From: Tessaracoccus massiliensis
GTDB taxonomy: Bacteria; Actinomycetota; Actinomycetes; Propionibacteriales; Propionibacteriaceae
DNA length: 64,000 nt
NCBI RefSeq assembly: GCF_000826065.2
Contig: NZ_LN623542.1
Coordinates: forward strand, 404,715 to 468,714
Direction of reading: 5' to 3'
Of this stretch, positions 1-64,000 are shown in pieces (the first letter of the stretch is position 1; every line of letters begins with the position of its first letter). The notes under the pieces were generated by a model, which worked only from the letters and a program-made list of their open reading frames with translations, was not told the origin of the DNA and did not search any database. Made by a program: the position numbers and the translations under genes.

Positions 1-535
1 GGTGCTTCACCTTGGTCATGTCCGTGACCAGATCTGCGGCCGCAACCAACTTCTCGGGCGCCCCCCGCCCGGTGATGACCACGTGCTGCGACCCGGGGCG
101 GTTGCGCAGGTGCGCCAGCACGTCGTCGGTCTGTACCCAGCCGCGCGCCATGGGGTAGGTGAACTCATCCAGGATCAGGAGGTCGTGGCGCTCCGCGGCC
201 AGCTGGGCGCGCACGTGCTCCCAACCGATCCGGGCCAATTCCTCCGCCTCGAGCGGCTGGTCCGCGTGGGGCCGGGACCACGTCCAACCACGCCCAAGGT
301 GCTCCCACGTGACGGGCCCGCCCACTCCGTCGCGGCGGTGTGCGTCGTCGAGCGCGCGGAAGGCGGCTTCCTCCCCCGTGCGCCACTTGCCGGATTTCAC
401 GAACTGGTAGACGCCCACGTTCCAGCTCTGCGCCCAGCCGCGCAGCGCGATGCCCATCGCCGCCGTCGTCTTCCCCTTGCCCTCGCCCGTGTGGACGATC
501 AGCATGGGGCTGTTGCGCCGCTCCTTCGTGCTCAC
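1..535 (-). CDS. cobO: Cob(I)yrinic acid a,c-diamide adenosyltransferase, 3' end off window
   Basis: This is the N-terminal part (about 178 residues) of the CobO/BtuR corrinoid adenosyltransferase, which attaches the 5'-deoxyadenosyl group of ATP to cobalt in the cytoplasm. A P-loop-like GEGKGKTT lies at residues 17-24, and the family stretches LILDEFTYP and VITGRGAPE follow. The start is a GTG at 535 whose last two bases lie in the cbiT stop codon (GTGA), so it is the last visible gene of the leftward cobalt/cobalamin operon and is probably translationally coupled. The stop codon lies beyond the window edge. Family assignment is firm; only the C-terminus is unseen. Confidence 0.93.
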   Translation of the reverse strand, partial: MSTKERRNSPMLIVHTGEGKGKTTAAMGIALRGWAQSWNVGVYQFVKSGKWRTGEEAAFRALDDAHRRDGVGGPVTWEHLGRGWTWSRPHADQPLEAEELARIGWEHVRAQLAAERHDLLILDEFTYPMARGWVQTDDVLAHLRNRPGSQHVVITGRGAPEKLVAAADLVTDMTKVKH

Positions 536-1095
536 TTCACCACACTCCAAGCGACGACGGTGCGCAGCGGCTTCCAGGCCCGCCACGTGGCGAGCGGTTC
601 GAGTTGCTCGACGGCGATCCGCGCGAGCTCGCCGCCGTATCTGCTGTGTGCGTCCAGGAGACGAATCTCGGTTTCGGCGGTGACGCCGTGCGCCACGAGC
701 CGGCCGCCCTCCCGCAACGCGGCGACGCACGCGTCGATCACCTCGGCGGTTCCCCCGCCGCCGATGAAGATTGCGTCTGGAGTTTCTTCCCAGCTCAGGA
801 CTGTTGGGAGGGCGTCGCCCACCACCACCTCGACGGCGCCCGGCGCCAGCTTCTCGATGTTGCGGCGGATCCGAGCGGCCCGCTCCTCCCGCTGTTCCAC
901 GCCAATGGCGCGGCAGCCCTCAGCCGCCCGGGCCCACTCGATGGCGATGGACCCGGCACCCATTCCGATGTCCCAGAGCAGCTCGCCCGGGGCGGGGCGG
1001 AGATGGGCGAGTGCGGAGGCGCGCAGGTGTCGCTTGGTGATGAGTCCGTCGTCCTCGAACACGTCGTCGGGGAGCCCTGGTACCGGGGAGATCAT
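532..1095 (-). CDS. cbiT: Precorrin-6Y/cobalt-precorrin C15-methyltransferase (decarboxylating)
   Basis: This 187-residue protein is the CbiT methyltransferase, which methylates C15 of the corrin ring and removes the C12 acetate carboxyl. A Rossmann SAM-binding motif DIGMGAGS sits at residues 42-49, followed by acidic loop GVEQREE and the FIGGGG strand typical of CbiT. The ATG at 1095 overlaps the cbiO stop codon (ATGA), which favours it over an in-frame start further upstream inside cbiO. It stands alone, without the CbiE half found in fused CobL. Its place between the cobalt transporter ATPase and cobO fits cobalamin synthesis. Confidence 0.93.
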   Translation of the reverse strand: MISPVPGLPDDVFEDDGLITKRHLRASALAHLRPAPGELLWDIGMGAGSIAIEWARAAEGCRAIGVEQREERAARIRRNIEKLAPGAVEVVVGDALPTVLSWEETPDAIFIGGGGTAEVIDACVAALREGGRLVAHGVTAETEIRLLDAHSRYGGELARIAVEQLEPLATWRAWKPLRTVVAWSVVK

Positions 1096-1892
1096 GGCTG
1101 TCCTTTGTGGGTGCGGAGCGCAGCGTCGACGGTGCGCGGAAGGGGGTCGAGCCCCAGGGCTCGGCCGACGGTGATCGCGTGCGGGACCCGCAGGTGGGCG
1201 ACTCGCATGAGTTCGGGGTCGCCCAAGCCGGTGGCTGCGTCGGTCTGGGTGAGTTCGCCGTCGACGAGGACGGCCACTTCGTCGGCCCATTGGTAGGCCA
1301 GGTCGACGTCATGGGTGGCCAGCACGATGGCGGTGCCGCGCTCATGGAGCCGTGCGAGCGCGGTGAGCAGGCCGGCGGTGCCCACCTCGTCGAGGCCTGC
1401 GCTGGGCTCGTCGAGCAGGAGTACAGACGGGCGCAGCGCGATGGCCCCGGCGCTGACGACGCGCTTGCGCTCGCCGTAGGAGAGTTGATGGGTGGCCCGG
1501 CCTGCCAGCTGCGTGATGTCGAACAGTTCGAGGGCGTCCTGCACCCGGCCCCGCACTTCGTCCTCTGGGAGGCCCAGGTTGTAGGGGCCGAATGAGACGT
1601 CCTGCGCGACATCCGCGGAGAGCAACTGATCGTCCGGGTCCTGGACCACGAGCTGGACCCGACGGCGGTGCTCGCGCAGCTCGGCTCGCCCCCGCCCGAG
1701 TGCCTTGCCCGCGACGCGAACCTCACCCTCCCTGAGTTCGAGGGCGCCGGCCAGCGTGGTGAACAGCGTGGACTTGCCGGAGCCATTGGGGCCAACCAGC
1801 GCCATCCGCGTGGCCGGGCCAACGCAGAGGTTCACGCGCCGCAACACGTCGCGATCCCCGCGCCGCACCGTCGCACCCACCAGCTCGAGCAT
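1092..1892 (-). CDS. cbiO: Cobalt ECF transporter ATPase CbiO
   Basis: This 266-residue ABC ATPase energises cobalt uptake as the A-component of the CbiMNQO energy-coupling-factor transporter. Walker A GPNGSGKST is at residues 34-42, the Q-loop is in VVQDPDDQL, the signature is LSYGE near 137, Walker B is VLLLDEP near 157, and the H-loop is ATHD. The ATG at 1892 shares one base with the cbiQ stop (TGATG), so coupling is likely. Only one ATPase gene is present, so the module is probably a homodimeric-ATPase ECF transporter. Confidence 0.95.
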   Translation of the reverse strand: MLELVGATVRRGDRDVLRRVNLCVGPATRMALVGPNGSGKSTLFTTLAGALELREGEVRVAGKALGRGRAELREHRRRVQLVVQDPDDQLLSADVAQDVSFGPYNLGLPEDEVRGRVQDALELFDITQLAGRATHQLSYGERKRVVSAGAIALRPSVLLLDEPSAGLDEVGTAGLLTALARLHERGTAIVLATHDVDLAYQWADEVAVLVDGELTQTDAATGLGDPELMRVAHLRVPHAITVGRALGLDPLPRTVDAALRTHKGQP

Positions 1893-2653
1893 CACAACAC
1901 CACCGAGGCGAGGCCGCCCACGCCAACCACGGCAGCCGTCGTGACGAGCAGCGCCGGGAAGGGGCGGGTGGGGTGAGGCAGGGTTTCGAGGGCGTCGAGA
2001 TCTCCGCGCAGGTCCAAGCCACGCTCCAGCCGGGTGGCACGCACCGCGGTGCGCATACCAACGGCGGTCAGCAGCTGCCCCCAGTTGCGCCAACGACGGC
2101 GGAACCCCAGCCCCGGCGCGTCGCCGTGGCGGCGCTGGTAGGCGGAGCTCAGCGCCAGGGCCGAGGCCGCCACCACGTAGAGCAGGCGGTACATCAGCGT
2201 GGCGAGATCGAGGAGCGGGCCAGGGATGCGCGCCCGGCGGAGCAGCGTCAGTATGTCCACCATGGGCGTGGTCAGCGCCAGCGTGAACACCGCCAAGCTG
2301 CCCGCCACGGCATGGCCGAACACCTCCAGACCCCGGAGGATGGAGTGGCGGGTGACGCTGAACGGCCCCCACTGTGCTCCGCCCGAGTCGCCAACGACCA
2401 CCATGATCGACACCGCGCCCACGGCTATCGACACGAGCGGGATCAGCATCGCCCACCCCAGAACGCGCGCTGGAATCCGCGCCCAGCCGACGATGTAGGC
2501 CACCGCCGCCAGCGCGACGATCACGGAGCCCGGCCACGCGGGCAGCGCGAGCGCCGCGACGGTGAGCACTGCCGTGCTGATCACCTTCGCGAGGCAGGAA
2601 TGGCCACGCCACGGGCTCGCCCAGGCCGCGTCGTCGAGGGCCGTGATGCTCAC
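1892..2653 (-). CDS. cbiQ: Cobalt ECF transporter T-component CbiQ
   Basis: This 253-residue integral membrane protein couples the ATPase CbiO to the substrate-binding CbiM/CbiN pair. It has several hydrophobic segments in its first half and the cytosolic coupling-helix region around RRARIPG and YQRRHGDAPG, which in CbiQ proteins contacts the ATPase. Its start overlaps the end of cbiN by four bases, and its stop overlaps the cbiO start. Length and neighbours agree with the family. Confidence 0.93.
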   Translation of the reverse strand: MSITALDDAAWASPWRGHSCLAKVISTAVLTVAALALPAWPGSVIVALAAVAYIVGWARIPARVLGWAMLIPLVSIAVGAVSIMVVVGDSGGAQWGPFSVTRHSILRGLEVFGHAVAGSLAVFTLALTTPMVDILTLLRRARIPGPLLDLATLMYRLLYVVAASALALSSAYQRRHGDAPGLGFRRRWRNWGQLLTAVGMRTAVRATRLERGLDLRGDLDALETLPHPTRPFPALLVTTAAVVGVGGLASVVL

Positions 2654-2973
2654 GGCGCTGGCTGTGGTTCTGCCGCGGCCTCCAGCTTGCGACGGGTCCG
2701 GAGGGCGCCCACGGCGTAGCCGAAGATCGCGCCACCCACCCCTGCCTGCAGGGCGAAGAGACCGGATTCCAGTTCACCGCTGTCTGGCGAGAAGACGGGC
2801 TCGAACCAAGGTTCGACGCCGTCCTCCTCCAGCATCTCGGTGACCAGTGCATCGGTCCCTGCGAACTCGGAGCCTTGGCCGCCGCCGCCCCAGATGAAGA
2901 CGGCGCCCATGATCACGGCGATCAGCACCACCGCAATGACGTTCATCCATGTGGTGTTCTTCTGCTCAGACAC
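2650..2973 (-). CDS. cbiN: Cobalt transport protein CbiN
   Basis: This 107-residue protein is the small subunit of the cobalt S-component. It has the expected layout of one N-terminal membrane helix (around residues 10-28), an extracytoplasmic loop rich in acidic residues, and a second C-terminal helix (around 72-90). In known systems CbiN binds CbiM and is needed for cobalt loading. The gene overlaps cbiM by eight bases at its start and cbiQ by four at its end. Confidence 0.93.
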
Positions 2974-3628
2974 GGGCCAGCTCCATCTTCTTCAGGCGGT
3001 CAGCCGCGTGGGTGCTCAGGAGGTTGTAGATGACGATGCCGAGCAGACCCTCGGCGATGGCGAGCGGAATCTGCGTCACGGCGAAGACTCCGGCGAACTT
3101 CACGAACGCCCCCAGGAAGCCGGAGACCGGATCCGGGTGGGCGATGGCGAGCTGGACGGACGTGGTGACGTAGGTGGCGAGGTTTGCCATCGCCATGGCG
3201 AAGAACACGCCCAGCCAGGCCGGGCCCTTCGCCGCCTTGATGAGGCGCCAGAAGGCGTAGGCCGTCCATGGGCCGACCACGGCCATCGAGAAGGCGTTGG
3301 CGCCCAGCGTGGTGAGGCCGCCGTGCGCCAGGAGCAGCGCCTGGAACAGCAGCACCAGGGTGCCCAGGAACGCCATCACCGGTGGCCTGAAGATGATGGC
3401 CCCCAAGCCGGTGCCGGTGGGGTGGGAGGAGCTACCTGTCATGCTCGGCAGCTTGATGGCCGACAGCACGAGGGTGAATGCACCCACGGCGGCCAGCAGC
3501 AGTTTGGATTCGGGATTGGCCTTTGCTTCCTTCACGACGGCTCTGGCGCCGTGAACTACAAAGGGTGCAGCCGCGCAATACCAGGCGACGCAGTGGGTGA
3601 CGGGGAGGAACCCCTCAGCGATATGCAT
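2966..3628 (-). CDS. cbiM: Cobalt ECF transporter S-component CbiM
   Basis: This 220-residue membrane protein is the metal-binding component. The mature start MHIAEGFLP carries the N-terminal Met-His pair that chelates cobalt in this family, which fixes the start at 3628 rather than the in-frame codon 48 bases upstream. An AAAGGAG ribosome-binding site stands just before it. Further CbiM hallmarks include SSSHPTGTG and a series of hydrophobic helices. It is the first gene of the operon and lies directly behind the probable cobalamin riboswitch, so expression should fall when cobalamin is plentiful. Confidence 0.96.
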
Positions 3629-3639
3629 GGATACCGCTC

Positions 3640-3790
3640 CTTTCTCCGGGATTACGCGTCCCGGTACGAGGCCCAAAAGGAGCAGTTTCTGACTTCCGTC
3701 TTTCGACGTTCACAGTGGCGCGACCGTGCCGGCTCTTCCCGGCTTCCTGCCCACCTTTTGGGTGGTAGCCCTCATACTTCCACAGTTGCC
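3640..3790 (-). promoter_or_regulatory. Probable cobalamin riboswitch in the cbiM leader
   Basis: On the minus strand the cbiM leader contains elements of the cobalamin riboswitch core in order: AGGAAGCCGG, then AGCCGGCACGGTC, then GCGCCACTGTGA, then a weak B12-box-like GGAAGTCAGAAAC. A hairpin with CCGGGA/TCCCGG arms (3646-3664) follows and ends just before the AAAGGAG ribosome-binding site. In this class such a hairpin can form the kissing loop and block translation. The match to the core is clear, but the B12 box is divergent and the exact ends are uncertain. Confidence 0.75.
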
Positions 3791-3831
3791 CCGGCCGGGT
3801 GCCGTTGGGGTCGCCGTACTATCTTCAGGGC

Positions 3832-4473
3832 ATGAGCTACCAGCGTGATCCGCAGCAGATCTACCGGGAATCCTTCGAAATCATCAGGCGTGAAGCCAAC
3901 ATGGAGCGCTTCCCCGCAGACGTGGAACCCGTTGTCGCTCGCATGATCCACGCCTCCGGCTCCGTCGATCTGGCCGATGACATCGACTTCACCCCCGGGG
4001 TCGCGGCCAGCGCCCGCGCAGCGCTGCTGGCCGGCGCGCCCATCCTGTGCGATTCGACGATGGTGGCCACCGGCATCATCCGCTCCCGCCTCCCCCGCGA
4101 CAACGAGGTGGTCTGCCACCTGAGCGATCCGGCCCTGGCCCAGGAGGCGGAGGCGCTGGGCACCACGAAGACCGCGGCCGCCGTCGAGCGTTGGCGAGAT
4201 CAACTGGACGGAGCCATCGTCGCGATTGGCAACGCGCCAACCTCCCTGTTCCGGCTGCTGGAGGTGTTGGCCGAGACCGACGCCCGCCCCGCCGCCGTGA
4301 TCGGCATTCCGGTGGGATTCGTGGGGGCCGCGGAGTCGAAGGAAGCGCTGCGGGAGAACGACTTCGGGTTGGACTACCTGGTGGTGCGCGGCCGTCGAGG
4401 CGGCAGCGCCGTGACCTGCGCGGCGGTCAACGCGATCGCGTCGCGGGCCGAGATGACCAACGAATCGGTGTGA
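3832..4473 (+). CDS. cobH: Precorrin-8X methylmutase
   Basis: This 213-residue protein moves the methyl group from C11 to C12, giving hydrogenobyrinate or its cobalt form. The catalytic histidine is in RMIHASGS (His40), and later family blocks include CDSTMVATGI and GIPVGFVGAAESK. The ATG at 3832 begins MSYQRDP as in homologues; an earlier in-frame start would add residues not seen in the family. The gene is divergent from cbiM and is followed after one base by cobF. Confidence 0.95.
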   Translation: MSYQRDPQQIYRESFEIIRREANMERFPADVEPVVARMIHASGSVDLADDIDFTPGVAASARAALLAGAPILCDSTMVATGIIRSRLPRDNEVVCHLSDPALAQEAEALGTTKTAAAVERWRDQLDGAIVAIGNAPTSLFRLLEVLAETDARPAAVIGIPVGFVGAAESKEALRENDFGLDYLVVRGRRGGSAVTCAAVNAIASRAEMTNESV

Positions 4474-4474
4474 C

Positions 4475-5242
4475 GTGAAGGAACTCATCGTCATCGGGAT
4501 CGGCATGGGGTCCCCCGCTCACCTGACGGGCGAGGCCGCCGAGGCCATCCGCTCGTGCGATGCCTTCCTGGTGCCCGACAAGGGCGAGACGACGGACCAG
4601 TTGGTCGATGCCCGCCAAACGCTCGTGGAAGCGGTTCGGGGCGTCGAGGGTTACGAGTTCGTGCGGGTGCCAGACCCGGATCGGCCCAGCGACGGCGACC
4701 CGCTCGAGGGGCGCTACCGCAAGGGGGTCGCCGAGTGGCGCAGGGCGCGGGCGATGGCCAACGTCGAGGTGCTGGAGCGGCTGCCGGAGGACGCCGTCGT
4801 CGGCTTCCTCGCGTGGGGGGATCCGGCCTTCTACGATTCGACGATCCGCATGGCCCAAGAGGTCGCCGAGGTGCATCCCGCGACGGTGCGCGTGATCGCC
4901 GGCCTGTCGGCGTTCCAGATCCTGGCCGCACATGGCGGCACGGGGCTCAACACCGTCGGATCTTCCGTGCACATCACGCCCGGCCGGAGGTTGGTCGACG
5001 AATGGCACCCGGGACTGGGAACCGTCGTCGTGATGTTGGATTCGTACCTCAGGGTCGCCGAGCTCGCCGAAGAGCACCCAGACATCCGCATCCTCTGGGG
5101 GGCGTTCCTGGGGTTGCCGCAGGAGGTCATCATCGACGGGTTGCTGGGCGAGGTCATCGAGGAGATCGCCTCCACGCGGGCGCGGCTGCGCGACGTCCAC
5201 GGCTGGGTGATGGACACCTACGCGTTGTACCCGCCGCGCTGA
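4475..5242 (+). CDS. cobF: Precorrin-6A synthase (deacetylating)
   Basis: This 255-residue tetrapyrrole methylase resembles CobF, which methylates C1 and removes the acetyl group at the ring-contraction stage. The N-terminal glycine-rich strand IGIGMGSPAHLT and the second motif LAWGDPAFYDST are the SAM-binding hallmarks of this fold. The C-terminal end GWVMDTYALYPPR is typical of CobF rather than CobI or CobM. The start is GTG, one base after the cobH stop. CobF is linked to the aerobic route, while CbiMNQO and CbiT are naming conventions shared by both routes, so the route used is not settled here. Confidence 0.88.
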   Translation: MKELIVIGIGMGSPAHLTGEAAEAIRSCDAFLVPDKGETTDQLVDARQTLVEAVRGVEGYEFVRVPDPDRPSDGDPLEGRYRKGVAEWRRARAMANVEVLERLPEDAVVGFLAWGDPAFYDSTIRMAQEVAEVHPATVRVIAGLSAFQILAAHGGTGLNTVGSSVHITPGRRLVDEWHPGLGTVVVMLDSYLRVAELAEEHPDIRILWGAFLGLPQEVIIDGLLGEVIEEIASTRARLRDVHGWVMDTYALYPPR

Positions 5243-5263
5243 GGTTCGTGATGCAATGGGCCC

Positions 5264-5707
5264 ATGTTCGCAGAGCCCGCTGACATCGCCCGCGCCTTCG
5301 CCGATGCCTGGAGCAGGCAGGACGCGGATGCCGTGGCCGGCCTGTTCGTGGAGGACGCCAGCTTCGTCAACGTGACCGGCATGTGGTGGCACGACAGGGA
5401 GCGGATCCGCGCCGCCCACGCGCGGGGCTTCGAGGTGATGTTTCCCGAGGCGCAGGTACGTCTTGGCCGCACTGAGGTGCGGATGTTGGGCGATGACGCC
5501 GCCGTCGTGCATGCCCGCTGGCACATGCGGGGGCAGATCAAGCCGGATGGGTCGCCTGCCGGGGATCGCAGCGGTGTGATCAGCTTCGTGGCCACGCGCA
5601 CCGTCGACGGGTGGCTGGCCGTATCTGCGCACAACACCGACACAGCCCCGGGGCGAGAGACCCATGTCGCCTCCGACGGCGGGCTCACCGCTGAGCGTTA
5701 CGCCTGA
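5264..5707 (+). CDS. SnoaL/SgcJ-like NTF2-fold protein
   Basis: This 147-residue protein has the NTF2-like pattern of the SgcJ/EcaC family: an N-terminal helix ADIARAFADAWSRQD followed by LFVEDASFVNV and MWWHDRERI, then strands ending with the AVSAHNTDTAPG region. It begins 21 bases after cobF on the same strand, so it may be co-transcribed, but nothing ties it to cobalamin synthesis. The substrate is unknown. Full length for the family. Confidence 0.85.
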   Translation: MFAEPADIARAFADAWSRQDADAVAGLFVEDASFVNVTGMWWHDRERIRAAHARGFEVMFPEAQVRLGRTEVRMLGDDAAVVHARWHMRGQIKPDGSPAGDRSGVISFVATRTVDGWLAVSAHNTDTAPGRETHVASDGGLTAERYA

Positions 5708-5751
5708 GCGTCCCCCGCCCTGCTGGGCAGACGGCACGGCATGATGGGGCC

Positions 5752-5943
5752 ATGGAACTCCGCCAGAACCCCTGCTTGTCCCGCTGCGATTGGCACCCCA
5801 CCAACGAAATCCGCGAGGACCAGCCCATCTTCGAGTGCAAGGCCTGCAAGTCCGAGTGGGCGCCGTCGCAGCCGTGGACGCCACAGAACTGGGACGGGAA
5901 GGTCACTGAGGACGTCCACGCCGCCAAGGTCGCCTACCGCTGA
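5752..5943 (+). CDS. Small cysteine-containing hypothetical protein
   Basis: This predicted 63-residue protein has four cysteines (CLSRC near the start and CKACK in the middle), so it could bind a metal as a small zinc-ribbon-like domain. It is rich in Trp and charged residues. The ATG at 5752 is 44 bases after the previous gene. I do not recognise the family. Its composition looks coding, and it is the last chromosomal-type gene before the IS island. Confidence 0.6.
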   Translation: MELRQNPCLSRCDWHPTNEIREDQPIFECKACKSEWAPSQPWTPQNWDGKVTEDVHAAKVAYR

Positions 5944-6047
5944 CGGGCGGACTTGTCCACAGGGTTATTCACACTGGGCATAAGTCACACTGGTGTAACT
6001 CAACTGGCGCTGAGGGCCGGTTCGACAGGAGGTTGTCGAGCCGCAGC

Positions 6048-6109
6048 CAAGATTGAACAAAGGCCCTCTATTCAAAATACCGTTCAAAGTAGAGCGTCGC
6101 CGAGCGATC
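6048..6109 (+). repeat. 62-bp direct repeat, copy A
   Basis: This sequence recurs almost unchanged in the same orientation at 7746-7808, with a handful of substitutions and one extra base. It contains an internal partial palindrome (TTGAAC...GTTCAA) and ends with AGAGCGTCGCCGAGCGATC. The pair brackets the decayed IS3 element but lies well outside its inverted repeats, so it is not the IS target duplication. Confidence 0.85.
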
Positions 6110-6148
6110 ACCCGACCCCAAGAGGCTGTGGTTGCTGTCATACGCAGC

Positions 6149-6196
6149 CGCAATATGACCCCCTATATGAGGCGTCATATAGGGGGTCATATTGCG
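6149..6196. repeat. AT-rich 22-bp-arm hairpin
   Basis: Arms 6149-6170 and 6175-6196 are perfectly complementary with a 4-base loop (GGCG). Four further pairs form beyond a single bulged C. The arm core CAATATGACCCCC reads the same on both strands, and a degraded third copy (CGTATAGGGCGTCATATG) lies about 60 bases downstream. No U-tract follows, so it does not look like a standard terminator. Confidence 0.85.
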
Positions 6197-6396
6197 CTGC
6201 CCAAGGCTCGTCTTGAGCGCAACCGCTGTATCACTGCCTGTATTGCGCGACGTATAGGGCGTCATATGCCAGAGAAGGGGCACGGGGAGATGCCCTCCCG
6301 GAGACCTCGCGTTTCGGCAAGCGCGCCCCACTCCTCCTAGCCCGAACCTGAAGCGCCCTGGGTTTGGTTCCGAGTCTCAGCAAGGAGAATCGGAGT

Positions 6397-6711
6397 ATGC
6401 CCAAGAAGTTCAGTCCCGAGCTACGTGACCGTGCCGTCCGGATGGTCTACGAGCGCCAGGCGCGTGAGGGAGGCCCGCGCGCGGAGTCGATCCGTGCCAT
6501 CGCGCCCCAACTCGGTGTCGGCCTGGAGACCCTGCGGATCTGGTGCAATCGCTACGGCCCCACCGAACCAGTCACCGGCAGCGGTGAGTCGCTTGAGGAG
6601 GAGAACCGGCGCCTGCGCCGCGAACTGGCGGAGGCTCGTCGAGCCAACGAGATCCTTAAGGCGGCCTCGGCTTTTTTCGCCGCGGAGCTCGACCGCCCCA
6701 CGACGAGATGA
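6397..6711 (+). CDS. IS3-family OrfA (transposase HTH subunit)
   Basis: This 104-residue protein has the IS3 OrfA layout: N-terminal helix-turn-helix (MPKKFSPELRDRAV through LETLRIWCNRYG) followed by a leucine-zipper-like coiled coil (EENRRLRRELAEARRANEIL). The ATG at 6397 follows an AAGGAG ribosome-binding site. Its stop overlaps the orfB start (ATGA), so the two are coupled by overlap rather than an obvious frameshift site. Confidence 0.92.
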   Translation: MPKKFSPELRDRAVRMVYERQAREGGPRAESIRAIAPQLGVGLETLRIWCNRYGPTEPVTGSGESLEEENRRLRRELAEARRANEILKAASAFFAAELDRPTTR

Positions 6712-7622
6712 TTCGTTTCGTCGACGAGCACCGCGACCGCTATGGGGTCGAAGCGATCTGCCGCGTCCTCGGCCAGACCGAGACCGGCTTCATCACCTCT
6801 CGCGGCTACCGGGCCGCCAAGGCACGTCCCGCCTCGGCCAGGGCGCTGCGCGATGAGGTTCTCCTGCCCGAGGTCCGGCGGATCCACGCGGAGAACTACA
6901 GCGTCTACGGGGTGCGGAAGATGCACCACGCGATGCGCCGGGAGGGCTGGGACGTGGGCCGTGACCAGGTCGCCCGCCTCATGCGGGCAGCTGGCCTGCG
7001 GGGCGTGCGGCGTGGCCGTAAGCTGGTCACCACGCGCTCTACGCAGGAGCCCGATGCCCGCCCGGACCTCGTAGAGCGGCGGCTCATCGCAGACCGACCG
7101 CATCGCCTGTGGGTTGCTGACATGACCTACGTGCGGATCCTCGCCGGGTTCTGCTACGTCGCGTTCATCACTGACGTGTGCACCCGCAAGATCGTCGGCT
7201 GGGCCGTCTCTTCCACGCTCCACACCGACGGCCTGCCGCTGCTGGCCTTGGAGCACGCGCTGCTGACCAGCGGCGCAGTCCGCAGCAAGGGTGGGCTGAT
7301 CCATCACAGTGACCGAGGTGCCTAGTATGTTTCGCTGGCCTACTCCGACGCTTTGATCACCGCCGGGGTCACCGCCTCAGTCGGCTCCGTCGGCGATTCG
7401 TACGATAACGCGCTGGCCGAAACGGTCAACGGCCTGTTCAAGGCCGAGCTGATCCACTCCCGGCGGTTCTGGGAGTCCACCCAGGCGGTCGAGATCGCCA
7501 CCATGGGCTGAGTCCACTGGTGGAACAACGACCGTCTGCACGAAGCTCTCGGCTACCGCACCCCCGCGGAAGTCGAAGCGTCCTACACTCACACCACGAC
7601 GACCGCGCCCGCGACCGTCTAA
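6708..7622 (+). pseudogene. IS3-family OrfB transposase with two nonsense codons
   Basis: The reading frame encodes an rve-type integrase: HTH_21 region (VYGVRKMHHAMRREGW), first catalytic Asp in WVADMTYV, second in HSDRG, and the Glu region in DNALAETVNGLF. Two in-frame stops break it: TAG at 7323-7325, just after HSDRG, where a Gln would fit (CAG to TAG), and TGA at 7509-7511, where Trp fits in front of VHWWNND. Otherwise the frame is open to TAA at 7620-7622, so decay is recent. Confidence 0.92.
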
Positions 7623-7745
7623 CCACGGAACAAAACCCAGGGCGCTTCAAACCCAAGCCTCATAACGAGACATGTGGCCTGCGAGGGTTCAATGAGATCG
7701 AGTGGGTCGCCGGCCCGGCCTGACGCCGATTTCGCGGGTGACAAT

Positions 7746-7808
7746 CAAGATTGAACAAACGGCCGTCTATTTAAAATACCGTTCAGACTAGAGCGTCGCC
7801 GAGCGATC
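7746..7808 (+). repeat. 62-bp direct repeat, copy B
   Basis: Second copy of the repeat at 6048-6109, same orientation, about 1.7 kb away. It lies 95 bases beyond the IS3 right end and 55 bases before the WhiB-like gene. Differences from copy A are scattered single bases plus one inserted base. Confidence 0.85.
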
Positions 7809-7863
7809 GCGTCGCCTACAGGGATGCTGTTGGCATGGACATCTGTGAGTCGAGAGTCAGGCG

Positions 7864-8241
7864 ATGAGCCCCCGGCGTCGTCCACTGCAGGCCCGGCGTC
7901 GGTGGCGAGCGCAGAAGGCTGTCCGTGAGCGCCGTCTCCGGAGCGCCACCGAGTTGGCGGGGGTGTTGGTGACCAATGGCAACTGCGCGTTTCCGGGTTC
8001 GGGATGGGACGCCGCTGAGATCGGCCACGCTGCTGCCGCCAGTAATCTCGCGGCGGCGACTGCGGCTGCTCCTGCGCTGCAGTTGTGTGCCGCGTGCCCG
8101 GTTGTTGAGGAGTGCCGGGAATGGGCAACTGTCGATCGCTATACCGGGTTGGCGGCGGGGAGTTCGTGGGTACGGGGCACGGAGTACGACGCCAGCACTA
8201 CGCGAAACAACTCCCGGCCGAGGGCATTGCTGGCCAGCTAG
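7864..8241 (+). CDS. WhiB-like iron-sulfur regulator, divergent
   Basis: This 125-residue protein carries the four-cysteine WhiB pattern: an isolated Cys in NCAF, then LCAACPVVEEC, which gives C-x2-C-x5-C for 4Fe-4S binding. The usual turn GVWGG is replaced by GLAAGSSW, so the DNA- or sigma-contacting part is divergent. WhiB proteins are confined to actinobacteria and their phages and plasmids. It faces a gene fragment on the other strand, and the two stop codons overlap at 8238-8241. Its position inside the IS island suggests a mobile-element regulator rather than a core WhiB. Confidence 0.72.
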   Translation: MSPRRRPLQARRRWRAQKAVRERRLRSATELAGVLVTNGNCAFPGSGWDAAEIGHAAAASNLAAATAAAPALQLCAACPVVEECREWATVDRYTGLAAGSSWVRGTEYDASTTRNNSRPRALLAS

Positions 8242-8426
8242 GCGGAGTGCCGGCGGTACCAGGCTCGGGCGGCCAACGCGTCGGCTGCGTCAATGATCGG
8301 CCGGCTGTGCAGTTTGCTGCGCAGGGCATCCCAGAGGTAGGGCACGTTCTGTTGCGCGCACCACGCCGCCAGGACATCCATCGTCTTCTCGGGCGTGGGT
8401 GCGGTCGCCAGTGGCGCCGCTGCTTC
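8238..8426 (-). pseudogene. C-terminal part of a gene split by the IS256-family insertion
   Basis: The frame from 8426 down to the stop at 8238 encodes about 60 residues (PEKTMDVLAAWCAQQ ... RAWYRRHSA). Its upstream part lies on the far side of the IS256-family element at 11704-11871. When the 8-bp duplication GCTGCTTC is counted once, the two frames join without a shift. The family is not recognised; an in-frame start inside the IS left end could still give an 86-residue product. Confidence 0.7.
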
Positions 8427-8552
8427 GGGTGAGTCCCTTAGCGTGGTGGCATTCTTGAGGCCTTGATCGGCGGGTTGAGAGACCCAGTGATGGGCCATCG
8501 GGAATGCTCTATCCGAGAAACGACCAAGTAACTCTGAAAGGACTCACTACCG

Positions 8553-9836
8553 ATGACCCATCAGCACCAGTCTGCCCTAAAGGGCTTGATCAATGAACTC
8601 CTCGACGGGAATCAGCACCTGGAACGCGGTGAGGCCCAGCGGCGGCTGCTGGAGGCCGCGATGCAGGAACTGATCGAGGCCGAAGTCACTGCCCGGATCG
8701 GCGCGGGCCGCTACGAACGCAACCCGGAGAGAGTCACCCGCCGCAACGGCACCCGGGAGAAGAAGCTGGCCACCCCTTCTGGCACGTTGGAGCTGCAGAT
8801 CCCGAAACTGCGCGAAGGATCCTTCTTCCCCTCGTTGCTGGAGCCCCGCCGCCGAGTTGATCAGGCGTTGTGGTCAGTGATCGCTCAGGCCTGGATCGGT
8901 GGCGTCTCGACCCGCCGGGTCGACGCGCTGGTCAAGGCATTGGGCACCGAGGCCGGGATCTCACGCTCCACGGTGTCTCGGATCTGCTCCCAGATCGATG
9001 AGTACGTCGACGAGTTCCTGACGAGGCGTCTTGACGAAGCCTCAGGCTGGTATCCCTACCTCTGGCTGGATGCCACCTACCTCGATGTCCGTATCGGCGG
9101 GCGGGTCGTGTCCCAGGCCGTCGTGATCGCCACCGGTTGCGCGGTCAACGGACACCGCCAAGTGCTGGGCATGGCCATCGGTGATGCGGAAACCACCGAC
9201 TTTTGGACCGAGTTCTTGCGCTCTCTGCGAGACCGCGGACTCAAAGTCGCCAGCCCATCCGATCCACTCGGGGTTGCCGTGGTCGTCTCCGACGCCCACG
9301 AAGGTTTGAAACACGCGATCAAGGCGATCCTGCCCGGAGCTGCCTGGCAACGCTGCCGGGTCCACTTCGCCCGCAACGTGACCCGCGCGCTCGGCTCGGC
9401 CCGCTCCAAGCCCGTCAACGCACTGATCGGCACCATCTTCGCCCAAACCACCGCTGAGGCCGTCGAGGCCTGCTACAAACACGTCACCGCGTCCCTCGAG
9501 GCCTCCGGGTTCACCGAGATCGCCGGCATGCTCGACAAAGCACAAAACGACCTGACAGCCTTCGCGAAAATGCCAACCGAGCACTGGCGCAAGATCTGGT
9601 CGAACAACCCCATCGAACGCCTCAACCGAGAGATCAAACGCCGCGCTGACGTCGTCCAGATCTTCCCCGACCGCGGCTCCGTGACCCGCCTCATCGGCGC
9701 GATCCTGCTCGAACAACACGAAGAATGGCACTACGGCGAACGCCGCTACCTCTCCGAAACCTCCATGCGCCGCCTCATCGACATTCTCCATGAGCACACC
9801 GACACACCCCTCGACCGCCTCCCCCTAACCGCCTAG
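8553..9836 (+). CDS. IS256-family (Mutator-type) transposase
   Basis: This 427-residue transposase looks intact. Features in order: N-terminal TRRNGTREKKL region, first catalytic Asp in LDATYLDVR, second in VVVSDAHEGL, the CRVHFARN motif, and the catalytic Glu region NNPIERLNREIKRR. The stop TAG is part of the CTAG that served as target for the IS1182-family insertion, so the coding sequence is complete although its element is interrupted directly after it. Confidence 0.97.
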   Translation: MTHQHQSALKGLINELLDGNQHLERGEAQRRLLEAAMQELIEAEVTARIGAGRYERNPERVTRRNGTREKKLATPSGTLELQIPKLREGSFFPSLLEPRRRVDQALWSVIAQAWIGGVSTRRVDALVKALGTEAGISRSTVSRICSQIDEYVDEFLTRRLDEASGWYPYLWLDATYLDVRIGGRVVSQAVVIATGCAVNGHRQVLGMAIGDAETTDFWTEFLRSLRDRGLKVASPSDPLGVAVVVSDAHEGLKHAIKAILPGAAWQRCRVHFARNVTRALGSARSKPVNALIGTIFAQTTAEAVEACYKHVTASLEASGFTEIAGMLDKAQNDLTAFAKMPTEHWRKIWSNNPIERLNREIKRRADVVQIFPDRGSVTRLIGAILLEQHEEWHYGERRYLSETSMRRLIDILHEHTDTPLDRLPLTA

Positions 9837-11673
9837 GAGGGCGCTGAACAAGGCGCGATCTCTGCGTCGCGTTCGAGGTGGGTGGCGGGCGGACGCCACC
9901 AATGGGCCGTCGAGCGGCATTTCAGGTCAGCACTCTGGGTGCGACAACGGGGTCTTTCCGCCCGTCCTTTGGGCATTTCGCGCGGCTGTCGGGGCGGCTG
10001 CAAGGGGGCCGGCCGCGACCGGTCAGCCCAGGACCCAGGTCCCGTTCTGGTACTGCAGGCCCATGGTGAGGAGGCGGCGCAGGTTGAGTGCTGCGACGCG
10101 GTGGTGGAGCCAGTTGTTGTTCTTCTCCACGCCGCGGTAGGGGACGCGACGGGCTCCGTGGGTAAGCCAGGCGATGGAGCGTTCGACCATCGGACGGTGC
10201 TGTCGGTAGGTGGCCTGGAAGCTTTCGTCGGTAGCGCGTTTGCGGTGCGCGCGTTGAAGCAGGTCGTGCTCGTGGAGCACCAGTTTGCGGCCGCGTTTGG
10301 CGGTGGTGCATCGGGGTCGCAGTGGGCAGCCCGAGCAGGCGGACTCGAAGGTGACGGTGTTCTTGGCCGACACCGGTCGGGTGACGCCGGCCGGGCAGGT
10401 CACCGTCCCGGCGTCGGTGTCACGGACGAAGTCGTCGAGGGTGAACCCGTCGGGCACCGCCGGCCGCAGCGGCCAGGGCTTGATGATCGGTTCGTGGCCG
10501 GCCTGGTCGAGGTCGTGGAGCATCTCGCCGGTGCCGTAGGCAGAGTCGGCCAGGACCTCGACCGGCTGGCCTTCGCCGATCGTGGTGTCCTCGGCGAACA
10601 GGGCCGCGCCCACGTTGGCGTCGGAGTTCGCAGGGCCGCTGGACTTGGTCGCCTTGACCGCAGTGGTCAGCCCTGTGTCGGGCTCGACGACCACGTGGGC
10701 CTTGTAGCCGTCCTGGCGCCGTTCGCGGGTCTTGTGGGCGTGCCGGGTGTCGGGGTCGACGGTCGAGATCACCCGGTCCGGCGCGGTCCGCCGCGCGATT
10801 CGCCAGCGGCCGTCGGTGCCGTCGGAGTCCTCGGCCGGCTCGACGTCTTGGCCCGCGACCAACGCCAACAGGGCGACCGCTTCGGCCGGCTTTCCGCCGT
10901 TCTTGGTGATCGTCTCGATGTCGAGGGCGGCGAGCAGCGCCAGCGCATCGTTGACCAACGCGGTGACCAGCTCATCGCGCGCCGCGGGATCGTCCCACAA
11001 GATCGGCGGCTTCCCTGCCGAGCTGTAGTCCTGACCGGTCAGCACAGCCAGCCGGATGCACTCGGTGGCGATCAGGTCCTTGGCGCCGGGCACCTCGCGA
11101 CCGACTCGGCGGATCTGGGCGATCAACTGGGTAACGGTGTCCTGGCGGGCAACCGCGTCATCGAGGATCGTCGAATCCAGCGCCCGGCGCTGCCTGCCCG
11201 CCACCGCCCCGGTTTCGGCAATCACGTCGCGGACCACCTCGAAGATCCGCTGCGGACGGTCGCTGGCCGCAAGCCGACGCCGCCAGTAGGTCAACGTCGA
11301 GGGATCGAAGCCCGCCTTGTCGATCGCGTATCCGCACGCCGCCTTCCATCGCAGATCGAAGGTCAACGCGTCGACCGCTTCGCGGTCGGAGTGGCCGTAC
11401 AGCGCCTGCAGCACGATCACCGAGGCGATCACCTCACCCGGGATCGAGGGCCGCCCACGGCCAGAGGGAAACAGGTCCGCAAACAAGGTGCTCGGGAACA
11501 GCCGGTCCCGATGCTCGGCCAGCAGCGCGAACACACTGCCCGACTCGAGCAGATGCCCGGCCACCGATTCCACGTCCAGCAGTTCGCGCTGCCGATCAGA
11601 CTCACCCTGCATACGCACAGGATTTCAGCCCCACCCGCCGACCGTGGGAGGCGCGCCTTTGTTCAGCGCCCTC
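9837..11673 (-). mobile_element. IS1182-family element nested in the IS256-family element
   Basis: Inverted ends GAGGGCGCTGAACAA...: left at 9837, right (reversed) at 11673. The element is flanked by a CTAG duplication at 9833-9836 and 11674-11677. The 1837-bp element carries one intact transposase on the minus strand, opposite to its IS256-family host. About 190 bases between the left end and the transposase stop hold no gene. Confidence 0.9.
10023..11618 (-). CDS. IS1182-family transposase
   Basis: This 531-residue DDE transposase has the IS1182/IS5-superfamily order: an N-terminal domain with GRGRPSIPGEV and LRWKAACGY, the first Asp in ALDSTILDDAV, a long insertion, the second Asp in VLADSAYGTGE, a cysteine-rich stretch (CSGCPLRPRC), and the Glu in MVERSIAWL. 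Length is normal and no stop breaks it, so it is probably active. A long open frame on the opposite strand is its shadow. Confidence 0.96.
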   Translation of the reverse strand: MRMQGESDRQRELLDVESVAGHLLESGSVFALLAEHRDRLFPSTLFADLFPSGRGRPSIPGEVIASVIVLQALYGHSDREAVDALTFDLRWKAACGYAIDKAGFDPSTLTYWRRRLAASDRPQRIFEVVRDVIAETGAVAGRQRRALDSTILDDAVARQDTVTQLIAQIRRVGREVPGAKDLIATECIRLAVLTGQDYSSAGKPPILWDDPAARDELVTALVNDALALLAALDIETITKNGGKPAEAVALLALVAGQDVEPAEDSDGTDGRWRIARRTAPDRVISTVDPDTRHAHKTRERRQDGYKAHVVVEPDTGLTTAVKATKSSGPANSDANVGAALFAEDTTIGEGQPVEVLADSAYGTGEMLHDLDQAGHEPIIKPWPLRPAVPDGFTLDDFVRDTDAGTVTCPAGVTRPVSAKNTVTFESACSGCPLRPRCTTAKRGRKLVLHEHDLLQRAHRKRATDESFQATYRQHRPMVERSIAWLTHGARRVPYRGVEKNNNWLHHRVAALNLRRLLTMGLQYQNGTWVLG

Positions 11674-11703
11674 CTAGAAAACACCACGCAAAGGGACTTG
11701 ACC

Positions 11704-11871
11704 GCTGCTTCCAAGACGCTGGCCCGCTGGCGGGCATCTGCGGTGGCCAAGACGGTTGCGCGAACTCGGCGCAGACCGACGGTGAGCGTGACGGCGTCTC
11801 TCCAGATGGCGAAGTCCCCCGGACCTGCTTGGCCGATCTGGCGCAGGAAGTAGTGGGGCCGTCGGGGTGTC
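11704..11871 (-). pseudogene. Upstream part of the gene split by the IS256-family insertion
   Basis: On the minus strand the frame RRPHYFLRQIG ... RQRASVLEAA runs into the 8-bp target duplication and continues in frame at 8426. Upstream it is cut by the IS3-family copy 1 at 11871, whose GTC duplication is at 11869-11871 and 13180-13182. Removing the IS3 element joins this stretch to the tniQ remnant at 13183-13612, but with a frame change, so either tniQ has a frameshift here or two genes met. Confidence 0.6.
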
Positions 11872-11941
11872 GGGTCTGCTGCACGAGTAGGTGACATCTG
11901 AGGTGGCTAGCCCGGGAGGGTTAGCCTGGAAGGATGTCATC

Positions 11942-12235
11942 ATGCCCAAGCCGTTTCCCAAGGAGTTCCGCGACGATGTTGTTCGCGTGGCGCTGAGCCG
12001 TGATCCGGAGGTCACGTTGGCGCAGATCGCGAAGGACTTCGGCGTGCACGTCGGCACGCTGGATAAGTGGATGCGTCAAGCCAGGATCGATGCCGGTGGA
12101 CAGACCGGTTCGACCACGACGGAAAGCCGGGAGCTGCGCGAGCTGCGCAAACGCAACAAGCTGCTGGAGCAGGAGAATGAGGTGCTGCGCCACGCTGCGG
12201 CGTACCTGTCGCAGGCGAACCTGCCGGGAAAATGA
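11942..12235 (+). CDS. IS3-family OrfA, copy 1
   Basis: This 97-residue protein combines a helix-turn-helix (PKEFRDDVVRVALSR, then IAKDFGVHVGTLDKWM) with a coiled-coil tail (LRELRKRNKLLEQENEVL). The ATG at 11942 fits other OrfA proteins, while an in-frame start 51 bases earlier would begin inside the IS leader. It overlaps orfB by four bases. Copy 1 has His where copy 2 has Arg in the tail (LRHAAAY versus LRRAAAY). Confidence 0.93.
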   Translation: MPKPFPKEFRDDVVRVALSRDPEVTLAQIAKDFGVHVGTLDKWMRQARIDAGGQTGSTTTESRELRELRKRNKLLEQENEVLRHAAAYLSQANLPGK

Positions 12236-13146
12236 TGTACCCGCTCGTCCGCGAGCTGGCCGCGACCGACGCCCCGCTGCGGGTGCCGGTCGCGGTGACG
12301 TGCCGGGTACTGGGACTGGCGTGCCAGCCCTACTATCGGTGGCTGGCGCAGCCGGTCACCGATGCCGAGATCACCGAGGCCTACCGCGCGAATGCGCTGT
12401 TCGATGCCCACCGCGACGACCCGGAGTTCGGCTACCGATACTTGCTCGATGCGGCTGCCGACGCCGGTGAAGTGATGGCCGAGCGGACCGCGTGGCGGAT
12501 CTGCTCGAACATGCGCTGGTGGTCGGCGTTCGGTAAGAAACGCGCCAAGAACGGCAAGAAGCCCGGTCCACCGGTGCACGACGACCTGTGCGCCGTCACC
12601 GATGAGCACGGTGTTACTCGGCACGAGTTCTCCGCTATAGCGGCGAACGAGCTCTGGCTGGCCGATATCACCGAGCACCGCACCGGCGAGGGCAAGCTGT
12701 ATCTGTGCGCCATCAAGGACGCCTACTCGAATCGGATCGTGGGCTACTCGATCGATTCGCGGATGAAGTCCCGGCTCGCGGTCGCCGCCCTCAACAACGC
12801 CGTCGCCAGGCGCGGTGAGGTCGCCGGCTGCGTCCTGCACACTGACCGCGGCAGTCAATTTCGCAGCCGGAAATTCGTGCGGGCCCTGCATCGTCACGAC
12901 ATGGTCGGCTCGATGGGGCGAGTCGGTGCAGCTGGTGACAACGCGGCCATGGAGAGCTTCTTCGCGTTGCTGCAAAACAACGTCCTGGACCGCCGCACGT
13001 GGGCCACCCGAGAGGAGCTACGGATCGCGATCGTGACCTGGATCGAGCGGACCTACCACCGACGACGTCGCCAGAGCACGCTCGGCCGCTTGACCCCCAT
13101 CGATTACGAGACCATCATGAGCAAGCCAGCCGACCAGGCTGCGTAA
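12232..13146 (+). CDS. IS3-family OrfB transposase, copy 1
   Basis: This intact 304-residue transposase has the HTH_21-like GYRYLLDAAADAGEVM region, then the DDE integrase core: Asp in LWLADITEHR, Asp in LHTDRGSQF and Glu in MESFFALLQNN, ending with RRRRQSTLGRLTPIDYE. It is coupled to orfA by an ATGA overlap and is identical in translation to the inverted copy at 19156-20070. Confidence 0.97.
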   Translation: MMYPLVRELAATDAPLRVPVAVTCRVLGLACQPYYRWLAQPVTDAEITEAYRANALFDAHRDDPEFGYRYLLDAAADAGEVMAERTAWRICSNMRWWSAFGKKRAKNGKKPGPPVHDDLCAVTDEHGVTRHEFSAIAANELWLADITEHRTGEGKLYLCAIKDAYSNRIVGYSIDSRMKSRLAVAALNNAVARRGEVAGCVLHTDRGSQFRSRKFVRALHRHDMVGSMGRVGAAGDNAAMESFFALLQNNVLDRRTWATREELRIAIVTWIERTYHRRRRQSTLGRLTPIDYETIMSKPADQAA

Positions 13147-13182
13147 CTAGGAACTGTCACCTATCCGTGCAGCAGTCCCGTC

Positions 13183-13612
13183 GTAGGTGTTCAGGCGCTG
13201 CTGGCTGAGGCTCTACTTCGCCTGCGGTTAGGTAGCAGCGGTGGTTGGTGCACGCAGTGATCCATGGAAGACGCCAGATCAGCAGGTGCGCACCGTTGAC
13301 CGAGCACTGTGAGCACCGGGTACGCCGCCCCACCCAGGTCCAGGGCCGTCCCTGACCCGTCGTGGTCTGTCGCAGATGGCCGGGGAGGGCTCCTCCGGCC
13401 CACCTGTTCAGGGTCAAGGCGAGGACATCGCCCGGCCCAAGGCGGGTGAGGCTGACCGCTTTGTCCATCTGGTCCGGCGTGAGGATGTCGTCGTTGGGGA
13501 CCCCGATGTCGCTGCACAGCCTGTCGAGATTCACGGCGTTGAGTTGGGCGAGGCGTTGCAGAAATGATGACCACGATTCCCCAGCAACGGGATGTGGCCA
13601 CGTGCTGGGCAA
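13183..13612 (-). pseudogene. tniQ: TniQ-family remnant
   Basis: The frame starts abruptly at the IS256-type remnant and reads WPHPVAGESWSSFLQRLAQ, which is the TniQ opening (PxPGES-x-SxLxRLA). A zinc-finger part follows with Cys pairs in RCSQC and the C-x2-H of ACTNH. It is cut at its other end by IS3 copy 1. TniQ serves target choice in Tn7-like and Tn5053-like transposons. No tniA or tniB is seen, so this is probably debris of such an element. Confidence 0.7.
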
Positions 13613-13908
13613 CCTGCTGGCCGAAGCGTCGCCGGACATGATGCGCCAGCTGCTGCAGAACATGATCAACCAGCTCCTGTCTGCTGATGCCGACCAGGTC
13701 TGCGGCGCCGACTGGGGCCAAGCATCGGCGGGCCGGCTGGTTCAGCGCAACGGCTACCGACACCGACCCTTGGACACCCGCGTCGGCGCCGTCGACGTCG
13801 CCGTCCCCAAGCTGCGTTCCGGGACCTACTTCCCGGAGTGGCTCTTGGAGCGCCGCAAACGCGCCGAAGCCGCTTTGATCACCGTGATCGCAGACGTCTT
13901 CCTCTCGG
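13604..13908 (+). pseudogene. IS256-family transposase, N-terminal remnant
   Basis: About 100 residues match the start of Mutator-type transposases: MMRQLLQNMINQLLSADAD, then RLVQRNGYRHRPLDTRVG, VAVPKLRSGTYFP and ERRKRAEAALITVIADVFL. The frame then runs straight into unrelated sequence at about 13909, so all catalytic residues are missing. It is a different element from the intact IS256-type transposase at 8553. It truncates tniQ on one side and an operon gene on the other. Confidence 0.85.
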
Positions 13909-14086
13909 TGATGAACGAGGCTCCCGTGCGTTCCTCGAGGGACCAGTGCCGGGCTTCCACTATCCATGAGGGCGCCGGGTCGGTTCGTGCCCGGGCCGCG
14001 GCAACCTTCTTCGCGTACGCGTTGAGCCGTTGCCAGTCGATACTGCTGTGGTCGTATCCCTCGCGGATCTTCTGCCAGTCAGCCAT
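13909..14086 (-). pseudogene. Truncated paralogue of the 199-residue operon protein
   Basis: The first 59 codons (MADWQKIREGYDHSSIDWQ ... RHWSLEE) match the start of the neighbouring gene at 14192-14791 in layout: MA(A)DWQKIR-x-YD, then (N/T)YA(K/R)KVAA, then WxxxxRxWxxE. The frame is cut by the transposase remnant at about 13908. This shows the operon once held at least two copies of this protein type and extended further left. Confidence 0.7.
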
Positions 14087-14191
14087 TCATCCTCCTGGTC
14101 GTTGGTGTTGGCTCCTACGTTGGCTGGTTGCGATGCTGGCGCCACACAGGTGGTGTCCCGCGAGGCAGGATGTGCCCCGGCCACCTGGGGT

Positions 14192-14791
14192 TCAGGCTGG
14201 CAGCTTCTTGCCGCATTCGCTGCAGCGCCTGCTGCCCCAGAAGCTGCGGACGATGTCGGCGCCGCAACATGGTGACGTGCCAGGACGCCGCGGCGGTTTC
14301 GGAGGGGTCGCGGACTGTGGCCTCGGGTTCTGCAGCAACTGCTTCAGGAGTTTTGACAAGCCGACACCTTTGGCGTGCACGAGCAGTTTCCGGCCCGGCT
14401 CTCGGTTGGTGACGACTCCACTGTGGCCTCGTTCCGGGTTGTCAAAGTCGAACACGAGTGCATCGCGGGCGGTGAAGGGGTGTCTGGTCGCTTCCTCTGG
14501 GCTGATCCAGAACGGCTTGCTGGTCTCGGTCGTCTTGACCACTTGCTGAACCAGTGAGCCGTCGTAGAGCAGCAGCGTGTGCAGGATTTCCGATTCGGTG
14601 ACGATGTTGCCTTTTTGGCTGGGGCTTTCCCGGTGCCAGTAGCGGGTGTCCAGCACCCACGCGTCCGTCCCCTTCGGACAGCCGGCACGGCGCTTCTCAG
14701 CGGCGACCTTGCGGGCGTAGGTCTGGATTCGGTCCCACTCGAGGACGCTCCGGTCATACTCTTGCCGGATCTTCTGCCAGTCAGCGGCCAT
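14192..14791 (-). CDS. Uncharacterised operon protein with C-terminal zinc ribbon
   Basis: This 199-residue protein starts with MAADWQKIRQEYDRSVLEWD and has a long mixed middle (WVLDTRYWHRES; VFDFDNPERGHSGVV), a Pro-rich linker (PPKPPRRPG) and a C-terminal four-cysteine zinc ribbon made of PCCGAD and RRCSECGKK. The same CCGA...RRCSECG ribbon forms almost the whole 30-residue protein encoded just upstream. I do not recognise the family. No signal peptide or membrane segment is visible, so it is probably cytoplasmic. Confidence 0.75.
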   Translation of the reverse strand: MAADWQKIRQEYDRSVLEWDRIQTYARKVAAEKRRAGCPKGTDAWVLDTRYWHRESPSQKGNIVTESEILHTLLLYDGSLVQQVVKTTETSKPFWISPEEATRHPFTARDALVFDFDNPERGHSGVVTNREPGRKLLVHAKGVGLSKLLKQLLQNPRPQSATPPKPPRRPGTSPCCGADIVRSFWGSRRCSECGKKLPA

Positions 14792-14888
14792 CTATCTCTC
14801 CCTCGGGTTTGGGCTCCCCGTCGCGGTGCCGGTGCAGATGGTGGCCGGGGCTGCGTGATGGCCCCGGCCACCGCGGTGGTTGATTGGG

Positions 14889-14981
14889 TTAGGCTTTGTT
14901 GCCGCATTCGCTGCAGCGTCTCTGTTGGTGGTTGTCCATCTCGAAAGCTGCGCCGCAGCAGTCAGACAGGTTGTCACCCAT
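14889..14981 (-). CDS. 30-residue zinc-ribbon miniprotein
   Basis: From the ATG at 14981 to TAA at 14889-14891 the frame encodes 30 residues built around two cysteine pairs: SDCCGAAF and RRCSECGNK. This is the same ribbon as at the C-terminus of the next gene. It is too short for usual gene calling. Its place between two operon genes and the conserved ribbon support it being real. Function unknown; a stand-alone metal-binding domain is the obvious inference. Confidence 0.65.
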   Translation of the reverse strand: MGDNLSDCCGAAFEMDNHQQRRCSECGNKA

Positions 14982-15017
14982 GTTCTTCACCCCCTCCCCG
15001 CGCTCGCTCCGATACGC

Positions 15018-15404
15018 TCACTGGTATGGGAGCCGCTCGAGGTTCGCCTTCCAGTTGGCGAACGGTTTCCCCTTGGACCCGACGAAGAAGTTGATCGAGA
15101 TTGGTTGGAGGCTCTCCGTCTTCTCGGTGTTCGGGTAGATGGCGCTGCTCTCGACGTAACTGACGCTGTGGGACCAGAACGTCCCATCCGGCGCCAGAAT
15201 CGTCCAGCTGTTCCCCCACGCCTCCTTCCAGAAAGTGCTACCACCGGAAGGTGTCACGGAGTTGCTGTAGTTGTCTGAGTCGATCTCCCAGCCGGTGATG
15301 GATCGGCCGTCGTCGAGTGTCCACGTACGGGTCCTTTTGCCTCGTTGCTGCATCGCGGCGATGGTGTCGGCGACGGCCTGTTTGAAGTCGGCTTCGTAGT
15401 CCAC
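15018..15404 (-). CDS. Uncharacterised operon protein (128 aa)
   Basis: This protein starts at GTG 15404, two bases after the preceding gene, with a GGAG site overlapping that gene's stop. It has a helical start (FKQAVADTIAAMQQRG) and then a strand-rich part with many Trp and Ser residues (WTLDDGRSITGWEID; FWKEAWGNSWTILAPDGTFW). No membrane segment, signal peptide or known motif is seen. Family not recognised. Confidence 0.7.
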   Translation of the reverse strand: MDYEADFKQAVADTIAAMQQRGKRTRTWTLDDGRSITGWEIDSDNYSNSVTPSGGSTFWKEAWGNSWTILAPDGTFWSHSVSYVESSAIYPNTEKTESLQPISINFFVGSKGKPFANWKANLERLPYQ

Positions 15405-15406
15405 TG

Positions 15407-15703
15407 TTACTCCTGGACGGTTTGGTTCCTTATATGGTCAGGCATCCGATCGACGATGTACACGGCTAGTTCCCTCCAAGCCTCGAACTCAGCACCATGC
15501 GCGCCAGACATGTTCGTGAACACCCAATCGCCGGTCTCCATCCAGAAGTCGTCCGTGAGTTCCAGGAACGTGGACAGTTGATGGAGCGAGTTACGGAACC
15601 GGGGGCCTCCCTCAATGATCGAGAGGTGCCCGGCCTCGATTGCCTGTCCGGTTCCTTGCAGGGTAGCGAAGTGCTGCTCGAGGTAGGCGCGCGAGTCGCT
15701 CAT
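15407..15703 (-). CDS. Uncharacterised operon protein (98 aa)
   Basis: The ATG at 15703 overlaps the stop of the 54-residue gene (ATGA), so the two are coupled. The protein is mostly helical and acidic (MSDSRAYLEQHFATLQG; LHQLSTFLELTDDFW; AWRELAVYIVDRM). No cysteines, membrane segments or catalytic motif are apparent. Family not recognised. Confidence 0.7.
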   Translation of the reverse strand: MSDSRAYLEQHFATLQGTGQAIEAGHLSIIEGGPRFRNSLHQLSTFLELTDDFWMETGDWVFTNMSGAHGAEFEAWRELAVYIVDRMPDHIRNQTVQE

Positions 15704-15867
15704 CAGCTCTGCCCACTCGTGTGGGATTCCAGACCAGGGATCCGACGTTCGCTGTCGACGACGTCACGGTCCGCTTGGGGCCGGCACCGCTGTGCCGCAT
15801 ACTCCCCCTCCCTGATGGAGACGCGGTAGTCGCTGATTTCCCTCTTGAGATCTGCACGTGTTGGCAT
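15703..15867 (-). CDS. Uncharacterised operon protein (54 aa)
   Basis: The ATG at 15867 follows a GGGGGGA ribosome-binding site and encodes a small charged protein (MPTRADLKREISDYRVSIREG ending in LESHTSGQS). A longer frame upstream exists, but this start has the good ribosome site and overlaps neither neighbour. It couples to the next gene by ATGA. Family not recognised. Confidence 0.6.
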   Translation of the reverse strand: MPTRADLKREISDYRVSIREGEYAAQRCRPQADRDVVDSERRIPGLESHTSGQS

Positions 15868-15977
15868 ATCTGTCCCCCCTGGAGTGTGGTCGCACCTCCC
15901 TGGAGCCGGGCTCCGAGGCGCACTATTTGACAGTCGGGACCTCACATCGATGCGGGGCCCGCTGTAGCGAAGGAAGG

Positions 15978-16067
15978 TCAGCGAGCGTCGCCGCAGCCGA
16001 CACACTTCTTGTTGTTCGCGCCGTTCCTTGCGCCGCACTTGCCGCACACACCGTCATCGTTCGACAT
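15978..16067 (-). CDS. 29-residue zinc-ribbon miniprotein, first gene of the operon
   Basis: From ATG 16067 to TGA 15978-15980 the frame encodes 29 residues with two CxxC pairs: VCGKCGARNG and KKCVGCGDAR. A strong GAGGGGG ribosome-binding site stands eight bases before the start. Such short double-knuckle proteins are rarely annotated. Together with the 30-residue ribbon at 14889 it is the second stand-alone miniature metal-binding protein in this operon. Confidence 0.65.
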   Translation of the reverse strand: MSNDDGVCGKCGARNGANNKKCVGCGDAR

Positions 16068-16347
16068 TCGGATTCCCCCTCAGGATGTTGTGGTGCCTGG
16101 CGTCGGTGCCGAGCTCCCACCCGGACAATATCGGCCCGGAATGGAACTTGCAAGACCAAACCGAAACGGTGTCGGTGCTGCCTTGCCCCGTACGCATCGG
16201 ATCGTTGGCAGTGGGTCGCTTTGTGCCACACCAGTTGATTTGGCAGCAGAGAATCCGCAGGAGAACGGTGAAAAAGTAACGGTGGCAAACGAGCGGTACG
16301 ACCGGAAGTTCCTGCCCGGCATCAAGGTCGCATGGCAGGATGGGGTT

Positions 16348-17400
16348 ATGACATCAGGGGGGCTTCGGGGGCGTCGGCGACCACGTCCGACGATCAGGTT
16401 TCTGAGGTTGCTGCCATTTGATTCGTTTCCCGATGCGGATCAAGCACGCTGCATCGCGCAGGGTCGGTGGCAGGACATCGACATCAGCAGAATCAGACAC
16501 CCATTGATCGAGGACGCAGCACTGCGTTTCGCCCAGGGCGACCCGACGAAGCATCGAAGTTCTTCCGCGCTCGCCGACCGTCCCGTCTATGAAGTGCGAT
16601 CCCGCACCGGTGCTGGTTGGCGGGGGGCGGTCGTGCTCGATGATGCCGGGGACCCTTGGCTGATCTGGGCTGACAGGCATGACCAGTTTAACGATCATGC
16701 TGCTGACGCGTTGAAGAGAGCATCCATGCAGCACTGGCTTCCCAAGCCGGTGGAGTACAAGCTGCGGCTAAGGGATGACGCCGCCGAAGCCCACCGAGCA
16801 TGGAGGGTGGCCGCCGTGGCGACGTTCGTAGAGGTTGTGGCAGAAGCTCTGGAGAGCGCCGAGCAACGCTCAACCGTTCAGCTTGCCTGCGCAGATGGTG
16901 AGGAACTGAGGGTAGATGTGGAGCTTGACCATGACCTTCCCGGGGGACACCCCGAGGACGATACGTCTCTGCTGACAGTGATGATCCGGGTGGGAAGCCA
17001 GCAAGCCGACGATTTCCTACGGTTCGTCCTGCCTGCAATCCAGCCTGACACTTCCCGTATTGATGCCGTCTACGGGCGAGACTCCACGCTAGAAACCTGG
17101 GTGACGGTAAGCCAAGCGGAACTAACGCTGTTCATAGCAGCCGTCCGTCTGGCGGCAGCCCCCAACGGCGCGGAAGCGCTATGCGCACCCAACACCCACC
17201 TGCACTACGTGGACAAGTACACCCTCGCCGATCTGATGATCGAGGGCCGTGCAGCCCGCGGGATCTGCGGCTTCTGGTTCGTTCCCACCCGAGACGAGCA
17301 TGCCGCGCTGCCTGTCTGTCCGAAATGTGAGGCTCTCGAGCCGGCCGCAGAACGGACGGTTCATCTGATCCGTCAGGCGCTAGCCGTTGAGAACCTCTAG
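16348..17400 (+). CDS. DUF3039-containing protein with long N-terminal extension
   Basis: The last 60 residues match the DUF3039 pattern: HYVDKYTLADLMIEGRAA, then GICGFWFVPTRD and PVCPKCEAL, with three cysteines placed as a zinc site. The preceding 280 residues are not recognised; an acidic helical block (VAAVATFVEVVAEALESAE) lies near residues 150-170. ATG 16348 is used, but the frame is open for over 300 bases upstream, so the start may be earlier. The gene overlaps the convergent HTH gene by 21 bases. Plain DUF3039 proteins are under 100 residues, so the fusion is unusual. Confidence 0.7.
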   Translation: MTSGGLRGRRRPRPTIRFLRLLPFDSFPDADQARCIAQGRWQDIDISRIRHPLIEDAALRFAQGDPTKHRSSSALADRPVYEVRSRTGAGWRGAVVLDDAGDPWLIWADRHDQFNDHAADALKRASMQHWLPKPVEYKLRLRDDAAEAHRAWRVAAVATFVEVVAEALESAEQRSTVQLACADGEELRVDVELDHDLPGGHPEDDTSLLTVMIRVGSQQADDFLRFVLPAIQPDTSRIDAVYGRDSTLETWVTVSQAELTLFIAAVRLAAAPNGAEALCAPNTHLHYVDKYTLADLMIEGRAARGICGFWFVPTRDEHAALPVCPKCEALEPAAERTVHLIRQALAVENL

Positions 17401-17820
17401 TTCCTCAAGATCGGTTTCAGTTAGCGCGGCGGCACGATCCTGCACGGCCTTCAAACCGTGCTCGCGCGTTCCAAGGAGTTCATGGACATGGGCGTTGGCG
17501 CGTTCGTGGCGGTCGATGTAGTCAAGCAAGTCAGCCATAGCGATACGGCGGTGTGTGCCGACGCGACGGAATTCTAGAAGACCACGGTCCATGAGTTTGA
17601 GCAGATGTGGGCGACTGACCTTGAGCAGTTCCGCAGCTTCGGCCGGGCTGAGCTCGCTTCCCTGCTCCAGGAAGGTGATGTCCCTTCCGCGGTCCATTGC
17701 CTCGACGACGTACTGAAGCATGACCGCGATGGGCGAGCCAGATGGCAGCGTGCGGGCAAACTCGACGGTTAGTTCGAGCTCGGAATTCTTGACTCCATTG
17801 GCGTGCAGCGTGGTCGGCAT
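17380..17820 (-). CDS. Excisionase-type HTH protein, possible antitoxin
   Basis: This 146-residue protein has a winged helix-turn-helix of the excisionase/MerR type at its centre: LSPAEAAELLKVSRPHLLK, then RVGTHRRIAMADLLDYID. An N-terminal helical part and an acidic tail ending in LEELEVLNG flank it. This layout is common in antitoxins paired with a downstream PIN-domain toxin. Here the downstream position is occupied by the end of the convergent DUF3039 gene and no toxin is seen, so it may be an orphan antitoxin or an independent regulator. Confidence 0.72.
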   Translation of the reverse strand: MPTTLHANGVKNSELELTVEFARTLPSGSPIAVMLQYVVEAMDRGRDITFLEQGSELSPAEAAELLKVSRPHLLKLMDRGLLEFRRVGTHRRIAMADLLDYIDRHERANAHVHELLGTREHGLKAVQDRAAALTETDLEELEVLNG

Positions 17821-17882
17821 GGCCGTTCTCAACTTTCCCTGTCCTTGGTGTAGTAACTGTAACACCTGTCATAACTGTAACT

Positions 17883-18065
17883 GTGTTCGTTGGGAACCGC
17901 AACTCCCGACCCGCATGGAGCGTTGTCTCCAGCGTCAACACCTACACCCAGCATGAGGCACCCATCTGGGGCGCGGACCGTGTCGCCCGCAACGCTGAGT
18001 TCATGGTGCAGGGCCGGTACAACACCCTCAATGCCGCCACCCTCGAACTGTTGGCCACGGTATGA
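17883..18065 (+). CDS. Small hypothetical protein, coupled chain gene 1
   Basis: The start is GTG 17883, and the stop overlaps the next start (ATGA at 18062). The 60 residues include ADRVARNAEFMVQGRYNTLN and a helical end ATLELLATV. I do not recognise the family. The overlap with the following gene is the main support; the N-terminal part may be a leftover of a longer gene. Confidence 0.45.
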   Translation: MFVGNRNSRPAWSVVSSVNTYTQHEAPIWGADRVARNAEFMVQGRYNTLNAATLELLATV

Positions 18066-18247
18066 CCGGGGACAGCTACCAGCACGGCTTCAAGGCCGGC
18101 TACAGCGCCGCGAAGCAGTTCTACGGGCTGGCGGCACGGGAGCGTCTGGAGCGCATCCAGCGGGCCACCGAGGAGCTGCAGGCCGATCGACTTGGCCGCA
18201 GCGATCTTACGAGAGGGACTCAGTGCTTCACAAGACTAGGGACGTGA
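18062..18247 (+). CDS. Small hypothetical protein, coupled chain gene 2
   Basis: This 61-residue protein is helical and charged (HGFKAGYSAAKQFYGLAARERLERIQRATEELQ). It starts in the stop codon of the previous gene and ends in a TGATG overlap with the next gene. Family not recognised. The double overlap suggests a three-gene translational unit. Confidence 0.5.
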   Translation: MTGDSYQHGFKAGYSAAKQFYGLAARERLERIQRATEELQADRLGRSDLTRGTQCFTRLGT

Positions 18248-18696
18248 TGATGCTGTCGGTCAGGCCAGCGTACGCGAAAGGGATTCTGACTGGGTCCAAG
18301 AGCGTGGAACTGCGCCGCACGCGACCGAGCATCAAGGGCGATCAGTTGACAGTCATCTACGCGTCGACCCCTGTCCAAGCCGTCATAGGTGCTTGCACGA
18401 TCAGCTGCGTGGAGAGCGGAGAGCCACAGGACCTGAAGTTGCGGTACCTGACCGAAGCTCAAATCAGCGAAGATGAATTCGATAGGTACTTCGAGGAAGC
18501 CGAAGTGGCTTGGGCGCTCCACCTCCGGCAATCGATGTTCTTCGAACAGCCCGTTTCGCTGGAACGCCTCAGGGCATCCTCAGTCCTGCCGGTCCAGAGT
18601 TGGCGGTTCCTTGATTGGCGAGCCTTTGCTGCTCTACTTACGTCAGAAAGCGACCGGATCAAGCTTGGGAATCTGTTAGCAAGTGGTTCGGGGTAA
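18247..18696 (+). CDS. ASCH/PUA-like domain protein
   Basis: The 149-residue product begins MMLSVRPAYAKGILTGSKSV and continues ELRRTRP ... VIYASTPVQAVIGAC, the pattern of ASCH/PUA-like proteins, which have an RNA- or nucleotide-binding fold. A second part FDRYFEEAEVAWALHL and SLERLRASSVLPVQSWRFL matches the longer members of this group. The start overlaps the previous stop. In actinobacteria such proteins often occur on plasmids, phages and islands; the ligand is unknown. Confidence 0.75.
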   Translation: MMLSVRPAYAKGILTGSKSVELRRTRPSIKGDQLTVIYASTPVQAVIGACTISCVESGEPQDLKLRYLTEAQISEDEFDRYFEEAEVAWALHLRQSMFFEQPVSLERLRASSVLPVQSWRFLDWRAFAALLTSESDRIKLGNLLASGSG

Positions 18697-18795
18697 GAGT
18701 GGGTACGCTCTTTTGAGCACGCCAAGACGCGAGAACTTCCATTGTCGCCACAAGCATGGTCGGTACGCTGCTGGTTGAACTCCAAGTGGAAGGCA

Positions 18796-19122
18796 ATGAT
18801 GGCGACGGTTGATTAGGTAATTGCTGCCTTCGATGCAGCGGGTTCGCAGTCGGAGCGTGGCACCAAGTTCGAAGAGTTGATGGTGGACTACTTTCAACTC
18901 GACCCCACTCTCTCCTCTCGCTACACCAACGTTTCTCGCTGGGTGGATTGGGCGCATCGCGGAGAGTCCCCGGACGTAGGGATCGACCTCGTTGCCCAAG
19001 ACAAGGAGACGGGCGGCTGGTCTGCGATCCAGTGCAAGTTCTTCGCCCCGAACCACTACCTCCGCAAGGAAGACATCGACTCCTTCTTCACCGCCTCCGG
19101 CAAGAAGTGGGACGGCGTCACC
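18796..19122 (+). pseudogene. N-terminal remnant of an Mrr-like restriction enzyme/helicase
   Basis: The frame MMATVD-stop-VIAAFDAAGSQSERG ... KFEELMVDYF, then PDVGIDLVAQDKETGGW and AIQCKFFAPN, matches the Mrr-type PD-(D/E)xK nuclease domain that starts large restriction helicases (D in GIDLVA, QCK motif). A TAG at 18814-18816 replaces a likely Gln codon near the start. The gene ends at 19122, where IS3 copy 2 begins, and its continuation is not found beyond that IS. Confidence 0.82.
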
Positions 19123-19155
19123 GGGACTGCTGCACGGATAGGTGACAGTTCCTAG

Positions 19156-20070
19156 TTACGCAGCCTGGTCGGCTGGCTTGCTCATGATGGTCTCGTAATC
19201 GATGGGGGTCAAGCGGCCGAGCGTGCTCTGGCGACGTCGTCGGTGGTAGGTCCGCTCGATCCAGGTCACGATCGCGATCCGTAGCTCCTCTCGGGTGGCC
19301 CACGTGCGGCGGTCCAGGACGTTGTTTTGCAGCAACGCGAAGAAGCTCTCCATGGCCGCGTTGTCACCAGCTGCACCGACTCGCCCCATCGAGCCGACCA
19401 TGTCGTGACGATGCAGGGCCCGCACGAATTTCCGGCTGCGAAATTGACTGCCGCGGTCAGTGTGCAGGACGCAGCCGGCGACCTCACCGCGCCTGGCGAC
19501 GGCGTTGTTGAGGGCGGCGACCGCGAGCCGGGACTTCATCCGCGAATCGATCGAGTAGCCCACGATCCGATTCGAGTAGGCGTCCTTGATGGCGCACAGA
19601 TACAGCTTGCCCTCGCCGGTGCGGTGCTCGGTGATATCGGCCAGCCAGAGCTCGTTCGCCGCTATAGCGGAGAACTCGTGCCGAGTAACACCGTGCTCAT
19701 CGGTGACGGCGCACAGGTCGTCGTGCACCGGTGGACCGGGCTTCTTGCCGTTCTTGGCGCGTTTCTTACCGAACGCCGACCACCAGCGCATGTTCGAGCA
19801 GATCCGCCACGCGGTCCGCTCGGCCATCACTTCACCGGCGTCGGCAGCCGCATCGAGCAAGTATCGGTAGCCGAACTCCGGGTCGTCGCGGTGGGCATCG
19901 AACAGCGCATTCGCGCGGTAGGCCTCGGTGATCTCGGCATCGGTGACCGGCTGCGCCAGCCACCGATAGTAGGGCTGGCACGCCAGTCCCAGTACCCGGC
20001 ACGTCACCGCGACCGGCACCCGCAGCGGGGCGTCGGTCGCGGCCAGCTCGCGGACGAGCGGGTACATCAT
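19156..20070 (-). CDS. IS3-family OrfB transposase, copy 2
   Basis: Its 304-residue translation is identical to that of copy 1 at 12232-13146, with the DDE residues in LADITEHR, HTDRGSQF and ESFFALLQ all present. It is coupled to orfA by an ATGA overlap. It should be active in principle and can supply transposase to both copies. Confidence 0.97.
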   Translation of the reverse strand: MMYPLVRELAATDAPLRVPVAVTCRVLGLACQPYYRWLAQPVTDAEITEAYRANALFDAHRDDPEFGYRYLLDAAADAGEVMAERTAWRICSNMRWWSAFGKKRAKNGKKPGPPVHDDLCAVTDEHGVTRHEFSAIAANELWLADITEHRTGEGKLYLCAIKDAYSNRIVGYSIDSRMKSRLAVAALNNAVARRGEVAGCVLHTDRGSQFRSRKFVRALHRHDMVGSMGRVGAAGDNAAMESFFALLQNNVLDRRTWATREELRIAIVTWIERTYHRRRRQSTLGRLTPIDYETIMSKPADQAA

Positions 20071-20360
20071 TTTCCCGGCAGGTTCGCCTGCGACAGGTAC
20101 GCCGCAGCGCGGCGCAGCACCTCATTCTCCTGCTCCAGCAGCTTGTTGCGTTTGCGCAGCTCGCGCAGCTCCCGGCTTTCCGTCGTGGTCGAACCGGTCT
20201 GTCCACCGGCATCGATCCTGGCTTGACGCATCCACTTATCCAGCGTGCCGACGTGCACGCCGAAGTCCTTCGCGATCTGCGCCAACGTGACCTCCGGATC
20301 ACGGCTCAGCGCCACGCGAACAACATCGTCGCGGAACTCCTTGGGAAACGGCTTGGGCAT
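20067..20360 (-). CDS. IS3-family OrfA, copy 2
   Basis: This 97-residue HTH plus coiled-coil protein is the same as copy 1 apart from Arg in place of His near the C-terminal end. The start codon at 20360 matches that of copy 1. Confidence 0.93.
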   Translation of the reverse strand: MPKPFPKEFRDDVVRVALSRDPEVTLAQIAKDFGVHVGTLDKWMRQARIDAGGQTGSTTTESRELRELRKRNKLLEQENEVLRRAAAYLSQANLPGK

Positions 20361-20633
20361 GATGACATCCTTCCAGGCTAACCCTCCCGGGCTAGCCACC
20401 TCAGATGTCACCTACTCGTGCAGCAGACCCCGATCCGAGAGCTACTTGGTCGCTGGGGCAGCTGTAACACTTCTACTGCAACATCGCGTTACAGGCGGGG
20501 ACTCACGACTAGAGGGCGGGTGGCGCCTTCGAGTCCGTAGACGGCCATCAGGTCGTCGGCCTTGACCACTGAACGCCTACTACGAGCGGCCGGCGATGCT
20601 CAGCCTGTTGGGTGATGTCGAAGGGCGCGAGGG

Positions 20634-21113
20634 TCAGGCGCGGGCGCGACGGGCGTGCAGCGCGCGCACCCGCTCGGCCAGGTGGGGAACCGGGCCCTCA
20701 ACATCGGCGTCCGGGACCACCTGTTGGATGGGCAGGGGCGCGACCGGGCCAGGCTCGAAGCCGATCTCGGCCAGCCAAACACCGAGCTGGGCCGACGATG
20801 ACGCGTAGACGATGCGGCCAAGGCCGACCCAGCCGTGCGCTGCCGCGCACATGGGGCAGTGCTCGCCCGAGGTGTAGACGGTCGCCGCTCGACGCTGGTG
20901 GGCATCGAGGTGGGCCGCTGCCCAGCGCGCGATCGCGAACTCGGGGTGTTGCGTGCGGTCGCCGGATGCCACATGGTTGTGATCCTCGAACAGCACCTCG
21001 CCGTCCGCTGACACCAAGATGGAGCCGAAGGGCTCGTCGCCCGCCTCAAGGGCGCGCTCGGCGAGCTCGACGGCCCGGGTCAGGTGGCGGAGGTCGTCAT
21101 CATCGATCGACAT
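20634..21113 (-). CDS. Cytidine/deoxycytidylate-fold nucleoside deaminase
   Basis: This 159-residue protein has the zinc site of the guanine/tRNA-adenosine deaminase superfamily: HPEFA supplies the His and the proton-shuttle Glu, and EHCPMCAAA supplies the two cysteines. The end GFEPGPVAPLPIQQV fits guanine deaminase-like members. ATG 21113 (MSIDDDDLRH) is preferred over a start 48 bases upstream, because homologues begin there. The substrate could be guanine or another base. It is the first intact chromosomal-type gene after the IS island; 200 bases before it hold only unrecognised remnants. Confidence 0.88.
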   Translation of the reverse strand: MSIDDDDLRHLTRAVELAERALEAGDEPFGSILVSADGEVLFEDHNHVASGDRTQHPEFAIARWAAAHLDAHQRRAATVYTSGEHCPMCAAAHGWVGLGRIVYASSSAQLGVWLAEIGFEPGPVAPLPIQQVVPDADVEGPVPHLAERVRALHARRARA

Positions 21114-21212
21114 GCCTAGCAGGGTAGCCGAGGAGATGGCTCGACAGGTTCGCCGCGACACCCTGACTTCACCTGCGCGCAGTCACTGAGCGCACGGCGC
21201 TAGATTGCCGCC

Positions 21213-21986
21213 ATGGAGATCACCCGCCCGACACCCACCTACCACGAGTCCTTCCTCGCAGCCTGGGCCGAGTTCGACGCCGAAGGCCCCGATGCAGGCG
21301 ACTGGATGGGCGCCTTCCACCACACGCGGGAGGAGGTCTCCTCCCCCGAGGGATTCGCGGCGATGTGCGCGCACGACCTCCAGCAGGAAATCAACCCAGA
21401 CGACGGCTGGGTCCCGGCGACCATGCTCTGGGCCGTGGCCGACGGCGAGTGGCTTGGCCGAGTCTCCGTCCGGCACGAGCTCAACGACTTCCTCCGTCAA
21501 GTTGGCGGCCACATCGGCTACGCCGTTCGGCCCAGCGCGCGCCGTCGCGGGATCGGCGGGTTGCTCATGCGTGCTGGGCTCGATCGGCTGGCTGAGCTCG
21601 GCGTCGACAACGCGCTGGTGACCTGCGACGACGACAACGTCGCCTCCTACCGGATCATCGAGTCTGCGGGCGGGGCCCTGGAGAACGTCGTGGAGGGGAA
21701 GCGACGCTACTGGGTCCCCACGGCCCCTGTTGGGACCGTCCGCGAGCATCTGGTCATCGTCCCCGAACTCGACGATGCCGAGGCGCTGGCCGAGGATCTC
21801 CGCGAAGAGGGCTTCGACAGCGTCCGCGTCGTGCGAGAGGCGGCCAAGACCGCAGAGGATGATGAGGACATTGAGTGGGCCGTCCACATTGTCGACACTC
21901 GGCCCCTCAGCGCCGATGAGACCACAGCGCTGCGGGAGCGCCTTGTCAGGATCGCAACCGAACTCGACGGCTGGTACGACGAATAG
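21213..21986 (+). CDS. GNAT acetyltransferase fused to a RraB-like domain
   Basis: The first 170 residues form a GNAT acetyltransferase with the acetyl-CoA loop RPSARRRGIGGLLM and the following CDDDNVASYRIIESAGG. The remaining 80 residues (ELDDAEALAEDLREEGFD ... WAVHIVDTRP ... ELDGWYDE) resemble the RraB/DUF1260 regulator fold of RNase E inhibitors. Both parts are in one uninterrupted frame. The acceptor substrate is unknown. The C-terminal assignment is weaker than the N-terminal one. Confidence 0.82.
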   Translation: MEITRPTPTYHESFLAAWAEFDAEGPDAGDWMGAFHHTREEVSSPEGFAAMCAHDLQQEINPDDGWVPATMLWAVADGEWLGRVSVRHELNDFLRQVGGHIGYAVRPSARRRGIGGLLMRAGLDRLAELGVDNALVTCDDDNVASYRIIESAGGALENVVEGKRRYWVPTAPVGTVREHLVIVPELDDAEALAEDLREEGFDSVRVVREAAKTAEDDEDIEWAVHIVDTRPLSADETTALRERLVRIATELDGWYDE

Positions 21987-22016
21987 GCAACTGGCCATGG
22001 GCTAAGCCAGCCACTC

Positions 22017-22403
22017 CTACGAGCCGTTCAGCCACGGGAAGATCACCGGCCGCCACAGGAGCACCTGAACAACGCGGGCGATGAGGAACACGGCCATTGG
22101 GATCGCTGCTCTCGCGACCCAACCCAATCGATGAGCCAGGCAGGCGGCGGCCCCCATTGTCAGAAGGGCCAGCAGCATCGGCGCTGCCTGCAGCACTTCC
22201 TGCCACCCGTTCGGCCAGCAATTGGGGCGAACGCACGGGCGTTCATCGATGTACATCTCTGAGAACGCGACGTTCAGGACTGTGGCGAACCCAGTGACAA
22301 ACAACAACCATGCGGCTGCCGCCAACTGACCGAGGTTGACCCACCCCGCCCGCCAACGGCTGGACCCGGTCACCAGCAGTAGACCCACCACGGCGATCCC
22401 CAT
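22017..22403 (-). CDS. Integral membrane hypothetical protein
   Basis: This protein of about 128 residues has four hydrophobic segments (IAVVGLLLVTG; AAAAWLLFVTGFATVL; MLLALLTMGAAACL; IPMAVFLIARVV) with two cysteines in an outside-type loop (RPCVRPNCWPNG). ATG 22403 is taken, but one 21 bases earlier is possible. A 42-residue membrane gene lies directly upstream on the same strand. Family not recognised. Confidence 0.65.
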   Translation of the reverse strand: MGIAVVGLLLVTGSSRWRAGWVNLGQLAAAAWLLFVTGFATVLNVAFSEMYIDERPCVRPNCWPNGWQEVLQAAPMLLALLTMGAAACLAHRLGWVARAAIPMAVFLIARVVQVLLWRPVIFPWLNGS

Positions 22404-22460
22404 GTAGCCCAGTTCACATGGCACGGACGGTGATGCCGTCGAGAATCTGCTCAGGGTGAC

Positions 22461-22589
22461 TCACGGCATCCCTGAACCGGACCCCGCCCACATGGCCGCA
22501 TAGCTGGCGACGAGGATCCGCGGCAGGAAGGTCACCCACGCGAGAAAACCCCAAGCCAGCCGTTTGGCGAGAGGCTCTTCCGTGGACAT
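22461..22589 (-). CDS. Very small membrane protein
   Basis: ATG 22589 to TGA 22461-22463 encodes 42 residues: a short charged start (MSTEEPLAKRL), then one hydrophobic helix (AWGFLAWVTFLPRILVASYA). It sits just upstream of the other membrane gene on this strand, so they may be one unit. The evidence is composition and position only. Confidence 0.4.
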   Translation of the reverse strand: MSTEEPLAKRLAWGFLAWVTFLPRILVASYAAMWAGSGSGMP

Positions 22590-22699
22590 CCTTCACACTA
22601 GGTGCCTCGCAACGGGCGGGCCATCAACTTTGGGGCAGCGAGGCTCGTCCTTCGGGTGGAGACGCGCCCAGAAGACGTCTGCAGGGATAGGCTCGATGC

Positions 22700-22855
22700 A
22701 TGATCAAGCAGCGCGAGGGGACGACGTACGGCGTCCCGGTGGGCATGTTCGCGATGGCGATCATCGCCGCCGTCGCGCTCCTCTTCAGCCCTGGGGTGTG
22801 GCCCCTCGCCGCGGTCGCCTTGGTGTGGGCCGTCTACTACGCGCTGCGGCCGTGA
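22700..22855 (+). CDS. Small two-helix membrane protein
   Basis: This 51-residue protein starts MIKQREGTTYGVPVG and has two hydrophobic helices (MFAMAIIAAVALLF and WPLAAVALVWAVYYAL). Its stop overlaps the GTG start of the next membrane gene (GTGA), a sign of coupling. Family not recognised. Confidence 0.6.
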   Translation: MIKQREGTTYGVPVGMFAMAIIAAVALLFSPGVWPLAAVALVWAVYYALRP

Positions 22856-23073
22856 CGGCGCCGTCGCTGGTCATCCAATTCGTCACCGTCTGGTTGGCGA
22901 TGGTGGTCATGTTCTTCACGACGTGGTCTGACCTCGCCGGTTCGCTGCTGCTCAGCCTGGGTGTTGCGTTGCTGTTCGCCGTGGGGTTCTTCGCGCTGTG
23001 GATGATTCCCGTCGGCTTGGCAGCATCGTTCCTTGCCAGCGGCCGCACGTCGTCGGCCGTCAGGCCAAGCTGA
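22852..23073 (+). CDS. Small membrane protein
   Basis: GTG 22852 lies in the stop codon of the previous gene. The 73-residue product has two long hydrophobic segments (LVIQFVTVWLAMVVMFF and LLLSLGVALLFAVGFFALW) and a short polar tail. It probably works together with the preceding small membrane protein. Family not recognised. Confidence 0.6.
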   Translation: MTAPSLVIQFVTVWLAMVVMFFTTWSDLAGSLLLSLGVALLFAVGFFALWMIPVGLAASFLASGRTSSAVRPS

Positions 23074-23124
23074 CAGACAACTCCGACGCTTGGGCTGGAC
23101 GATGCTGATTCCTCAGCCCGGGAC

Positions 23125-23313
23125 CTACCCCTCGTCGCGCATGATGAGATGGAGTGCATGACCGATGTAGCCACCTCTGGCCGACGGCGGGTTCTCGCCC
23201 GCGTGGGCGTGATCGCGCTGGCGCTCGTGTCGGCCCGCACCCATCTCGTCGCGAACTCCCCAATGCTCGGCAAGACGGTCACCGTCAGTGCGGTAGATGT
23301 GGATGGTGGCCAT
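23125..23313 (-). pseudogene. SnoaL-like cyclase, C-terminal remnant
   Basis: On the minus strand MATIHIYRTDGDRLAEHWGVRDE matches the last strands of SnoaL-like polyketide cyclase or ester cyclase proteins (xVVDIFRxxDGxIxEHWDVxxE). The N-terminal two thirds are missing; at about 23310 the sequence changes to a TetR remnant read from the other strand. Confidence 0.65.
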
Positions 23314-23625
23314 CGAGTACAACTCCATCGGCGGCAAGGCGGAGGTGCTCAAGGCCTGCTACGACGTCACACTTGCTGGCGACGACGAACCCGTCCCCAT
23401 GAACGAGCGCCCCGAATTCCAGGCGATGCTGAACACCCCCAGCGCCGCGGTGTTCATCGAGCGCTACGCCGCGTGGTGCCGCACGGTCTTCGACCGAGTG
23501 GCCAGCATCATCGGCGCGGTCAGCGCACCGGGCATTGGGGACGCCGGGGCTCAGGCGTTCGCCGAAACCATCGAGGCCGAGCGGCGCCTCGGCACGACGC
23601 GGGCCATGGGTCGACTCATAGAAGT
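23309..23625 (+). pseudogene. TetR-family regulator remnant
   Basis: The frame IEYNSIGGKAEVLKACYDVTLAGDDEPV begins inside the recognition-helix end of a TetR regulator (YxxFxSKxxLxxA) and continues with ligand-domain helices (RYAAWCRTVFDRVASIIG). The first HTH helices are absent, and the C-terminal domain breaks off at about 23625. No working start codon is apparent. Confidence 0.7.
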
Positions 23626-23909
23626 CCACGGCCTACGCCACTCGGGGTTGAGGTCGGCGTCCTGCAGCGTGGTGGTGACCACGTACTTGGGCAGCGTGTT
23701 GTAGCGGGCGGATTCCTCCGTCATGGTGGGCCACACGGCGCGAACTCGGTGTAGCTCTGGCGGCCTAGGAGCAGCGCCGCGGCTTCCTCCTGCTCACGAC
23801 CCTTGAGCTCGTAAGCCGCTGGGTCGAACTCCACCTCGGTGAACGTCCATTGAGGGTTCTCCATCACGCCGTCGAGGGAGAGGAATGTGGTGACAATGAC
23901 CTGCGCCAT
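23625..23909 (-). pseudogene. RibD-C/dihydrofolate-reductase-like remnant with frameshift
   Basis: From ATG 23909 the frame MAQVIVTTFLSLDGVMENP ... LLLGRQSYTEFAP is the start of a DHFR-like RibD C-terminal domain protein. After a one-base loss near 23735 it continues in another frame as WPTMTEESARYNTLPKYVV, then ends at the TetR remnant. About half the gene is missing. Confidence 0.8.
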
Positions 23910-24069
23910 GGTCGCAAAACTAGCGCCTTGAACTCTGCCTGTGAAGCGCCGAGCGGCCCCTACCCCGAGCACTGGGGAGGGGCCACCGTGGGCGCCGTCA
24001 GCGACAGTTGGGTCGGCCTGGGGCGCGGTGTCGGGATTGCTCCCGGTCCGTTTCCCCAGGCCGCCCGCC

Positions 24070-24103
<34 letters not shown>

Positions 24104-24122
24104 TCCATGAGAGAGGGCTGGT

Positions 24123-25589
24123 TCAGCTGGTGGTGACAGCTGGCCGGTCCCAGGGGGTAGGAATGTGGTAGCCGCGGTAGCGGTACCTGGTCACCGGGAC
24201 GCTGGCGGCGCCGGTGAACCTCTTCCCGTTGTGAGCGAGGCGCCAGGTTCCGGGCAGGCAGTACCTGCGGCGGAGTTCCGGCCATCCGAGTCGGCGGTGC
24301 TTCTTGCGTAGCCATGCCGTGATCCGCTCCCACGTGTAGGAGTCGATCGCGGCGAAGGTTGCTTTGGCCACCGCATACCGGAAGTAGTTCGCCCATCCCC
24401 GCAGCACCCGCCCGAGATAGTCCATGAGGTATCCCGGGTCCTGGTGCAGGGTGTTCCTGTAGGTCATGGTCTTCACCCGCTGTCTGATCGAGGCGATCGC
24501 CTTCTTCGCGGGCAGGGTGTAGACGTACCACTTGTTGCTGCCTCGTCTCCGCATCCGTCGGATGTGGAAACCGAGGAAGTCGAACCCGTGGTCGATGTGG
24601 ACCACGCGGGTCTTCTCCGGCGACAGACGCAACCCCATCGGGGCCAGCACGTCTGCCACCTCGTGACGCAACTGCTCGGCGTGTTCCTGCTGACCCTTCA
24701 CCACGATGACGAAGTCATCGGCGTAACGGATCAGCCGGTAGGACGCTTTGCCGTGGTCACGGCGCCAGGCCCGCTTTCCGGCCGTGCCCATCTCATGGTC
24801 CCAGCGGCGAGTGAACTCGTCATCGAGGACTGATAGGGCAATGTTGGCCAGCAGCGGGGACAAGATCCCGCCCTGTGGGGTGCCGGTGATCGTCCCCTCG
24901 GTCGTGCCCACCGTGGTGAGCACTCCCGCTTTCAGGAACGCCTTGACCAGCGCGAGCACCCGCTTGTCACCGATCCTGCACCGGAGCCGGTCCATCAAGG
25001 CGGTGTGGTCGATCATGTCGAAACACGCCTCAATGTCGGCCTCCAGCACCCACTCATACGATTTGCTCGCGAAGTGGTGGATCTCGGCGACCGCGTCCTG
25101 CGCGCGCCGGTTAGGTCTGAACCCATAGGAGCACGACTTGAAGTCGGCCTCGAAGATGGGTTCCAGGACCAGCTTCAAAGCTGCCTGCACCACCCGGTCG
25201 GTCACGGTCGGGATGCCCAACTTGCGCAGCTTGCCGCTGGCCTTGGGGATCATCACCTGCCGCACCGGCACCGGCCTGAACTCTCCAGCCCTCAACTGGG
25301 CTCGAATGTTTCGCAGGAACTCCTCCACCCCGACCCCGGAACTGATCCGTGCCACGGTGACACGGTCCACCCCGGGAGTCTTGGACCCCTTGTTCCCGGC
25401 GACGCGTTCCCACGCCATCGTCAAGAACGCCGGATCACACACAAGGTTCCACAGGTCATCGAACCGGCGACCACCATCGGTGGCCGCCCAACCATGCAGC
25501 TTGGTCTGCATCCTCCGTACCCCCAGATAGGCCCGAGCATCGCTGGGCCATCCGGAGGCGCCGACATTCACCGGCGCGTCTTCGGACAT
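24123..25589 (-). CDS. ltrA: Group II intron reverse transcriptase/maturase
   Basis: This protein of about 488 residues has the RT domain (KLRKLGIPTVTDRVVQAAL; SYGFRPNRRAQDA; DIEACFDMIDH; TGTPQGGILSPLLANI; RLIRYADDFVIVV with the YADD catalytic pair) and a maturase domain X (LRGWANYFRYAVAK; ERITAWLRKKH). The C-terminal tail has no HNH endonuclease motif. ATG 25589 (MSEDAPVNV) is chosen, as homologues start near there; an in-frame start lies 45 bases earlier. It helps splicing and mobility of its own intron. It appears intact. Confidence 0.95.
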   Translation of the reverse strand: MSEDAPVNVGASGWPSDARAYLGVRRMQTKLHGWAATDGGRRFDDLWNLVCDPAFLTMAWERVAGNKGSKTPGVDRVTVARISSGVGVEEFLRNIRAQLRAGEFRPVPVRQVMIPKASGKLRKLGIPTVTDRVVQAALKLVLEPIFEADFKSCSYGFRPNRRAQDAVAEIHHFASKSYEWVLEADIEACFDMIDHTALMDRLRCRIGDKRVLALVKAFLKAGVLTTVGTTEGTITGTPQGGILSPLLANIALSVLDDEFTRRWDHEMGTAGKRAWRRDHGKASYRLIRYADDFVIVVKGQQEHAEQLRHEVADVLAPMGLRLSPEKTRVVHIDHGFDFLGFHIRRMRRRGSNKWYVYTLPAKKAIASIRQRVKTMTYRNTLHQDPGYLMDYLGRVLRGWANYFRYAVAKATFAAIDSYTWERITAWLRKKHRRLGWPELRRRYCLPGTWRLAHNGKRFTGAASVPVTRYRYRGYHIPTPWDRPAVTTS

Positions 25590-26111
25590 TACATTCACCT
25601 TCTTCTGCTTTCTCTCACTGCCGCCCTTCCCCATGTGACCGGCTTTCCCGGCCTCGGAGTACTACGGCGGCTCCGCCCCACCCACACCCTTCGGCAGGCA
25701 ACGCACCTATCCCCAAGAAGCGGGGAGCGGAATGCGGATGGTTCCCACGTTCACTGTTGTTCGGTTGACGGGCGAGGCGTCCGGCTTTACCCCTGCGGCA
25801 TCGTCGTGGCTACGCCGTAGACCTTCACCACGACCTGCCGGACCCGACACATACCACCGTTCCGACAGTTCCCCCCCCGCCACGACCATCAGCGACGGCC
25901 CCGACAAGCGGTTACGCACCGCAAACCAGCCCCGATCCACCGGGTTAGAGCTGGGCGACGATTAAGAGGCTTTACGACACCGGTTCCTCTCGTACACCTT
26001 CCCGTCTTGCTCACCAGACACGGCCCATCCGGTAGTACTGGACCGTCCTGACTTTGTCACGGCTGCTCCCACCCACCCCAGGCGTTCCCCCAGGACAGGC
26101 TGCCGTCAGCT

Positions 26112-26936
26112 TCACTTGGCCGCTACGACGGCCAACCAATGCAGGTCTCCCACCTCCATCCGATACAACAGCGCCTCGTGGCGCACGACGACCTCGTCGA
26201 GATTCAGGCCCTGACGCAGCGCTTCGCCGTCGATGATGGCGTGGAGGTACTGGGCTTCACCGCCGTACATCTCCGCGAATTTCGCCTCCGTGGCGTAGAG
26301 CCGGCCCAGCAGCACCTGCTTCTCCAAAGTCGCCTCGTAGAAGTACCCAATGGAACGACGGTGGGCCTCCACCAGCGGGGTCGCTTCGGGGAAACCGGGT
26401 TCGACACCACGTTCGCGCGCCTCGGTCAGTTGGGCCACGAACGCGTCGTGGTCACGCTTGACCTGCTCCCAATCCTGAAGGCTCATCGACGCCTGAGCGG
26501 CCTGCGCCTGTTCCCATTCGGGGGTATCCCCCCAGCGTGCCTCTGCCTCCGCCTGGTAGTTCGGCAGGTTCTGGCCGAAGATCTTCACCTTCTCGTCCAT
26601 GGTCATGACGTGCCCTCCTTCGAGCAATGTGTCGACTGCCCGGACCATCCCGTGCAGTTGACGGATTCGTTCCACCAGAACTTCACGCTGTCGACGGAGC
26701 ACCTCCTCCGCCGGCCCACCCTCCTTCATCAGGCTGAGGATCTCCTTCGATGGGAGCCCAGCCTCACGGTAGATGAGGATGCGCAGCGCCGCGTCGAGGT
26801 CATCGTCGGTGTAGATCCGATGCTCAGACCAGGTGCGGAAGCTGGGCTCGAACAGCCCAATCTGATCCCAGTGCCGCAGGGTGCGGGTGGTGACTCCCAG
26901 GATCTGGGCCGCTTCTCCGATGGTGTATTCGGTCAT
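26112..26936 (-). CDS. MerR-family regulator with TipAS-type effector domain
   Basis: This 274-residue protein has an N-terminal MerR winged HTH (YTIGEAAQILGVTTRTLRHWD), a dimerisation coiled coil (EEVLRRQREVLVERIRQLHG) and a C-terminal TipAS-like domain (KIFGQNLPNYQAEAEARWGDTPEWEQA) that in TipA binds thiopeptide antibiotics. A palindrome TTGACG-n3-CGTCAA lies 17 bases before its start and probably is its own operator. The group II intron follows its stop codon closely. Confidence 0.93.
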   Translation of the reverse strand: MTEYTIGEAAQILGVTTRTLRHWDQIGLFEPSFRTWSEHRIYTDDDLDAALRILIYREAGLPSKEILSLMKEGGPAEEVLRRQREVLVERIRQLHGMVRAVDTLLEGGHVMTMDEKVKIFGQNLPNYQAEAEARWGDTPEWEQAQAAQASMSLQDWEQVKRDHDAFVAQLTEARERGVEPGFPEATPLVEAHRRSIGYFYEATLEKQVLLGRLYATEAKFAEMYGGEAQYLHAIIDGEALRQGLNLDEVVVRHEALLYRMEVGDLHWLAVVAAK

Positions 26937-26952
26937 GGCCTCACTCTTTCGG

Positions 26953-26967
26953 TTGACGTTGCGTCAA
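26953..26967 (-). promoter_or_regulatory. Probable MerR/TipA operator and promoter
   Basis: A perfect 6-bp-arm palindrome TTGACGTTGCGTCAA precedes merR. On the merR strand its left arm TTGACG doubles as a good -35 box. MerR-type regulators bind such dyads between promoter elements, so autoregulation is inferred. Confidence 0.55.
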
Positions 26968-26996
26968 GCGCAAGCGGGATCGCGGGGGAACAGCCG

Positions 26997-27491
26997 TCAG
27001 AACAGGTGGACGAGCACCCCGATGAGCAAGGTGGTGGCCGCGGCGAGGGCACAGCCGAGCTCAACGAGCATGCCCAGACCCACGGACTTGAGCGCTCCGA
27101 CGCTGGAGGTGAGGGCCTTCTTCCAGTCGCGCACGCGCAACCACTCGGAGAGCAGAAGGCTCGCGGCGAACCCGATGGGCAGGCCGAAGAACGGCAGGAC
27201 GAACAGGCCGATGACCCCGGCGATGAGGCCGATGATCACGGAGCGGCTGGGGATGTTGCGCTTCTTCAGGCCGCGCCCGGTGATCAGGTACTGCGCCGAC
27301 ATCCCGACGAGCACCAGCGCGGTGCCGATGCCGAACACCAGCCAGCCGGCGGCACCGGAGCCACCGAAGATCGCCCACACCAGCAGTCCGGTGATCACGG
27401 CGAGGCTGCCGGGCAGCACGGGCACGACGATCCCCGTGACCCCGACGACGGTCAGGAGCACGGCGATGATGGCGACAACCAGATCAGGCAC
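26997..27491 (-). CDS. DUF456-family membrane protein
   Basis: This 164-residue protein has the DUF456 layout: hydrophobic helices with the GIVVPVLPGSLAVI motif near residue 20, a loop GRGLKKRNIPSRS, and a second glycine-rich pair (GVIGLFVLPFFGLPIGFAA). Function of the family is unknown. It lies upstream of merR on the same strand, 60 bases away, but with the merR operator in between. Confidence 0.88.
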   Translation of the reverse strand: MPDLVVAIIAVLLTVVGVTGIVVPVLPGSLAVITGLLVWAIFGGSGAAGWLVFGIGTALVLVGMSAQYLITGRGLKKRNIPSRSVIIGLIAGVIGLFVLPFFGLPIGFAASLLLSEWLRVRDWKKALTSSVGALKSVGLGMLVELGCALAAATTLLIGVLVHLF

Positions 27492-27542
27492 ACGACGAGA
27501 GTACGCCCGGATGGGCAGTCCACGCCGGAGCGAATCCTCCAG

Positions 27543-27595
27543 CTATGTATGTGTCCCGGCCTTGGCTAGATCCGAAGGCCGGGGCACCTACATAG
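27543..27595. repeat. Long hairpin, 21-bp arms
   Basis: Arms 27543-27563 and 27575-27595 pair with one mismatch and one G-U, around an 11-base loop. Arm core: CCCGGCCTT/AAGGCCGGGG. No U-tract follows on either strand. It lies between the starts of two divergent genes, so a terminator is unlikely. Confidence 0.85.
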
Positions 27596-27629
27596 GTGAA
27601 GGGCGGAACGGGCTCCATACACTTGTCCA

Positions 27630-28058
27630 ATGCGACTTTGGAGCCTCCACCCCCGCCTCCTCGACCGCGCCGCCCTGGTTGCCGGCTGGCGGGAGGGGCT
27701 GCTGGCCCAAGCGGTGCTGGCAGGTCGCACCCGCGGCTACCGCTCCCACCCACAACTCGAGCGCTTCAAGGCCACGGAGGATCCCTCCGGAGCCATCGTC
27801 ACCTACCTCTGGGAACTCCACGCTGAGGCCACCCGCCGCGGCTACCGGTTCGATCCCACTCGTCTCGACGGCGAACCCAACGGGCAGTTGAGGCTGGCAG
27901 TTGCCTCGGGGCAATTAGAGTTCGAGTTGGCGCATCTGCGCGCCAAGGTGCGGCAGCGTGCTCCCGAATGGGAATCACGGTTGGGTTCGCCTGAGCCACA
28001 TCCGATGTTCGACGTGGCGGTAGGCCCCGTGGCGGCGTGGGAACGGGCAGCTTCCTAG
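27630..28058 (+). CDS. Pyrimidine-dimer DNA glycosylase/endonuclease V-like protein, paralogue 1
   Basis: This 142-residue protein begins MRLWSLHPRLLDRAALVAGW and continues REGLLAQAVLAGRTRGY ... HPQLERF, the conserved block of this small repair family, which is related to phage T4 endonuclease V. A paralogue at 36642-37064 shares its first 49 residues exactly. The product should act on UV-damaged DNA in the cytoplasm, but the role is inferred from family only. A racemase remnant overlaps its end on the other strand. Confidence 0.82.
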   Translation: MRLWSLHPRLLDRAALVAGWREGLLAQAVLAGRTRGYRSHPQLERFKATEDPSGAIVTYLWELHAEATRRGYRFDPTRLDGEPNGQLRLAVASGQLEFELAHLRAKVRQRAPEWESRLGSPEPHPMFDVAVGPVAAWERAAS

Positions 28059-28198
28059 CTGCGCAGCCCCGCGGCTGCAAGGGCGGCTGCCGCGGTACGC
28101 CTGCCGCCTCCTCGGTGATCACCCCATGCACTGGCCATTCGGTACCACTCGAGCGATGACTCCCAACTCATGCCGCCAAGGACTCCGATGGTCTTCAT
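28055..28198 (-). pseudogene. Aspartate/glutamate racemase remnant
   Basis: MKTIGVLGGMSWESSLEWYR is the unmistakable start of Asp/Glu/hydantoin racemases. After about 22 residues the frame runs into an unrelated Gly/Arg/Ala-rich stretch and stops at 28055, whereas full proteins have about 230 residues. Probably an internal deletion joined the start to the extreme end. Confidence 0.8.
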
Positions 28199-28234
28199 GG
28201 GCTCATCGTATGGGCGAGGTGGTTGGATTGAGCC

Positions 28235-28699
28235 GTGGCCCCGGATGCACGCTCTCCCGATTTCTTCGTCGTTTCGGTAACCCTCCGCAACATCGACGGC
28301 GACCTGCTCATGGTGCGCAAGCGAGGCACCCACCGATTCATGTTGCCCGGCGGCAAGGTTGAGCCGGGCGAGACACACCTGCAGGCCATTCTTCGCGAAG
28401 TCGAGGAGGAGGTTGGGCTCACGCTCGAGCCTGCCGCCGTCGAACTGCTCGGCCACTGGACCGCTGGGGCGGCCAACGAACCAGGGCTCGTCATCTCCTC
28501 GGACGTGTTCATCGCCCCGCTGCCAGGCGACCCCCGCGCCTCCGGCGAGATCGAGGAACTGCGCTGGCTGCCCATCTCGGCCGAGATCGACTATGACGCC
28601 GACCCCACGTTGTCGCCCATGCTGACCGAGCACGTCGTCCCCGCATTGGTCACGTTGAGGGATGTGGAAAACCTTCAGGGTGTGAATTTCGACAGATAG
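28235..28699 (+). CDS. Nudix hydrolase
   Basis: This 154-residue protein has a complete Nudix box, G-x5-E-x7-REVEEEVGL (from GGKVEPGET), for Mg-dependent hydrolysis of a nucleoside diphosphate derivative. The preceding LLMVRKRGTHRFMLPGG and the later ELRWLPIS are typical. The start is GTG 28235. Its last eight codons and stop lie inside the left arm of the hairpin at 28672-28740, so the C-terminus LQGVNFDR comes from the repeat. Confidence 0.9.
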   Translation: MAPDARSPDFFVVSVTLRNIDGDLLMVRKRGTHRFMLPGGKVEPGETHLQAILREVEEEVGLTLEPAAVELLGHWTAGAANEPGLVISSDVFIAPLPGDPRASGEIEELRWLPISAEIDYDADPTLSPMLTEHVVPALVTLRDVENLQGVNFDR

Positions 28700-28740
28700 C
28701 CCCCATATGCCGCTATCTGTCGATATTCACACCCTGAAGG
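28672..28740. repeat. Long hairpin, 29-bp arms, overlapping a gene end
   Basis: Arms 28672-28700 and 28712-28740 are complementary except for one position, around the loop CCCCATATGCC. The left arm begins CCTTCAGGGTGTGAAT. The Nudix stop codon is inside the left arm. No U-tract follows. It separates two convergent genes, so a bidirectional stop for transcription is possible. Confidence 0.9.
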
Positions 28741-28780
28741 AACCGCGCGAGGTCAAACTGTTCGACGATGCGCCGCCCAA

Positions 28781-29266
28781 TCAACTCCGCTCACGGGCCC
28801 AGATGTTGTTGCACGCCACGCACACGTCGTCGGGGACGAAGCCCGCCCGCATCATCTGCGCGAAGATCCAGCACCCGGCGCAGAAGGCGAAAGCAGCCTC
28901 GAGGAAAGCGAACAAGACCAGCACGCTGATCAGGACCGCAGCCGCACCGGTCAGACCGAAGCCCAACCCAAGCACCGAGGCGACGGTGGTGACAGCCAGC
29001 CCGATCCCCTGGGCAAAGCGCTTCGGAGGGCCAGGCACCAGGATGGGATCGCCCAGCCTGGGCGCGATGACCCTCGTGGCCAACTGCCCCAGCGCCGAGA
29101 ACCTCGGGCCGGCCAGCACCCGGGCCAGGAAGCCCAGTGCCATGACCGGGATCAACCACTGCCAGCCGGTGAACAGGACGGTGAGCCCCATCAGGAGCAC
29201 GCCGGCGGCCACCACACGGGCGGCCTTTTCGTTGACGGGATTGGGGAAGCTGAAGAGCTGAGTCAC
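28781..29266 (-). CDS. DUF4395-family membrane protein with CxxC motifs
   Basis: This 161-residue protein has four hydrophobic segments and the DUF4395 hallmarks: start FPNPVNEKAARVVA, the loop RFSALGQLATRV, and two Cys pairs near the end (FAFCAGCWIF and VCVACNNIW). The family often neighbours sulfur or thioredoxin genes, but none is seen here. Likely in the cytoplasmic membrane; function unknown. Confidence 0.88.
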   Translation of the reverse strand: MTQLFSFPNPVNEKAARVVAAGVLLMGLTVLFTGWQWLIPVMALGFLARVLAGPRFSALGQLATRVIAPRLGDPILVPGPPKRFAQGIGLAVTTVASVLGLGFGLTGAAAVLISVLVLFAFLEAAFAFCAGCWIFAQMMRAGFVPDDVCVACNNIWARERS

Positions 29267-29324
29267 GGTGCGAGCGTAAGCGGGCCCTTCCCTGTCGGGC
29301 TACCCAATCTGCTGACGGCGTAAA

Positions 29325-29400
29325 CCCGGAAATGTCCTCTCGACGGCACCACCCCCTCGATTTGGAAGGGGGACACCCCGTCGAGTGGACATCTACCGGG
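29325..29400. repeat. Long compound hairpin
   Basis: Outer arms CCCGGAAATGTCC-T-CTCGACGG and CCGTCGAG-T-GGACATCTACCGGG pair with small bulges, and an inner stem CCCCCT/AGGGGG closes the loop. It lies between divergent genes. No U-tract. Confidence 0.8.
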
Positions 29401-29468
29401 CCCTTTCGAGATTGACGAAGGGGAAACCGTGAGCCGAGGGCAAGCCAACGCTCAGGTAGCGTGACCCC

Positions 29469-30425
29469 GTGGCCCGAACCTTCGCCGTCGTCCCCTCGTC
29501 CTACGTGTTCCTGCGCCGGGGCGACGAGGTGCTGCTGCAACTGCGCCAGAACACGGGGTACATGGACGGCCGCTGGGTGGCCGGCGCTGCCGGGCACGTG
29601 GAGCCGGGCGAGACCGCGAGACAAGCTGCCGTCCGCGAGGCCGCGGAAGAGCTTGGCATCACCATCCGCCCAGAAGACCTCACCCTCATCAGCGTGATGC
29701 AACGCACTGACCGCACGGACAACCCACGTGAGCAACGCGCCGATTGGTTTTGGACGGCCACCGAATGGGAGGGCACGCCCGCGATCCTCGAGGAGGCCAA
29801 GGCCGTCGACGCCCGCTGGTGGCCGCTCGATGCACTTCCGCCCAAGATGCCGGATTACGAGCGGCAGATCCTGGAGGCCCTCGCCACAGGCACCCTGACC
29901 CTCGACACCTCCTTCGGGTTCGACGGCCCCACCGTCCGGCTGCGACCCATGCAGCCAGACGACGAAGAGGTCTTCGCCGCCTGGAACAGCGACCCCGATT
30001 TCTGCGAGATCGCCGGCTGGACCCACGGCCCACACACTGAGAATCTGGAGTTCTGGACCAAGCTCGTCAGGAGCCCGCCGCCGGATCTGCTGCGGCTGAT
30101 CGCAGAGGTCGACGGCGACCCCATCGGCTTCGCGGATCTCCACGGCCTCGAGCCGCACCGTCGGGAGCTGGGCTTCCTGATCGGCACCACAGCGAACTTT
30201 GGCAAGGGTCTGGGCACCGCCGTCGCGCGCGCCGGTCTGGCATACGGCTTCGAGCAGTTGGGGCTGACCGAGATCTGGGCGGAGGGGGCCGACGCCAACG
30301 CCACGTCCATCGCCGTGCTGCAGAAGGTGGGGATGCGGGAGACGGGCCGGGGCGACGAGGTCGCCTACTTGGGCGAGCCCAGCTTCTACCGACAGTTCGT
30401 CATCACGCGGGAGGAGACGACATGA
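29469..30425 (+). CDS. Nudix hydrolase-GNAT acetyltransferase fusion
   Basis: Residues 1-150 form a Nudix domain (AGHVEPGETARQAAVREAAEELGI), and residues 155-318 a RimJ-like GNAT domain (TVRLRPMQPDDEEVFAAWNSDPDF; GKGLGTAVARAG). The start is GTG 29469. The GNAT half is closely related to the C-terminal half of the protein at 39354-40136 (both contain GLGTA(L/V)ARAG, EIWAE, METGRGD-like METGRG blocks and end FYRQFxITR). The frame is continuous, so the fusion is real. Substrates unknown. Confidence 0.9.
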   Translation: MARTFAVVPSSYVFLRRGDEVLLQLRQNTGYMDGRWVAGAAGHVEPGETARQAAVREAAEELGITIRPEDLTLISVMQRTDRTDNPREQRADWFWTATEWEGTPAILEEAKAVDARWWPLDALPPKMPDYERQILEALATGTLTLDTSFGFDGPTVRLRPMQPDDEEVFAAWNSDPDFCEIAGWTHGPHTENLEFWTKLVRSPPPDLLRLIAEVDGDPIGFADLHGLEPHRRELGFLIGTTANFGKGLGTAVARAGLAYGFEQLGLTEIWAEGADANATSIAVLQKVGMRETGRGDEVAYLGEPSFYRQFVITREETT

Positions 30426-30782
30426 TCACCGCCGCCGCGTTCCTGGGGTTCCTGATCGCCATCGTCCCCATCACCGTCACGCCGGGCGCGAGCTTCACGC
30501 TGGTAAGCAGCCGTGGGCTCGTGGGCGACCATCGCGGTGCATGGGCCACCATCGTCGGAACCGCCGCCGGAATCCTCACTCACGCCGTTGGGGGTCGCGT
30601 CGATGCTGCTGTTGGCGGCCATCCATGTCGCGGTGATGGTTGCCTGGCTGGGCCTGTGGACGTTGGGTTTGAAGCAGCTCTCCGCCCGCTTCGACCCGCA
30701 ACTCTGGCGCCGACGCATCGACGCGGTCGGCGGAGCGGTCCTGGTGGTCCTGGGGATCCGCACCGCTATTCAGCCGCGCTAG
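30422..30782 (+). pseudogene. LysE/RhtB-type exporter with internal deletion
   Basis: The start ITAAAFLGFLIAIVPITVTPGASFTLV and the Gly-rich GTAAGILTHAV are the first helices of LysE/RhtB amino-acid exporters. After about 52 residues the frame shifts to GVASMLLLAAIHVAVMVAW ... LVVLGIRTAIQPR, the last helices. About 80 residues in the middle are missing. It overlaps the Nudix-GNAT gene start-to-stop by four bases. Confidence 0.85.
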
Positions 30783-31345
30783 GCGGAATCGAGCCAGGCC
30801 AGGATGCGGGCGGCCGACTCGGCTGGGGGTACACCGTCGGTGTCCAGAACCAGGTGCGGGTGACTGGTGAGCAGACTCTCAGCCAAGTGCAGGCCGTTCT
30901 CCGACGTCATCTGCCACTGGGCTTCAAGCTCCCGCACGTTGTCATCTGACCAATCGACGTCGCGCTTCGACGGCTTGTGAAGCAGCCGTTCCTCCGAGCG
31001 GTTGCGCTCCAGCCGAGTGTCGAGGCCCGCGCGGAGCTCGACGAAGGCCACGTCGCCGTCGAAGATCTCGACGTAACGCTCGATGATCTCCGAGTCCTCA
31101 GCGCAGTCCAGGGCCCAGACCAACGAGAACACGAGGTCGACACCATGCCGCGCCGCCTCTTCGAGCACGCGCGTGCGGAACTCGCCGTTCAGCGAGTTGA
31201 ACGGCGGGGTGCCGTAGCCAAAGGTCTCCAGCAGGGGCTCGATGGTCATGTGGTTGTGGAACAGCCGGAAGCGGCCCTCGTCCGCCATCGCGCGCCCCAC
31301 CGTCATCTTCCCCACCGCGGGAGGACCGAACAGGAGCACCAACAT
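30779..31345 (-). CDS. P-loop kinase-like ATPase (shikimate/gluconate kinase type)
   Basis: This 188-residue protein starts MLVLLFGPPAVGKMTVGRAM with Walker A GPPAVGKMT at residues 7-15. The later NHMTIEPLLE, HKPSKRDVDWS and LVLDTDGVPP fit the AAA_33-type small-molecule kinases. ATG 31345 is used, as homologues begin with MLVLLFGPP; a start 69 bases earlier overlaps the next gene. The substrate is unknown. It follows the enoyl-CoA hydratase gene by four bases on the same strand. Confidence 0.85.
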   Translation of the reverse strand: MLVLLFGPPAVGKMTVGRAMADEGRFRLFHNHMTIEPLLETFGYGTPPFNSLNGEFRTRVLEEAARHGVDLVFSLVWALDCAEDSEIIERYVEIFDGDVAFVELRAGLDTRLERNRSEERLLHKPSKRDVDWSDDNVRELEAQWQMTSENGLHLAESLLTSHPHLVLDTDGVPPAESAARILAWLDSA

Positions 31346-31349
31346 GGAG

Positions 31350-32135
31350 TCAGCCCCGCTCCGCTTGGCGGCGGCGCGAGGCTTCGACGAACGCCGCGAT
31401 CCGCGCCCGCGCATCGTCGGTGTCGAAGGCCTCTCCGATGGTGCGGGCCTCTACCTCGACCTGCTCCTCGAACGAGCGGCCAGCGGACGAGCGGATGAGT
31501 TGCTTCGCCACGCCGTAGGCGCGCGTCGCGCCGGTGAGCCAACTCCGGGCGACCTCTTCGGCCCGGGCGAGCACGCCGTCGTCGGGGACAACCTCTGCCA
31601 CGAGGCCCCAGTCCAGAGCCTCCTGCGCCGAGAGGAGTCGCTCCGTCAGCACCAACTGCAGCGCGCGGCGCTCCCCCACAGCCCTGGCCAGGTGCGCCGT
31701 GACGGAGAGATCCGGGGTCAGCCCCATGCTGGCGTACTTGCTGCCGATCCGCGCGGACTCACCAGCGACGGCGTAGTCGCTGCACAGCATGATCCCCAGG
31801 CCTCCTCCCGCGGTGGCGCCGTGCAGCGCCGCGACGACAGGCACCCGCGAGCGCGTGAGCCCGAGGATCCCCTCATTGATGGTGCGCGCCAGATCCGCGA
31901 CCTCGGAGCCGCCGCTCATGGTGCCGGCCATGTCCGCCACGTCGCCGCCGGCGCAAAACGCCGGGCCATTGCCGCTCAGCAGCACGGCGCCGATGTCGTC
32001 GCGCGTGGCGATCTCCGCCACGGCCTGAGTCCAGGCGTGCGCCAGTTCAGCGTTGAAGGCGTTGAGCCGATGGGGTCGGTTCAGGGTCAGGCGCGCGAGG
32101 CCGTCGTCGACGCTCAGCAGGATTGGGTCGGTCAT
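31350..32135 (-). CDS. Enoyl-CoA hydratase/isomerase family protein
   Basis: This 261-residue crotonase-fold protein has the two oxyanion-hole segments NGPAFCAGGDV (near residue 57) and HGATAGGGLGIML (near 105), and the catalytic-loop region SMGLTPDLS. Glu residues usual in true hydratases are not all in place, so isomerase or other crotonase activity is possible. It probably acts on acyl-CoA in the cytoplasm. The following kinase gene may share its transcript. Confidence 0.9.
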   Translation of the reverse strand: MTDPILLSVDDGLARLTLNRPHRLNAFNAELAHAWTQAVAEIATRDDIGAVLLSGNGPAFCAGGDVADMAGTMSGGSEVADLARTINEGILGLTRSRVPVVAALHGATAGGGLGIMLCSDYAVAGESARIGSKYASMGLTPDLSVTAHLARAVGERRALQLVLTERLLSAQEALDWGLVAEVVPDDGVLARAEEVARSWLTGATRAYGVAKQLIRSSAGRSFEEQVEVEARTIGEAFDTDDARARIAAFVEASRRRQAERG

Positions 32136-32168
32136 GTCTCTCCGTCCTCGCAGAACAGTTCGGCCAGC

Positions 32169-32825
32169 CTAGCGGTGTGCCCCGCATTCAGGCCTCAATC
32201 TCCCACCCAGAACCCGCACGCCAGCGCCGTCGATCTGTTGGAGCAGCGCGCGCCTGAGGGAGGAATCGGCCGGCAGCGCGCTGAGGTCGACGGGTTGCAG
32301 CGCGGGCTCGTGGCGGAAGCCGTAGAACAGCGCGTCGCGCCACCCATCCTCACTGTCTCCCGTCAGTTCGAAGCGCTCCGCGAAGCGCACGAAGTTCGAC
32401 TCAGGGTTCAGCAACCCCGCGACCCCGGGATCCAGCAGCCAGGATTGGATCATGAAGCGGTCGACGGCGTACTCGGGGAACACGCGTGGGGCCAGTTCGC
32501 GGGCCCAGGCGAGCGACTCGTCGACGGCCTCGGGCGTGAGCGGCCCGCTTTCGGGGATGTGCACACCCAGGAACGTTCCTTCGTCGTCGCGCTCGAGCGT
32601 GTACTGCAGCCGCCCCAGCCAGAGGAGCCTGCCGGTGTAGTTGCTGGCGCACCACCCCCGTGCGAGAAGCCCGAAGCAGCCGAACACCTGCCGGAAGATG
32701 TGGGCCTGCTGGCCGAGATCTGCCAGCGAAGCCCAGGCCACGTCGTCGGGCACGCCGCGCCGCACCATCTCGGCGTGCACGTCCTCGGCCACGGCCACGA
32801 GGGCCAGCACGGTAATGAGGCCTGG
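32169..32825 (-). pseudogene. Acyltransferase-domain protein, C-terminal remnant
   Basis: The frame DLGQQAHIFRQVFGCFGLLARGWCA ... GRLLWLGRLQYTLERDDEG ... LGVHIPESGPLTPEAV resembles the C-terminal domain of actinobacterial acyltransferase-domain proteins with a GNAT-like fold. Upstream, at about 32825, the sequence switches to a cytochrome P450 start in another frame. The N-terminal half is missing. Confidence 0.65.
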
Positions 32826-33095
32826 CCGAGCGAAACGTTTCATAGGCATCGAACGGCTGGCCCAACGAGATGCCCTCCAGCGCCTCGTCAGCCGTGCGTG
32901 CCATCGTCGCGATGTAGCCCTCCACCTGCCGACGGTACAGCCCCAGCCGCACCAAGTTCCGGCGCCGGGCGTGATCCGGTGGGTCCGAGACAACAACAGA
33001 GGTAGGCCCGTCGACGGGGATGAGCACCTTCATGGCCTCGTAGGCGCTGAAATGCTCGTCGTGGGCGAAGACGAACTCGTTGGCCTCAGGGCCCA
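32826..33095 (-). pseudogene. Cytochrome P450, N-terminal remnant
   Basis: The stretch GPEANEFVFAHDEHFSAYEAM, then GPTSVVVSDPPDHARRRNLVRLGL, matches the B-C helix region of P450s (SDxPxHxRRRxLV, heme-propionate contacts). Neither the first 50 residues nor the heme-binding Cys half is present. It is sandwiched between the acyltransferase remnant and an opposing VOC remnant. Confidence 0.75.
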
Positions 33096-33350
33096 CGGAG
33101 ACATCACCCACATCGACATCCCCGTCAGCAACCTCAACTCAGCCAAGGAGTTCTACGGAACCCTCTTCGGCTGGCAGATCAACGAACTTCCCGGCTTCGA
33201 GGGCTACCCCATATGGCAGGCCCCGAACAAGACCAGCGGCGGCGGCCTAGCCCCACGCGAGGAGGGGTTCACCCCGCCCCGCTCCTACGTCGAGGTGGAT
33301 TCCATCGACGACACACTCGCCCAGGTGGAAGCCTCCGGCGGCACGGTCGT
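33095..33350 (+). pseudogene. VOC (glyoxalase-like) protein, truncated
   Basis: HITHIDIPVSNLNSAKEFYGTLFGW and SYVEVDSIDDTLAQVEASGGTVVM match glyoxalase/VOC-fold proteins, which take metal-bound small molecules. The end of the domain is lost at about 33350, where the sequence becomes the tail of an arfB-like gene on the other strand. The start codon region also abuts the P450 remnant. Confidence 0.78.
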
Positions 33351-33676
33351 GATGGGCGGGTGGCGCGACGCTTCGGCGGCGGTGGGGCCAACGCCTCGCG
33401 CAGCAGAGCCGCCATGCGCCCGCGCGCAGCCGCCCGGTTCTGGAACTGCGAGCGCTTCTCCGCCGCATCAATCGTGAGCACCGTGCCCACCAACCGGTGC
33501 CGCAAACGATGCAAGACCCGACGGCGCTGCGCCTCGGTGAGCACCGTCGAGGCCGCCACATCGAAGGACAACTGCACCCGGCTGTCCGTCGTGTTGACGC
33601 CCTGACCTCCCGGCCCAGAGGCTCGGACGAAGCGCTCCGCCAACTCGCCCGCGGGGATGACCACACCGTCGGGCAC
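33350..33676 (-). pseudogene. arfB: Peptidyl-tRNA hydrolase ArfB-like, C-terminally truncated
   Basis: From ATG 33676, the frame contains RASGPGGQGVNTTDSRVQL with the GGQ motif of class-I release factors and the ArfB/YaeJ rescue factor, followed by RSQFQNRAAARGRMAALL. The basic tail that enters the ribosomal mRNA channel breaks off after KRRATRPSR at the VOC junction. The remaining frame (135 codons) may be translated but should be defective in rescue. Confidence 0.85.
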
Positions 33677-33742
33677 TCCAGGCCCGGGTTAGATGGTCAG
33701 TTCACTCACGCGCCGGAGTCTACGGGCCCGTAGACTCGGCGA

Positions 33743-34081
33743 ATGCTGCCGCTGAAGTCCATCGCCTTGTTCGTGCTCGCCGCGCTCGCCGAGATCGGCG
33801 GGGCGTGGCTGGTCTGGCAAGGCGTGCGCGAGGGCAAGGGCGCCTGGTGGATCGGCGCCGGCGTGATCGCGCTGGGCCTCTACGGATTCGTCGCGACTCT
33901 CCAGCCTGACGCCAACTTCGGCCGCATCCTCGCCGCGTACGGCGGGGTATTCGTCGCGGGGTCTCTCGCCTGGGGCATGGTGGTCGACGGCTTCCGCCCA
34001 GACAGGTGGGACGTGATTGGCGCCGCCATCTGCCTCGTGGGGGTCGCTGTCATCATGTACGCCCCACGCGCCGCAGCCTGA
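33743..34081 (+). CDS. YnfA/UPF0060-family membrane protein
   Basis: This 112-residue protein has four predicted helices with family blocks [46 protein letters not shown] and [20 protein letters not shown]. It is related to small multidrug-resistance transporters; function of the family is unsettled. Normal length and intact. Confidence 0.93.
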
Positions 34082-34082
34082 G

Positions 34083-34185
34083 CTACTCCCCCGTGCGCCC
34101 GTCGATAGCCTGCGCCAAGAGGTCCGCGTGGCCTGCGTGCCGGCCGTATTCCTCCACCAGGTGCACCAGGATGTAGCGCTGGGCT
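34083..34185 (-). pseudogene. DinB/DUF664-family C-terminal remnant
   Basis: The last 33 codons [21 protein letters not shown] ... IDGRTGE match the end of DinB-like metal-binding hydrolases (ILxHxVEEYxRHxGHADLLRE). The upstream part is replaced by an IS3-family remnant starting at 34186. Confidence 0.8.
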
Positions 34186-34627
34186 TATCCGCAAATTGTG
34201 GACACGTCCCGCTTACGCGGCTTGTTCCATGGTTGAGGTTTCAACCAGGTGGTGTTCGTAGTTGACCGGGGACAGGTACCCCAGTGCCGAGTGACGGCGG
34301 CGACGGTTGTAGACGACCTCGATCCATCGCGCGACCGCGGTACGCGCTTCGGCCCGGGTGGGCCAGGCCGAGCGGTGGTAGAACTAACTCGGTCTTCAAG
34401 GTGGCGAAGAACGACTCGGCCATCGCGTTGTCGAAACACACCCCGACCTGTCCCATCGACTGATCGATCTTGAGCTCTCGCAGGCCAGATGTAGCTGGGA
34501 CGAGGTGTACTGGGTGCCGCGATCGGCGTGGAACACGACATGAATCGGGCACGTCACCGCGCAGGGTCTTGGCAGTGCGCAGGGCTCGTTCGACCAGGTC
34601 GGCATCTTGCCCTGCTCCTGGACGCGT
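34186..34627 (-). pseudogene. IS3-family OrfB remnant with frameshifts
   Basis: Pieces of an IS3-type transposase follow each other in shifting frames: VVFHADRGTQYTSSQL, then SMGQVGVCFDNAMAESFFATLK, then ARWIEVVYNRRRRHSALGYL and a stop at 34213. The right inverted repeat (TGTCCACAATTTGCGG on the minus strand) is present near 34186. The 5' half and left end are missing. It is unrelated in detail to the two IS3 types in the island. Confidence 0.88.
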
Positions 34628-34700
34628 AACTACGCTTCAAACATGCCCGGCGCATCCCTCACCTGACTCTCTGGCCGAAGGCGTTGTTACCCTGACGTCG

Positions 34701-35351
34701 ATGAACGTTCCGGAGAAGCGACGAGGTCGGGGCAAGATCCGTGCCGGCGACGACAGCGCACTCGCCCCCTTCACACCGTGGCACGCCCTCTGGCGGTCAA
34801 CGTTCCACACCCGCCTGGCGGACGACGCCACCAGCGCCGAGCGCCTGTACACCGTCGACATCGACTACTTCGACTGGGACGCTCACCTCTACGTCGACGG
34901 CAAGCAGGCGGCGGTCGCCACGCTGCCGGCGAAGTTCCCCGTCCCGGGCGGCGCGATCGACGTCGAATTGACCACCTTCGGAGTGAAACGGATGCACTTC
35001 GTGCCCGACGACGGGTCGGCCGAGTCGCAGCTTCACCCCGACCCCCGCAGCGCGGAGGCGATGCGCGCCCGGTTCAGCCGTCGTCATCCTGTGGCCAGCC
35101 GGGTCATCGCGTGGACTGCCGTCGCTACCCTTCTGGCCTCGCTGGCGCTGTTGGCACCGCAGTTGATCGAACAGATCAGCCAGATGGGCTGGATCGCCGA
35201 GCGCTTCGGTACGTTCACCTCACCGATCGCTCTGTCTGCCGAGATCAATACGGCATTGACCGTCGCTGGTGTGGCGGCCTCCATCGAACGTGCTCTCACG
35301 CTGCGCTACCACTGGCTGATCGATGCCGACCCGTGGTGGCTCGAGGACTGA
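34701..35351 (+). CDS. Membrane-anchored hypothetical protein (216 aa)
   Basis: The N-terminal 125 residues are soluble, with LYTVDIDYFDWDAHLYVDGKQ and VPGGAIDVELTTFGVKRMHFV. Two hydrophobic helices follow (VIAWTAVATLLASLALLAP and NTALTVAGVAASIERAL). ATG 34701 is chosen; the frame is open further upstream into the IS remnant. Related proteins exist in actinobacteria, but I cannot name the family or function. Confidence 0.75.
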   Translation: MNVPEKRRGRGKIRAGDDSALAPFTPWHALWRSTFHTRLADDATSAERLYTVDIDYFDWDAHLYVDGKQAAVATLPAKFPVPGGAIDVELTTFGVKRMHFVPDDGSAESQLHPDPRSAEAMRARFSRRHPVASRVIAWTAVATLLASLALLAPQLIEQISQMGWIAERFGTFTSPIALSAEINTALTVAGVAASIERALTLRYHWLIDADPWWLED

Positions 35352-35501
35352 GCGCCCGATGCCCGGGCCCGCGTGAACAATCCCGCATCCGGCCGCGTGG
35401 TAACGGCTGCGGGCTTCGTCCTGAAGGGTTGCGGGCCAGGCGAGTTCTTCGGCGACTTGGCGTCTCGGCACGGTCGTGAGCCGGGCGTCTAGCCTTGGGG
35501 C

Positions 35502-36011
35502 ATGACTATCCACAGCGGACATCCGTTTGCCGAGGCCTTTAGCGAACCCGAGCGTCGCTTCCGGGGACGACTGGCCGCGCGGGTGTCGCTCTGGACGTCG
35601 GGCGAAGGACGCGACCGCGCGGGGCTGACCGTCAGCTCGCAGCTCGTCGCGATGGGCGACCCGTGGCGCGTCGTCGCGGTCCTCAACCCTGATTCCGACC
35701 TCGCGGCATCCCTTCAGAGCACACGCCGCGCGGCGATCAGCCTGCTCCAGCCAGACCAGCGTGCCCTCTCGGATGCCTTCGCCGGCGGCCCCGCACCGGG
35801 CGGACCCTTCCGTCTCGCCGAGTGGGAGCAGACCGAATGGGGACCGGTCCCCGCGGAGCAGCCCGCGTGGGCGGGCGTAGCTCTGGAGAGCACCGTCGAG
35901 TTGGGCTGGCAGCTGCTGGTCACCTGCACGCTGGATCATCTCGTGATCAACGATGAGGACGACCCGCTCGTCAACCACCGCGGCCGGCTGAGGAGCCTCG
36001 GGAACGGCTGA
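35502..36011 (+). CDS. Flavin-reductase-like FMN-binding protein
   Basis: This 169-residue protein has the split beta-barrel pattern of flavin-reductase-like proteins: SEPERRFRGRLAARVSLWT, then RAGLTVSSQLVAMGDPWRVVAVLNPDSDL, and an end LDHLVINDEDDPLVNHRGRLRSL. It likely binds FMN. The reductant and substrate are unknown. Intact and of normal length. Confidence 0.82.
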   Translation: MTIHSGHPFAEAFSEPERRFRGRLAARVSLWTSGEGRDRAGLTVSSQLVAMGDPWRVVAVLNPDSDLAASLQSTRRAAISLLQPDQRALSDAFAGGPAPGGPFRLAEWEQTEWGPVPAEQPAWAGVALESTVELGWQLLVTCTLDHLVINDEDDPLVNHRGRLRSLGNG

Positions 36012-36303
36012 CGCTCAACCGCGTGGCCGCTGTGAGACCATCCTGCATAGCAAGCACTGAGCCCTCAGTGCCTTGGTAGCGTGGCCCCATGCCCGCAGCT
36101 CAGCCAGAGACCCTGCCCATCCGCCTGATGGGCACCTTCGGCGCGTTCAGACTGTCGACCCTGGCAGAGGTTCGTGGTTTCGGCCATGCCCCTGACATGG
36201 TATGAGAGTCAAGGGGTCAGACATTCCAAGGATTCAGCACAGCAACACCAGCGTGTTCGAAGTTTTTGACGTTGCGCGTGGCGCAGGTGGCGTCCGTGGA
36301 ACT

Positions 36304-36630
36304 ATGAGCCGCTCGGATCAGGACCGCTTCGCTGACATCAAGGCCACCATCGCACGATGCCGGGCCTACGCAAAGCACCTCAGGGACGACGATGCTCTCG
36401 TTGGCATGGCGTACGACGCCATACTCCGAAATCTCGCAGTCATCTCAGAGGCGGCACGCGCGCTCTCCACTGAGACCCGGGATTCTCTCTTGGACATCCC
36501 CTTGGCGTCAATCACCGGGCTCCGGAACGTCGTCATTCACGAATATTTCCGGGTGGACAAGACACTGATACTCGACATCGTCGACCAGGAGCTTGCCAGT
36601 GATTCAGTCCAACTGGATGCTCAGCGTTAG
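36304..36630 (+). CDS. hepT: HepT-like HEPN ribonuclease toxin, partner not seen
   Basis: This 108-residue helical protein carries the HEPN motif R-x4-H-x-Y in GLRNVVIHEYFRVD near residue 77, plus AILRNLAVISEAARAL, as in HepT toxins. HepT is normally encoded next to an MntA nucleotidyltransferase antitoxin that AMPylates its Tyr. Only short open stretches lie upstream (36090-36303) and none shows the GSRxRG/DxD motif, so the antitoxin seems lost. ATG 36304 fits homologues; the frame is open 102 bases further upstream. Confidence 0.85.
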   Translation: MSRSDQDRFADIKATIARCRAYAKHLRDDDALVGMAYDAILRNLAVISEAARALSTETRDSLLDIPLASITGLRNVVIHEYFRVDKTLILDIVDQELASDSVQLDAQR

Positions 36631-36641
36631 GTAGGTTCACC

Positions 36642-37064
36642 ATGCGCCTGTGGAGTCTGCACCCCCGGCTGCTGGACCGCGCCGCGCTGGTCGCGGGCTG
36701 GAGGGAGGGGCTGCTCGCCCAAGCCGTGCTGGCCGGGCGAACCCGCGGTTACCGCTCACACCCGCAGCTTGAGCGCTTCAAGGCCACCGACGATCCGGTT
36801 CGCGCCGTCGTGACCTACCTGGCCGGCCTCTACGAGGAGGCGAGCCACCGCGGCTACAGCTTCGACCTCACCCGGCTCGACGGCGAACCTGACCCCACTG
36901 TTCGCCTCAGCGTGACATCGGGACAGCTCGGCTTCGAACTCGCCCATCTCCGGGCGAAGGTCCTGAACCGGTCTCCCGAGTGGGAGCCGCAGCTCACCGG
37001 CCCGCTCCCCCACCCGATGTTCGACGTTGTCGACGGGCCCATCGAGCCGTGGGAACGTCCGTGA
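36642..37064 (+). CDS. Pyrimidine-dimer DNA glycosylase/endonuclease V-like protein, paralogue 2
   Basis: This 140-residue protein is identical to the paralogue at 27630 over the first 49 residues and diverges later (ATDDPVRAVVTYLAGLYEEA here). Both keep RLDGEP, SGQL-FELAHLRAKV and HPMFDV. It starts 11 bases after the hepT stop. The two were probably duplicated locally, with the N-terminal half kept uniform by selection or gene conversion. Confidence 0.82.
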   Translation: MRLWSLHPRLLDRAALVAGWREGLLAQAVLAGRTRGYRSHPQLERFKATDDPVRAVVTYLAGLYEEASHRGYSFDLTRLDGEPDPTVRLSVTSGQLGFELAHLRAKVLNRSPEWEPQLTGPLPHPMFDVVDGPIEPWERP

Positions 37065-37072
37065 CACCATAA

Positions 37073-37131
37073 CGCTACCGATTCGGCCCTCAGGTGTGGA
37101 TAATCGACACCTGACCCTCTCTCCGGTAGCG
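37073..37131. repeat. Compound hairpin after the glycosylase gene
   Basis: Outer arms CGCTACCG/CGGTAGCG (37073-37080, 37124-37131) enclose an inner hairpin TCAGGTGT-ggataatcg-ACACCTGA (37090-37114). It starts eight bases after a stop codon. No U-tract. Confidence 0.8.
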
Positions 37132-37204
37132 ATAATTCCGCGATCGGCCCTGCAGATGAACCCTTGACGACTTAGCGTGGGACCAGCGAACGAAGGGAAG
37201 CCCC

Positions 37205-37498
37205 ATGAGCGACAACACCCACTTCGAGAACCTCCGCCGTGACGAGGAGCAGAGCCAGCACGAGCGGGCCGTAAACGACGCCTTCGCTGAGCGGGCAGGC
37301 GCACACGACGCTCCCCAGTTCGAAGAGGGCAAGGAACCCGGCCACCTGGGCAACGACACCAGCGGCATGACCCTCCTGGAAACAGACCTCGCCAACCTCA
37401 CCCGCCAGGAGAGTGAGCCCAACGACGATGTCCGTCAGGCGCTGAAGCACCTGAAGAAGTTCGACATCCGCGAGGCCATCGAGGACGCCGACAACTGA
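37205..37498 (+). CDS. Acidic hypothetical protein (97 aa)
   Basis: This hydrophilic, acidic protein (MSDNTHFENLRRDEEQSQHE; LETDLANLTRQESEPND; LKKFDIREAIEDADN) has no membrane segment or known motif. A ribosome-binding site GAAGGGAAG stands before ATG 37205. It looks intrinsically disordered at the start and helical at the end. Family not recognised. Confidence 0.72.
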   Translation: MSDNTHFENLRRDEEQSQHERAVNDAFAERAGAHDAPQFEEGKEPGHLGNDTSGMTLLETDLANLTRQESEPNDDVRQALKHLKKFDIREAIEDADN

Positions 37499-37528
37499 GC
37501 CCTCCCGGGGTCTCCGACGCCCGCCCAG

Positions 37529-38191
37529 TCAGGCTAACGGCCCGGGTCCGCTGGTAGGAAGCGCTGAGCGGATGAGGGCAGCGAGCCAGGCAGCCTCACT
37601 TGCCGGCACCTCCTGGGCCTCGTTGGCGCTGCGCTGGGGCACCCGCTCGGTGACCCAGTACACCCCGTCCTCTCGGGCCAGATATCGGTAGTCAACAAGC
37701 TCCCGGCGCAGGAAGGCCACATCGTCATGGGCCTCACGCAACACTGCGTTGACCTCGGCCTCCGAGTATCGGCGACCGGGCTCGAACCACCGCAGCAGCT
37801 CCAACAACACCGACGCCCGCGCACGACGCTTGGCGGGGATCTGCTTGAGGCGCCTGCCGTCGAAGAAGTTGCGCACCACCTTCGCGTGCTGCTCATCCGC
37901 CACCGGTTCGACGGCGGGCGCCTCGCCGCGCACATCGTCGAGCAGCCCGAGAGCCAGGGAGTACCGCCGCCTGGTGCCGTCCACCTGCGCGGACACGATG
38001 CCCACCTCGGTGAGCTTGCCCATGTGGTGGCTGACGGTGGCAGCGCTCAGCCCGAGCGCATCGGCCAGCTCGCGCCCCGTACGCGGAGCCTCGGCCAGAA
38101 GACCCAGGATCCGCAGCCGGGTCACGTCCGCAATCGTCTTCAGCAGCTGGACCTGCGCGTCAATATCCTTCGAGCCAACATCCTTTGACAT
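37529..38191 (-). CDS. ArsR-type regulator with DUF2087 domain
   Basis: Residues 10-90 form an ArsR winged helix (TRLRILGLLAEAPRTGRELAD; SAATVSHHMGKLTEVGIV). Residues 105-185 are a DUF2087 domain (IPAKRRARASVLLELL; FEPGRRYSEAEVNAVLREAHDDVAFLRRELVDY). This pair is common in actinobacteria. No metal-binding Cys motif is seen. A short palindrome-like ATCTAACGTTAGA just upstream (around 38193-38205) could be its operator. Confidence 0.92.
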   Translation of the reverse strand: MSKDVGSKDIDAQVQLLKTIADVTRLRILGLLAEAPRTGRELADALGLSAATVSHHMGKLTEVGIVSAQVDGTRRRYSLALGLLDDVRGEAPAVEPVADEQHAKVVRNFFDGRRLKQIPAKRRARASVLLELLRWFEPGRRYSEAEVNAVLREAHDDVAFLRRELVDYRYLAREDGVYWVTERVPQRSANEAQEVPASEAAWLAALIRSALPTSGPGPLA

Positions 38192-38223
38192 GTATCTAAC
38201 GTTAGACGGACGTCAAAGCATGA

Positions 38224-38874
38224 TCAAGCGGTGATGAGCCGGACGAGGCGTTCGTGATACATCGGCGGCAGGCACCCCGCGTCGACCACCCTCCGTGCCG
38301 CCACCTTGTCGCCCTGAGCAGCGCGGAAGGCGGTGAGCATGTCGATGCTGTGCCCGGGCCGGCCCACCAGCTCCACGGCGTCGCCGGCAGCGATGCAGCC
38401 AGGCTCGATCACGCGCAGGTAGGCGCCGCAGTGCCCCCGCTCCGAGAACCGCTTGACCCAGCCGCGCTCGCCCAACCACCCGGCGAACGTGCGGCACGGC
38501 TGGCGCACGACCGAGACTTCAAGCACCGCAGAGCCGATGTGGAGCCGCTGGTTGATGAGGATGCCCGCCAGATCGAGGCCCTCGGTGGTGAGGTTCTCTC
38601 CGAAGCTCCCATTCGGCAACTCGCGCCCCAGTTCGCACTGCCAGAAGTCCAGCTCCTCCCGGGCGAACGCGTAAACGGCCTTCTGCGCACCGCCGTGATG
38701 GGCGGAATCACCGACGGTGTCCCCGGCGACTCCGGAGCCGTCACCGTAGGACGGGCCGGGAATGTCCACGTCAATGGAGGGCTGAGGCCGCTTGTCGATG
38801 CCGCTCACGCGCTGGGCGCCGCCGGGATCAGGCTGGGCGACGGCGACGTTGGTGGAGAGGATCCGCGGATGCAT
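38224..38874 (-). CDS. MOSC-domain protein
   Basis: This 216-residue protein has the MOSC (molybdenum cofactor sulfurase C-terminal-like) pattern, as in YiiM: GGAQKAVYAFAREELDFW, then GSFGENLTTEG, and the metal-ligand-type Cys in VVRQPCRTFAGWL. It probably handles molybdenum-cofactor-dependent reduction of hydroxylated compounds. Intact and of normal length. Confidence 0.9.
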   Translation of the reverse strand: MHPRILSTNVAVAQPDPGGAQRVSGIDKRPQPSIDVDIPGPSYGDGSGVAGDTVGDSAHHGGAQKAVYAFAREELDFWQCELGRELPNGSFGENLTTEGLDLAGILINQRLHIGSAVLEVSVVRQPCRTFAGWLGERGWVKRFSERGHCGAYLRVIEPGCIAAGDAVELVGRPGHSIDMLTAFRAAQGDKVAARRVVDAGCLPPMYHERLVRLITA

Positions 38875-38908
38875 GACCTGAGCCTAACCACCCGGCGGGG
38901 CCTTGGCG

Positions 38909-39319
38909 TCATGTCTCCGTGCGGCGCGCCATGCGGTAGCGGGCGCAGACGAAGTCTCGGTTGCGGGCCGTGTCGACCAGTTCCAACTGCAGGCTGCGCG
39001 GCAGGAGCGGCCGCCCCTCCTCCTTGAACACCTCAGCGACGTCACCGCTGACGATGCGCCCATCCGCCCCTGCGGGCACCGGGGGCTCGCGGTGGGTGAA
39101 GACGAACGTCGGCTGGGCGTACTCCCAATTCTCCTGATGCGCGAGCAGCCACTCGTAGGTGGAGCCGCCCATCACGAGCGCGCCGATCTGTTCGATGAAC
39201 GCGGGATAGGCCATCGGCCCGTCCGTGTCGAAGTCCTGCATGAAGAGCCACTCGAGCGAGTGCTCCGGCGTCGCGATGAAGCCGCCCAAGCTGGAGGCGG
39301 TGTAGAAGTGGGTGACCAT
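38909..39319 (-). pseudogene. RibD-C/DHFR-like protein with in-frame internal deletion
   Basis: From ATG 39319, VTHFYTASSLGGFIATPEHSL and GALVMGGSTYEWLLAH are the first half of a DHFR-like RibD C-terminal domain. After DGRIVSGDVAEVF the frame jumps to KEEGRPLLPRSLQLELV, skipping the usual GGGDLVGQF-type nucleotide-binding block of about 45 residues. The frame stays open for 136 codons, so a defective protein may be made. Confidence 0.75.
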
Positions 39320-39353
39320 GATCAACCCTACGCCGCGGAATAGTGTGGGCTCC

Positions 39354-40136
39354 ATGGCGAACTCCCCCACGAAGACGATCGGCACGTTCCACGAGAAGGA
39401 ACTGGCGAACCTCCTTCTGCGCCTCGTCCGATACTTCGACGCCTACCGGGCAGGCGACATGGCCCCCTGGGAGCTGGACCACGTCCTGTTCCACTACTCG
39501 CTCGCGGCGAAGGAGCTGTGGACGTTCTGCAACACCGGATCCCGAGCCGTGACGGCAGACCTCATCAGCCAGGGCGTGCACAGTGACTGGTGGGAGCGCA
39601 GCACGCCTCGCAACTGCAAGCGGGACGGCTGCATCATGCCGCCACTCATCCAGCTCCGGCCGATGGAACCGGCCGACGCGGAGGTGATCGCGGCCTGGGG
39701 CGACGACCTGCTCTTCTGCGACGAGGCCGGCTGGTCCAGAGAGCTGGATCCCCTGGAGCGGCGCCGACGGTGGGCCGAGCTGGTGGCCGACCTGCCGTCG
39801 GACCTCATCCGGCTGACCGCGGTCAGCGACGGCGAGGTGGTGGGTTTCGTCGACCTCCGTGGCGACGAGCCCGAGCGGCGGGAACTCGGCTACGTCGTTG
39901 GCGGCCGGGAGCGCTGGGGCAAGGGCCTCGGGACAGCACTGGCCCGCGCGGGGCTGCTCCACGGATTCGACGAGCTGGGGCTGAACGAGATCTGGGCGGA
40001 GGCGGCCGACGCCAACCCGGCCTCGGTGCGGATCCTGCAGCGGATCGGAATGACCGAGACGGGCCGCGGCGACGACACCACCTACCTCGACCGCCCCACG
40101 TTCTACCGACAGTTCAGGATCACCCGGCTCACCTGA
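39354..40136 (+). CDS. Unknown N-terminal domain fused to GNAT acetyltransferase
   Basis: Residues 1-95 (FHEKELANLLLRLVRYFDAYRAG; LDHVLFHYSLAAKELWTFC) form an unrecognised helical domain with several His and Cys residues. Residues 97-260 are a GNAT domain (IQLRPMEPADAEVIAAWGD; GKGLGTALARAG; MTETGRGDD), the close relative of the GNAT half at 29469-30425. ATG 39354 is chosen over an in-frame one 42 bases earlier. The same GNAT domain is thus attached to two different N-terminal partners. Confidence 0.85.
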   Translation: MANSPTKTIGTFHEKELANLLLRLVRYFDAYRAGDMAPWELDHVLFHYSLAAKELWTFCNTGSRAVTADLISQGVHSDWWERSTPRNCKRDGCIMPPLIQLRPMEPADAEVIAAWGDDLLFCDEAGWSRELDPLERRRRWAELVADLPSDLIRLTAVSDGEVVGFVDLRGDEPERRELGYVVGGRERWGKGLGTALARAGLLHGFDELGLNEIWAEAADANPASVRILQRIGMTETGRGDDTTYLDRPTFYRQFRITRLT

Positions 40137-40180
40137 CCGCGCGGTCGAGCCGCCCCTGTACCCGCTCGGCATCGATGGCC

Positions 40181-40579
40181 TTACAGCTCATGCACCTCCA
40201 GGCCATCGATGCCGCGGAAGTCATCGGCGTTCAGGGTGTAAACAGGCAGGCCTCGAGATAGCGCTACCGCTGCGATCAAGGCGTCGTAGGCGCGGGCCTT
40301 GTGTTTGCGGCCCGCCTCTCGCAGGGATGATGAAACCCGCCCGAAGGCGCGGGCAGCAGCCGAGTCGAACGGCAACGCCTCGAAATCAGACTCAGCCTGC
40401 TGCAGAACGACCTGGCGCGCGGCACGAACTGATTCATCTGGAGCAACGAGCGGGCCCACGGACAGTTCCGCGAGGGTGATGGCGGTGATCACCGGCTCGG
40501 CTGGGAGCTTCTCGGGCCTGAGCGTGGGCAATGCGATCACCGCCGAGGTATCCAGCACGCCTTCCTGCGGGCGGCTCAT
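40181..40579 (-). CDS. vapC: PIN-domain toxin VapC
   Basis: This 132-residue PIN ribonuclease has the acidic residues in the expected places: Asp in GVLDTSAVIAL, Glu in ITLAELSVG, Asp in RAYDALIAAVA and the last in LNADDFRGI. It overlaps its antitoxin gene by four bases. VapC toxins cleave tRNA or rRNA when freed from VapB. Confidence 0.93.
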   Translation of the reverse strand: MSRPQEGVLDTSAVIALPTLRPEKLPAEPVITAITLAELSVGPLVAPDESVRAARQVVLQQAESDFEALPFDSAAARAFGRVSSSLREAGRKHKARAYDALIAAVALSRGLPVYTLNADDFRGIDGLEVHEL

Positions 40580-40812
40580 AAGGACGGATCCAGCAGCGAA
40601 TCGATCTCAGCACGCAAGGCGTTCGCGTCGATCTGCGGAACATTGCGCCATCGGGCGGTCAACTCTTCGGCGTTGAGCCGCCGGCGCGGCAGCGGCACCA
40701 CTTCCGCTACGGGCTCGCCATCCCTGGTGATCGTGAGCGTCTCGCCGCCCGCCACCCGCGCCAGAACATCCGCGCTGCGGTTTCGCAGATCTCGCACCGT
40801 TACTCTTCCCAT
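40576..40812 (-). CDS. vapB: VapB-type antitoxin (Phd/YefM fold)
   Basis: This 78-residue antitoxin begins MGRVTVRDLRNRSADVLARV, the Phd/YefM DNA-binding start, followed by GETLTITRDGEPVAEVVPLP and an acidic toxin-binding tail (LRAEIDSLLDPSL). ATG 40812 is used because the family begins there; the frame is open upstream. It should repress its own promoter. Confidence 0.92.
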   Translation of the reverse strand: MGRVTVRDLRNRSADVLARVAGGETLTITRDGEPVAEVVPLPRRRLNAEELTARWRNVPQIDANALRAEIDSLLDPSL

Positions 40813-40878
40813 CTCCTCAGTGTATCGCCGGTGATACGCCCTGCCTCGGCAGTGCGCCTGTTCTGGCCCTGGGAAACT

Positions 40879-40907
40879 GTGCTCCCCGCTCACGCGGGGA
40901 CGATCCG
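40879..40907 (+). repeat. Single sequence resembling a type I-E CRISPR repeat
   Basis: The 29 bases from 40879 run GTGCTCCCCG, CTCACG, CGGGGACGATCCG: the length, GTG start, CCCCG/CGGGG hairpin and GATCCG end match actinobacterial type I-E repeats. No second repeat is found 61 bases away on either side, and no cas gene is in the window, so it is not an array. Confidence 0.6.
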
Positions 40908-40976
40908 CCTTGAGGATGCGGTGATCGACCCCGTTGCCGTGGATCGCGACGACGGCGAGCCCTTCGCCCTCCCTGA

Positions 40977-41540
40977 TCACGTGCGCGCGGGGCTGTGCGG
41001 TTGCGTCTGTGGTGCTGGGGCCGACCCTACCTGCGGCGGGTAGGTGATGGTGGTGCCGTCGACGGCGGCGAAGTCACGCAGCGTCGCGGGGCCCAGCCGG
41101 CCGTCGGGCATGATGTGGCTCACGTCGAAGCCGCGCACCAGCATCGCCTCGGCGACCATCGAGCGGTGGCACCGCCACCAGACGGCCTCCGCGCACATGA
41201 TGGCGACGGTGTGCTCGGCCGCGGCGTCGATCAGCCGGTCGAGGCCTCGCAGGAACTCCTCGGTGAGCATGTGGTCCGCGTAGCCCTGGAACGACTTGTT
41301 CCGCCAGCCGCCGTTGGGCGAATCGGCAGTGACCTTCCGGAGCCCGCCCAACTCGCGCACGTACTCGTGGCCGATGCCGTACTGCTCGAGCGAAGCCGGC
41401 AGCGCGTCGAGGTTGAACTGCGGATTGGTCCGCGACCTGGGAACGGTGCGGATGTCCAGCAGCAGGTCGACGCCGTGCTCCTGCAACAGGCCGACGAACT
41501 CCTCCAACGGATGGGTGGAGTGCCCGATCGTGTAGAGCAT
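40977..41540 (-). CDS. DUF488 family protein
   Basis: This 187-residue protein starts MLYTIGHSTHPLEEFVGLLQ and has LLLDIRTVPRSRTNPQFN, a CAEAVWWRCHRSMVAE block with two conserved cysteines, and SHIMPDGRLGPA, all standard for DUF488. Function of the family is unknown; its Cys/His/Arg set suggests a catalytic or metal site. Intact. Confidence 0.93.
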   Translation of the reverse strand: MLYTIGHSTHPLEEFVGLLQEHGVDLLLDIRTVPRSRTNPQFNLDALPASLEQYGIGHEYVRELGGLRKVTADSPNGGWRNKSFQGYADHMLTEEFLRGLDRLIDAAAEHTVAIMCAEAVWWRCHRSMVAEAMLVRGFDVSHIMPDGRLGPATLRDFAAVDGTTITYPPQVGSAPAPQTQPHSPART

Positions 41541-41765
41541 GCCGCCAGCCTACGCCCCAGGCGCGGAGGGCTGAACGTTGGCGCGGACGCCTCAGCCGGC
41601 GAGGGCAGCTGTTCCGCTTCAACCATTGCTATCGCCGTAGATGTGTGGCAGTGTTCAGCCCATGATGACCATCAGGAAATGACGCGCTCAGCGCCGCCCG
41701 CCTCGAGCGTCCGCTCGGTGGGCCTTTTCAACCATCCCTGATCACATCTCCCGAAAGCACTGAGC

Positions 41766-42821
41766 ATGCTCACCATCTCTGAAATCACCCTGCCGGAAAC
41801 CGTCGACGACGCCTGGCGCGAGTACCAGCGCATCACCCATGACCACAACGACGAACTCGTCGGCGGCCCCCAGTGGGACGTCTCCTTCGAGGCTGCGTTG
41901 GCCGCCGCCCGCGCCGACACCGAGCACGAGGTCCACCGCTACCTCGCCCACCTCGACGGCGTGGCCGTCGCCCACGCCAACACCCGCGTCAACCTCCTCG
42001 ACAGCCCCGACACGATCAACGTCTTCATCTGCACCATGCGGGAGTTCCGTGGGCGCGGCATCGGCAGAGCGCTCGCCGAACACCTCCGCATGGTGGCCTC
42101 CGGCTACGCCGTCCACCAGGCGTGGGCCATGTGCCCCGTTCCAGTACCGGGCGACGACGCCCTCACCCCACCGACAGGTGCGGGCGCCGCGCCCGCCCAC
42201 CATCCGGCGGTCAAACTCGCGCTCGACTACGGGTTCGCCTTCGAACAGGTCGAGCGGGTGAGTCGCTACGACTTCGCCACCCCATCGATCGACCCCGCCG
42301 CGGCCCTCGCAGAGGCGATGAGTCACGCCGGCGTCGACTACGAGATCGTCGCCTGGGAGGGCCCCGCAGACGACGAGATGCTCGCCGACCTCTGCCGCCT
42401 TCGCGAGCTCATGTACACCGACACCCCTGCGGGCGGCATGACGGTGCCCGAGGCGAAGTGGGACGTCGACAGGATGCGAGCCTCCGACGAGGAACGCCTG
42501 CTGTCCAACCGGATGTTCCGCACCGTCGTGCGCCACATCCCCTCTGGCACGGTGGTCGGGCTCAACGAGCTGATGCTGGACCGCTCCAACCCAGAGGCGT
42601 TCGTCGACCAGTGGGACACCGTCGTACTCCCCGAACACCGCGGCAGGCGACTGGGAATGGCCGTCAAGGCCGCCAACCTCATCGCGCTGAAAGAGGCGGT
42701 GCCGACGGCGTCCTCCATCATCACCTGGAACGCCGAGGAGAACCGCCACATGCTGGCGGTCAACGAGGCGCTGGGGTTCTACCCGATCCTCGCCGAAGCG
42801 GCGTTCGAACGTCGCGGCTGA
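41766..42821 (+). CDS. Tandem GNAT acetyltransferase
   Basis: This 351-residue protein has two GNAT domains. The first carries MREFRGRGIGRALAEHL near residue 95, and the second LPEHRGRRLGMAVKAANL near residue 290, followed by SIITWNAEENRHMLAVNEALGF. The layout is like that of mycothiol synthase and related double-GNAT enzymes of actinobacteria, but the sequence is not MshD itself. Substrate unknown. Confidence 0.88.
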   Translation: MLTISEITLPETVDDAWREYQRITHDHNDELVGGPQWDVSFEAALAAARADTEHEVHRYLAHLDGVAVAHANTRVNLLDSPDTINVFICTMREFRGRGIGRALAEHLRMVASGYAVHQAWAMCPVPVPGDDALTPPTGAGAAPAHHPAVKLALDYGFAFEQVERVSRYDFATPSIDPAAALAEAMSHAGVDYEIVAWEGPADDEMLADLCRLRELMYTDTPAGGMTVPEAKWDVDRMRASDEERLLSNRMFRTVVRHIPSGTVVGLNELMLDRSNPEAFVDQWDTVVLPEHRGRRLGMAVKAANLIALKEAVPTASSIITWNAEENRHMLAVNEALGFYPILAEAAFERRG

Positions 42822-42848
42822 CCACACCCCGATAATCAGCGCTTCCCT

Positions 42849-42919
42849 AGATTTGGCGGGAGAAAACTGCCATAAGCCTCTATACAGAGGGCATGCGGCT
42901 GCTTCCTCCCGCCAAATCT
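42849..42919. repeat. Long hairpin, 14-bp perfect outer arms
   Basis: AGATTTGGCGGGAG (42849-42862) pairs with CTCCCGCCAAATCT (42906-42919); an inner CCTC/GAGG stem closes it. The motif CTAGATTTGGCGGGAGAA recurs in similar form at the hairpin near 60385 and in part near 50968. No U-tract; it lies between convergent genes. Confidence 0.85.
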
Positions 42920-42966
42920 CAGGCGGTCTGGCCTTCGTCCTTGCCCTTGCCGATCTCCTCAACCAG

Positions 42967-43503
42967 TCACCCCTCCCCCAACTCCCCCAACGCGTCCTCG
43001 AAGGCCCGCAAGAGAGGCTCGGAGAAGAGGACGAACCGCACCACTTCCACGCCGGAGGCCTCGGTAGAACGGACGGTGGCCGCTGCGATCCGCGCTACCT
43101 CACTGGCATCCCAACCGTAGATGCCGGCGCTCACGGCCGGGAAGGCGACGGTGCGCGCCCCCACCTCCGAGGCCAGCAGCAGCGAGTTACGGAAGCAGGC
43201 CTCCAGCAACGCCGGATCCGTCTGGCCCGCGTGCCGGTCGGGGCCGACGGTATGGATCACCCAGCGGGCGGGCAGGTCGTGCGCGCCGGTCGCGACGGCC
43301 TCGCCCGTCGGGAGCCCGTCCGGGAGATCGGTCTCGCGGAGCCGACGACACTCGGCCAGCAGCCCCGGCCCCGCCGCCCGGTGGATGGCGCCGTCGACCC
43401 CACCCCCGCCCAGCAGGCTGGAGTTGGCGGCGTTGACGATGGCGTCGACGTCCTGGGTGGTGATGTCGCCGAGGACGGCCTCTACGCGGATCGGGTTGCT
43501 CAT
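42967..43503 (-). CDS. Macrodomain protein (O-acetyl-ADP-ribose deacetylase type)
   Basis: This 178-residue macrodomain has GDITTQDVDAIVNAANSSLLGGGGVDGAIH with the ADP-ribose-binding Asp, Asn and Gly loop, then VIHTVGPDRH and FPAVSAGIYGWD. It belongs to the YmdB/MacroD-like group that removes ADP-ribose or deacetylates O-acetyl-ADP-ribose. ATG 43503 (MSNPIRVEAV) is chosen. Intact. Confidence 0.94.
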   Translation of the reverse strand: MSNPIRVEAVLGDITTQDVDAIVNAANSSLLGGGGVDGAIHRAAGPGLLAECRRLRETDLPDGLPTGEAVATGAHDLPARWVIHTVGPDRHAGQTDPALLEACFRNSLLLASEVGARTVAFPAVSAGIYGWDASEVARIAAATVRSTEASGVEVVRFVLFSEPLLRAFEDALGELGEG

Positions 43504-43567
43504 GGGCCCCACGCTACGTCGCGAACGGAACCCGTGTCGCTGTTCCGCCGCACCGTAGGCTGTCCCC

Positions 43568-44035
43568 ATGGACGTCAACCAGTTCTGGGAGCATGCCCGG
43601 CAGAGCCCCAGCCTCAACCCCATCCAGGAGTGGATCGGCCCGCGGGTCACCGGCACCGTTCCGCCTCCCGCGTGGGCGTTCGGCGACACCGCTGAGGTCG
43701 CCGACCAACTGGCCGACGAGGTGGTCGCCGGCACCAAGACGACCTCCACCAGCCTCCTGTGGCAGTACGAGGCCGAAGGCGCGCCGCTGCCCGAGAAGGG
43801 GGATCTCGGCATCGTGCTGGACGGCCGCGACAAACCGCGGGCGCTCATCATGACCACCGACGTGCGGGTCGTGCCGTTCAACGAGGTCGACGACGGGCAC
43901 GCCCTGGGCGAGGCGCCCAGCCTCGACGAATGGCGGCGTATCCACGAGGAGTTCGCGCGCCGCGTCGACGACGGATCCCATCCGTTCGCACCGGACATGC
44001 CGGTGGTGTTGGAGCGCTTCGAGTTGTTGTACTAG
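43568..44035 (+). CDS. ASCH-domain protein
   Basis: This 155-residue protein has the ASCH pattern: WAFGDTAEVADQLADEVVAGTKTTSTSLLWQYE, then GDLGIVLDGRDKPRALIMTTDVRVVPFNEVD, and an end EWRRIHEEF. ASCH proteins have a PUA-like RNA-binding fold; some deaminate or bind modified nucleosides. Divergent from the macrodomain gene, 64 bases away. Confidence 0.9.
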   Translation: MDVNQFWEHARQSPSLNPIQEWIGPRVTGTVPPPAWAFGDTAEVADQLADEVVAGTKTTSTSLLWQYEAEGAPLPEKGDLGIVLDGRDKPRALIMTTDVRVVPFNEVDDGHALGEAPSLDEWRRIHEEFARRVDDGSHPFAPDMPVVLERFELLY

Positions 44036-44091
44036 CTGCTTGCGCCCTTCGTCGTGACGCGGTGCTCGTTCTCGCACCCGCCACGGCTGGG

Positions 44092-44463
44092 TCAGGCGCG
44101 CAGGGCGTCGCGGACGAGTTCGATCGCGTCGACCGTCTCCACCCGCAGAGCTCGCACTGTCCGGGCGTAGGCTTCGGCCGCCCGCCTGGCATGCTCGAGG
44201 GCCTCGGCCGTGACGGGCTCGGCGCCACCGTCGGCGACGAAGGTGCCCGCACGGCCCCGCCCCACCACCAGCCACTCGGCCTCCAGTTCCCGGTAGGCGC
44301 GGGCGACGGTGTTGGGTGCGATGCCCAGGTCGTCGGCCAGTTTGCGCACGGTGGGCAGCCTGTCGCCTGGCTCCAGCTGTCCCTGCCGGATCTGCTCAGC
44401 GACCTGCCTGCGGAGCTGTTCGAACGGCGGCTCGCCGGAGACCGCATCGATGGCGAACGTCAC
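44092..44463 (-). CDS. GntR-family regulator (YtrA type)
   Basis: This 123-residue protein has an N-terminal GntR winged helix (PPFEQLRRQVAEQIRQGQLEPGDRLPTVRKLADDLGIAPNTVARAYRELE, split over residues 10-60) and a short helical tail, as in the YtrA subfamily. GTG 44463 overlaps the stop of the DJ-1 gene (GTGA), so the two are co-expressed. Confidence 0.9.
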   Translation of the reverse strand: MTFAIDAVSGEPPFEQLRRQVAEQIRQGQLEPGDRLPTVRKLADDLGIAPNTVARAYRELEAEWLVVGRGRAGTFVADGGAEPVTAEALEHARRAAEAYARTVRALRVETVDAIELVRDALRA

Positions 44464-45170
44464 TTCCGGCGGCCCAGCAGCTTCGCGACGGCCTTGCCGA
44501 CGCCCTCGGCGCTCATCGGGTTCTGGCCTGTGACGAGGTTGCCGTCGCGCACCACCTTCTCCGCCATGGGGCGAAGCGCCTTGGTGTACCTCGCGCCCTC
44601 CTCCTTCAGCGCCTCGTCGAGCCGGAACGGCACGGCCTTGTCGCGGCCGGCCAGCTTCTCCTCGGGCCACGAGAAGCCCGTGAGTTTCCGGCCCTCCACC
44701 AACGCGGAGCCGTCCGAGAGCGTCACGCCCAGGAAGCCCGCCGGGCCGTGGCAGACGGCCGAGACCAGGCCGTCGGCCTCGAAGGTCTGGGCGAGGATGT
44801 CGGCTAGGACGGGGTTGTGTGGGAAGTCGAACATGGTGCCGTGGCCGCCGGTCAGGTAGACGGCATCCCACTCGTCGGGCGCGATCCCATCGAGCGGCAC
44901 CGTGTCGTCGAGGAACGACATGAACGACGGATCCTCGTAGCGCTTCTTCGTGCCACCCATGGCGAGCATCAGGGTGCTGAGGCTCTCCGGGTCGAGCGGC
45001 ACCTGGCCCCCGTCGACGCTGGCGATGGTGAGCTGGTGGCCCTCCTTCTCCAGCACGTCCCAGAAGTGGGTGAGTTCCCCGAGCCACAGGCCCGTGCGGT
45101 AGCCGGCCCGTTCGTAGGACGGGGTGCTCGTCGTGACGATCAGCACGCGTGCAGGTGTGGTTCTGGCCAT
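44460..45170 (-). CDS. DJ-1/PfpI-family protein (glyoxalase III/chaperone type)
   Basis: This 236-residue protein has the Hsp31/PfpI fold with the nucleophile elbow Cys in SAVCHGPAGFL, preceded by YLTGGHGTMFDFP and the Glu-containing GLWLGELTHFWD. Such proteins detoxify methylglyoxal or act as holding chaperones. The co-expressed GntR regulator downstream may control it. Confidence 0.92.
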   Translation of the reverse strand: MARTTPARVLIVTTSTPSYERAGYRTGLWLGELTHFWDVLEKEGHQLTIASVDGGQVPLDPESLSTLMLAMGGTKKRYEDPSFMSFLDDTVPLDGIAPDEWDAVYLTGGHGTMFDFPHNPVLADILAQTFEADGLVSAVCHGPAGFLGVTLSDGSALVEGRKLTGFSWPEEKLAGRDKAVPFRLDEALKEEGARYTKALRPMAEKVVRDGNLVTGQNPMSAEGVGKAVAKLLGRRK

Positions 45171-45260
45171 GGCGCCTCCATATTTCGTGTTGCCCCCACT
45201 GTGCCACCTCCGGCGCTGGTCACGGCGCTTCGGCGCCTGACCGGCAGGCGCCGTCGCGGC

Positions 45261-46319
45261 TCACAACCCGACGGCGGTGACCCCGGCCTCGGCCTCCTCC
45301 GGCGTGAAACCGTCGTACTCCAGCTGACCGAGCAGTTCCTCGCGGGTAAACTCCCTGAACTCCATGTAGTTCTCCGCCCGGCGTGCGGCCTGCTGGCTCC
45401 AGTCCACCTCAATGTTGTCTGCGCCGTAGGCGGCCTCCTCCGGCGTGAAGCCGGTGCTCTCGAGGAGGCGGGCCAGCGCCGACTTCGAATCGGCCGTGAT
45501 CTCGATGAAGCTCTCGGCCTTCTTGACGGCCTGCGCGTTCCAGTCGATATCCATGCTGTCCACCGCGGCGGTGGCCTCTTCGGTGGTGAAGCCATCGTAC
45601 TCGAGTTGGTCGATCAGCCCTGACTTCGAGAAAGACGTGAACTCCAGGTAGGACTCGGCCTTCTCCACCGCCTCGGCCACGCCTCCCGCAGCCTCACTCG
45701 CAGGGGGCTCCTCCGACGGCTGCGCGACCGGCTCCGTGGTCTCGACGGGGGGCTCAGTCTCCGTGGGGACGACACCCGGTTCGGTGGTCACCGGGGGATC
45801 GACGTCCTCGCTGGGCGGCGGGGCGGGCTCCGTCGATTCGACGGTGATGCTGGGCGACGGCGACACCGGCGGCTCGGCGACCTGGCCGCTGTCATCCCGC
45901 AACAGGAACCACCACACGCCGAACCCGATGAGCGCCACCAGGGCGATGATCAGCGGAATGAACACGGCCTTCTTCGCATACCAGGGGGTGGGGTTCTCGT
46001 GGGGGCCTGCGCCGTAGCCCTGCTGACCCTGGTAGCCGTAGCCACTCTGCTGGCCGTAACCCTGCTGGCTCTGCTGACCGTAGCCCTGCTGGCCATAACT
46101 CTGCTGGCCCTGCCCGTATCCCTGGCCCTGCTGGCCAGGCGCCTGGTAGTGGGGATACCCCTGCTGTCCCTGGCTCTGCCCCGAAGGCTGGCTGTTGGCG
46201 GAGCGCTGCGAGCCGGGCTGGCCGCCTCCCTGCCTGATCTGGTCGGTCCACTGCCGGCCGTCCCAGTAGCGCTGGCTTCCGTCGGGCTGGGGGTACCAGC
46301 CAGCAGGATGTTCGGTCAT
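45261..46319 (-). CDS. DUF2510/Ltp-repeat surface protein
   Basis: Order in this 352-residue protein: DUF2510 (GWYPQPDGSQRYWDGRQWTDQ, residues 7-27), a Gln/Gly/Tyr low-complexity zone with GQQGYGQ repeats (35-105), one membrane helix (VFIPLIIALVALIGFGVWWFLL), a Pro/Glu/Thr-rich spacer, then three Ltp repeats of about 47 residues each (KAESYLEF, KKAESFIEI, RAENYMEF starts). Ltp repeats occur in surface lipoproteins, including phage superinfection-exclusion proteins. The protein is probably a single-pass membrane protein with the repeats outside. Confidence 0.9.
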   Translation of the reverse strand: MTEHPAGWYPQPDGSQRYWDGRQWTDQIRQGGGQPGSQRSANSQPSGQSQGQQGYPHYQAPGQQGQGYGQGQQSYGQQGYGQQSQQGYGQQSGYGYQGQQGYGAGPHENPTPWYAKKAVFIPLIIALVALIGFGVWWFLLRDDSGQVAEPPVSPSPSITVESTEPAPPPSEDVDPPVTTEPGVVPTETEPPVETTEPVAQPSEEPPASEAAGGVAEAVEKAESYLEFTSFSKSGLIDQLEYDGFTTEEATAAVDSMDIDWNAQAVKKAESFIEITADSKSALARLLESTGFTPEEAAYGADNIEVDWSQQAARRAENYMEFREFTREELLGQLEYDGFTPEEAEAGVTAVGL

Positions 46320-46675
46320 CGCTCTCCCCGTTCTCGTGATCCCGGCCCCGCTCCGCGTGCAGTCCAGACTCATCGCAGAGTAACAGCTAGCCCCGGCCAG
46401 TTCGGGCTTCTCTCGGCGCTCAGGCATCAATTGGCACCGGGGGTCTCCGGCCCGCGCCGGACGGCTGCCTATCTCCCGGGGAACCCGGCGATGAGGAGGG
46501 CTGATGCGCATAGCGTTCGTGCGGCCCGGCATGACCAGCCGCCCCACGGATCAAGGTGTGGTCCATCGGATACGGGTCGCGGCTGTACGACGTCACCTTC
46601 GACGAGCGGTGCCTCCAGTTGGACGGCCGCCCGGTCGCCTTGGATGTCGCCTATCTGTGAGGGCGCCGGTCTGTC
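46320..46675. other. Intergenic stretch with radical-SAM gene debris
   Basis: At 46504 the plus strand reads MRIAFVRPGMTSRPTD, the typical start of B12-binding radical SAM proteins, but breaks off at once. From about 46552 another short frame (KVWSIGYGSRLYDVTFDE ... LDVAYL, stop 46658-46660) looks like the tail of an unrelated gene. No intact gene is present. Confidence 0.45.
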
Positions 46676-47188
46676 TCATGCTGCTCCTCCTGCTGTTCGG
46701 CTGTAGACGACCACGGGGTGGCCGCACTTGTCGCGGGTGGCTCGTTCGAGGCTCATGCCGATGCGCTCGGCCACGCCGCGGGAGGCGGCGTTGTCGGGGT
46801 GGATGATGGCCACGACTTGGTGCGCGCCCACCTTGTCGAACGCGTGCTCGACGCAGGCCCGCGCCGCCTCGGTGGCATAGCCGCGGCGCTGCTGGGCCGG
46901 GCACACGTGGTAGCCGACCTCGAGGCGCTGTTCGTCGCCGAGGGGCTGCCAGGTGAGGCCGCAGTCGCCGACGAATTCGCCGTCGTGGGTCTCGATGATC
47001 CACAGCGCATGCCCGTGTTCGGCGTAGCCGCGACGCGACCAGTCGATCCAGCGTTGCGCCTCCTCGCGCGTCTTGGGGCGGGGGTAGTAGCGCATCACCT
47101 CCGGGTCGCCCAGGAGCGCGGCCATCCGGTCCAGATCCCCGTCGGTCATCTCCCGGAAGCGGAGCCGCAGGGTGGGTTCTGGAAGCAC
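46676..47188 (-). CDS. RimJ-like GNAT acetyltransferase
   Basis: This 170-residue protein has the RimJ/RimL pattern: LRLRFREMTDGDLDRMAALLGDP, FVGDCGLTWQ, VCPAQQRRGYATEAARACVEHAF and HPDNAASRGVAERIGM. It acetylates an unknown amine, possibly a protein N-terminus or small molecule. Intact. Confidence 0.92.
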   Translation of the reverse strand: MLPEPTLRLRFREMTDGDLDRMAALLGDPEVMRYYPRPKTREEAQRWIDWSRRGYAEHGHALWIIETHDGEFVGDCGLTWQPLGDEQRLEVGYHVCPAQQRRGYATEAARACVEHAFDKVGAHQVVAIIHPDNAASRGVAERIGMSLERATRDKCGHPVVVYSRTAGGAA

Positions 47189-47503
47189 GCAGCCATCTTA
47201 GGAGACGAGTCCGGCGCCACTCCGCTCGCCACGGTGGCTGAGGAGGAGAGCCTCACCGTTGTCCTCCCCGTGGCGCAGGCCGAAGAGCTGGGCCTCGCCG
47301 TCGAGGCGGTGTTCACCTGCATCACTCTGGGGGTGCACTCCGCGCTGGATTCCGTGGGGCTGACTGCAACCGTCTCCACTGCACTGGCTGAGCGGGGGCT
47401 CTTGTGCAACGTGATCGCCGGCTACCACCATGACCACCTCCTGGTGCCCGCCCACCAGGCGGAGACGGCGCTCGGCCTCCTCGAGGGCCTCGCGCAACGC
47501 TGA
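47189..47503 (+). pseudogene. ACT-domain protein lacking its N-terminus
   Basis: The frame LATVAEEESLTVVLPVAQAEELGL ... CITLGVHSALDSVGLTATVSTAL ... NVIAGYHHDHLLVP matches the C-terminal ACT_7 domain of DUF2241-like amino-acid-sensing proteins (VHSSLxAVGxTAxVxxAL; YHHDHxxVP). The first 45 or so residues and the usual start codon are missing; a GTG at 47234 could start a shorter product. It abuts the start of the opposing GNAT gene. Confidence 0.7.
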
Positions 47504-47528
47504 GCCCCCAGCCGGTAACGTCTGCCCC

Positions 47529-47900
47529 ATGACGAGCCTCGACCTCCATCGTCTCCTTGCCATCGAGAACTGCGGCTGGCACGCCCTCACAGAAGGAACC
47601 GGAAGCGACTTCTACGATGCCCTCATGGCCGACGACTGCGTGATGGTCCTCGCCGGAGGCATGGTGCTCGAGCGGGACGAGGTGCTCATCTCCATGGCTG
47701 CGGCAGAGCCGTGGGCCCGCTACGACATCCGCAACCCAGAGGTGATCGAGCTGGGAACCGACACCGCCGCGTTGGTGTACCGTGTCAGCGCGATGCGCCC
47801 CGGCGAGGACACCTTCCGCGCCATCAACACCAGCACCTACCGGCTGGTGCGCGGGCACCCCAGGCTGGTGCTCTACCAACAGACGCACATCACGCAGTGA
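47529..47900 (+). CDS. NTF2-like/DUF4440 protein
   Basis: This 123-residue protein has the NTF2-fold sequence LLAIENCGWHALTEGTGSDFYDALMADDCVMVL, then MVLERDEVLISMAAAEPWARYDI and TFRAINTSTYRLV. It is intact and of normal length. The ligand is unknown. ATG 47529 is preferred over a start inside the previous gene remnant. Confidence 0.85.
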   Translation: MTSLDLHRLLAIENCGWHALTEGTGSDFYDALMADDCVMVLAGGMVLERDEVLISMAAAEPWARYDIRNPEVIELGTDTAALVYRVSAMRPGEDTFRAINTSTYRLVRGHPRLVLYQQTHITQ

Positions 47901-47925
47901 CGTGGCTATAGCCAGCGTCAACGAC

Positions 47926-48225
47926 CTCCGCAGTGCCCGCCGCATCCTCATCCACCACGGGCTCCGAAAAATCCACCGCCGCAGAGCAACTGGTGGCGAC
48001 GCTCGGCCTGCCGGTGCACCTCGTCGATGAGGAGATCGGCTGGGTGCCCGGCTGGGTGCAGCGCCCCGTCGAGGACATGCGCAGGATCGCCGCCGGAACC
48101 GTGGAGGAGCCGGAATGGGTGTTCGACTCGGCCCACGGTTTCCTTCCGCGACCTGATCGAGCCGCGCGCCGACGTGATCGTCGGGCTGGTCCGGCAACAC
48201 CGCCGTGGTGCGGGTGGGCGAAAAG
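47926..48225 (+). pseudogene. Adenylate-kinase-like P-loop protein, frameshifted
   Basis: Pieces in different frames make up a small P-loop kinase: RILIHHG in one frame, then TGSEKSTAAEQLVATLGLPVHLVD (Walker A GSGKST altered to GSEKST) and GWVPGWVQRPVEDMRRI ... EPEWVFDSAHG, then RDLIEPRADVIVGLV in a third. At least two frameshifts and the altered Walker A show it is dead. Confidence 0.75.
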
Positions 48226-48265
48226 CTGGGCTGGCGCCCCCGCCTCCTGAGCGGGGCGACCCGGC

Positions 48266-48874
48266 ATGATGGCGACCATGCGAACCGTCACCATCGAGAC
48301 CAGCCGCGGGCCGGCGACCGTGGACCTGCGCACGGCCGAGCCCAGCCGCGCGCTCCTCGTGCTCGGCCCGGGCGCGAGCGGCAAGCCGTTCGACGACCTG
48401 TTCGACGTGGCCGCCGCCGCGCAGGCCGCAGGGATCACCGTCGCCATCGTCACCCCTCCCTACGCCGTTGCCGGGCGCAAGGTGCCGCCGCGCGGACCCG
48501 CCACCGACGAGGCGTGGGTGGAGGTCATCGACGCGTTGCGTAAGGAGTTCGGGGACCAACCGCTGATCACCGGCGGGCGTTCCTTCGGCAGCAGGGTCGC
48601 CTGCCGCACCTCCGCGGAGACCGGCAGCGTCGGCGTGCTGTGCCTCGCTTTCCCGCTGCACCCGCCCGGCAAGCCGGAGCAGACGCGGCTCGAGGACCTT
48701 GAGGCCGCCACCGTGCCCACCCTCGTGGTCCAGGGCCGCTCGGATCCGTTCGGGCTCCCACCCGAGGCGACTCACCGGCAGGTGCTCGTCGTCGACGGCG
48801 ATCACGGCCTGAAGAAGGAACACGACCGCATCGCGGCGGCCGCCGTGGAGTGGATCGACGACCTGCTCGGCTGA
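48266..48874 (+). CDS. Alpha/beta-hydrolase of the KANL3/Tex30 type
   Basis: This protein of about 200 residues has LLVLGPGASGKPFDDLFDVAAAA (oxyanion start), the nucleophile elbow GGRSFGSRVACR, the strand TLVVQGRSDPFG with the likely catalytic Asp, and His in VDGDHGLKK. That gives a Ser-Asp-His set. Starts at 48266, 48269 and 48278 are all possible. Substrate unknown. Confidence 0.9.
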   Translation: MMATMRTVTIETSRGPATVDLRTAEPSRALLVLGPGASGKPFDDLFDVAAAAQAAGITVAIVTPPYAVAGRKVPPRGPATDEAWVEVIDALRKEFGDQPLITGGRSFGSRVACRTSAETGSVGVLCLAFPLHPPGKPEQTRLEDLEAATVPTLVVQGRSDPFGLPPEATHRQVLVVDGDHGLKKEHDRIAAAAVEWIDDLLG

Positions 48875-48930
48875 GCACCATCACCCGGAAGGGGCTTGCG
48901 AAGGCGGCTCGCATCCTGTGAAGGTGGACT

Positions 48931-49206
48931 ATGAGCACTGACGATTTCGCCCCTGAAAACTTCGTTGACCCCGCGGAGGGCAATGAGCTGGACGCGCAGG
49001 AGATCGAGGACACCATCCTGGACAACGACGAGGTTTTGCAGGAAGACCTCGGCACCCAGGACCTCATCGACGACGGCGCGGATCCCGCGGACATGACGCC
49101 AGATGACCTGCAGGTCGCCGTCGACCGCACGCTCCACGTCGACGAACCGGGCGAGGAGACCATCGCCCAGCGCATGGCGCAGGAAGAGCCAGACGTCCAG
49201 GCATGA
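48931..49206 (+). CDS. DUF5709-like acidic protein
   Basis: This 91-residue strongly acidic protein ends with GEETIAQRMAQEEPDVQA, which matches the DUF5709 ending (GETLxxRLAQEEPD). The rest is disordered-looking (LDAQEIEDTILDNDEVLQED). A GAAGGTGGA-like ribosome site precedes the ATG at 48931. Its stop overlaps the next start (ATGA), so it is co-translated with the TPP enzyme. Confidence 0.82.
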   Translation: MSTDDFAPENFVDPAEGNELDAQEIEDTILDNDEVLQEDLGTQDLIDDGADPADMTPDDLQVAVDRTLHVDEPGEETIAQRMAQEEPDVQA

Positions 49207-50936
49207 GCAAGCAGAAGCCCAGGGGCAAGGAGGACAAGAAGGCGGCCGAGGAGCACCTCACCACGGAGACTCAGACCACCACCACCGAGGACCTGGCCCG
49301 CGACCCACGCACCGGCGGCGACATCCTCGTCGAGATCATGCGGCAGGCCGGCGTGGACGTGGCGTTCGGCGTGATCAGCATCCACAACCTGCCCCTGGTG
49401 GAGGCGGTCGCGCGTGACCTGCGGTTCGTGCCCGTGCGGCACGAGGCCGCTGCAATCAACGCTGCCGACGGCTACGCCCGGGCCACGGGCGGGATCGGCG
49501 TGGCCATCACGTCGACGGGCACCGGCGCGGGCAACGCGGCCGGCTCCATGCTGGAGGCGCTCAACGCGCAGAGCCGGGTGCTGCACATCACCGGAAACGT
49601 CAACGCCGATCTGATCGGCGAGGGCAAGGGTGCCTACCACGAGGTGCCCCGCCAGCTCGCGATGCTGCAGGCTGTCTCGCATGAGGCGATGCGGATCGAG
49701 ACGGCGCGGCAGTCACGGAAGGTGCTGAGCGACGCCCTGCGCATGCTCAACACGCCCCCGTTCGGCCCCGTGAGCGTGGACTGGCCCATCAACCTGCAGT
49801 ACACCGCCGATCCGGAACAGCAGAACAAGGTCCCCGAACGGAAGCCACAGGTGCGCACCGGCGCCCGCCGCGACCTCGAACGCGCCGCAGCCGTCATGGC
49901 CGAGGCCCAGCGCCCGCTGATCTGGGCGGGCGGCGGCGCCCGCACCGTCGGCCCGGCGCTGACGGAACTGGCGGAGAGGTGGGGCGCCGGGGTGCTGACC
50001 GGCGCGAACGGCCGCGGCTCCGTGCCCGAAGACCACCCGCTGTGCATCGGCAACTTCCCCACACACGAGGCCCTCGACGAGTTGTTGCGCGACGCAGACT
50101 GCCTGCTGACCGTCGGCAGCCACCTGCGCGGCAACGAGACCCGCGAGTTCGAACTGCCGCTGCCCGCCAACCACATCCAGATCGACCTCGACCCGGAGGC
50201 GCTCGGCCGCAACTTCCCCATCGAGGTGGGGCTGCAGGCCGACGCGGCGAGCGCGGTGCCGGCGCTGCTTGCCGAGTTGGGTGAGCACGCCGTCGACGAG
50301 GAGTGGGCGCAGCGCGTCGCCGAGGTCGCGGCCACGGCGCGCAAGGATCTGCGCAAGCAGATCGGCGCCTACGCGGAGATCTGCGACTCGATGCGCAAGC
50401 GGCTGCCCAAGGGTTCGCCCATCGTGCGCGACGTCACCATCCCCGGCAGCTCCTGGGGCAACCGGCTGCTACCGATCTTCGAGCCCACCAGCAACGTGCA
50501 CGCCGCCGGCGGGGGGATCGGGCAGGGGTTGGCGATGGCTGTCGGCGCCGGGGTCGCCCGCCCAGAGGTGCCCACGCTGGCGATCGTCGGCGACGGCGGC
50601 CTCGCCGTCCACCTCGGCGAGCTCGCAGTGCTCGCCAATGAGCAGCCACACGTGGTGCTGGTGATCTTCAACGACGGCGGCTACGGCGTGCTGCGCAACC
50701 TGCAGAAGGCGCGCGGTGAGAAGAAGCGCGGGGTCGACCTGTTGACGCCGGATTTCGGGTTGCTGGCGGAGTCGTTCGGGCTCAAGCACAAGCGGGTCGA
50801 ATCTGCCGACGACTTCGATCAGGCGTTGAAGAAGGCCGTCAAGCGCGGCGGCCCGACGGTGATCGAGGTGGCGGTGAAGAAGCTGCGCCCGAAGCCGCAG
50901 GCCATGATCCCCGCGATCTCGGTCCCGAACGCCTAG
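49203..50936 (+). CDS. Thiamine-pyrophosphate-dependent enzyme (acetolactate synthase-like)
   Basis: This 577-residue protein has the three domains of TPP decarboxylases and synthases: N-terminal pyrimidine domain (VRHEAAAINAADGYARATGG with the catalytic Glu), a central domain (PLIWAGGGARTVG) and the C-terminal PP domain with the TPP/Mg motif GDGGLAVHLGELAVL ... IFNDGGYGVLRN. It has a Lys-rich N-terminal extension of 35 residues. The actual reaction (acetolactate synthase, benzoylformate decarboxylase or other) cannot be set by sequence alone. Confidence 0.9.
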   Translation: MSKQKPRGKEDKKAAEEHLTTETQTTTTEDLARDPRTGGDILVEIMRQAGVDVAFGVISIHNLPLVEAVARDLRFVPVRHEAAAINAADGYARATGGIGVAITSTGTGAGNAAGSMLEALNAQSRVLHITGNVNADLIGEGKGAYHEVPRQLAMLQAVSHEAMRIETARQSRKVLSDALRMLNTPPFGPVSVDWPINLQYTADPEQQNKVPERKPQVRTGARRDLERAAAVMAEAQRPLIWAGGGARTVGPALTELAERWGAGVLTGANGRGSVPEDHPLCIGNFPTHEALDELLRDADCLLTVGSHLRGNETREFELPLPANHIQIDLDPEALGRNFPIEVGLQADAASAVPALLAELGEHAVDEEWAQRVAEVAATARKDLRKQIGAYAEICDSMRKRLPKGSPIVRDVTIPGSSWGNRLLPIFEPTSNVHAAGGGIGQGLAMAVGAGVARPEVPTLAIVGDGGLAVHLGELAVLANEQPHVVLVIFNDGGYGVLRNLQKARGEKKRGVDLLTPDFGLLAESFGLKHKRVESADDFDQALKKAVKRGGPTVIEVAVKKLRPKPQAMIPAISVPNA

Positions 50937-51094
50937 CCGCACCCCGCTCCACTCGCCCGCTCACATCTAGATTTGGGCCTTCAGGGTGCCCACGCGCCCC
51001 CTCCGAAAGTAGGAGGCAGAGACCAGACCTCCGTCCGACGACAGCCGTTGCGCCGCCTCGCTACCGTGGAAGCACGGTTCGAGGACGGAGTGCA

Positions 51095-52618
51095 ATGAGC
51101 AAGGCGCTGGGTTGGATCATCGCGTTGGTGGTGTTGTTGGGGATCCCGACGGCGTTCTTCGGGCTGGGCTGGATCACCCAGCCCTTGCTGTGGCTGCTGC
51201 GCACTCCAGTGCTGCTGCTGGCCATCGTCGCCCTGCTGTTCGTGGGCTGGCACGCCTTTCAGCACACGGAGTTGAAGAACGTGCCCAAGGGGGAGCGGCC
51301 AGCCGTCGAGGCGGCCAACAAGCGGCACGTGCGGATCGCGATGCTCACCACCGTCGTCGCCGTGCCCGTCCTGGCCGTGGCGTGGGTGCTGATCTCGTGG
51401 AGCCAGCAGACTCAGCTCGTGGGCTCGTTCACCACGAGCGACGAGATCCCCAGCTACGAGTACCGCGCGCCGTTCGTCGTGGCCGAGCAGTTGGCCAACC
51501 GCGATCTCGACAACGTGATCGGCGACCGCGTCGGCGCGCACGCCGTCCAATCTGCGGATAACCCCAACCAGTACACGTCCCTGGTGATCCGCCGCGGGTG
51601 GCTCGAGGGCTACGCGGCGGTGCAGGTCATCCAGCCGCCGCTGGTGGGCGCCCGGAACCAGACGTCCAACGCCTGCCACTTCGACCCCTCCCACAAGCTC
51701 CGCCTCGACGGCTTCGCCCCGAACAACAACCTGGGCTACTCCCTGTCCTTCAAGCGTCCGTTCTCCTTCTGGGACGTCAGCGACTCCTACGGCCTCTGCG
51801 ACGGCGACGAGCCCGTCGTCGTAGTGCCCCTCAAGAAGCTGGGTGGCTTCTGGCCCGTGGTGACGGCCAGGCCCGACGGGGTCGCCGTCTACCGCGGCGG
51901 GGAGCTGAGCGTCTACGGCGCCGACGAGGTGCCCGCCGAGCTCGACGGCCCCACCTACCCCCGCTCCCTGGCCGCGCAGCAGCGCGGCGCCAGCACCGCG
52001 TCGGGCTCCTTCGCGGACTGGATCTTCAAGCGCGCCGGGTTCGACACCGCCGGTGGACGTGACAGCGACGACGAGGACGACGAGCAGCAGAGCACCACCG
52101 ACGAACCCAACGCGGCCAACGCCATCGACTTCTCGCTGATCGACGACGGCGGCGCCGGCGAGTACGTCACCGCGCTCACCCCCGTGGGGGCCTCGGAATC
52201 CGTGGTGGCGCTGGGCCACATCAACAACCGGCAGACCGGGGGCGACCTCAACCCGTACGTCGTGTCGCGGTACGAGGAGGCGCTGCCGGCCCTCTCGACC
52301 AGCGAGAACCGCATCCGCAGCGACTTCAACCACCTCCCCGGCTGGGCCTCCGGCATGCGGGTGATGGAGATCACGCCGGCTGCAGACGGCAACTTCGTGG
52401 CCAGCATCGGGCAGAACCAGGTGGTCACCTACCGGATGCTGGTGGCCACCGATGGCTCGGTGAGCGTCCTCGACCAGGCCGGCGGTGAGGCGCCCGCGGC
52501 GTCGGATCCAGCCGCGCCGCCGTCGGAGGGGACGGACCCGGCCACGCTCAGCACGGAGGAACTCCAGCGGCTGATCAAGGAGTATGCGGATGAGTTGGCC
52601 GAGCGCGCCGAGGGGTAG
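51095..52618 (+). CDS. Large membrane-anchored hypothetical protein
   Basis: This 507-residue protein has three N-terminal hydrophobic segments (IIALVVLLGIPTAFFGL; LLLAIVALLFVGW; MLTTVVAVPVLAVAWVLI), then a long extracytoplasmic part with a possible disulfide (NACHF and GLCDGDE), an acidic linker (DSDDEDDEQQ) and a Pro/Ala-rich tail. I do not recognise the family. It is followed after nine bases by the Nudix gene. Confidence 0.8.
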   Translation: MSKALGWIIALVVLLGIPTAFFGLGWITQPLLWLLRTPVLLLAIVALLFVGWHAFQHTELKNVPKGERPAVEAANKRHVRIAMLTTVVAVPVLAVAWVLISWSQQTQLVGSFTTSDEIPSYEYRAPFVVAEQLANRDLDNVIGDRVGAHAVQSADNPNQYTSLVIRRGWLEGYAAVQVIQPPLVGARNQTSNACHFDPSHKLRLDGFAPNNNLGYSLSFKRPFSFWDVSDSYGLCDGDEPVVVVPLKKLGGFWPVVTARPDGVAVYRGGELSVYGADEVPAELDGPTYPRSLAAQQRGASTASGSFADWIFKRAGFDTAGGRDSDDEDDEQQSTTDEPNAANAIDFSLIDDGGAGEYVTALTPVGASESVVALGHINNRQTGGDLNPYVVSRYEEALPALSTSENRIRSDFNHLPGWASGMRVMEITPAADGNFVASIGQNQVVTYRMLVATDGSVSVLDQAGGEAPAASDPAAPPSEGTDPATLSTEELQRLIKEYADELAERAEG

Positions 52619-52627
52619 CGTGGCGCC

Positions 52628-53266
52628 ATGAATGAGGCGTCCGAGGAGCTGCACGGCATCGCGCGGGAGCTGACCGCCCTGTCGGAGAGCGCGTTGGCGT
52701 ACTGCACCGACAGGTTCGACATCGAGCGGTTCCACCGGATCGCGGAGATCGCGCGGGACCTGATGCAACTGGTCTCCGCCGATGAGTTGCCGCCCTTCAG
52801 CAGGGAGGTGGCGTCGACGGCGGGCTACACCACGCCGAAGATCGACGTGCGTGGCGCGGTGTTCGACGACGACGGGCGCGTGCTGCTGGTGCGCGAGATC
52901 CTCGACCACGACCTGTGGACTCTGCCCGGCGGCTGGTGCGACGAGGGCGACACCCCGCGCGGCTCCATCGAGCGCGAGGTGCTCGAGGAGGCCGGGGTGC
53001 AGGTGCGCGCCACCCACCTGGCGGCGGTGCTGGACCGCGAGAAGTGGGGGCACCAACCGCCGCTGGACCACCACTGCTACAAGCTGTTGTTCGTCTGCGA
53101 GCCCCTCGCCCCCGTCGACCTCACCTACACCAGCGACGAGACCAGCGAGATCGGCTGGTTCGCCGTCGACGACCTGCCGGAGCTCTCCACGGGCCGCATC
53201 CTGCCCGCGCAGATCGGGTTGCTGCACCGTCACTGGATCAACCCCACTCCGGCCGATGTTGACTGA
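52628..53266 (+). CDS. Nudix hydrolase with N-terminal helical domain
   Basis: Residues 1-65 (IARELTALSESALAYCTDRFDIERFHRI) form the N-terminal domain found in a group of ADP-ribose/CoA-type Nudix enzymes. Residues 70-200 are the Nudix domain with box GGWCDEGDTPRGSIEREVLEEAGV (given here in parts: GGWCDEGDT and REVLEEAGV). The end SEIGWFAVDDLPELS is typical. Intact; substrate unknown. Confidence 0.92.
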   Translation: MNEASEELHGIARELTALSESALAYCTDRFDIERFHRIAEIARDLMQLVSADELPPFSREVASTAGYTTPKIDVRGAVFDDDGRVLLVREILDHDLWTLPGGWCDEGDTPRGSIEREVLEEAGVQVRATHLAAVLDREKWGHQPPLDHHCYKLLFVCEPLAPVDLTYTSDETSEIGWFAVDDLPELSTGRILPAQIGLLHRHWINPTPADVD

Positions 53267-53288
53267 TCCCCACCCCACTCCCCTGCGC

Positions 53289-53334
53289 CCAGATCTAGAT
53301 TTAATGTCGTCTGACGTCCCGAATCTAGATCTGG
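53289..53334. repeat. Hairpin, 13-bp perfect arms
   Basis: CCAGATCTAGATT-type arms: 53289-53301 and 53322-53334 pair perfectly. It lies 23 bases after the Nudix stop. The CTAGATTT motif is shared with other hairpins in the window. No U-tract. Confidence 0.85.
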
Positions 53335-53370
53335 TGCCGTTGCCGGGCCCCGGGAACCTACGATGCAGGG

Positions 53371-53834
53371 ATGAAGGGCAGCCGCTTCCCGGAGACCGAA
53401 CCGATCGACCGGCTCTACGAGTGGTTCGCCGACGAGACCGCCGCCACCTCGCCTGTGTGGGAACGGTTGTGCCGCTGGATCGCCCGCACGCCCGAAGTGC
53501 ACCGTCGCCTCGACGGCCTCCCCGGGCAGGCGCGCCAACCCAACCGGTTCCTCGCCGCAGTCCGCTTCCTCGACGGCCCGACGCGACCCGGCGAGGCCTT
53601 CGCAGAGTGGGTCGACGACAACTGGGCTGAGCTGGAGGGAGTCATCCTGACCCGCACCACCCAGACGAATGAGCCGGGGCGGTGCGCCGTCGTCGCGCCT
53701 GTGCCCGCGTCGTCCCCGGCATCGACGCGGCGCCTCTGGACGAGCCTCCCGAGGCCGCCACGTTCGTCGTCGCCCTCGACGGCGAACCCCTCGGCTGGGC
53801 CCAGGCCCACGGCCGCTCGGTCTCCTGGGCCTGA
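53371..53834 (+). pseudogene. DUF2332-family protein with deletion and frameshift
   Basis: ATG 53371 starts a DUF2332-like protein (RLYEWFADETAATSPVWERL; GQARQPNRFLAAVRFL; LTRTTQTNEPGRCAVV). The frame then shifts, and the tail FVVALDGEPLGWAQAHGRSVSW in another frame is the DUF2332 end with its stop at 53832-53834. Whole proteins have over 300 residues, so about half is missing. Confidence 0.8.
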
Positions 53835-53840
53835 CCTCCG

Positions 53841-53954
53841 TGAGCAATTGGATGGGGTCGTGGCCCGGATCCGCGATGAGCAATTGGATAGGGTCACGGC
53901 GCGACACGCCGGGAAAAATGCCCACGGCGGCCCGTGACCCTATCCAATTGCTCA
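53841..53954. repeat. Direct plus inverted repeat cluster
   Basis: A 23-bp arm at 53877-53899 (TGAGCAATTGGATAGGG...) pairs perfectly with 53932-53954. A second copy of the left arm, with three changes, lies at 53841-53863, so the right arm has two possible partners. An inner palindrome CGGCGCGACACGCCG-like stretch fills the loop. No U-tract. Confidence 0.9.
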
Positions 53955-54164
53955 CAGCGCACCCCCGCGGCCTACGCTCCCAACCCGCTCCACGCATGGC
54001 GGGCCCGCCAGTTCCTCGCGCGGCTGCACCCCGAGATGGCCGCCAAGCTCGCGCCCGCCGTCGACTACCGGCCACGAGAGCGCTGGTTCCAGAAGTTTGA
54101 AACGTCTGTCTACGAGACGGTCGCGCGCTACCGCGAGTGGCGCAACCCTCGCCTTCCCGCCTGA
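53955..54164 (+). pseudogene. C-terminal gene fragment
   Basis: The frame AAYAPNPLHAWRARQFLARLHPEM ... RERWFQKFETSVYETVARYREW ends at TGA 54162-54164. It looks like the tail of a real gene, but no start and no known family is apparent, and the repeat cluster precedes it directly. Confidence 0.45.
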
Positions 54165-54183
54165 GAGTTCGGGTAGCTGGATT

Positions 54184-54246
54184 ATCTCTACCGATTCAGG
54201 GGGTAGGTGTGGATTATCCACACCGAGGCCCCGAATCGGTAGAGAT
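54184..54246. repeat. Compound hairpin, 18-bp arms
   Basis: ATCTCTACCGATTC-A-GGGG (54184-54202) pairs with CCCCGAATCGGTAGAGAT (54229-54246), with one bulge. Nested inside is GGTGTGGATTATCCACACC (54206-54224), itself a hairpin. It lies between two convergent gene ends. No U-tract. Confidence 0.87.
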
Positions 54247-54249
54247 ATT

Positions 54250-55116
54250 TCAGGAGGTCTCGGTGGCCCATCTCTCGCGCGCGGCCTCAGCCTCCAGCGC
54301 GTCGCGCACCGCTGCGCCGAGGAAGCGGTAGGCCCACTCCTGCGCAAGCGTGCGGTTCTCCGCGAAGATGATCGGCACCTGCGGGTAGCGCACCTGACAC
54401 TCACCCAGCATGTCGGCGACCACCGCCGGCTTGACGTGCTTCAGCTTGAAGATCGACGAGTAGCGGTCCTCCACCAGCACCACCGCCCGCGGCACCCCGG
54501 CCAACGCCTCCAGCCGGAAGCGCAGCTTGCCCGACGTCAAGCTCCCCGCAAGATCCTCCAGCGACTTCCGCTCGACGACGGCAACCACCTCGTCGTCAAC
54601 CTTCGCCGCGTAATCACCCACCGGCAGTGCCTCTTTCACGGTGGTCACCTGCTGCTGGGTGAACTTCCAGGCGTAACGCTCGCGGGTGTCGACGGAGAAC
54701 TGCAGGTCCGCCAGGCCCGAGGCGCGCGCTGTCGGCAGGGCGACGTTGGGCCGGGCAGCCTTCGTGGTGCGCGCCGACTGCCAGAAGATCATCTCCCGCC
54801 CCCGCGCCTGGGTGATGACGAACTGGGAGCGTGATTCGCGGGCGCGGTCCACCTCGATCGTGATCGCCGCGCCCCGCTGCACGCAGGAGCGCAGCGGCAG
54901 CTCCTCGACGATCTCGACGATCTCGGCGTCCTCCGGCCACGGCAGGCCGTGCCGGTGGCAGTAGATCTTCGACGCCCGGGGCCAGGTGTCCTTGACCCGC
55001 AGCACCAGACCGTCACCGATGGGGATCCGCACCAGATACGGCAGCGTCGATTCCTCCGGGTTGCGCGCAATCTGCAGCGTCAGCACCAATCCCTCCTTGA
55101 CCCCTGTTGGCCCCAC
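54250..55116 (-). CDS. ERCC4/XPF-type nuclease-domain protein
   Basis: The C-terminal half of this 288-residue protein is an ERCC4 nuclease domain: first acidic residue in FSVDTRERYAWKF, Asp in LPVGDYAAK, and the catalytic VVERKSLEDLAGSL (ERKxxxD), then AVVLVEDRYSSI. The N-terminal half (LVRIPIGDGLVLRVKDTWPR; IYCHRHGLPWPE) is typical of the actinobacterial members. It probably cuts branched or damaged DNA; role in repair is inferred. Confidence 0.92.
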   Translation of the reverse strand: MGPTGVKEGLVLTLQIARNPEESTLPYLVRIPIGDGLVLRVKDTWPRASKIYCHRHGLPWPEDAEIVEIVEELPLRSCVQRGAAITIEVDRARESRSQFVITQARGREMIFWQSARTTKAARPNVALPTARASGLADLQFSVDTRERYAWKFTQQQVTTVKEALPVGDYAAKVDDEVVAVVERKSLEDLAGSLTSGKLRFRLEALAGVPRAVVLVEDRYSSIFKLKHVKPAVVADMLGECQVRYPQVPIIFAENRTLAQEWAYRFLGAAVRDALEAEAARERWATETS

Positions 55117-55219
55117 CCATGACCTGGGTTAAGCTAGTCGGAACCGCCGGGGCCATGACTCATTCCAAGCGAGCTTGCTCGTTCTGTCAGACCCCGGCGG
55201 CCCTTTCAGGTCAAGCGGA

Positions 55220-56716
55220 TCAGCCCTTCATCGACCCCGTCTCGGCCAGGTTCTGGTGGAACGAGAACGCGGTCTCCAGATCGTGCGGCGTGTGCAGTGG
55301 CTTGCCCGGCGCCTCGGCCCGCTTCACGTACTCCTCGAGCAGCGGCCGGTACTCCGGGTGCGCGATCTCGATCATCTTGCGGGAACGCTCGCGCGGCGCC
55401 AGGCCACGCAGATCGGCGTAGCCGTATTCACTGATGACCACCATGGCGTCGTGCTCGGTGTGGTCGATGTGCGTGGCGAACGGCACGATCGCGGAGATCG
55501 CCCCGTCCTTGGCCACCGACGGCGTGATGAAGCTGGAGATCCAGGCGTTGCGCGTGAAGTCACCCGAGCCGCCGATGCCGTTCATGATGCGCGAACCGGA
55601 CACGTTGGTGGAGTTGATGTTGCCGTAGAGATCCGCCTCGATCATGCCGTTGGTGGCGATCAGGCCGACACGACGGATGACCTCGGGGTGGTTCGAGACC
55701 TGCAGCGGGCGGGTGACGATGTACTCGCGGTAGCGCTTCGCCTCGGCGTTCATCTTCTCCGCGTACTCCGGCGACAGCGAGAACGACGTCGCGGACGCGA
55801 CCGACATCTTGCCGGCGTCGATCAGGTCGACCATGCCGTCCTGAATGACCTCGGTGTAGGCCTGGATGTTGGTGAACTTCGAATCGAGCAGGCCCGCCAT
55901 CACGGCGTTGGGCACGTTGCCGACGCCAGACTGCATGATGTAGCCGTCGTACGCGAGACGCCCGGCCTTGACCTCACCTTCGAGGAAGTCCAGGAAGTGG
56001 CCGGCGATCTGGCGCGACACGTCGTCGATGGGCTTGAACGGGGCGTTGCGGTCCGGCAGGTCCGTCTCCACCACCGCGACCACCTTGTCGAGGTCGATGT
56101 CGATGTAGGTGGTGCCGATGCGCTGCCCGGGCTCCTTCAGCGGGATGGGCTCACCCTTCTTGACACGGTAGATGTCCGCCATGCCTTCCAGGTCTTCGGA
56201 CTGCCAGGAGTTGACCTCGATGATGATGCGATCTGCGAGATCGAGGTACTCCACGTTGTTGCCCACGCCCGACGACGGCACCAGGTGGCCGTCGTCCGTG
56301 ATCAGCGCGGCCTCGACGATGGCCACGTCGAGCTGGCCGTGGAAGCCGTCCACGACCTGGCGGGCGGAGTGCGACAGGTGCACGTCGACGTACATCATGT
56401 CGCCGGCGTTGATGGCGTTACGCATCGCCGGGTCCGACTGGTAGGGGCGACGGTGGCCGATGGCGGCGGCGTCGGTGAGGATGCCGTCGCAGTCAGGGGC
56501 GGTGGATGCGCCGGTGAACAGGTCGATCGTGTACTCCTCGCCACGCGCATGGACGTCGATGGCGTGGTTGGCGATGGCGGTGGGCATGGCCTTGGGGTAG
56601 GCGGAGCCGGTGAAGCCGGACATGCCGACCTTGTCACCGTTGTGGACGAACTGGACAGCCTCGTCGGCCGACATGACCTTCCCACGTAGCGCGGCTTTGC
56701 GGACACGGTTGGACAC
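55220..56716 (-). CDS. Succinate CoA transferase (acetyl-CoA hydrolase/transferase family)
   Basis: This 498-residue enzyme belongs to the Cat1/ScpC/AarC type of CoA transferases. The likely catalytic Glu is in QAYTEVIQDG, and the substrate loops GVGNVPNAVMAGLL and GIGGSGDFTRNAW match the family. In propionibacteria this enzyme transfers CoA between propionyl-CoA and succinate in the Wood-Werkman cycle, which needs cobalamin-dependent methylmalonyl-CoA mutase and so links to the module at 1-5 kb. The start is GTG 56716. Acetate could be an alternative acceptor. Confidence 0.93.
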   Translation of the reverse strand: MSNRVRKAALRGKVMSADEAVQFVHNGDKVGMSGFTGSAYPKAMPTAIANHAIDVHARGEEYTIDLFTGASTAPDCDGILTDAAAIGHRRPYQSDPAMRNAINAGDMMYVDVHLSHSARQVVDGFHGQLDVAIVEAALITDDGHLVPSSGVGNNVEYLDLADRIIIEVNSWQSEDLEGMADIYRVKKGEPIPLKEPGQRIGTTYIDIDLDKVVAVVETDLPDRNAPFKPIDDVSRQIAGHFLDFLEGEVKAGRLAYDGYIMQSGVGNVPNAVMAGLLDSKFTNIQAYTEVIQDGMVDLIDAGKMSVASATSFSLSPEYAEKMNAEAKRYREYIVTRPLQVSNHPEVIRRVGLIATNGMIEADLYGNINSTNVSGSRIMNGIGGSGDFTRNAWISSFITPSVAKDGAISAIVPFATHIDHTEHDAMVVISEYGYADLRGLAPRERSRKMIEIAHPEYRPLLEEYVKRAEAPGKPLHTPHDLETAFSFHQNLAETGSMKG

Positions 56717-56807
56717 TTGGGTCTCCTAGGGTTGCGGATTCGCGGCCCATCATAGGCTGAGCGACCCCGCCGCACGCCGGTTGCGCGGGAATGATATAAG
56801 ACCGATT

Positions 56808-58082
56808 TCAGGGCGCGATGCGGTAGCGCCGGAACGCCGGGAACGCGGCCGCCGCGACAGCGATGCCGAGCAGCACCAGCAGACCACCGCCGCCGGTGGC
56901 CCAGGCCGCCCCAACCATCTCCGCGACACCGCCGTGCACCACGTCCGCGATGCGTGGCCCGCCCGCCACCACCACGATGAACACGCCCTGCAGCCGGCCG
57001 CGGCGTGCGTCGTCGGTGGCACTGAGCAGGATGGACTGGCGGAAGGCGGCCGAGGCCATATCGGCCGCGCCACCGATCACGAGCATGCCGAGCGCGAGGC
57101 CGAGCATCGCGCGGGTCGCCCACTGCGCCAGCCCGACGGCGAGCCCCATCACCGCCATCGCCCCGCCCCACACCGCGATCGCCCACAGCACCGCGGCACC
57201 CTGCCGCTGCACGCGTGAGACCCAGCCGCCGAACACCCCGCCCAGCACGGCGCCGGCGGGCATCGCGGCGTACAGGAGCGCGAACTCCGGCCCACCTTCG
57301 GCGGGCCCGCCGAACTGCGCGTGCGCCATCTCCGGGAACAGGGCGCGGGGCATGCCGAACACCATCGCGATGAGGTCGACCACGAAGCTCAGCAGCAGGA
57401 TCTTGTGCGCCCCCAGGTAGACCAGCCCGTCGACGACAGCGCGCAGCCCCGGGGAACCCTGCGGGTTGTCGACCGGCAGCGGCGGCAGCTTGTAGACCGC
57501 GTAGAGGGTGGCGAAGAGGGTGAGCGTGTCGATGAAGTAGAGCCACTCGTAGCCCAGCACCGGGATCAGCGCGCCGCCCACGAGCGGCCCCGCGATCGCG
57601 CCGGCCGACATCACCGTCATGTTGAGCGCGTTCGCCGCCGGCAGTTGGTCCTTGGGCAGGAGTTTGGGGAGGATCGCGGTGCGGGTGGGCTGGTTGACGG
57701 CGAAGAACGCCTGCTGCACGGAGAACAGGGTGAGCAGCAACCACACGTTGTTCAGTTCGAGGAACGCCTGCAGCCAGAACAGCGCGGTGGTGGCGATCAG
57801 CCCGCCGGTGGTGATCTCGAGGAGCCGACGTCGATCCATGCTGTCGGCCAGCGCCCCACCCCAGAGCCCGAAGACCACCAGAGGCACTAGGCCGAAGACG
57901 CCGGTAAGCCCCACCATGCCGGAGGATCCGGTGATGGCGTAGATCTGCGCGGGCACGGCGACCACGGTGAGTTGCGCTCCGATGACCGTGACGATGTTGG
58001 CGGTCCACAGGCGTCGGAAGTCCGGGGTCCGAAGCGGCCGGGTGTCGGCGAATATCCCGCGCAGCTTGCTGGCGAGGCTCAC
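56808..58082 (-). CDS. MFS exporter (EntS-like)
   Basis: This 424-residue protein has about 12 hydrophobic segments. It carries the EntS/MFS_3-type pattern FRRLWTANIVTVIGAQLTVVAVPAQIY at the start, loop GGALADSMDRRRLL, and VQQAFFAVNQPTRTAILPKLL in helix 4. Relatives export siderophores or drugs; the substrate is unknown here. Cytoplasmic membrane. Intact. Confidence 0.92.
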   Translation of the reverse strand: MSLASKLRGIFADTRPLRTPDFRRLWTANIVTVIGAQLTVVAVPAQIYAITGSSGMVGLTGVFGLVPLVVFGLWGGALADSMDRRRLLEITTGGLIATTALFWLQAFLELNNVWLLLTLFSVQQAFFAVNQPTRTAILPKLLPKDQLPAANALNMTVMSAGAIAGPLVGGALIPVLGYEWLYFIDTLTLFATLYAVYKLPPLPVDNPQGSPGLRAVVDGLVYLGAHKILLLSFVVDLIAMVFGMPRALFPEMAHAQFGGPAEGGPEFALLYAAMPAGAVLGGVFGGWVSRVQRQGAAVLWAIAVWGGAMAVMGLAVGLAQWATRAMLGLALGMLVIGGAADMASAAFRQSILLSATDDARRGRLQGVFIVVVAGGPRIADVVHGGVAEMVGAAWATGGGGLLVLLGIAVAAAAFPAFRRYRIAP

Positions 58083-58218
58083 TCTTCGGCTCCCTGGTGG
58101 ATCATGACGGTGAGATTACCCCTGTCGCCGGCCCCATCGTCGACCCCGGCGCCTCCCTGCAGGCTTGGCCTTGTGCTGACCTCCTCAACCGAGCTCGTTC
58201 ACCGACAGCGAAACAGGG

Positions 58219-58292
58219 TTGAGTCACCCACGCTCAATTCTGACTTGACTTTCTCGGAGCGCGGATTAAAGTTGAGTCCATCAAGCTCAACT
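58219..58292 (+). promoter_or_regulatory. hsp20 promoter with two HAIR-like operators
   Basis: Two dyads of the form TTGAG-n9-CTCAA lie at 58219-58237 and 58272-58290 (the second extends to AGTTGAG...CTCAACT). They match the HspR-associated inverted repeat of actinobacteria. Between them is a likely promoter: -35 TTGACT at 58245-58250 and -10 TAAAGT at 58267-58272 with 16-base spacing. The second operator overlaps the -10 box, so a bound repressor would block transcription. Confidence 0.78.
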
Positions 58293-58319
58293 TGTAGATG
58301 CCTAGTGAAAGGAAACATC

Positions 58320-58757
58320 ATGGCTCGCACCTTTGACCCCTTCCGCGACATGGAGCGCCTCTTCGAGGCCCGCTCCACGCAGCCCGGCATGAACATGGAC
58401 CTCTACCGCACCGGTGACCACTTCATCGCCGAGATCGACCTCCCGGGCGTCGACCCGTCCAGCATCGACATCGACATCGACGACCGCACGCTGACCATCC
58501 GCGCCGAGCGCAAGTCCACGGCCAGCGAAGATGCCCAGTGGCTCGCCCGCGAGCGCTCCACCGGCACCTTCGCCCGCCAGCTCTCGCTGGGCCCCGGCAT
58601 CGACGCGGCCAAGATCGAGGCGGATTACACCGACGGCGTGCTCACCGTGACCCTCCCGGTTGCGGAGGAGTCCAAGCCGCGCAAGATCAGCGTCGCCCAC
58701 TCGGGCGGCCAGCGTGAGATCAAGTCCGAAGTCGTCGAGGACGGCCAGGAGGGCTGA
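58320..58757 (+). CDS. Hsp20/alpha-crystallin small heat-shock protein
   Basis: This 145-residue chaperone has the alpha-crystallin domain: MNMDLYRTGDHFIAEIDLPGVDPSSIDI, then LTIRAERKS, FARQLSLGPGIDAAKIEADYTDGVLTVTLPVAEE (given in parts; key GVLTVTLP). ATG 58320 follows a GAAAGGA ribosome site. It binds unfolding proteins in the cytoplasm during heat stress. Control by HspR is inferred from the upstream HAIR-like sites. Confidence 0.95.
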   Translation: MARTFDPFRDMERLFEARSTQPGMNMDLYRTGDHFIAEIDLPGVDPSSIDIDIDDRTLTIRAERKSTASEDAQWLARERSTGTFARQLSLGPGIDAAKIEADYTDGVLTVTLPVAEESKPRKISVAHSGGQREIKSEVVEDGQEG

Positions 58758-58872
58758 CCCTCCGTCGCGCTGACCCCACTGAGCCGGCCTCGCAGACAGT
58801 GTCTGCGGGGCCGGTTCTCGTCTGCGACGCCGGTTCGGCCCCGGAAACCGCGGCGCGGGGGCACACTGGAGT

Positions 58873-59433
58873 ATGGCCAGGCTCGACGACGCGTTCGACG
58901 TGGTGGCGCGCGCCGATTTCCTCCCGCCGCCGGTCAGACCCTTCGCGGATCTCGACCGCGCGCTCGCGATCGGGCATGACGCCACCAACTCCCAACCGTG
59001 GACCGTGCGCTACATGCTGGAGCACCTCGACCCTCAGCCCGGCGACAAGGTGCTCGACGTCGGCAGCGGCTCCGGCTGGACCACCGCGCTGCTCGCCTAC
59101 CTGGTGGGCGAGCAGGGCTCAGTGATTGGCGTCGACATCGTGCCGGATCTGGTGAAGATGGGGCGGGCCCACCTGGGTGACCGCTTCCCCTGGGCGCGCA
59201 TCGGCCTGGCCGAGGGCGAGGTGCTGGGCTGGCCGGACGAGGCCCCGTTCGACCGCATCCTGGTCTCCGCGGACGGCGGCCGCATCCCCGAGGAGCTCGA
59301 GGCTCAACTCGCCGCGGGAGGCCGCATGGTGCTGCCCGCAGCCCAGCGCATCACGATCGTCGACAAGGACGTCGACGGGAGGATCACCCGCAGCGCCGCC
59401 GCGGTGATGTTCAGCTTCGTCCCGCTGCGATAG
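58873..59433 (+). CDS. pcm: Protein-L-isoaspartate O-methyltransferase-like
   Basis: This 186-residue protein has the PCMT pattern: ALAIGHDATNSQPWTVRYMLEHL, SAM motif KVLDVGSGSGWTTALLA at residues 59-75, IGVDIVPDLV and FDRILVSADGGRIPEEL. It methylates isoaspartyl residues for protein repair. Slightly shorter than E. coli Pcm at the start. Probably same transcription direction as hsp20 but 115 bases apart. Confidence 0.9.
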   Translation: MARLDDAFDVVARADFLPPPVRPFADLDRALAIGHDATNSQPWTVRYMLEHLDPQPGDKVLDVGSGSGWTTALLAYLVGEQGSVIGVDIVPDLVKMGRAHLGDRFPWARIGLAEGEVLGWPDEAPFDRILVSADGGRIPEELEAQLAAGGRMVLPAAQRITIVDKDVDGRITRSAAAVMFSFVPLR

Positions 59434-59437
59434 TCGC

Positions 59438-60373
59438 TCAGGGGCCGAGGAGGGCCTGCGCCGTCGGCTCGTCGGTGACCAGCGCGTCGATCAGGCCACC
59501 GCGGACGGCGCCGCGGATGGCCGCCACCTTCTCCACTCCCCCGGCGACCCCCACCACGTTGCTCATCCCCCGCAATTCATCCAGGCCCACGCCGATGCGC
59601 CGCTCGGACCAACTGGTCTCCACCACGCGGCCGTTGGCGTCGTACCACTCGCCCAGCATGTCGCCGACGGCGCCGCGGGCCGCGAACTCCGCCACCTCGT
59701 CGTCGGTGGTGACGCCGGCGAGCACCGCCGAACCGCCCGGAGTCGCTGAACCCATCCCCGTGAGCGTCACGACGGCGGAACGGGCCAGGTCGAGCACCTC
59801 GCGCACTGCATTCTCCTGCGCCAGGGCCTGAGCCATCGAGGCGCTGGAGACCAGCAGCGGCGCGGGCACGGTGCGCAGCCGACGCATCACGCCGGGAGAC
59901 CGGGTGAGCACCTCGTCAATCCCGCTCAGCTCGCCGGCGCACGCCACAAACTGCACCCCCTCGATGTGTTCCTCCGAGAGTTCGACGAGGGCCCGGGCCA
60001 CGGAGTCGCCCCAGGAGACGCCGACGACTGCGCCCGGGTGGAGGTGCCGTCGGGCGTAGGCCGCCAGCGCTGCGGCGACGCGCTCGTTGGTGCGCTCGCG
60101 GGAGAGTCGCCCCTCGGCGGTGGGCACGACGATCACGTCGCTGAGGCCGGAGGCATCCTTGAGCTGGGTGGCCAACTGCATGGCGGCCAGGTACTGCGTG
60201 TCCATCTCGATGCGCACGATGCCGTGCTGCCGCGCCGCTTCCAGCAGGCGGCCCACGGTTTGGCGGGAGACGAACAGCCGCTTGGCCACCTGGGCCTGCG
60301 TCAAACCGTCCTCGTAATAGAGCCAGGCGGCGCGCACGACCAGGTCAAGATCGTTCGGCGTGGGCGTCAGCAT
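59438..60373 (-). CDS. SorC/DeoR-type sugar-binding transcriptional regulator
   Basis: This 311-residue protein has an N-terminal HTH (LYYEDGLTQAQVAKRLFVSRQTVGRLLEAA in two parts, residues 18-48) and a SorC sugar-phosphate-binding domain (GAVVGVSWGDSVARAL; ALVTDEPTAQALL). It is divergent from the dehydrogenase gene at 60570, which it probably controls in response to a phosphorylated sugar or polyol. Confidence 0.93.
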   Translation of the reverse strand: MLTPTPNDLDLVVRAAWLYYEDGLTQAQVAKRLFVSRQTVGRLLEAARQHGIVRIEMDTQYLAAMQLATQLKDASGLSDVIVVPTAEGRLSRERTNERVAAALAAYARRHLHPGAVVGVSWGDSVARALVELSEEHIEGVQFVACAGELSGIDEVLTRSPGVMRRLRTVPAPLLVSSASMAQALAQENAVREVLDLARSAVVTLTGMGSATPGGSAVLAGVTTDDEVAEFAARGAVGDMLGEWYDANGRVVETSWSERRIGVGLDELRGMSNVVGVAGGVEKVAAIRGAVRGGLIDALVTDEPTAQALLGP

Positions 60374-60393
60374 GTCGCCTCCTTAGATTTGCC

Positions 60394-60446
60394 GGGAGAA
60401 TTCACGCACATGAGGCCATATGGGGGCGATGTTGCCGAATTCTCCC
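60394..60446. promoter_or_regulatory. Palindrome between divergent regulator and dehydrogenase genes
   Basis: GGGAGAATTC (60394-60403) and GAATTCTCCC (60437-60446) are perfect inverted halves about 33 bases apart, preceded by CTTAGATTTGCC. The position between the SorC-type gene and its likely target suggests an operator pair. The same CTAGATTTG-CGGGAGAA motif occurs in the hairpin at 42849, so it may instead belong to the dispersed hairpin family. Confidence 0.5.
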
Positions 60447-60569
60447 TCGAATTCTTGATGCTATGCCCCAGGCCCGCTGAGCATATGCCCACTTGTCCCT
60501 CCGCGGGACCCGATTTCCCGGCGCTCGGCCTAGATTGGTGATGTAGCACTCAGAGAAAGGGTGTCCCAC

Positions 60570-62180
60570 GTGACCCAGATCCCCGCCACCCAGCACGCGA
60601 TCCAGTTCGTCGGCGTCGACGAGATCGTCCTCAACACCGAGAAACCCGTCGACGAGGTCGGCCCGCACCAGATGCTCCTCCAGGTGGAGGCCTGTGGCAT
60701 CTGCTTCTCCGACACCAAGCTCCTTCACGCGTTCGACTCGCACCCCCGCAAGGCGGAGGTCGTCAGCGGCATCGACCTGGACGCACTCCCCGAGATCCCT
60801 TCCTACAAGCCCGGCCCGCAGCCCGTCGTTCCCGGCCACGAGCCTGTCGTGCGCGTGGTCAAGGCCGGCGACAAGGTCACGCACTTCAAGGTGGGCGACC
60901 GCCTCCTCGTGCAGGCCGATTGGAAGCACCTGCGCACACCCAAGTCCAACGGCGCGTTCGGCTACAACTTCGACGGCGCACTCCAGGAATACGCGCTGGT
61001 GGACGAGCGCTGCGTCGTGGCCCCCAACGGCGAAGAGTTCCTCATCCATGTGACCGACGGCCCGTCCGCCGCCGCCGTGGGCCTCATCGAACCCTGGGCC
61101 ACCGTCGAAGGCTCCTACGCTTGGGCCGAGCGCAACCACCTCAAGGAGGGCGGACGGCTCCTGGTGATCACCGACGGCGAGACCAACGGGCTCGACGCGC
61201 TCACCGCCGCCAACGCTCCGGCCGAGACCGTGCAGGTCCCGCCGGGCGAGGTCGCCTCCGTCGAGGGCCAGGTCTTCGACGACATCATCTACTACGGCGC
61301 CGACGCCGACGTCATCGAGGCCACCGCCCCGCTGCTCGGCACCCGCGCCACCTACTGCCTGGTGCTCGGCGGGGAGAAGATCGCCCGCAAGGTGGGCCTC
61401 GACATCGGCCGTGTGCACTACGACTTCATCCGCTTCATCGGTACCACGGGCGACGACCCGGCGGATGGCTACGCCTGGGTGCCCGCCAACGGGGAGATCC
61501 GCGACGGCGACGACGTCGCGATCATCGGCGCCGCCGGCCCCATGGGCATGATGCACACCATCCGCGCCGTCACCTCCGGCTTCGCCGAGATCAAGGTCAC
61601 CGGCACGGACCTGTCCGACGACAGGCTCGCGCACCTCGCCAAGACCGTCGACCCCATCGCCGCCGATCGCAACGTCCCGATCACCTACGTCAACACCGGC
61701 AATGAGGAACTGAAGCCCGGCTTCACGCACATCTCCTGCATGGTTCCGGTGGCCCCGCTGGTGGCGCAGGCCGTCGACCTCGCCGGAGAGGGCGCCATCC
61801 TCAACGCGTTCGCCGGCATCCCGGCGGGCACGCTGGGCGAGTTCGACCTGCAGGGCATCGTCGAGCGCCGCATCTTCATGCTGGGCACCTCCGGCTCGGA
61901 CGTCTCCGACATGCGCACCGTGCTGCGCAAGATCGAGGAGGGCGTGATCGATACGCACATCTCCCTCGACGCGGTCACGGGCATGAAGGGCTTCCGCGAC
62001 GCGATCGACTCGGTCATCAACCGCACCAGCGGCGGCAAGATCATGGTCTTCCCGATGCTGCACGACCTGGAACTCACCCGCCTGGTGGACATGGAGGAGA
62101 AGCTCCCCCATGTCGCCGCCAAGCTGAACAACGGCATCTGGACGAAGGAGGCCGAGCAGGCGCTGCTCGCCGGCAAGTAG
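60570..62180 (+). CDS. Zinc-type alcohol/polyol dehydrogenase, long form
   Basis: This 536-residue protein begins with a GroES-like zinc dehydrogenase domain (VEACGICFSDTKLLHAF; VPGHEPVVRVVKAGD; VGDRLLVQAD). It then has two nucleotide-binding-like parts, the second with AIIGAAGPMGMMHTIRAV. Standard members have about 350 residues; this long form has an extra 180-residue middle. GTG 60570 is preferred because the GAAAGG site is 11 bases upstream; GTG 60561 is too close. Probably oxidises a sugar alcohol under the divergent SorC-type regulator. Confidence 0.88.
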   Translation: MTQIPATQHAIQFVGVDEIVLNTEKPVDEVGPHQMLLQVEACGICFSDTKLLHAFDSHPRKAEVVSGIDLDALPEIPSYKPGPQPVVPGHEPVVRVVKAGDKVTHFKVGDRLLVQADWKHLRTPKSNGAFGYNFDGALQEYALVDERCVVAPNGEEFLIHVTDGPSAAAVGLIEPWATVEGSYAWAERNHLKEGGRLLVITDGETNGLDALTAANAPAETVQVPPGEVASVEGQVFDDIIYYGADADVIEATAPLLGTRATYCLVLGGEKIARKVGLDIGRVHYDFIRFIGTTGDDPADGYAWVPANGEIRDGDDVAIIGAAGPMGMMHTIRAVTSGFAEIKVTGTDLSDDRLAHLAKTVDPIAADRNVPITYVNTGNEELKPGFTHISCMVPVAPLVAQAVDLAGEGAILNAFAGIPAGTLGEFDLQGIVERRIFMLGTSGSDVSDMRTVLRKIEEGVIDTHISLDAVTGMKGFRDAIDSVINRTSGGKIMVFPMLHDLELTRLVDMEEKLPHVAAKLNNGIWTKEAEQALLAGK

Positions 62181-62696
62181 CCGCTTGGGCCGAGGACCCG
62201 TCAGGTCCCTGAGCGTCGCGCCCCGCGCGGCGACGAAGGGCCCCCGCAGCATGTCCAGCACCTCAACCACCGCCCCGGTCGCCGTGGGGAAGGGGCCGGG
62301 TCCCCAGCGCCCTAGAGCATCAGCCCGGCACCTGTGGCCTCAGCGTCAAGGAGTGGCCGGGGGCGGGGGGGATGCAAGTACACGCGCCGAGCCCGGACCG
62401 CACCCAGGTAGTTGTTGCTCGGCAATGGCGAGCGTCCTCGGAGTACCCCGTCACCGGACACGACGGCAACAACAGCGGCCACGGTTTCGGCAACACCCCA
62501 CACCACCCTCAGTGTTTGAAGCAGTGTCTGAGGGGGGCCTGAGAGGGTGGGTCGGGCGTTGCCGAAGACGGTCACCCCGACCATGGCTCAGAGTGGGCAC
62601 TGTGTGACCGCCTTCGGCATGGGCGGCGAAGGCCCCCATCAGACACTGCGGCAGCAAGCTGTGGCTGAGGTGTCAGACATGCTCAGGGACCAAGGG
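62181..62696. other. 516-base gene-free stretch
   Basis: I find no supported gene. An 11-bp inverted pair GCAGTGTCTGA (62521-62531) and TCAGACACTGC (62639-62649) lies 107 bases apart, with a smaller GCCTTCG/CGAAGGC pair between. The longest open frames on either strand lack coding character. Confidence 0.5.
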
Positions 62697-63062
62697 TCAG
62701 TGGCCGCGTAGCTTCTCGATGGCGCGACGCTCGCGCTTCGTCGGGCGACCGGCGCCGCGGTCCCGCACCGCCACGCGACCCACCATCTCCGGAATGGGCG
62801 GGGGCCTCTCGGGTGTGCGGTCGATGTAGGCGGCCTGGGCGAGCGGGGCGCCGACGCGCTTGGCCAGCGACGGGTCCACCACCTCGAGGATCTTCTCCTC
62901 CTGGTCCTTCCGCACCCGGATCACCTGCCCGGCGACCACGGGCTGCGAGGCCTTCGGCAGCAGGTCGTTGACGCGCACGTGACCGCCGCGAACCGCCGTC
63001 GTGGCGAGCGAGCGCGTCTTGTAGATGCGCACCGCCCAGAGCCAAGCGTCGAGTCGGGTCAT
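62697..63062 (-). CDS. S4-domain RNA-binding protein (Hsp15 type)
   Basis: This 121-residue protein starts MTRLDAWLWAVRIYKTRSLAT and has an S4 domain (RGGHVRVNDLLPKASQPV; VIRVRKDQEEKILEVV), then a basic tail (GRPTKRERRAIEKLRG), like the Hsp15 heat-shock protein that recycles stalled 50S subunits. Divergent from the SDR gene with 34 bases between the starts. Confidence 0.93.
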   Translation of the reverse strand: MTRLDAWLWAVRIYKTRSLATTAVRGGHVRVNDLLPKASQPVVAGQVIRVRKDQEEKILEVVDPSLAKRVGAPLAQAAYIDRTPERPPPIPEMVGRVAVRDRGAGRPTKRERRAIEKLRGH

Positions 63063-63096
63063 GGGAGCGATCCTACGCGCCCGCTACCGTTGTTTC

Positions 63097-63795
63097 ATGA
63101 ACAACAGCAGCATGAAGGCCGTCGTCACCGGCCACAGCAAGGGCCTCGGCGCCGCCCTCACCGCACAGCTTGAGGCCGACGGCTGGGACGTCCTGGGCGT
63201 GTCCCGTTCGGCAGGTGCGGGCGTGGACCTCGGGTCGCCGTCGGCGCTGACCGCATGGCTTGAATCCGGCGGACTCACCGGCTTCCTCGCCGATGCCACC
63301 GAGATCATCCTCATCAACAACGCCGGCTCTGTCGCCCCCATCGGATTCGTGGGCGCGCAGGACGCGAGCGCCATCGAGCGCTCCGTCAACCTCAACGTGA
63401 CGGCCCCGCTGCTGCTCACCGATGCGGTCATCAGGCAGCGCCCCGCTGGCGTGCCCGTGCGGGTGGTACACATCAGCAGCGGCGCCGGGCGTCGCCCCTT
63501 CGAGACGTGGAGCACCTACTGCGCCACCAAGGCGGCCGTCGACATGCATGCGACCGCCCTCGCGGAAGAGGGCCTCGAGGGTGTGCGGATCTCCTCGATC
63601 GCTCCCGGCGTGGTGGACACCGGAATGCAGGAATCAATACGTGGCGCGGACTTCCCCGGCCGCGATCAGTTCCAGTCGATGAAGGACAACGGGCAGCTCA
63701 GCTCCCCGGACGATGCGGCGCGCAGCATCCTCGCGCTCCTGGCACGTGACGACTTCGGCACCAAGGTGCTCGCCGACGTCCGCGACGCCGGGTAG
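63097..63795 (+). CDS. Short-chain dehydrogenase/reductase
   Basis: This 232-residue SDR has a cofactor loop AVVTGHSKGLGAALTAQL (TGxxxGxG), NNAGSVAP, the catalytic Ser in HISSGAGRRPFETW and the YxxxK in STYCATKAAVDMHA. The ending GVVDTGMQESIRG resembles sepiapterin-reductase-like members. ATG 63097 follows the divergent promoter region; an earlier in-frame start lies inside the S4 gene. Confidence 0.92.
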   Translation: MNNSSMKAVVTGHSKGLGAALTAQLEADGWDVLGVSRSAGAGVDLGSPSALTAWLESGGLTGFLADATEIILINNAGSVAPIGFVGAQDASAIERSVNLNVTAPLLLTDAVIRQRPAGVPVRVVHISSGAGRRPFETWSTYCATKAAVDMHATALAEEGLEGVRISSIAPGVVDTGMQESIRGADFPGRDQFQSMKDNGQLSSPDDAARSILALLARDDFGTKVLADVRDAG

Positions 63796-63871
63796 TCGAT
63801 AGAAGTACCCTCGCGGAGGGCTCCCTGCGAGAATCCGGCAGGGTGCCCTCCGCGAGGGGTAAACCATCGAC
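63795..63871. repeat. Long compound hairpin starting at the SDR stop codon
   Basis: GTCGATAGAAGTACCCTCGC... (63795-63821) pairs with ...GCGAGGGGTAAACCATCGAC (63845-63871) with a few mismatches, and CCCTG/CAGGG closes an inner stem. Its first base is the last base of the SDR stop codon. It lies between convergent genes; no U-tract. Confidence 0.85.
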
Positions 63872-63894
63872 ACCGGGCGGGAGGACCGAGCCGA

Positions 63895-64000
63895 TCAGTC
63901 GGCGTCAACCGCTTTCTGCAGCTCGGCCTTGTTCATCTTCGAGCGACCCTCGATGTTCTTGCGCTTGGCCTCTTCATAGAGCTGATCGCGCGTGCGGCCG
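63895..64000 (-). CDS. C-terminus of a SAP/Rho-N-like protein, 5' part off window
   Basis: The last 34 codons read TRDQLYEEAKRKNIEGRSKM, then NKAELQKAVDAD and TGA. This is the helix-extension-helix pattern of SAP/Rho-N-like tails (LYxxAKxxxIxGRSxMxKxEL) found at the end of actinobacterial Ku and ChaB/DUF7218-like proteins. Which of these it is cannot be told from the visible part. Confidence 0.7.
   Translation of the reverse strand, partial: GRTRDQLYEEAKRKNIEGRSKMNKAELQKAVDAD

Follow-up and report, generated by a model that had tools for sequence, protein, structure and literature searches.

A small-protein operon with two zinc-ribbon miniproteins in an IS-bounded island of Tessaracoccus massiliensis

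Locus organization and coding potential

The window, the whole 64,000-nucleotide stretch of Tessaracoccus massiliensis DNA that was analysed, contains an operon of small genes located between two inverted, near-identical IS3-type copies. Six leftward frames of 29, 54, 98, 128, 30 and 199 aa are followed by a truncated paralogue of the 199-aa gene, all on the minus strand. They encode the 29-aa zinc-ribbon miniprotein P0006 (15978..16067), the 54-aa P0004 (15703..15867), the 98-aa P0003, predicted to be all-helical (15407..15703), the 128-aa P0002 with a GTG start (15018..15404), the 30-aa CC/CxxC ribbon miniprotein P0005 (14889..14981), the 199-aa P0001, which consists of a family core and a C-terminal ribbon (14192..14791), and the truncated paralogue P0007 (13909..14086), which is cut at an IS256-type fragment with the junction near 13909.

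From the 29-aa frame to P0007 the successive gaps are 110, -1, 2, 36, 97 and 105 bp. The coordinates bear out the tight packing of small leftward frames described in the first-pass annotation, which had also reported ATGA or near-zero spacing and good ribosome sites. The near-zero gaps are present (-1 and 2 bp), but the -1 junction between the 54- and 98-aa frames reads TGATG rather than ATGA. Purine-rich ribosome sites lie upstream of every start but one, including a good Shine-Dalgarno (SD) sequence for the 30-aa frame; the exception is the 98-aa frame, with a start that overlaps the stop of the preceding frame. A scan for promoters and terminators returned chance-level hits only.

Codon usage was scored against seven other ORFs of the window that were taken to be genes. 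In 7/7 cases, the 54- and 128-aa frames among them, the proposed frame ranks first of the six possible frames, with scores slightly below zero for the 29-, 30- and 54-aa frames and the smallest margin for the 30-aa frame. A pattern picked after inspection of the data (an SD-like site and the motif CC/CxxC...CxxC in an ORF of 25-60 aa) fits two observed ORFs and is found at all in only 1 of 400 dinucleotide shuffles. Most of the operon frames are coding. High GC content makes long spurious frames common, and 86 ORFs of at least 25 aa occur between 12 and 18 kb, yet chance ORFs are a very improbable account of the operon given the codon usage, the shuffles and the homologues of three frames (those of 199 and 29 aa in other genera, that of 98 aa within the genus). 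Chance origin is refuted for these three frames and is not refuted for the 54-aa frame.

Island setting

The IS3-type copies, located at 11872..13180 (plus strand, with an rve domain) and 19122..20430 (minus strand), are 99.9% identical. Next to the left copy are a TniQ fragment (13160..13597, minus strand; PF06527, E 3.4e-14) and an N-terminal fragment of an IS256/Mutator-type transposase, recognized by eye in a six-frame translation (approximately 13611..13908, plus strand). The IS-bounded island near tniQ debris that was noticed at first pass is thus present, and both of its edges are broken by IS insertions and deletions. The accompanying suggestion that the operon was cargo of one lost transposon did not hold up in the form of a composite transposon: read by eye, a 3-bp repeat (GTC) flanks the left IS copy by itself, and the two copies differ in their outer flanks.

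Two defence-type genes are located 2-3 kb from the operon on the plus strand. The first encodes an ASCH-like protein matching the PADLOC candidate PDC-M11B (18247..18696; E 1e-24, with Pfam ASCH under cut-off at E 0.01), and the second is the N-terminal nuclease fragment of a Type IIG restriction enzyme (18817..19119; REase_MTase_IIG E 1.6e-32, Mrr_cat_2 E 8.9e-25), which is cut by the right IS copy. The coding and island cargo status of the operon is well supported. Of the earlier proposal of a defence or stress cassette, these neighbours supply a defence context, in which the operon may be a cassette of either kind.

The operon is flanked by a divergent gene for P0008, a 372-aa protein with a C-terminal DUF3039 domain (16282..17400, plus strand; PF11238, E 6.6e-12), and by a gene for an HTH_17 protein that is convergent with it (17380..17865, minus strand; PF12728, E 3.7e-12). 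The same two-gene pairing is found again in M. barrassiae, G057 and G051, where the P0008 homologue is long in the first two and partial in the third. For a possible toxin-antitoxin module of P0008 and the HTH protein, this conserved pairing is what the data show. The pair adjoins Type I restriction-modification (R-M) genes in G057 and HmaA/HmaB in G051, and neither of these two loci holds a credible homologue of any operon gene. Compared with DUF3039 proteins, P0008 adds about 300 residues and the pairing with an HTH_17 gene; in 55 of 58 other matching genomes the best match spans about 48-56 positions at the DUF3039 end, and in G018 it covers about 104 positions. Searches with P0008 found no match in plasmids, and the best solved structure for the long DUF3039 profile has E 0.099. 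Its position beside different R-M and Hma systems makes the pair a candidate for regulating or guarding defence loci.

Zinc-ribbon miniproteins

The two cysteine pairs of a putative zinc ribbon are present in the 29-aa protein (CxxC...CxxC) and in the 30-aa protein and the C-terminus of the 199-aa protein (CC...CxxC). The first-pass annotation had described two four-cysteine ribbon products, which is correct, and the same ribbon at the end of the 199-aa protein, which is true of the 30-aa product (CCGA..RRCSECG) and untrue of the 29-aa product, whose ribbon is of another type (CGKCG..CVGCG).

The 29-aa protein has a 35-aa homologue in M. barrassiae (L012:13819-13926, minus strand; tblastn E 7e-6). 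The two are identical at 14 of 21 residues, 7 of these 14 with synonymous codon differences, and nucleotide differences by codon position are 4/6/11; the codon-level conservation that had been proposed as a check is therefore observed for this frame. The M. barrassiae miniprotein exceeds the cut-off of Zn_Ribbon_1 (PF13240; 26.1 versus 25 bits), while the window protein falls under it (18.5 bits), as does its RanBP match, and consists of little besides the ribbon. The miniprotein profile is selective, with matches at E <= 0.01 in 3 of 62 genomes, namely its own (4e-16) and two others inside longer frames (0.004 and 0.009). In the stretches scanned at other loci of the 199-aa family, a ribbon frame of the 29-aa type is found in M. 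barrassiae only and in none of G185, G962 and G1126, and both Rhodococcus loci have a DnaJ-type ribbon frame in its place. Matches of the 29-aa protein to plasmids amount to three records at E 7-8, which is chance.

Among the fetched loci with which it was compared, the 30-aa frame has no credible relative. Its ribbon-coding end is identical to that of the 199-aa gene at 24 of 26 nucleotides, and the truncated P0007 adjoins; P0007 and P0001 share 43% identity across residues 3-66 (hhalign probability of P0007 against the 199-aa family, 96.6). These observations, with the small codon-usage margin, would fit a decaying tandem array of 199-aa-type genes in which the 30-aa frame is a leftover paralogue tail, P0007 is a relic and at least one miniprotein is non-functional. 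Such decay is a real but rather unlikely possibility, as the 30-aa frame, 36 bp past the preceding stop, is equipped with a separate start and a strong SD sequence, and the 29-aa ribbon, being of the other type, is conserved in M. barrassiae.

Homologues of the operon products

No operon product reaches a curated cut-off in Pfam or NCBIfam, and a PADLOC scan of eight proteins at E <= 1 gave no match, in agreement with the initial impression that none belongs to a known family. Homologues of the 199-aa protein are found on two Rhodococcus plasmids (that of R. ruber and pDF02), which are the only records recovered in the plasmid search, and in M. barrassiae, G185, G962 and G1126. A six-row alignment of the family shows invariant positions. 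The best Pfam match is Crystall, in one of six members (E 0.012), the best solved structure for the profile has E 0.18, and AF2 on three sequences gave an unusable model (pLDDT 43). The family has no relative in viral contigs and the 199-aa protein none in phages; a match of the Rhodococcus homologue to four Rhizobium phage DNA polymerase genes (30% of length, E 0.03) was taken as chance.

Neighbours of the 199-aa homologues vary by locus and comprise conjugation genes, a vWA/PP2C/kinase triad, a TIR/P-loop protein or ATPases. In M. barrassiae, homologues of the 199-aa and 29-aa proteins, the DUF3039 protein and the HTH protein lie within 8.2 kb. A PADLOC PDC-S06 match (E 2e-124) is also present in M. 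barrassiae. Genes for vWA, PP2C and kinase proteins follow the M. barrassiae homologue 0.4 kb downstream and lie 2.8 kb from that of R. ruber; the vWA and PP2C proteins have no match in PADLOC. The G1126 locus has a mad8/HerA-type ATPase. Large P-loop proteins of a single family (29% over about 900 aa, E 6e-59) are encoded near both the 199-aa homologue of G962 and the 98-aa homologue of G129. They are called STAND-like here on the strength of a P-loop recognized by eye; Pfam finds no NTPase domain at a meaningful score in these proteins, and only a TIR domain in that of G962. Triad or STAND-like neighbours thus occur at three of the six other loci (R. ruber, M. barrassiae and G962).

The conjugation genes are compatible with a different role, in which conjugative plasmids and integrative elements would use the 199-aa family as an accessory (for maintenance, exclusion or the regulation of transfer). 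The window would then contain what is left of such an element, with the defence neighbours as fellow cargo. A MobF/TrwC relaxase gene follows the R. ruber homologue on a plasmid typed as conjugative, pDF02 is typed as mobilizable and carries two copies of the gene, and the G185 contig encodes a coupling protein of TraG/TraD type (E 2.5e-24) besides an ATPase that is weakly TraG-like, under cut-off. Inspection by eye of frames of at least 180 aa in the first 32 kb of the window reveals no conjugation gene, however, and the genes upstream of the M. barrassiae island look chromosomal by eye; a conjugative accessory is judged unlikely.

The 98-aa protein has a homologue in G129, of the same genus (L024:84-401, plus strand; 29% identity, E 3e-12), 0.36 kb upstream of the STAND-like gene. 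Of 10 genomes or records searched with its profile, two give a match (its own and G129), and none of the others that bear the 199-aa gene does; viral contigs, plasmids and phages contain no relative. A G148 hit (E 6.5e-4) was dropped, being by eye antisense to mur genes. Of five single-sequence AF2 models the best, which is helical, reaches pLDDT 92, compared with 42-62 for the remaining four; Foldseek searches of PDB and BFVD return nothing at E <= 0.001, and the best solved structure has E 1.4. A resemblance to the helical repeats of CRM1 chains (VIA-align Z 9.4) is within the chance range for helical models, so no fold is claimed.

The 128-aa protein has no credible relative and none in plasmids, viral contigs or phages. 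Candidates considered and rejected are a weak G193 hit (E 0.007) where no same-strand gene was recognized, homology to the 199-aa family (1% probability in hhalign), a relation to two neighbours of the G962 homologue, of which no sign was found, and an L-lactate oxidase match among solved structures (E 0.0066; per-domain scores of 8.7 bits). The 54-aa frame, compared with the fetched loci, has chance-level matches only and no credible relative. Recurrence of the gene order, the other check proposed at first pass, is partial: the M. barrassiae set and the 98-aa homologue beside a STAND-like gene in G129 recur, whereas the whole order recurs at none of the homologue loci found.

Comparison with known systems

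TerY-P triads are composed of a vWA protein, a PP2C phosphatase and a Ser/Thr kinase with a C-terminal zinc ribbon or OB fold, and in PMC11090510 they are described as hypothetical switches that sense metals and take part in tellurite resistance. Genes of this composition adjoin the 199-aa homologues of M. barrassiae and R. ruber, and ribbons occur in both kinds of locus, which would favour a TerY-P-like cassette for metal or tellurite stress over a defence cassette. The operon itself differs in having no triad protein (no match at E <= 1), and no extra member of the 199-aa kind appears in the part of the description available in PMC11090510. No triad gene was seen by eye among frames of at least 180 aa in the first 32 kb of the window, where the nearer neighbours are defence genes, and a stress cassette is regarded as improbable.

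A second comparison is with the actinobacterial GAP1-N2 and STAND conflict systems (PMC7159879). Two operon homologues, in G962 and G129, have a STAND-like gene nearby, but no GTPase, GAP1, NTPase component or effector is recognized in the operon, and neither its products nor the scanned flanking genes give the NTPase match expected of a STAND/NLR-like system.

Proposed role

The explanation preferred here, tentatively and at clearly less than even odds, is that the stretch preserves remnants of the cargo of a mobile defence island of actinobacteria, and that the 199-aa family functions as an adaptor or sensor whose ribbons are fused or separate. A defence role of the operon is plausible. In this view, the 199-aa protein would serve signal-regulated anti-invader systems, those that have either a vWA/PP2C/kinase triad or a STAND-like NTPase, as their adaptor or sensor subunit. 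Its conserved core may take the signal, and the zinc ribbon, either fused at the C-terminus or supplied as a separate miniprotein, may dock it to nucleic acid or to a partner. The poor AF2 model means that no fold backs the adaptor role. Since no kinase or NTPase partner is recognized in the window, this copy may be orphaned or may use a partner elsewhere.

A broader version, in which these loci represent a new actinobacterial immune signalling family of mobile adaptors with interchangeable switches (triads or STAND-like NTPases) and ribbons that are fused or act in trans as proteins of about 30 residues, is a long shot. Proteins of this size are usually missed by annotation, and in the present case a distant actinobacterium encodes a homologue of one such protein beside homologues of the same three genes. 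The 199-aa family, for which the libraries give no match, goes together with loci of mobile and defence type. Should the family prove to be an adaptor, it would add a signalling component to actinobacterial defence islands and would provide a case of a zinc ribbon that works either fused or in trans.

Coding evidence for the operon

The six frames of 29, 54, 98, 128, 30 and 199 residues and a truncated seventh, a paralogue of the 199-residue protein, are present on the minus strand at 13909-16067, as the first-pass annotation described. The tight packing that it also claimed holds within the trio of 54-, 98- and 128-residue frames (gaps of -1 and 2 bp) and fails elsewhere, where gaps range from 36 to 110 bp. 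Most of the frames are coding. With a codon-usage model trained on seven other ORFs of the window, the own frame ranked first of six in all seven cases, the 29-, 30- and 54-residue frames doing so despite scores slightly below zero. Two ribbon ORFs preceded by a Shine-Dalgarno (SD) sequence occur in the operon stretch, and any such ORF was present in 1 of 400 dinucleotide shuffles, using a search pattern fixed after the fact. No operon product passes a curated Pfam or NCBIfam cut-off, in agreement with the earlier remark that none matched a recognised family, and PHROGs and PADLOC returned nothing significant for them. Sub-threshold ribbon-family matches of the 29-residue protein are the sole noteworthy ones in the family searches.

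Mobile and defence-type setting

The operon lies in a mobile and defence-type setting. The proposed IS-bounded island is borne out by inverted IS3-type copies, 99.9% identical, one on each side, and the reported tniQ debris by a TniQ fragment on the left, where an IS256-type fragment is also seen by eye. On the right, an ASCH-like gene (PDC-M11B) is followed by a Type IIG enzyme gene that the second IS3-type copy interrupts, leaving its N-terminal part. Two more transposase genes (Mutator type and DDE_Tnp_1_6/DUF772 type; 8553-11618) adjoin the left IS3-type copy, and a group II intron reverse transcriptase/maturase (RVT_1, GIIM; 24123-25634) lies a few kb past the right one. Joint transposition of the two IS3-type copies is unsupported by their flanks, as read by eye.

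Distribution and neighbours of the 199-residue family

Matches to the 199-residue protein were found in 2 of 197 genomes of the window's family (its own and G185), in 1 of 391 in the order sample (single-sequence query) and in 1 of 394 in the class sample (profile query), the last two being the window's own genome. The family is therefore rare and patchy in these samples. The G185 homologue is split over two frames and is thus broken either in the gene or in the assembly. Another family, probably Mycobacteriaceae judging from PF05423 matches, contributes two homologues (G962 and G1126) from 401 genomes. A search of 72,556 plasmid records gave two hits, both from Rhodococcus, and the 26 candidate stretches from genome_contigs included one relative, in M. 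barrassiae. Plasmid pDF02 (NZ_CP016820.1) carries two equal-scoring copies, at 112405 and 224609. Members from M. barrassiae and Rhodococcus share about 45% identity with each other and 27-29% with the window's protein. Invariant residues are few in a six-row alignment and include GVG towards the C-terminal end of the core; C-terminal additions vary, from the window's ribbon to membrane-like segments (by eye) in G1126. A search of the open literature for WP_157127003, WP_342661727 and IM25_RS26200 returned no papers, and the family may still be published.

Some genes per locus were scanned as neighbours. In M. barrassiae, vWA, PP2C and kinase genes start 0.4 kb after the 199-residue homologue on the same strand, and a PDC-S06-type ATPase gene (E 2e-124) lies 2.2 kb upstream. 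In R. ruber, kinase, PP2C and vWA genes are 2.8 kb away and a TrwC-type relaxase gene lies downstream. The triad is absent from the stretch read in pDF02, whose locus has a restriction endonuclease by annotation, without a PADLOC match. The contig of the G185 homologue carries a TraG/TraD-type gene, the G962 homologue lies 1.1 kb from the gene of a TIR-domain protein that by eye contains a P-loop, and in G1126 an adjacent gene encodes an ATPase that matches mad8 and HerA. Directly upstream of the homologue in both Rhodococcus plasmid loci is a 53-residue DnaJ-type zinc-finger miniprotein frame (L005:7236-7397; L006:7237-7398). Frames of 68 and 34 residues resembling these miniproteins occur in G129, a genome of the window's genus (L024:11608-11814 and 11966-12070).

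Searches with the 98-residue protein (E ≤ 0.01) matched 3 of 197 genomes: the window's own, G129 (a credible homologue, E 2.1e-9) and one that was discounted. Of 10 genomes or records searched with its profile, 2 matched, the window's own and G129; the other bearers of the 199-residue family among them gave no match. The G129 homologue lies 0.36 kb ahead of the gene for a large protein in which a P-loop was seen by eye; this protein and the G962 TIR protein share 29% identity over about 900 residues. Two separate operon genes, for the 98- and 199-residue proteins, therefore have relatives near one large P-loop family, at one locus each. Both large proteins may be STAND-like, a label given from the P-loop seen by eye; Pfam found no NTPase domain above cut-off in either.

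Partial recurrence of the gene set

Recurrence of the window's genes elsewhere is partial. In M. barrassiae, a 35-residue frame preceded by a good SD aligns with the 29-residue ribbon protein (67% over 21 residues, E 7e-6), and homologues of the HTH and DUF3039 genes lie beyond it. Together with the 199-residue homologue, four genes of the window stretch thus have relatives within 8.2 kb, in an arrangement that differs from the window's. A control search with a profile built from the two miniproteins matched 3 of 62 genomes (E ≤ 0.01): the window's own at 4e-16, and two others at 0.004 and 0.009, inside 384- and 185-residue frames. Since the cysteine pattern of ribbon proteins is generic, the similarity of the 29- and 35-residue proteins may be part convergence; the stretch NNK.C.GCG.A and the common neighbours argue for descent. 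Adjoining the 35-residue frame is a gene (L012:12152-13636) whose product has cold-shock and IF2_N domains plus, by eye, a ribbon like that of RanBP. Evidence against a fixed gene set comes from a ribbon-miniprotein scan, which turned up DnaJ-type miniproteins at the two Rhodococcus loci and nothing in the stretches from G185, G962 and G1126.

The flanking DUF3039 protein (P0008; 372 residues, 16282-17400, plus strand) has profile matches in 59 of 62 genomes, and 55 of the 58 outside the window cover about 48-56 positions at the DUF3039 end. G018 matches over about 104 positions, and longer relatives occur in G057 (E 4e-76) and G051. An HTH partner is convergent with the DUF3039 gene in the window (16282-17865), G057 and G051. 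HsdM- and HsdR-type genes (Type I R-M) lie upstream of the pair in G057, and HmaA and HmaB beside it in G051. Since neither locus has a credible homologue of any operon gene, the pair has no fixed link to the operon; it may be a passenger of defence loci with a regulatory or toxin-antitoxin-like role.

Proposed role

One published account treats TerY-P triads as hypothetical phosphorylation switches that sense metal, reports related modules having an OB-fold kinase as anti-phage, and suggests the kinase's ribbon as a possible nucleic-acid binder (PMC11090510). Another describes actinobacterial conflict systems that include kinase, PP2C and vWA genes (PMC7159879). The 199-residue family would act as an adaptor or sensor, with ribbons either fused to it or encoded separately. 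Confidence in the best explanation is slightly reduced because the STAND label was assigned by eye and relatives of the operon are missing from the loci of G057 and G051. Our best explanation, held tentatively and with the balance of probability somewhat against it, is that the operon may be remnant cargo of a mobile defence island in which the 199-residue protein would serve as such a ribbon-bearing adaptor or sensor.
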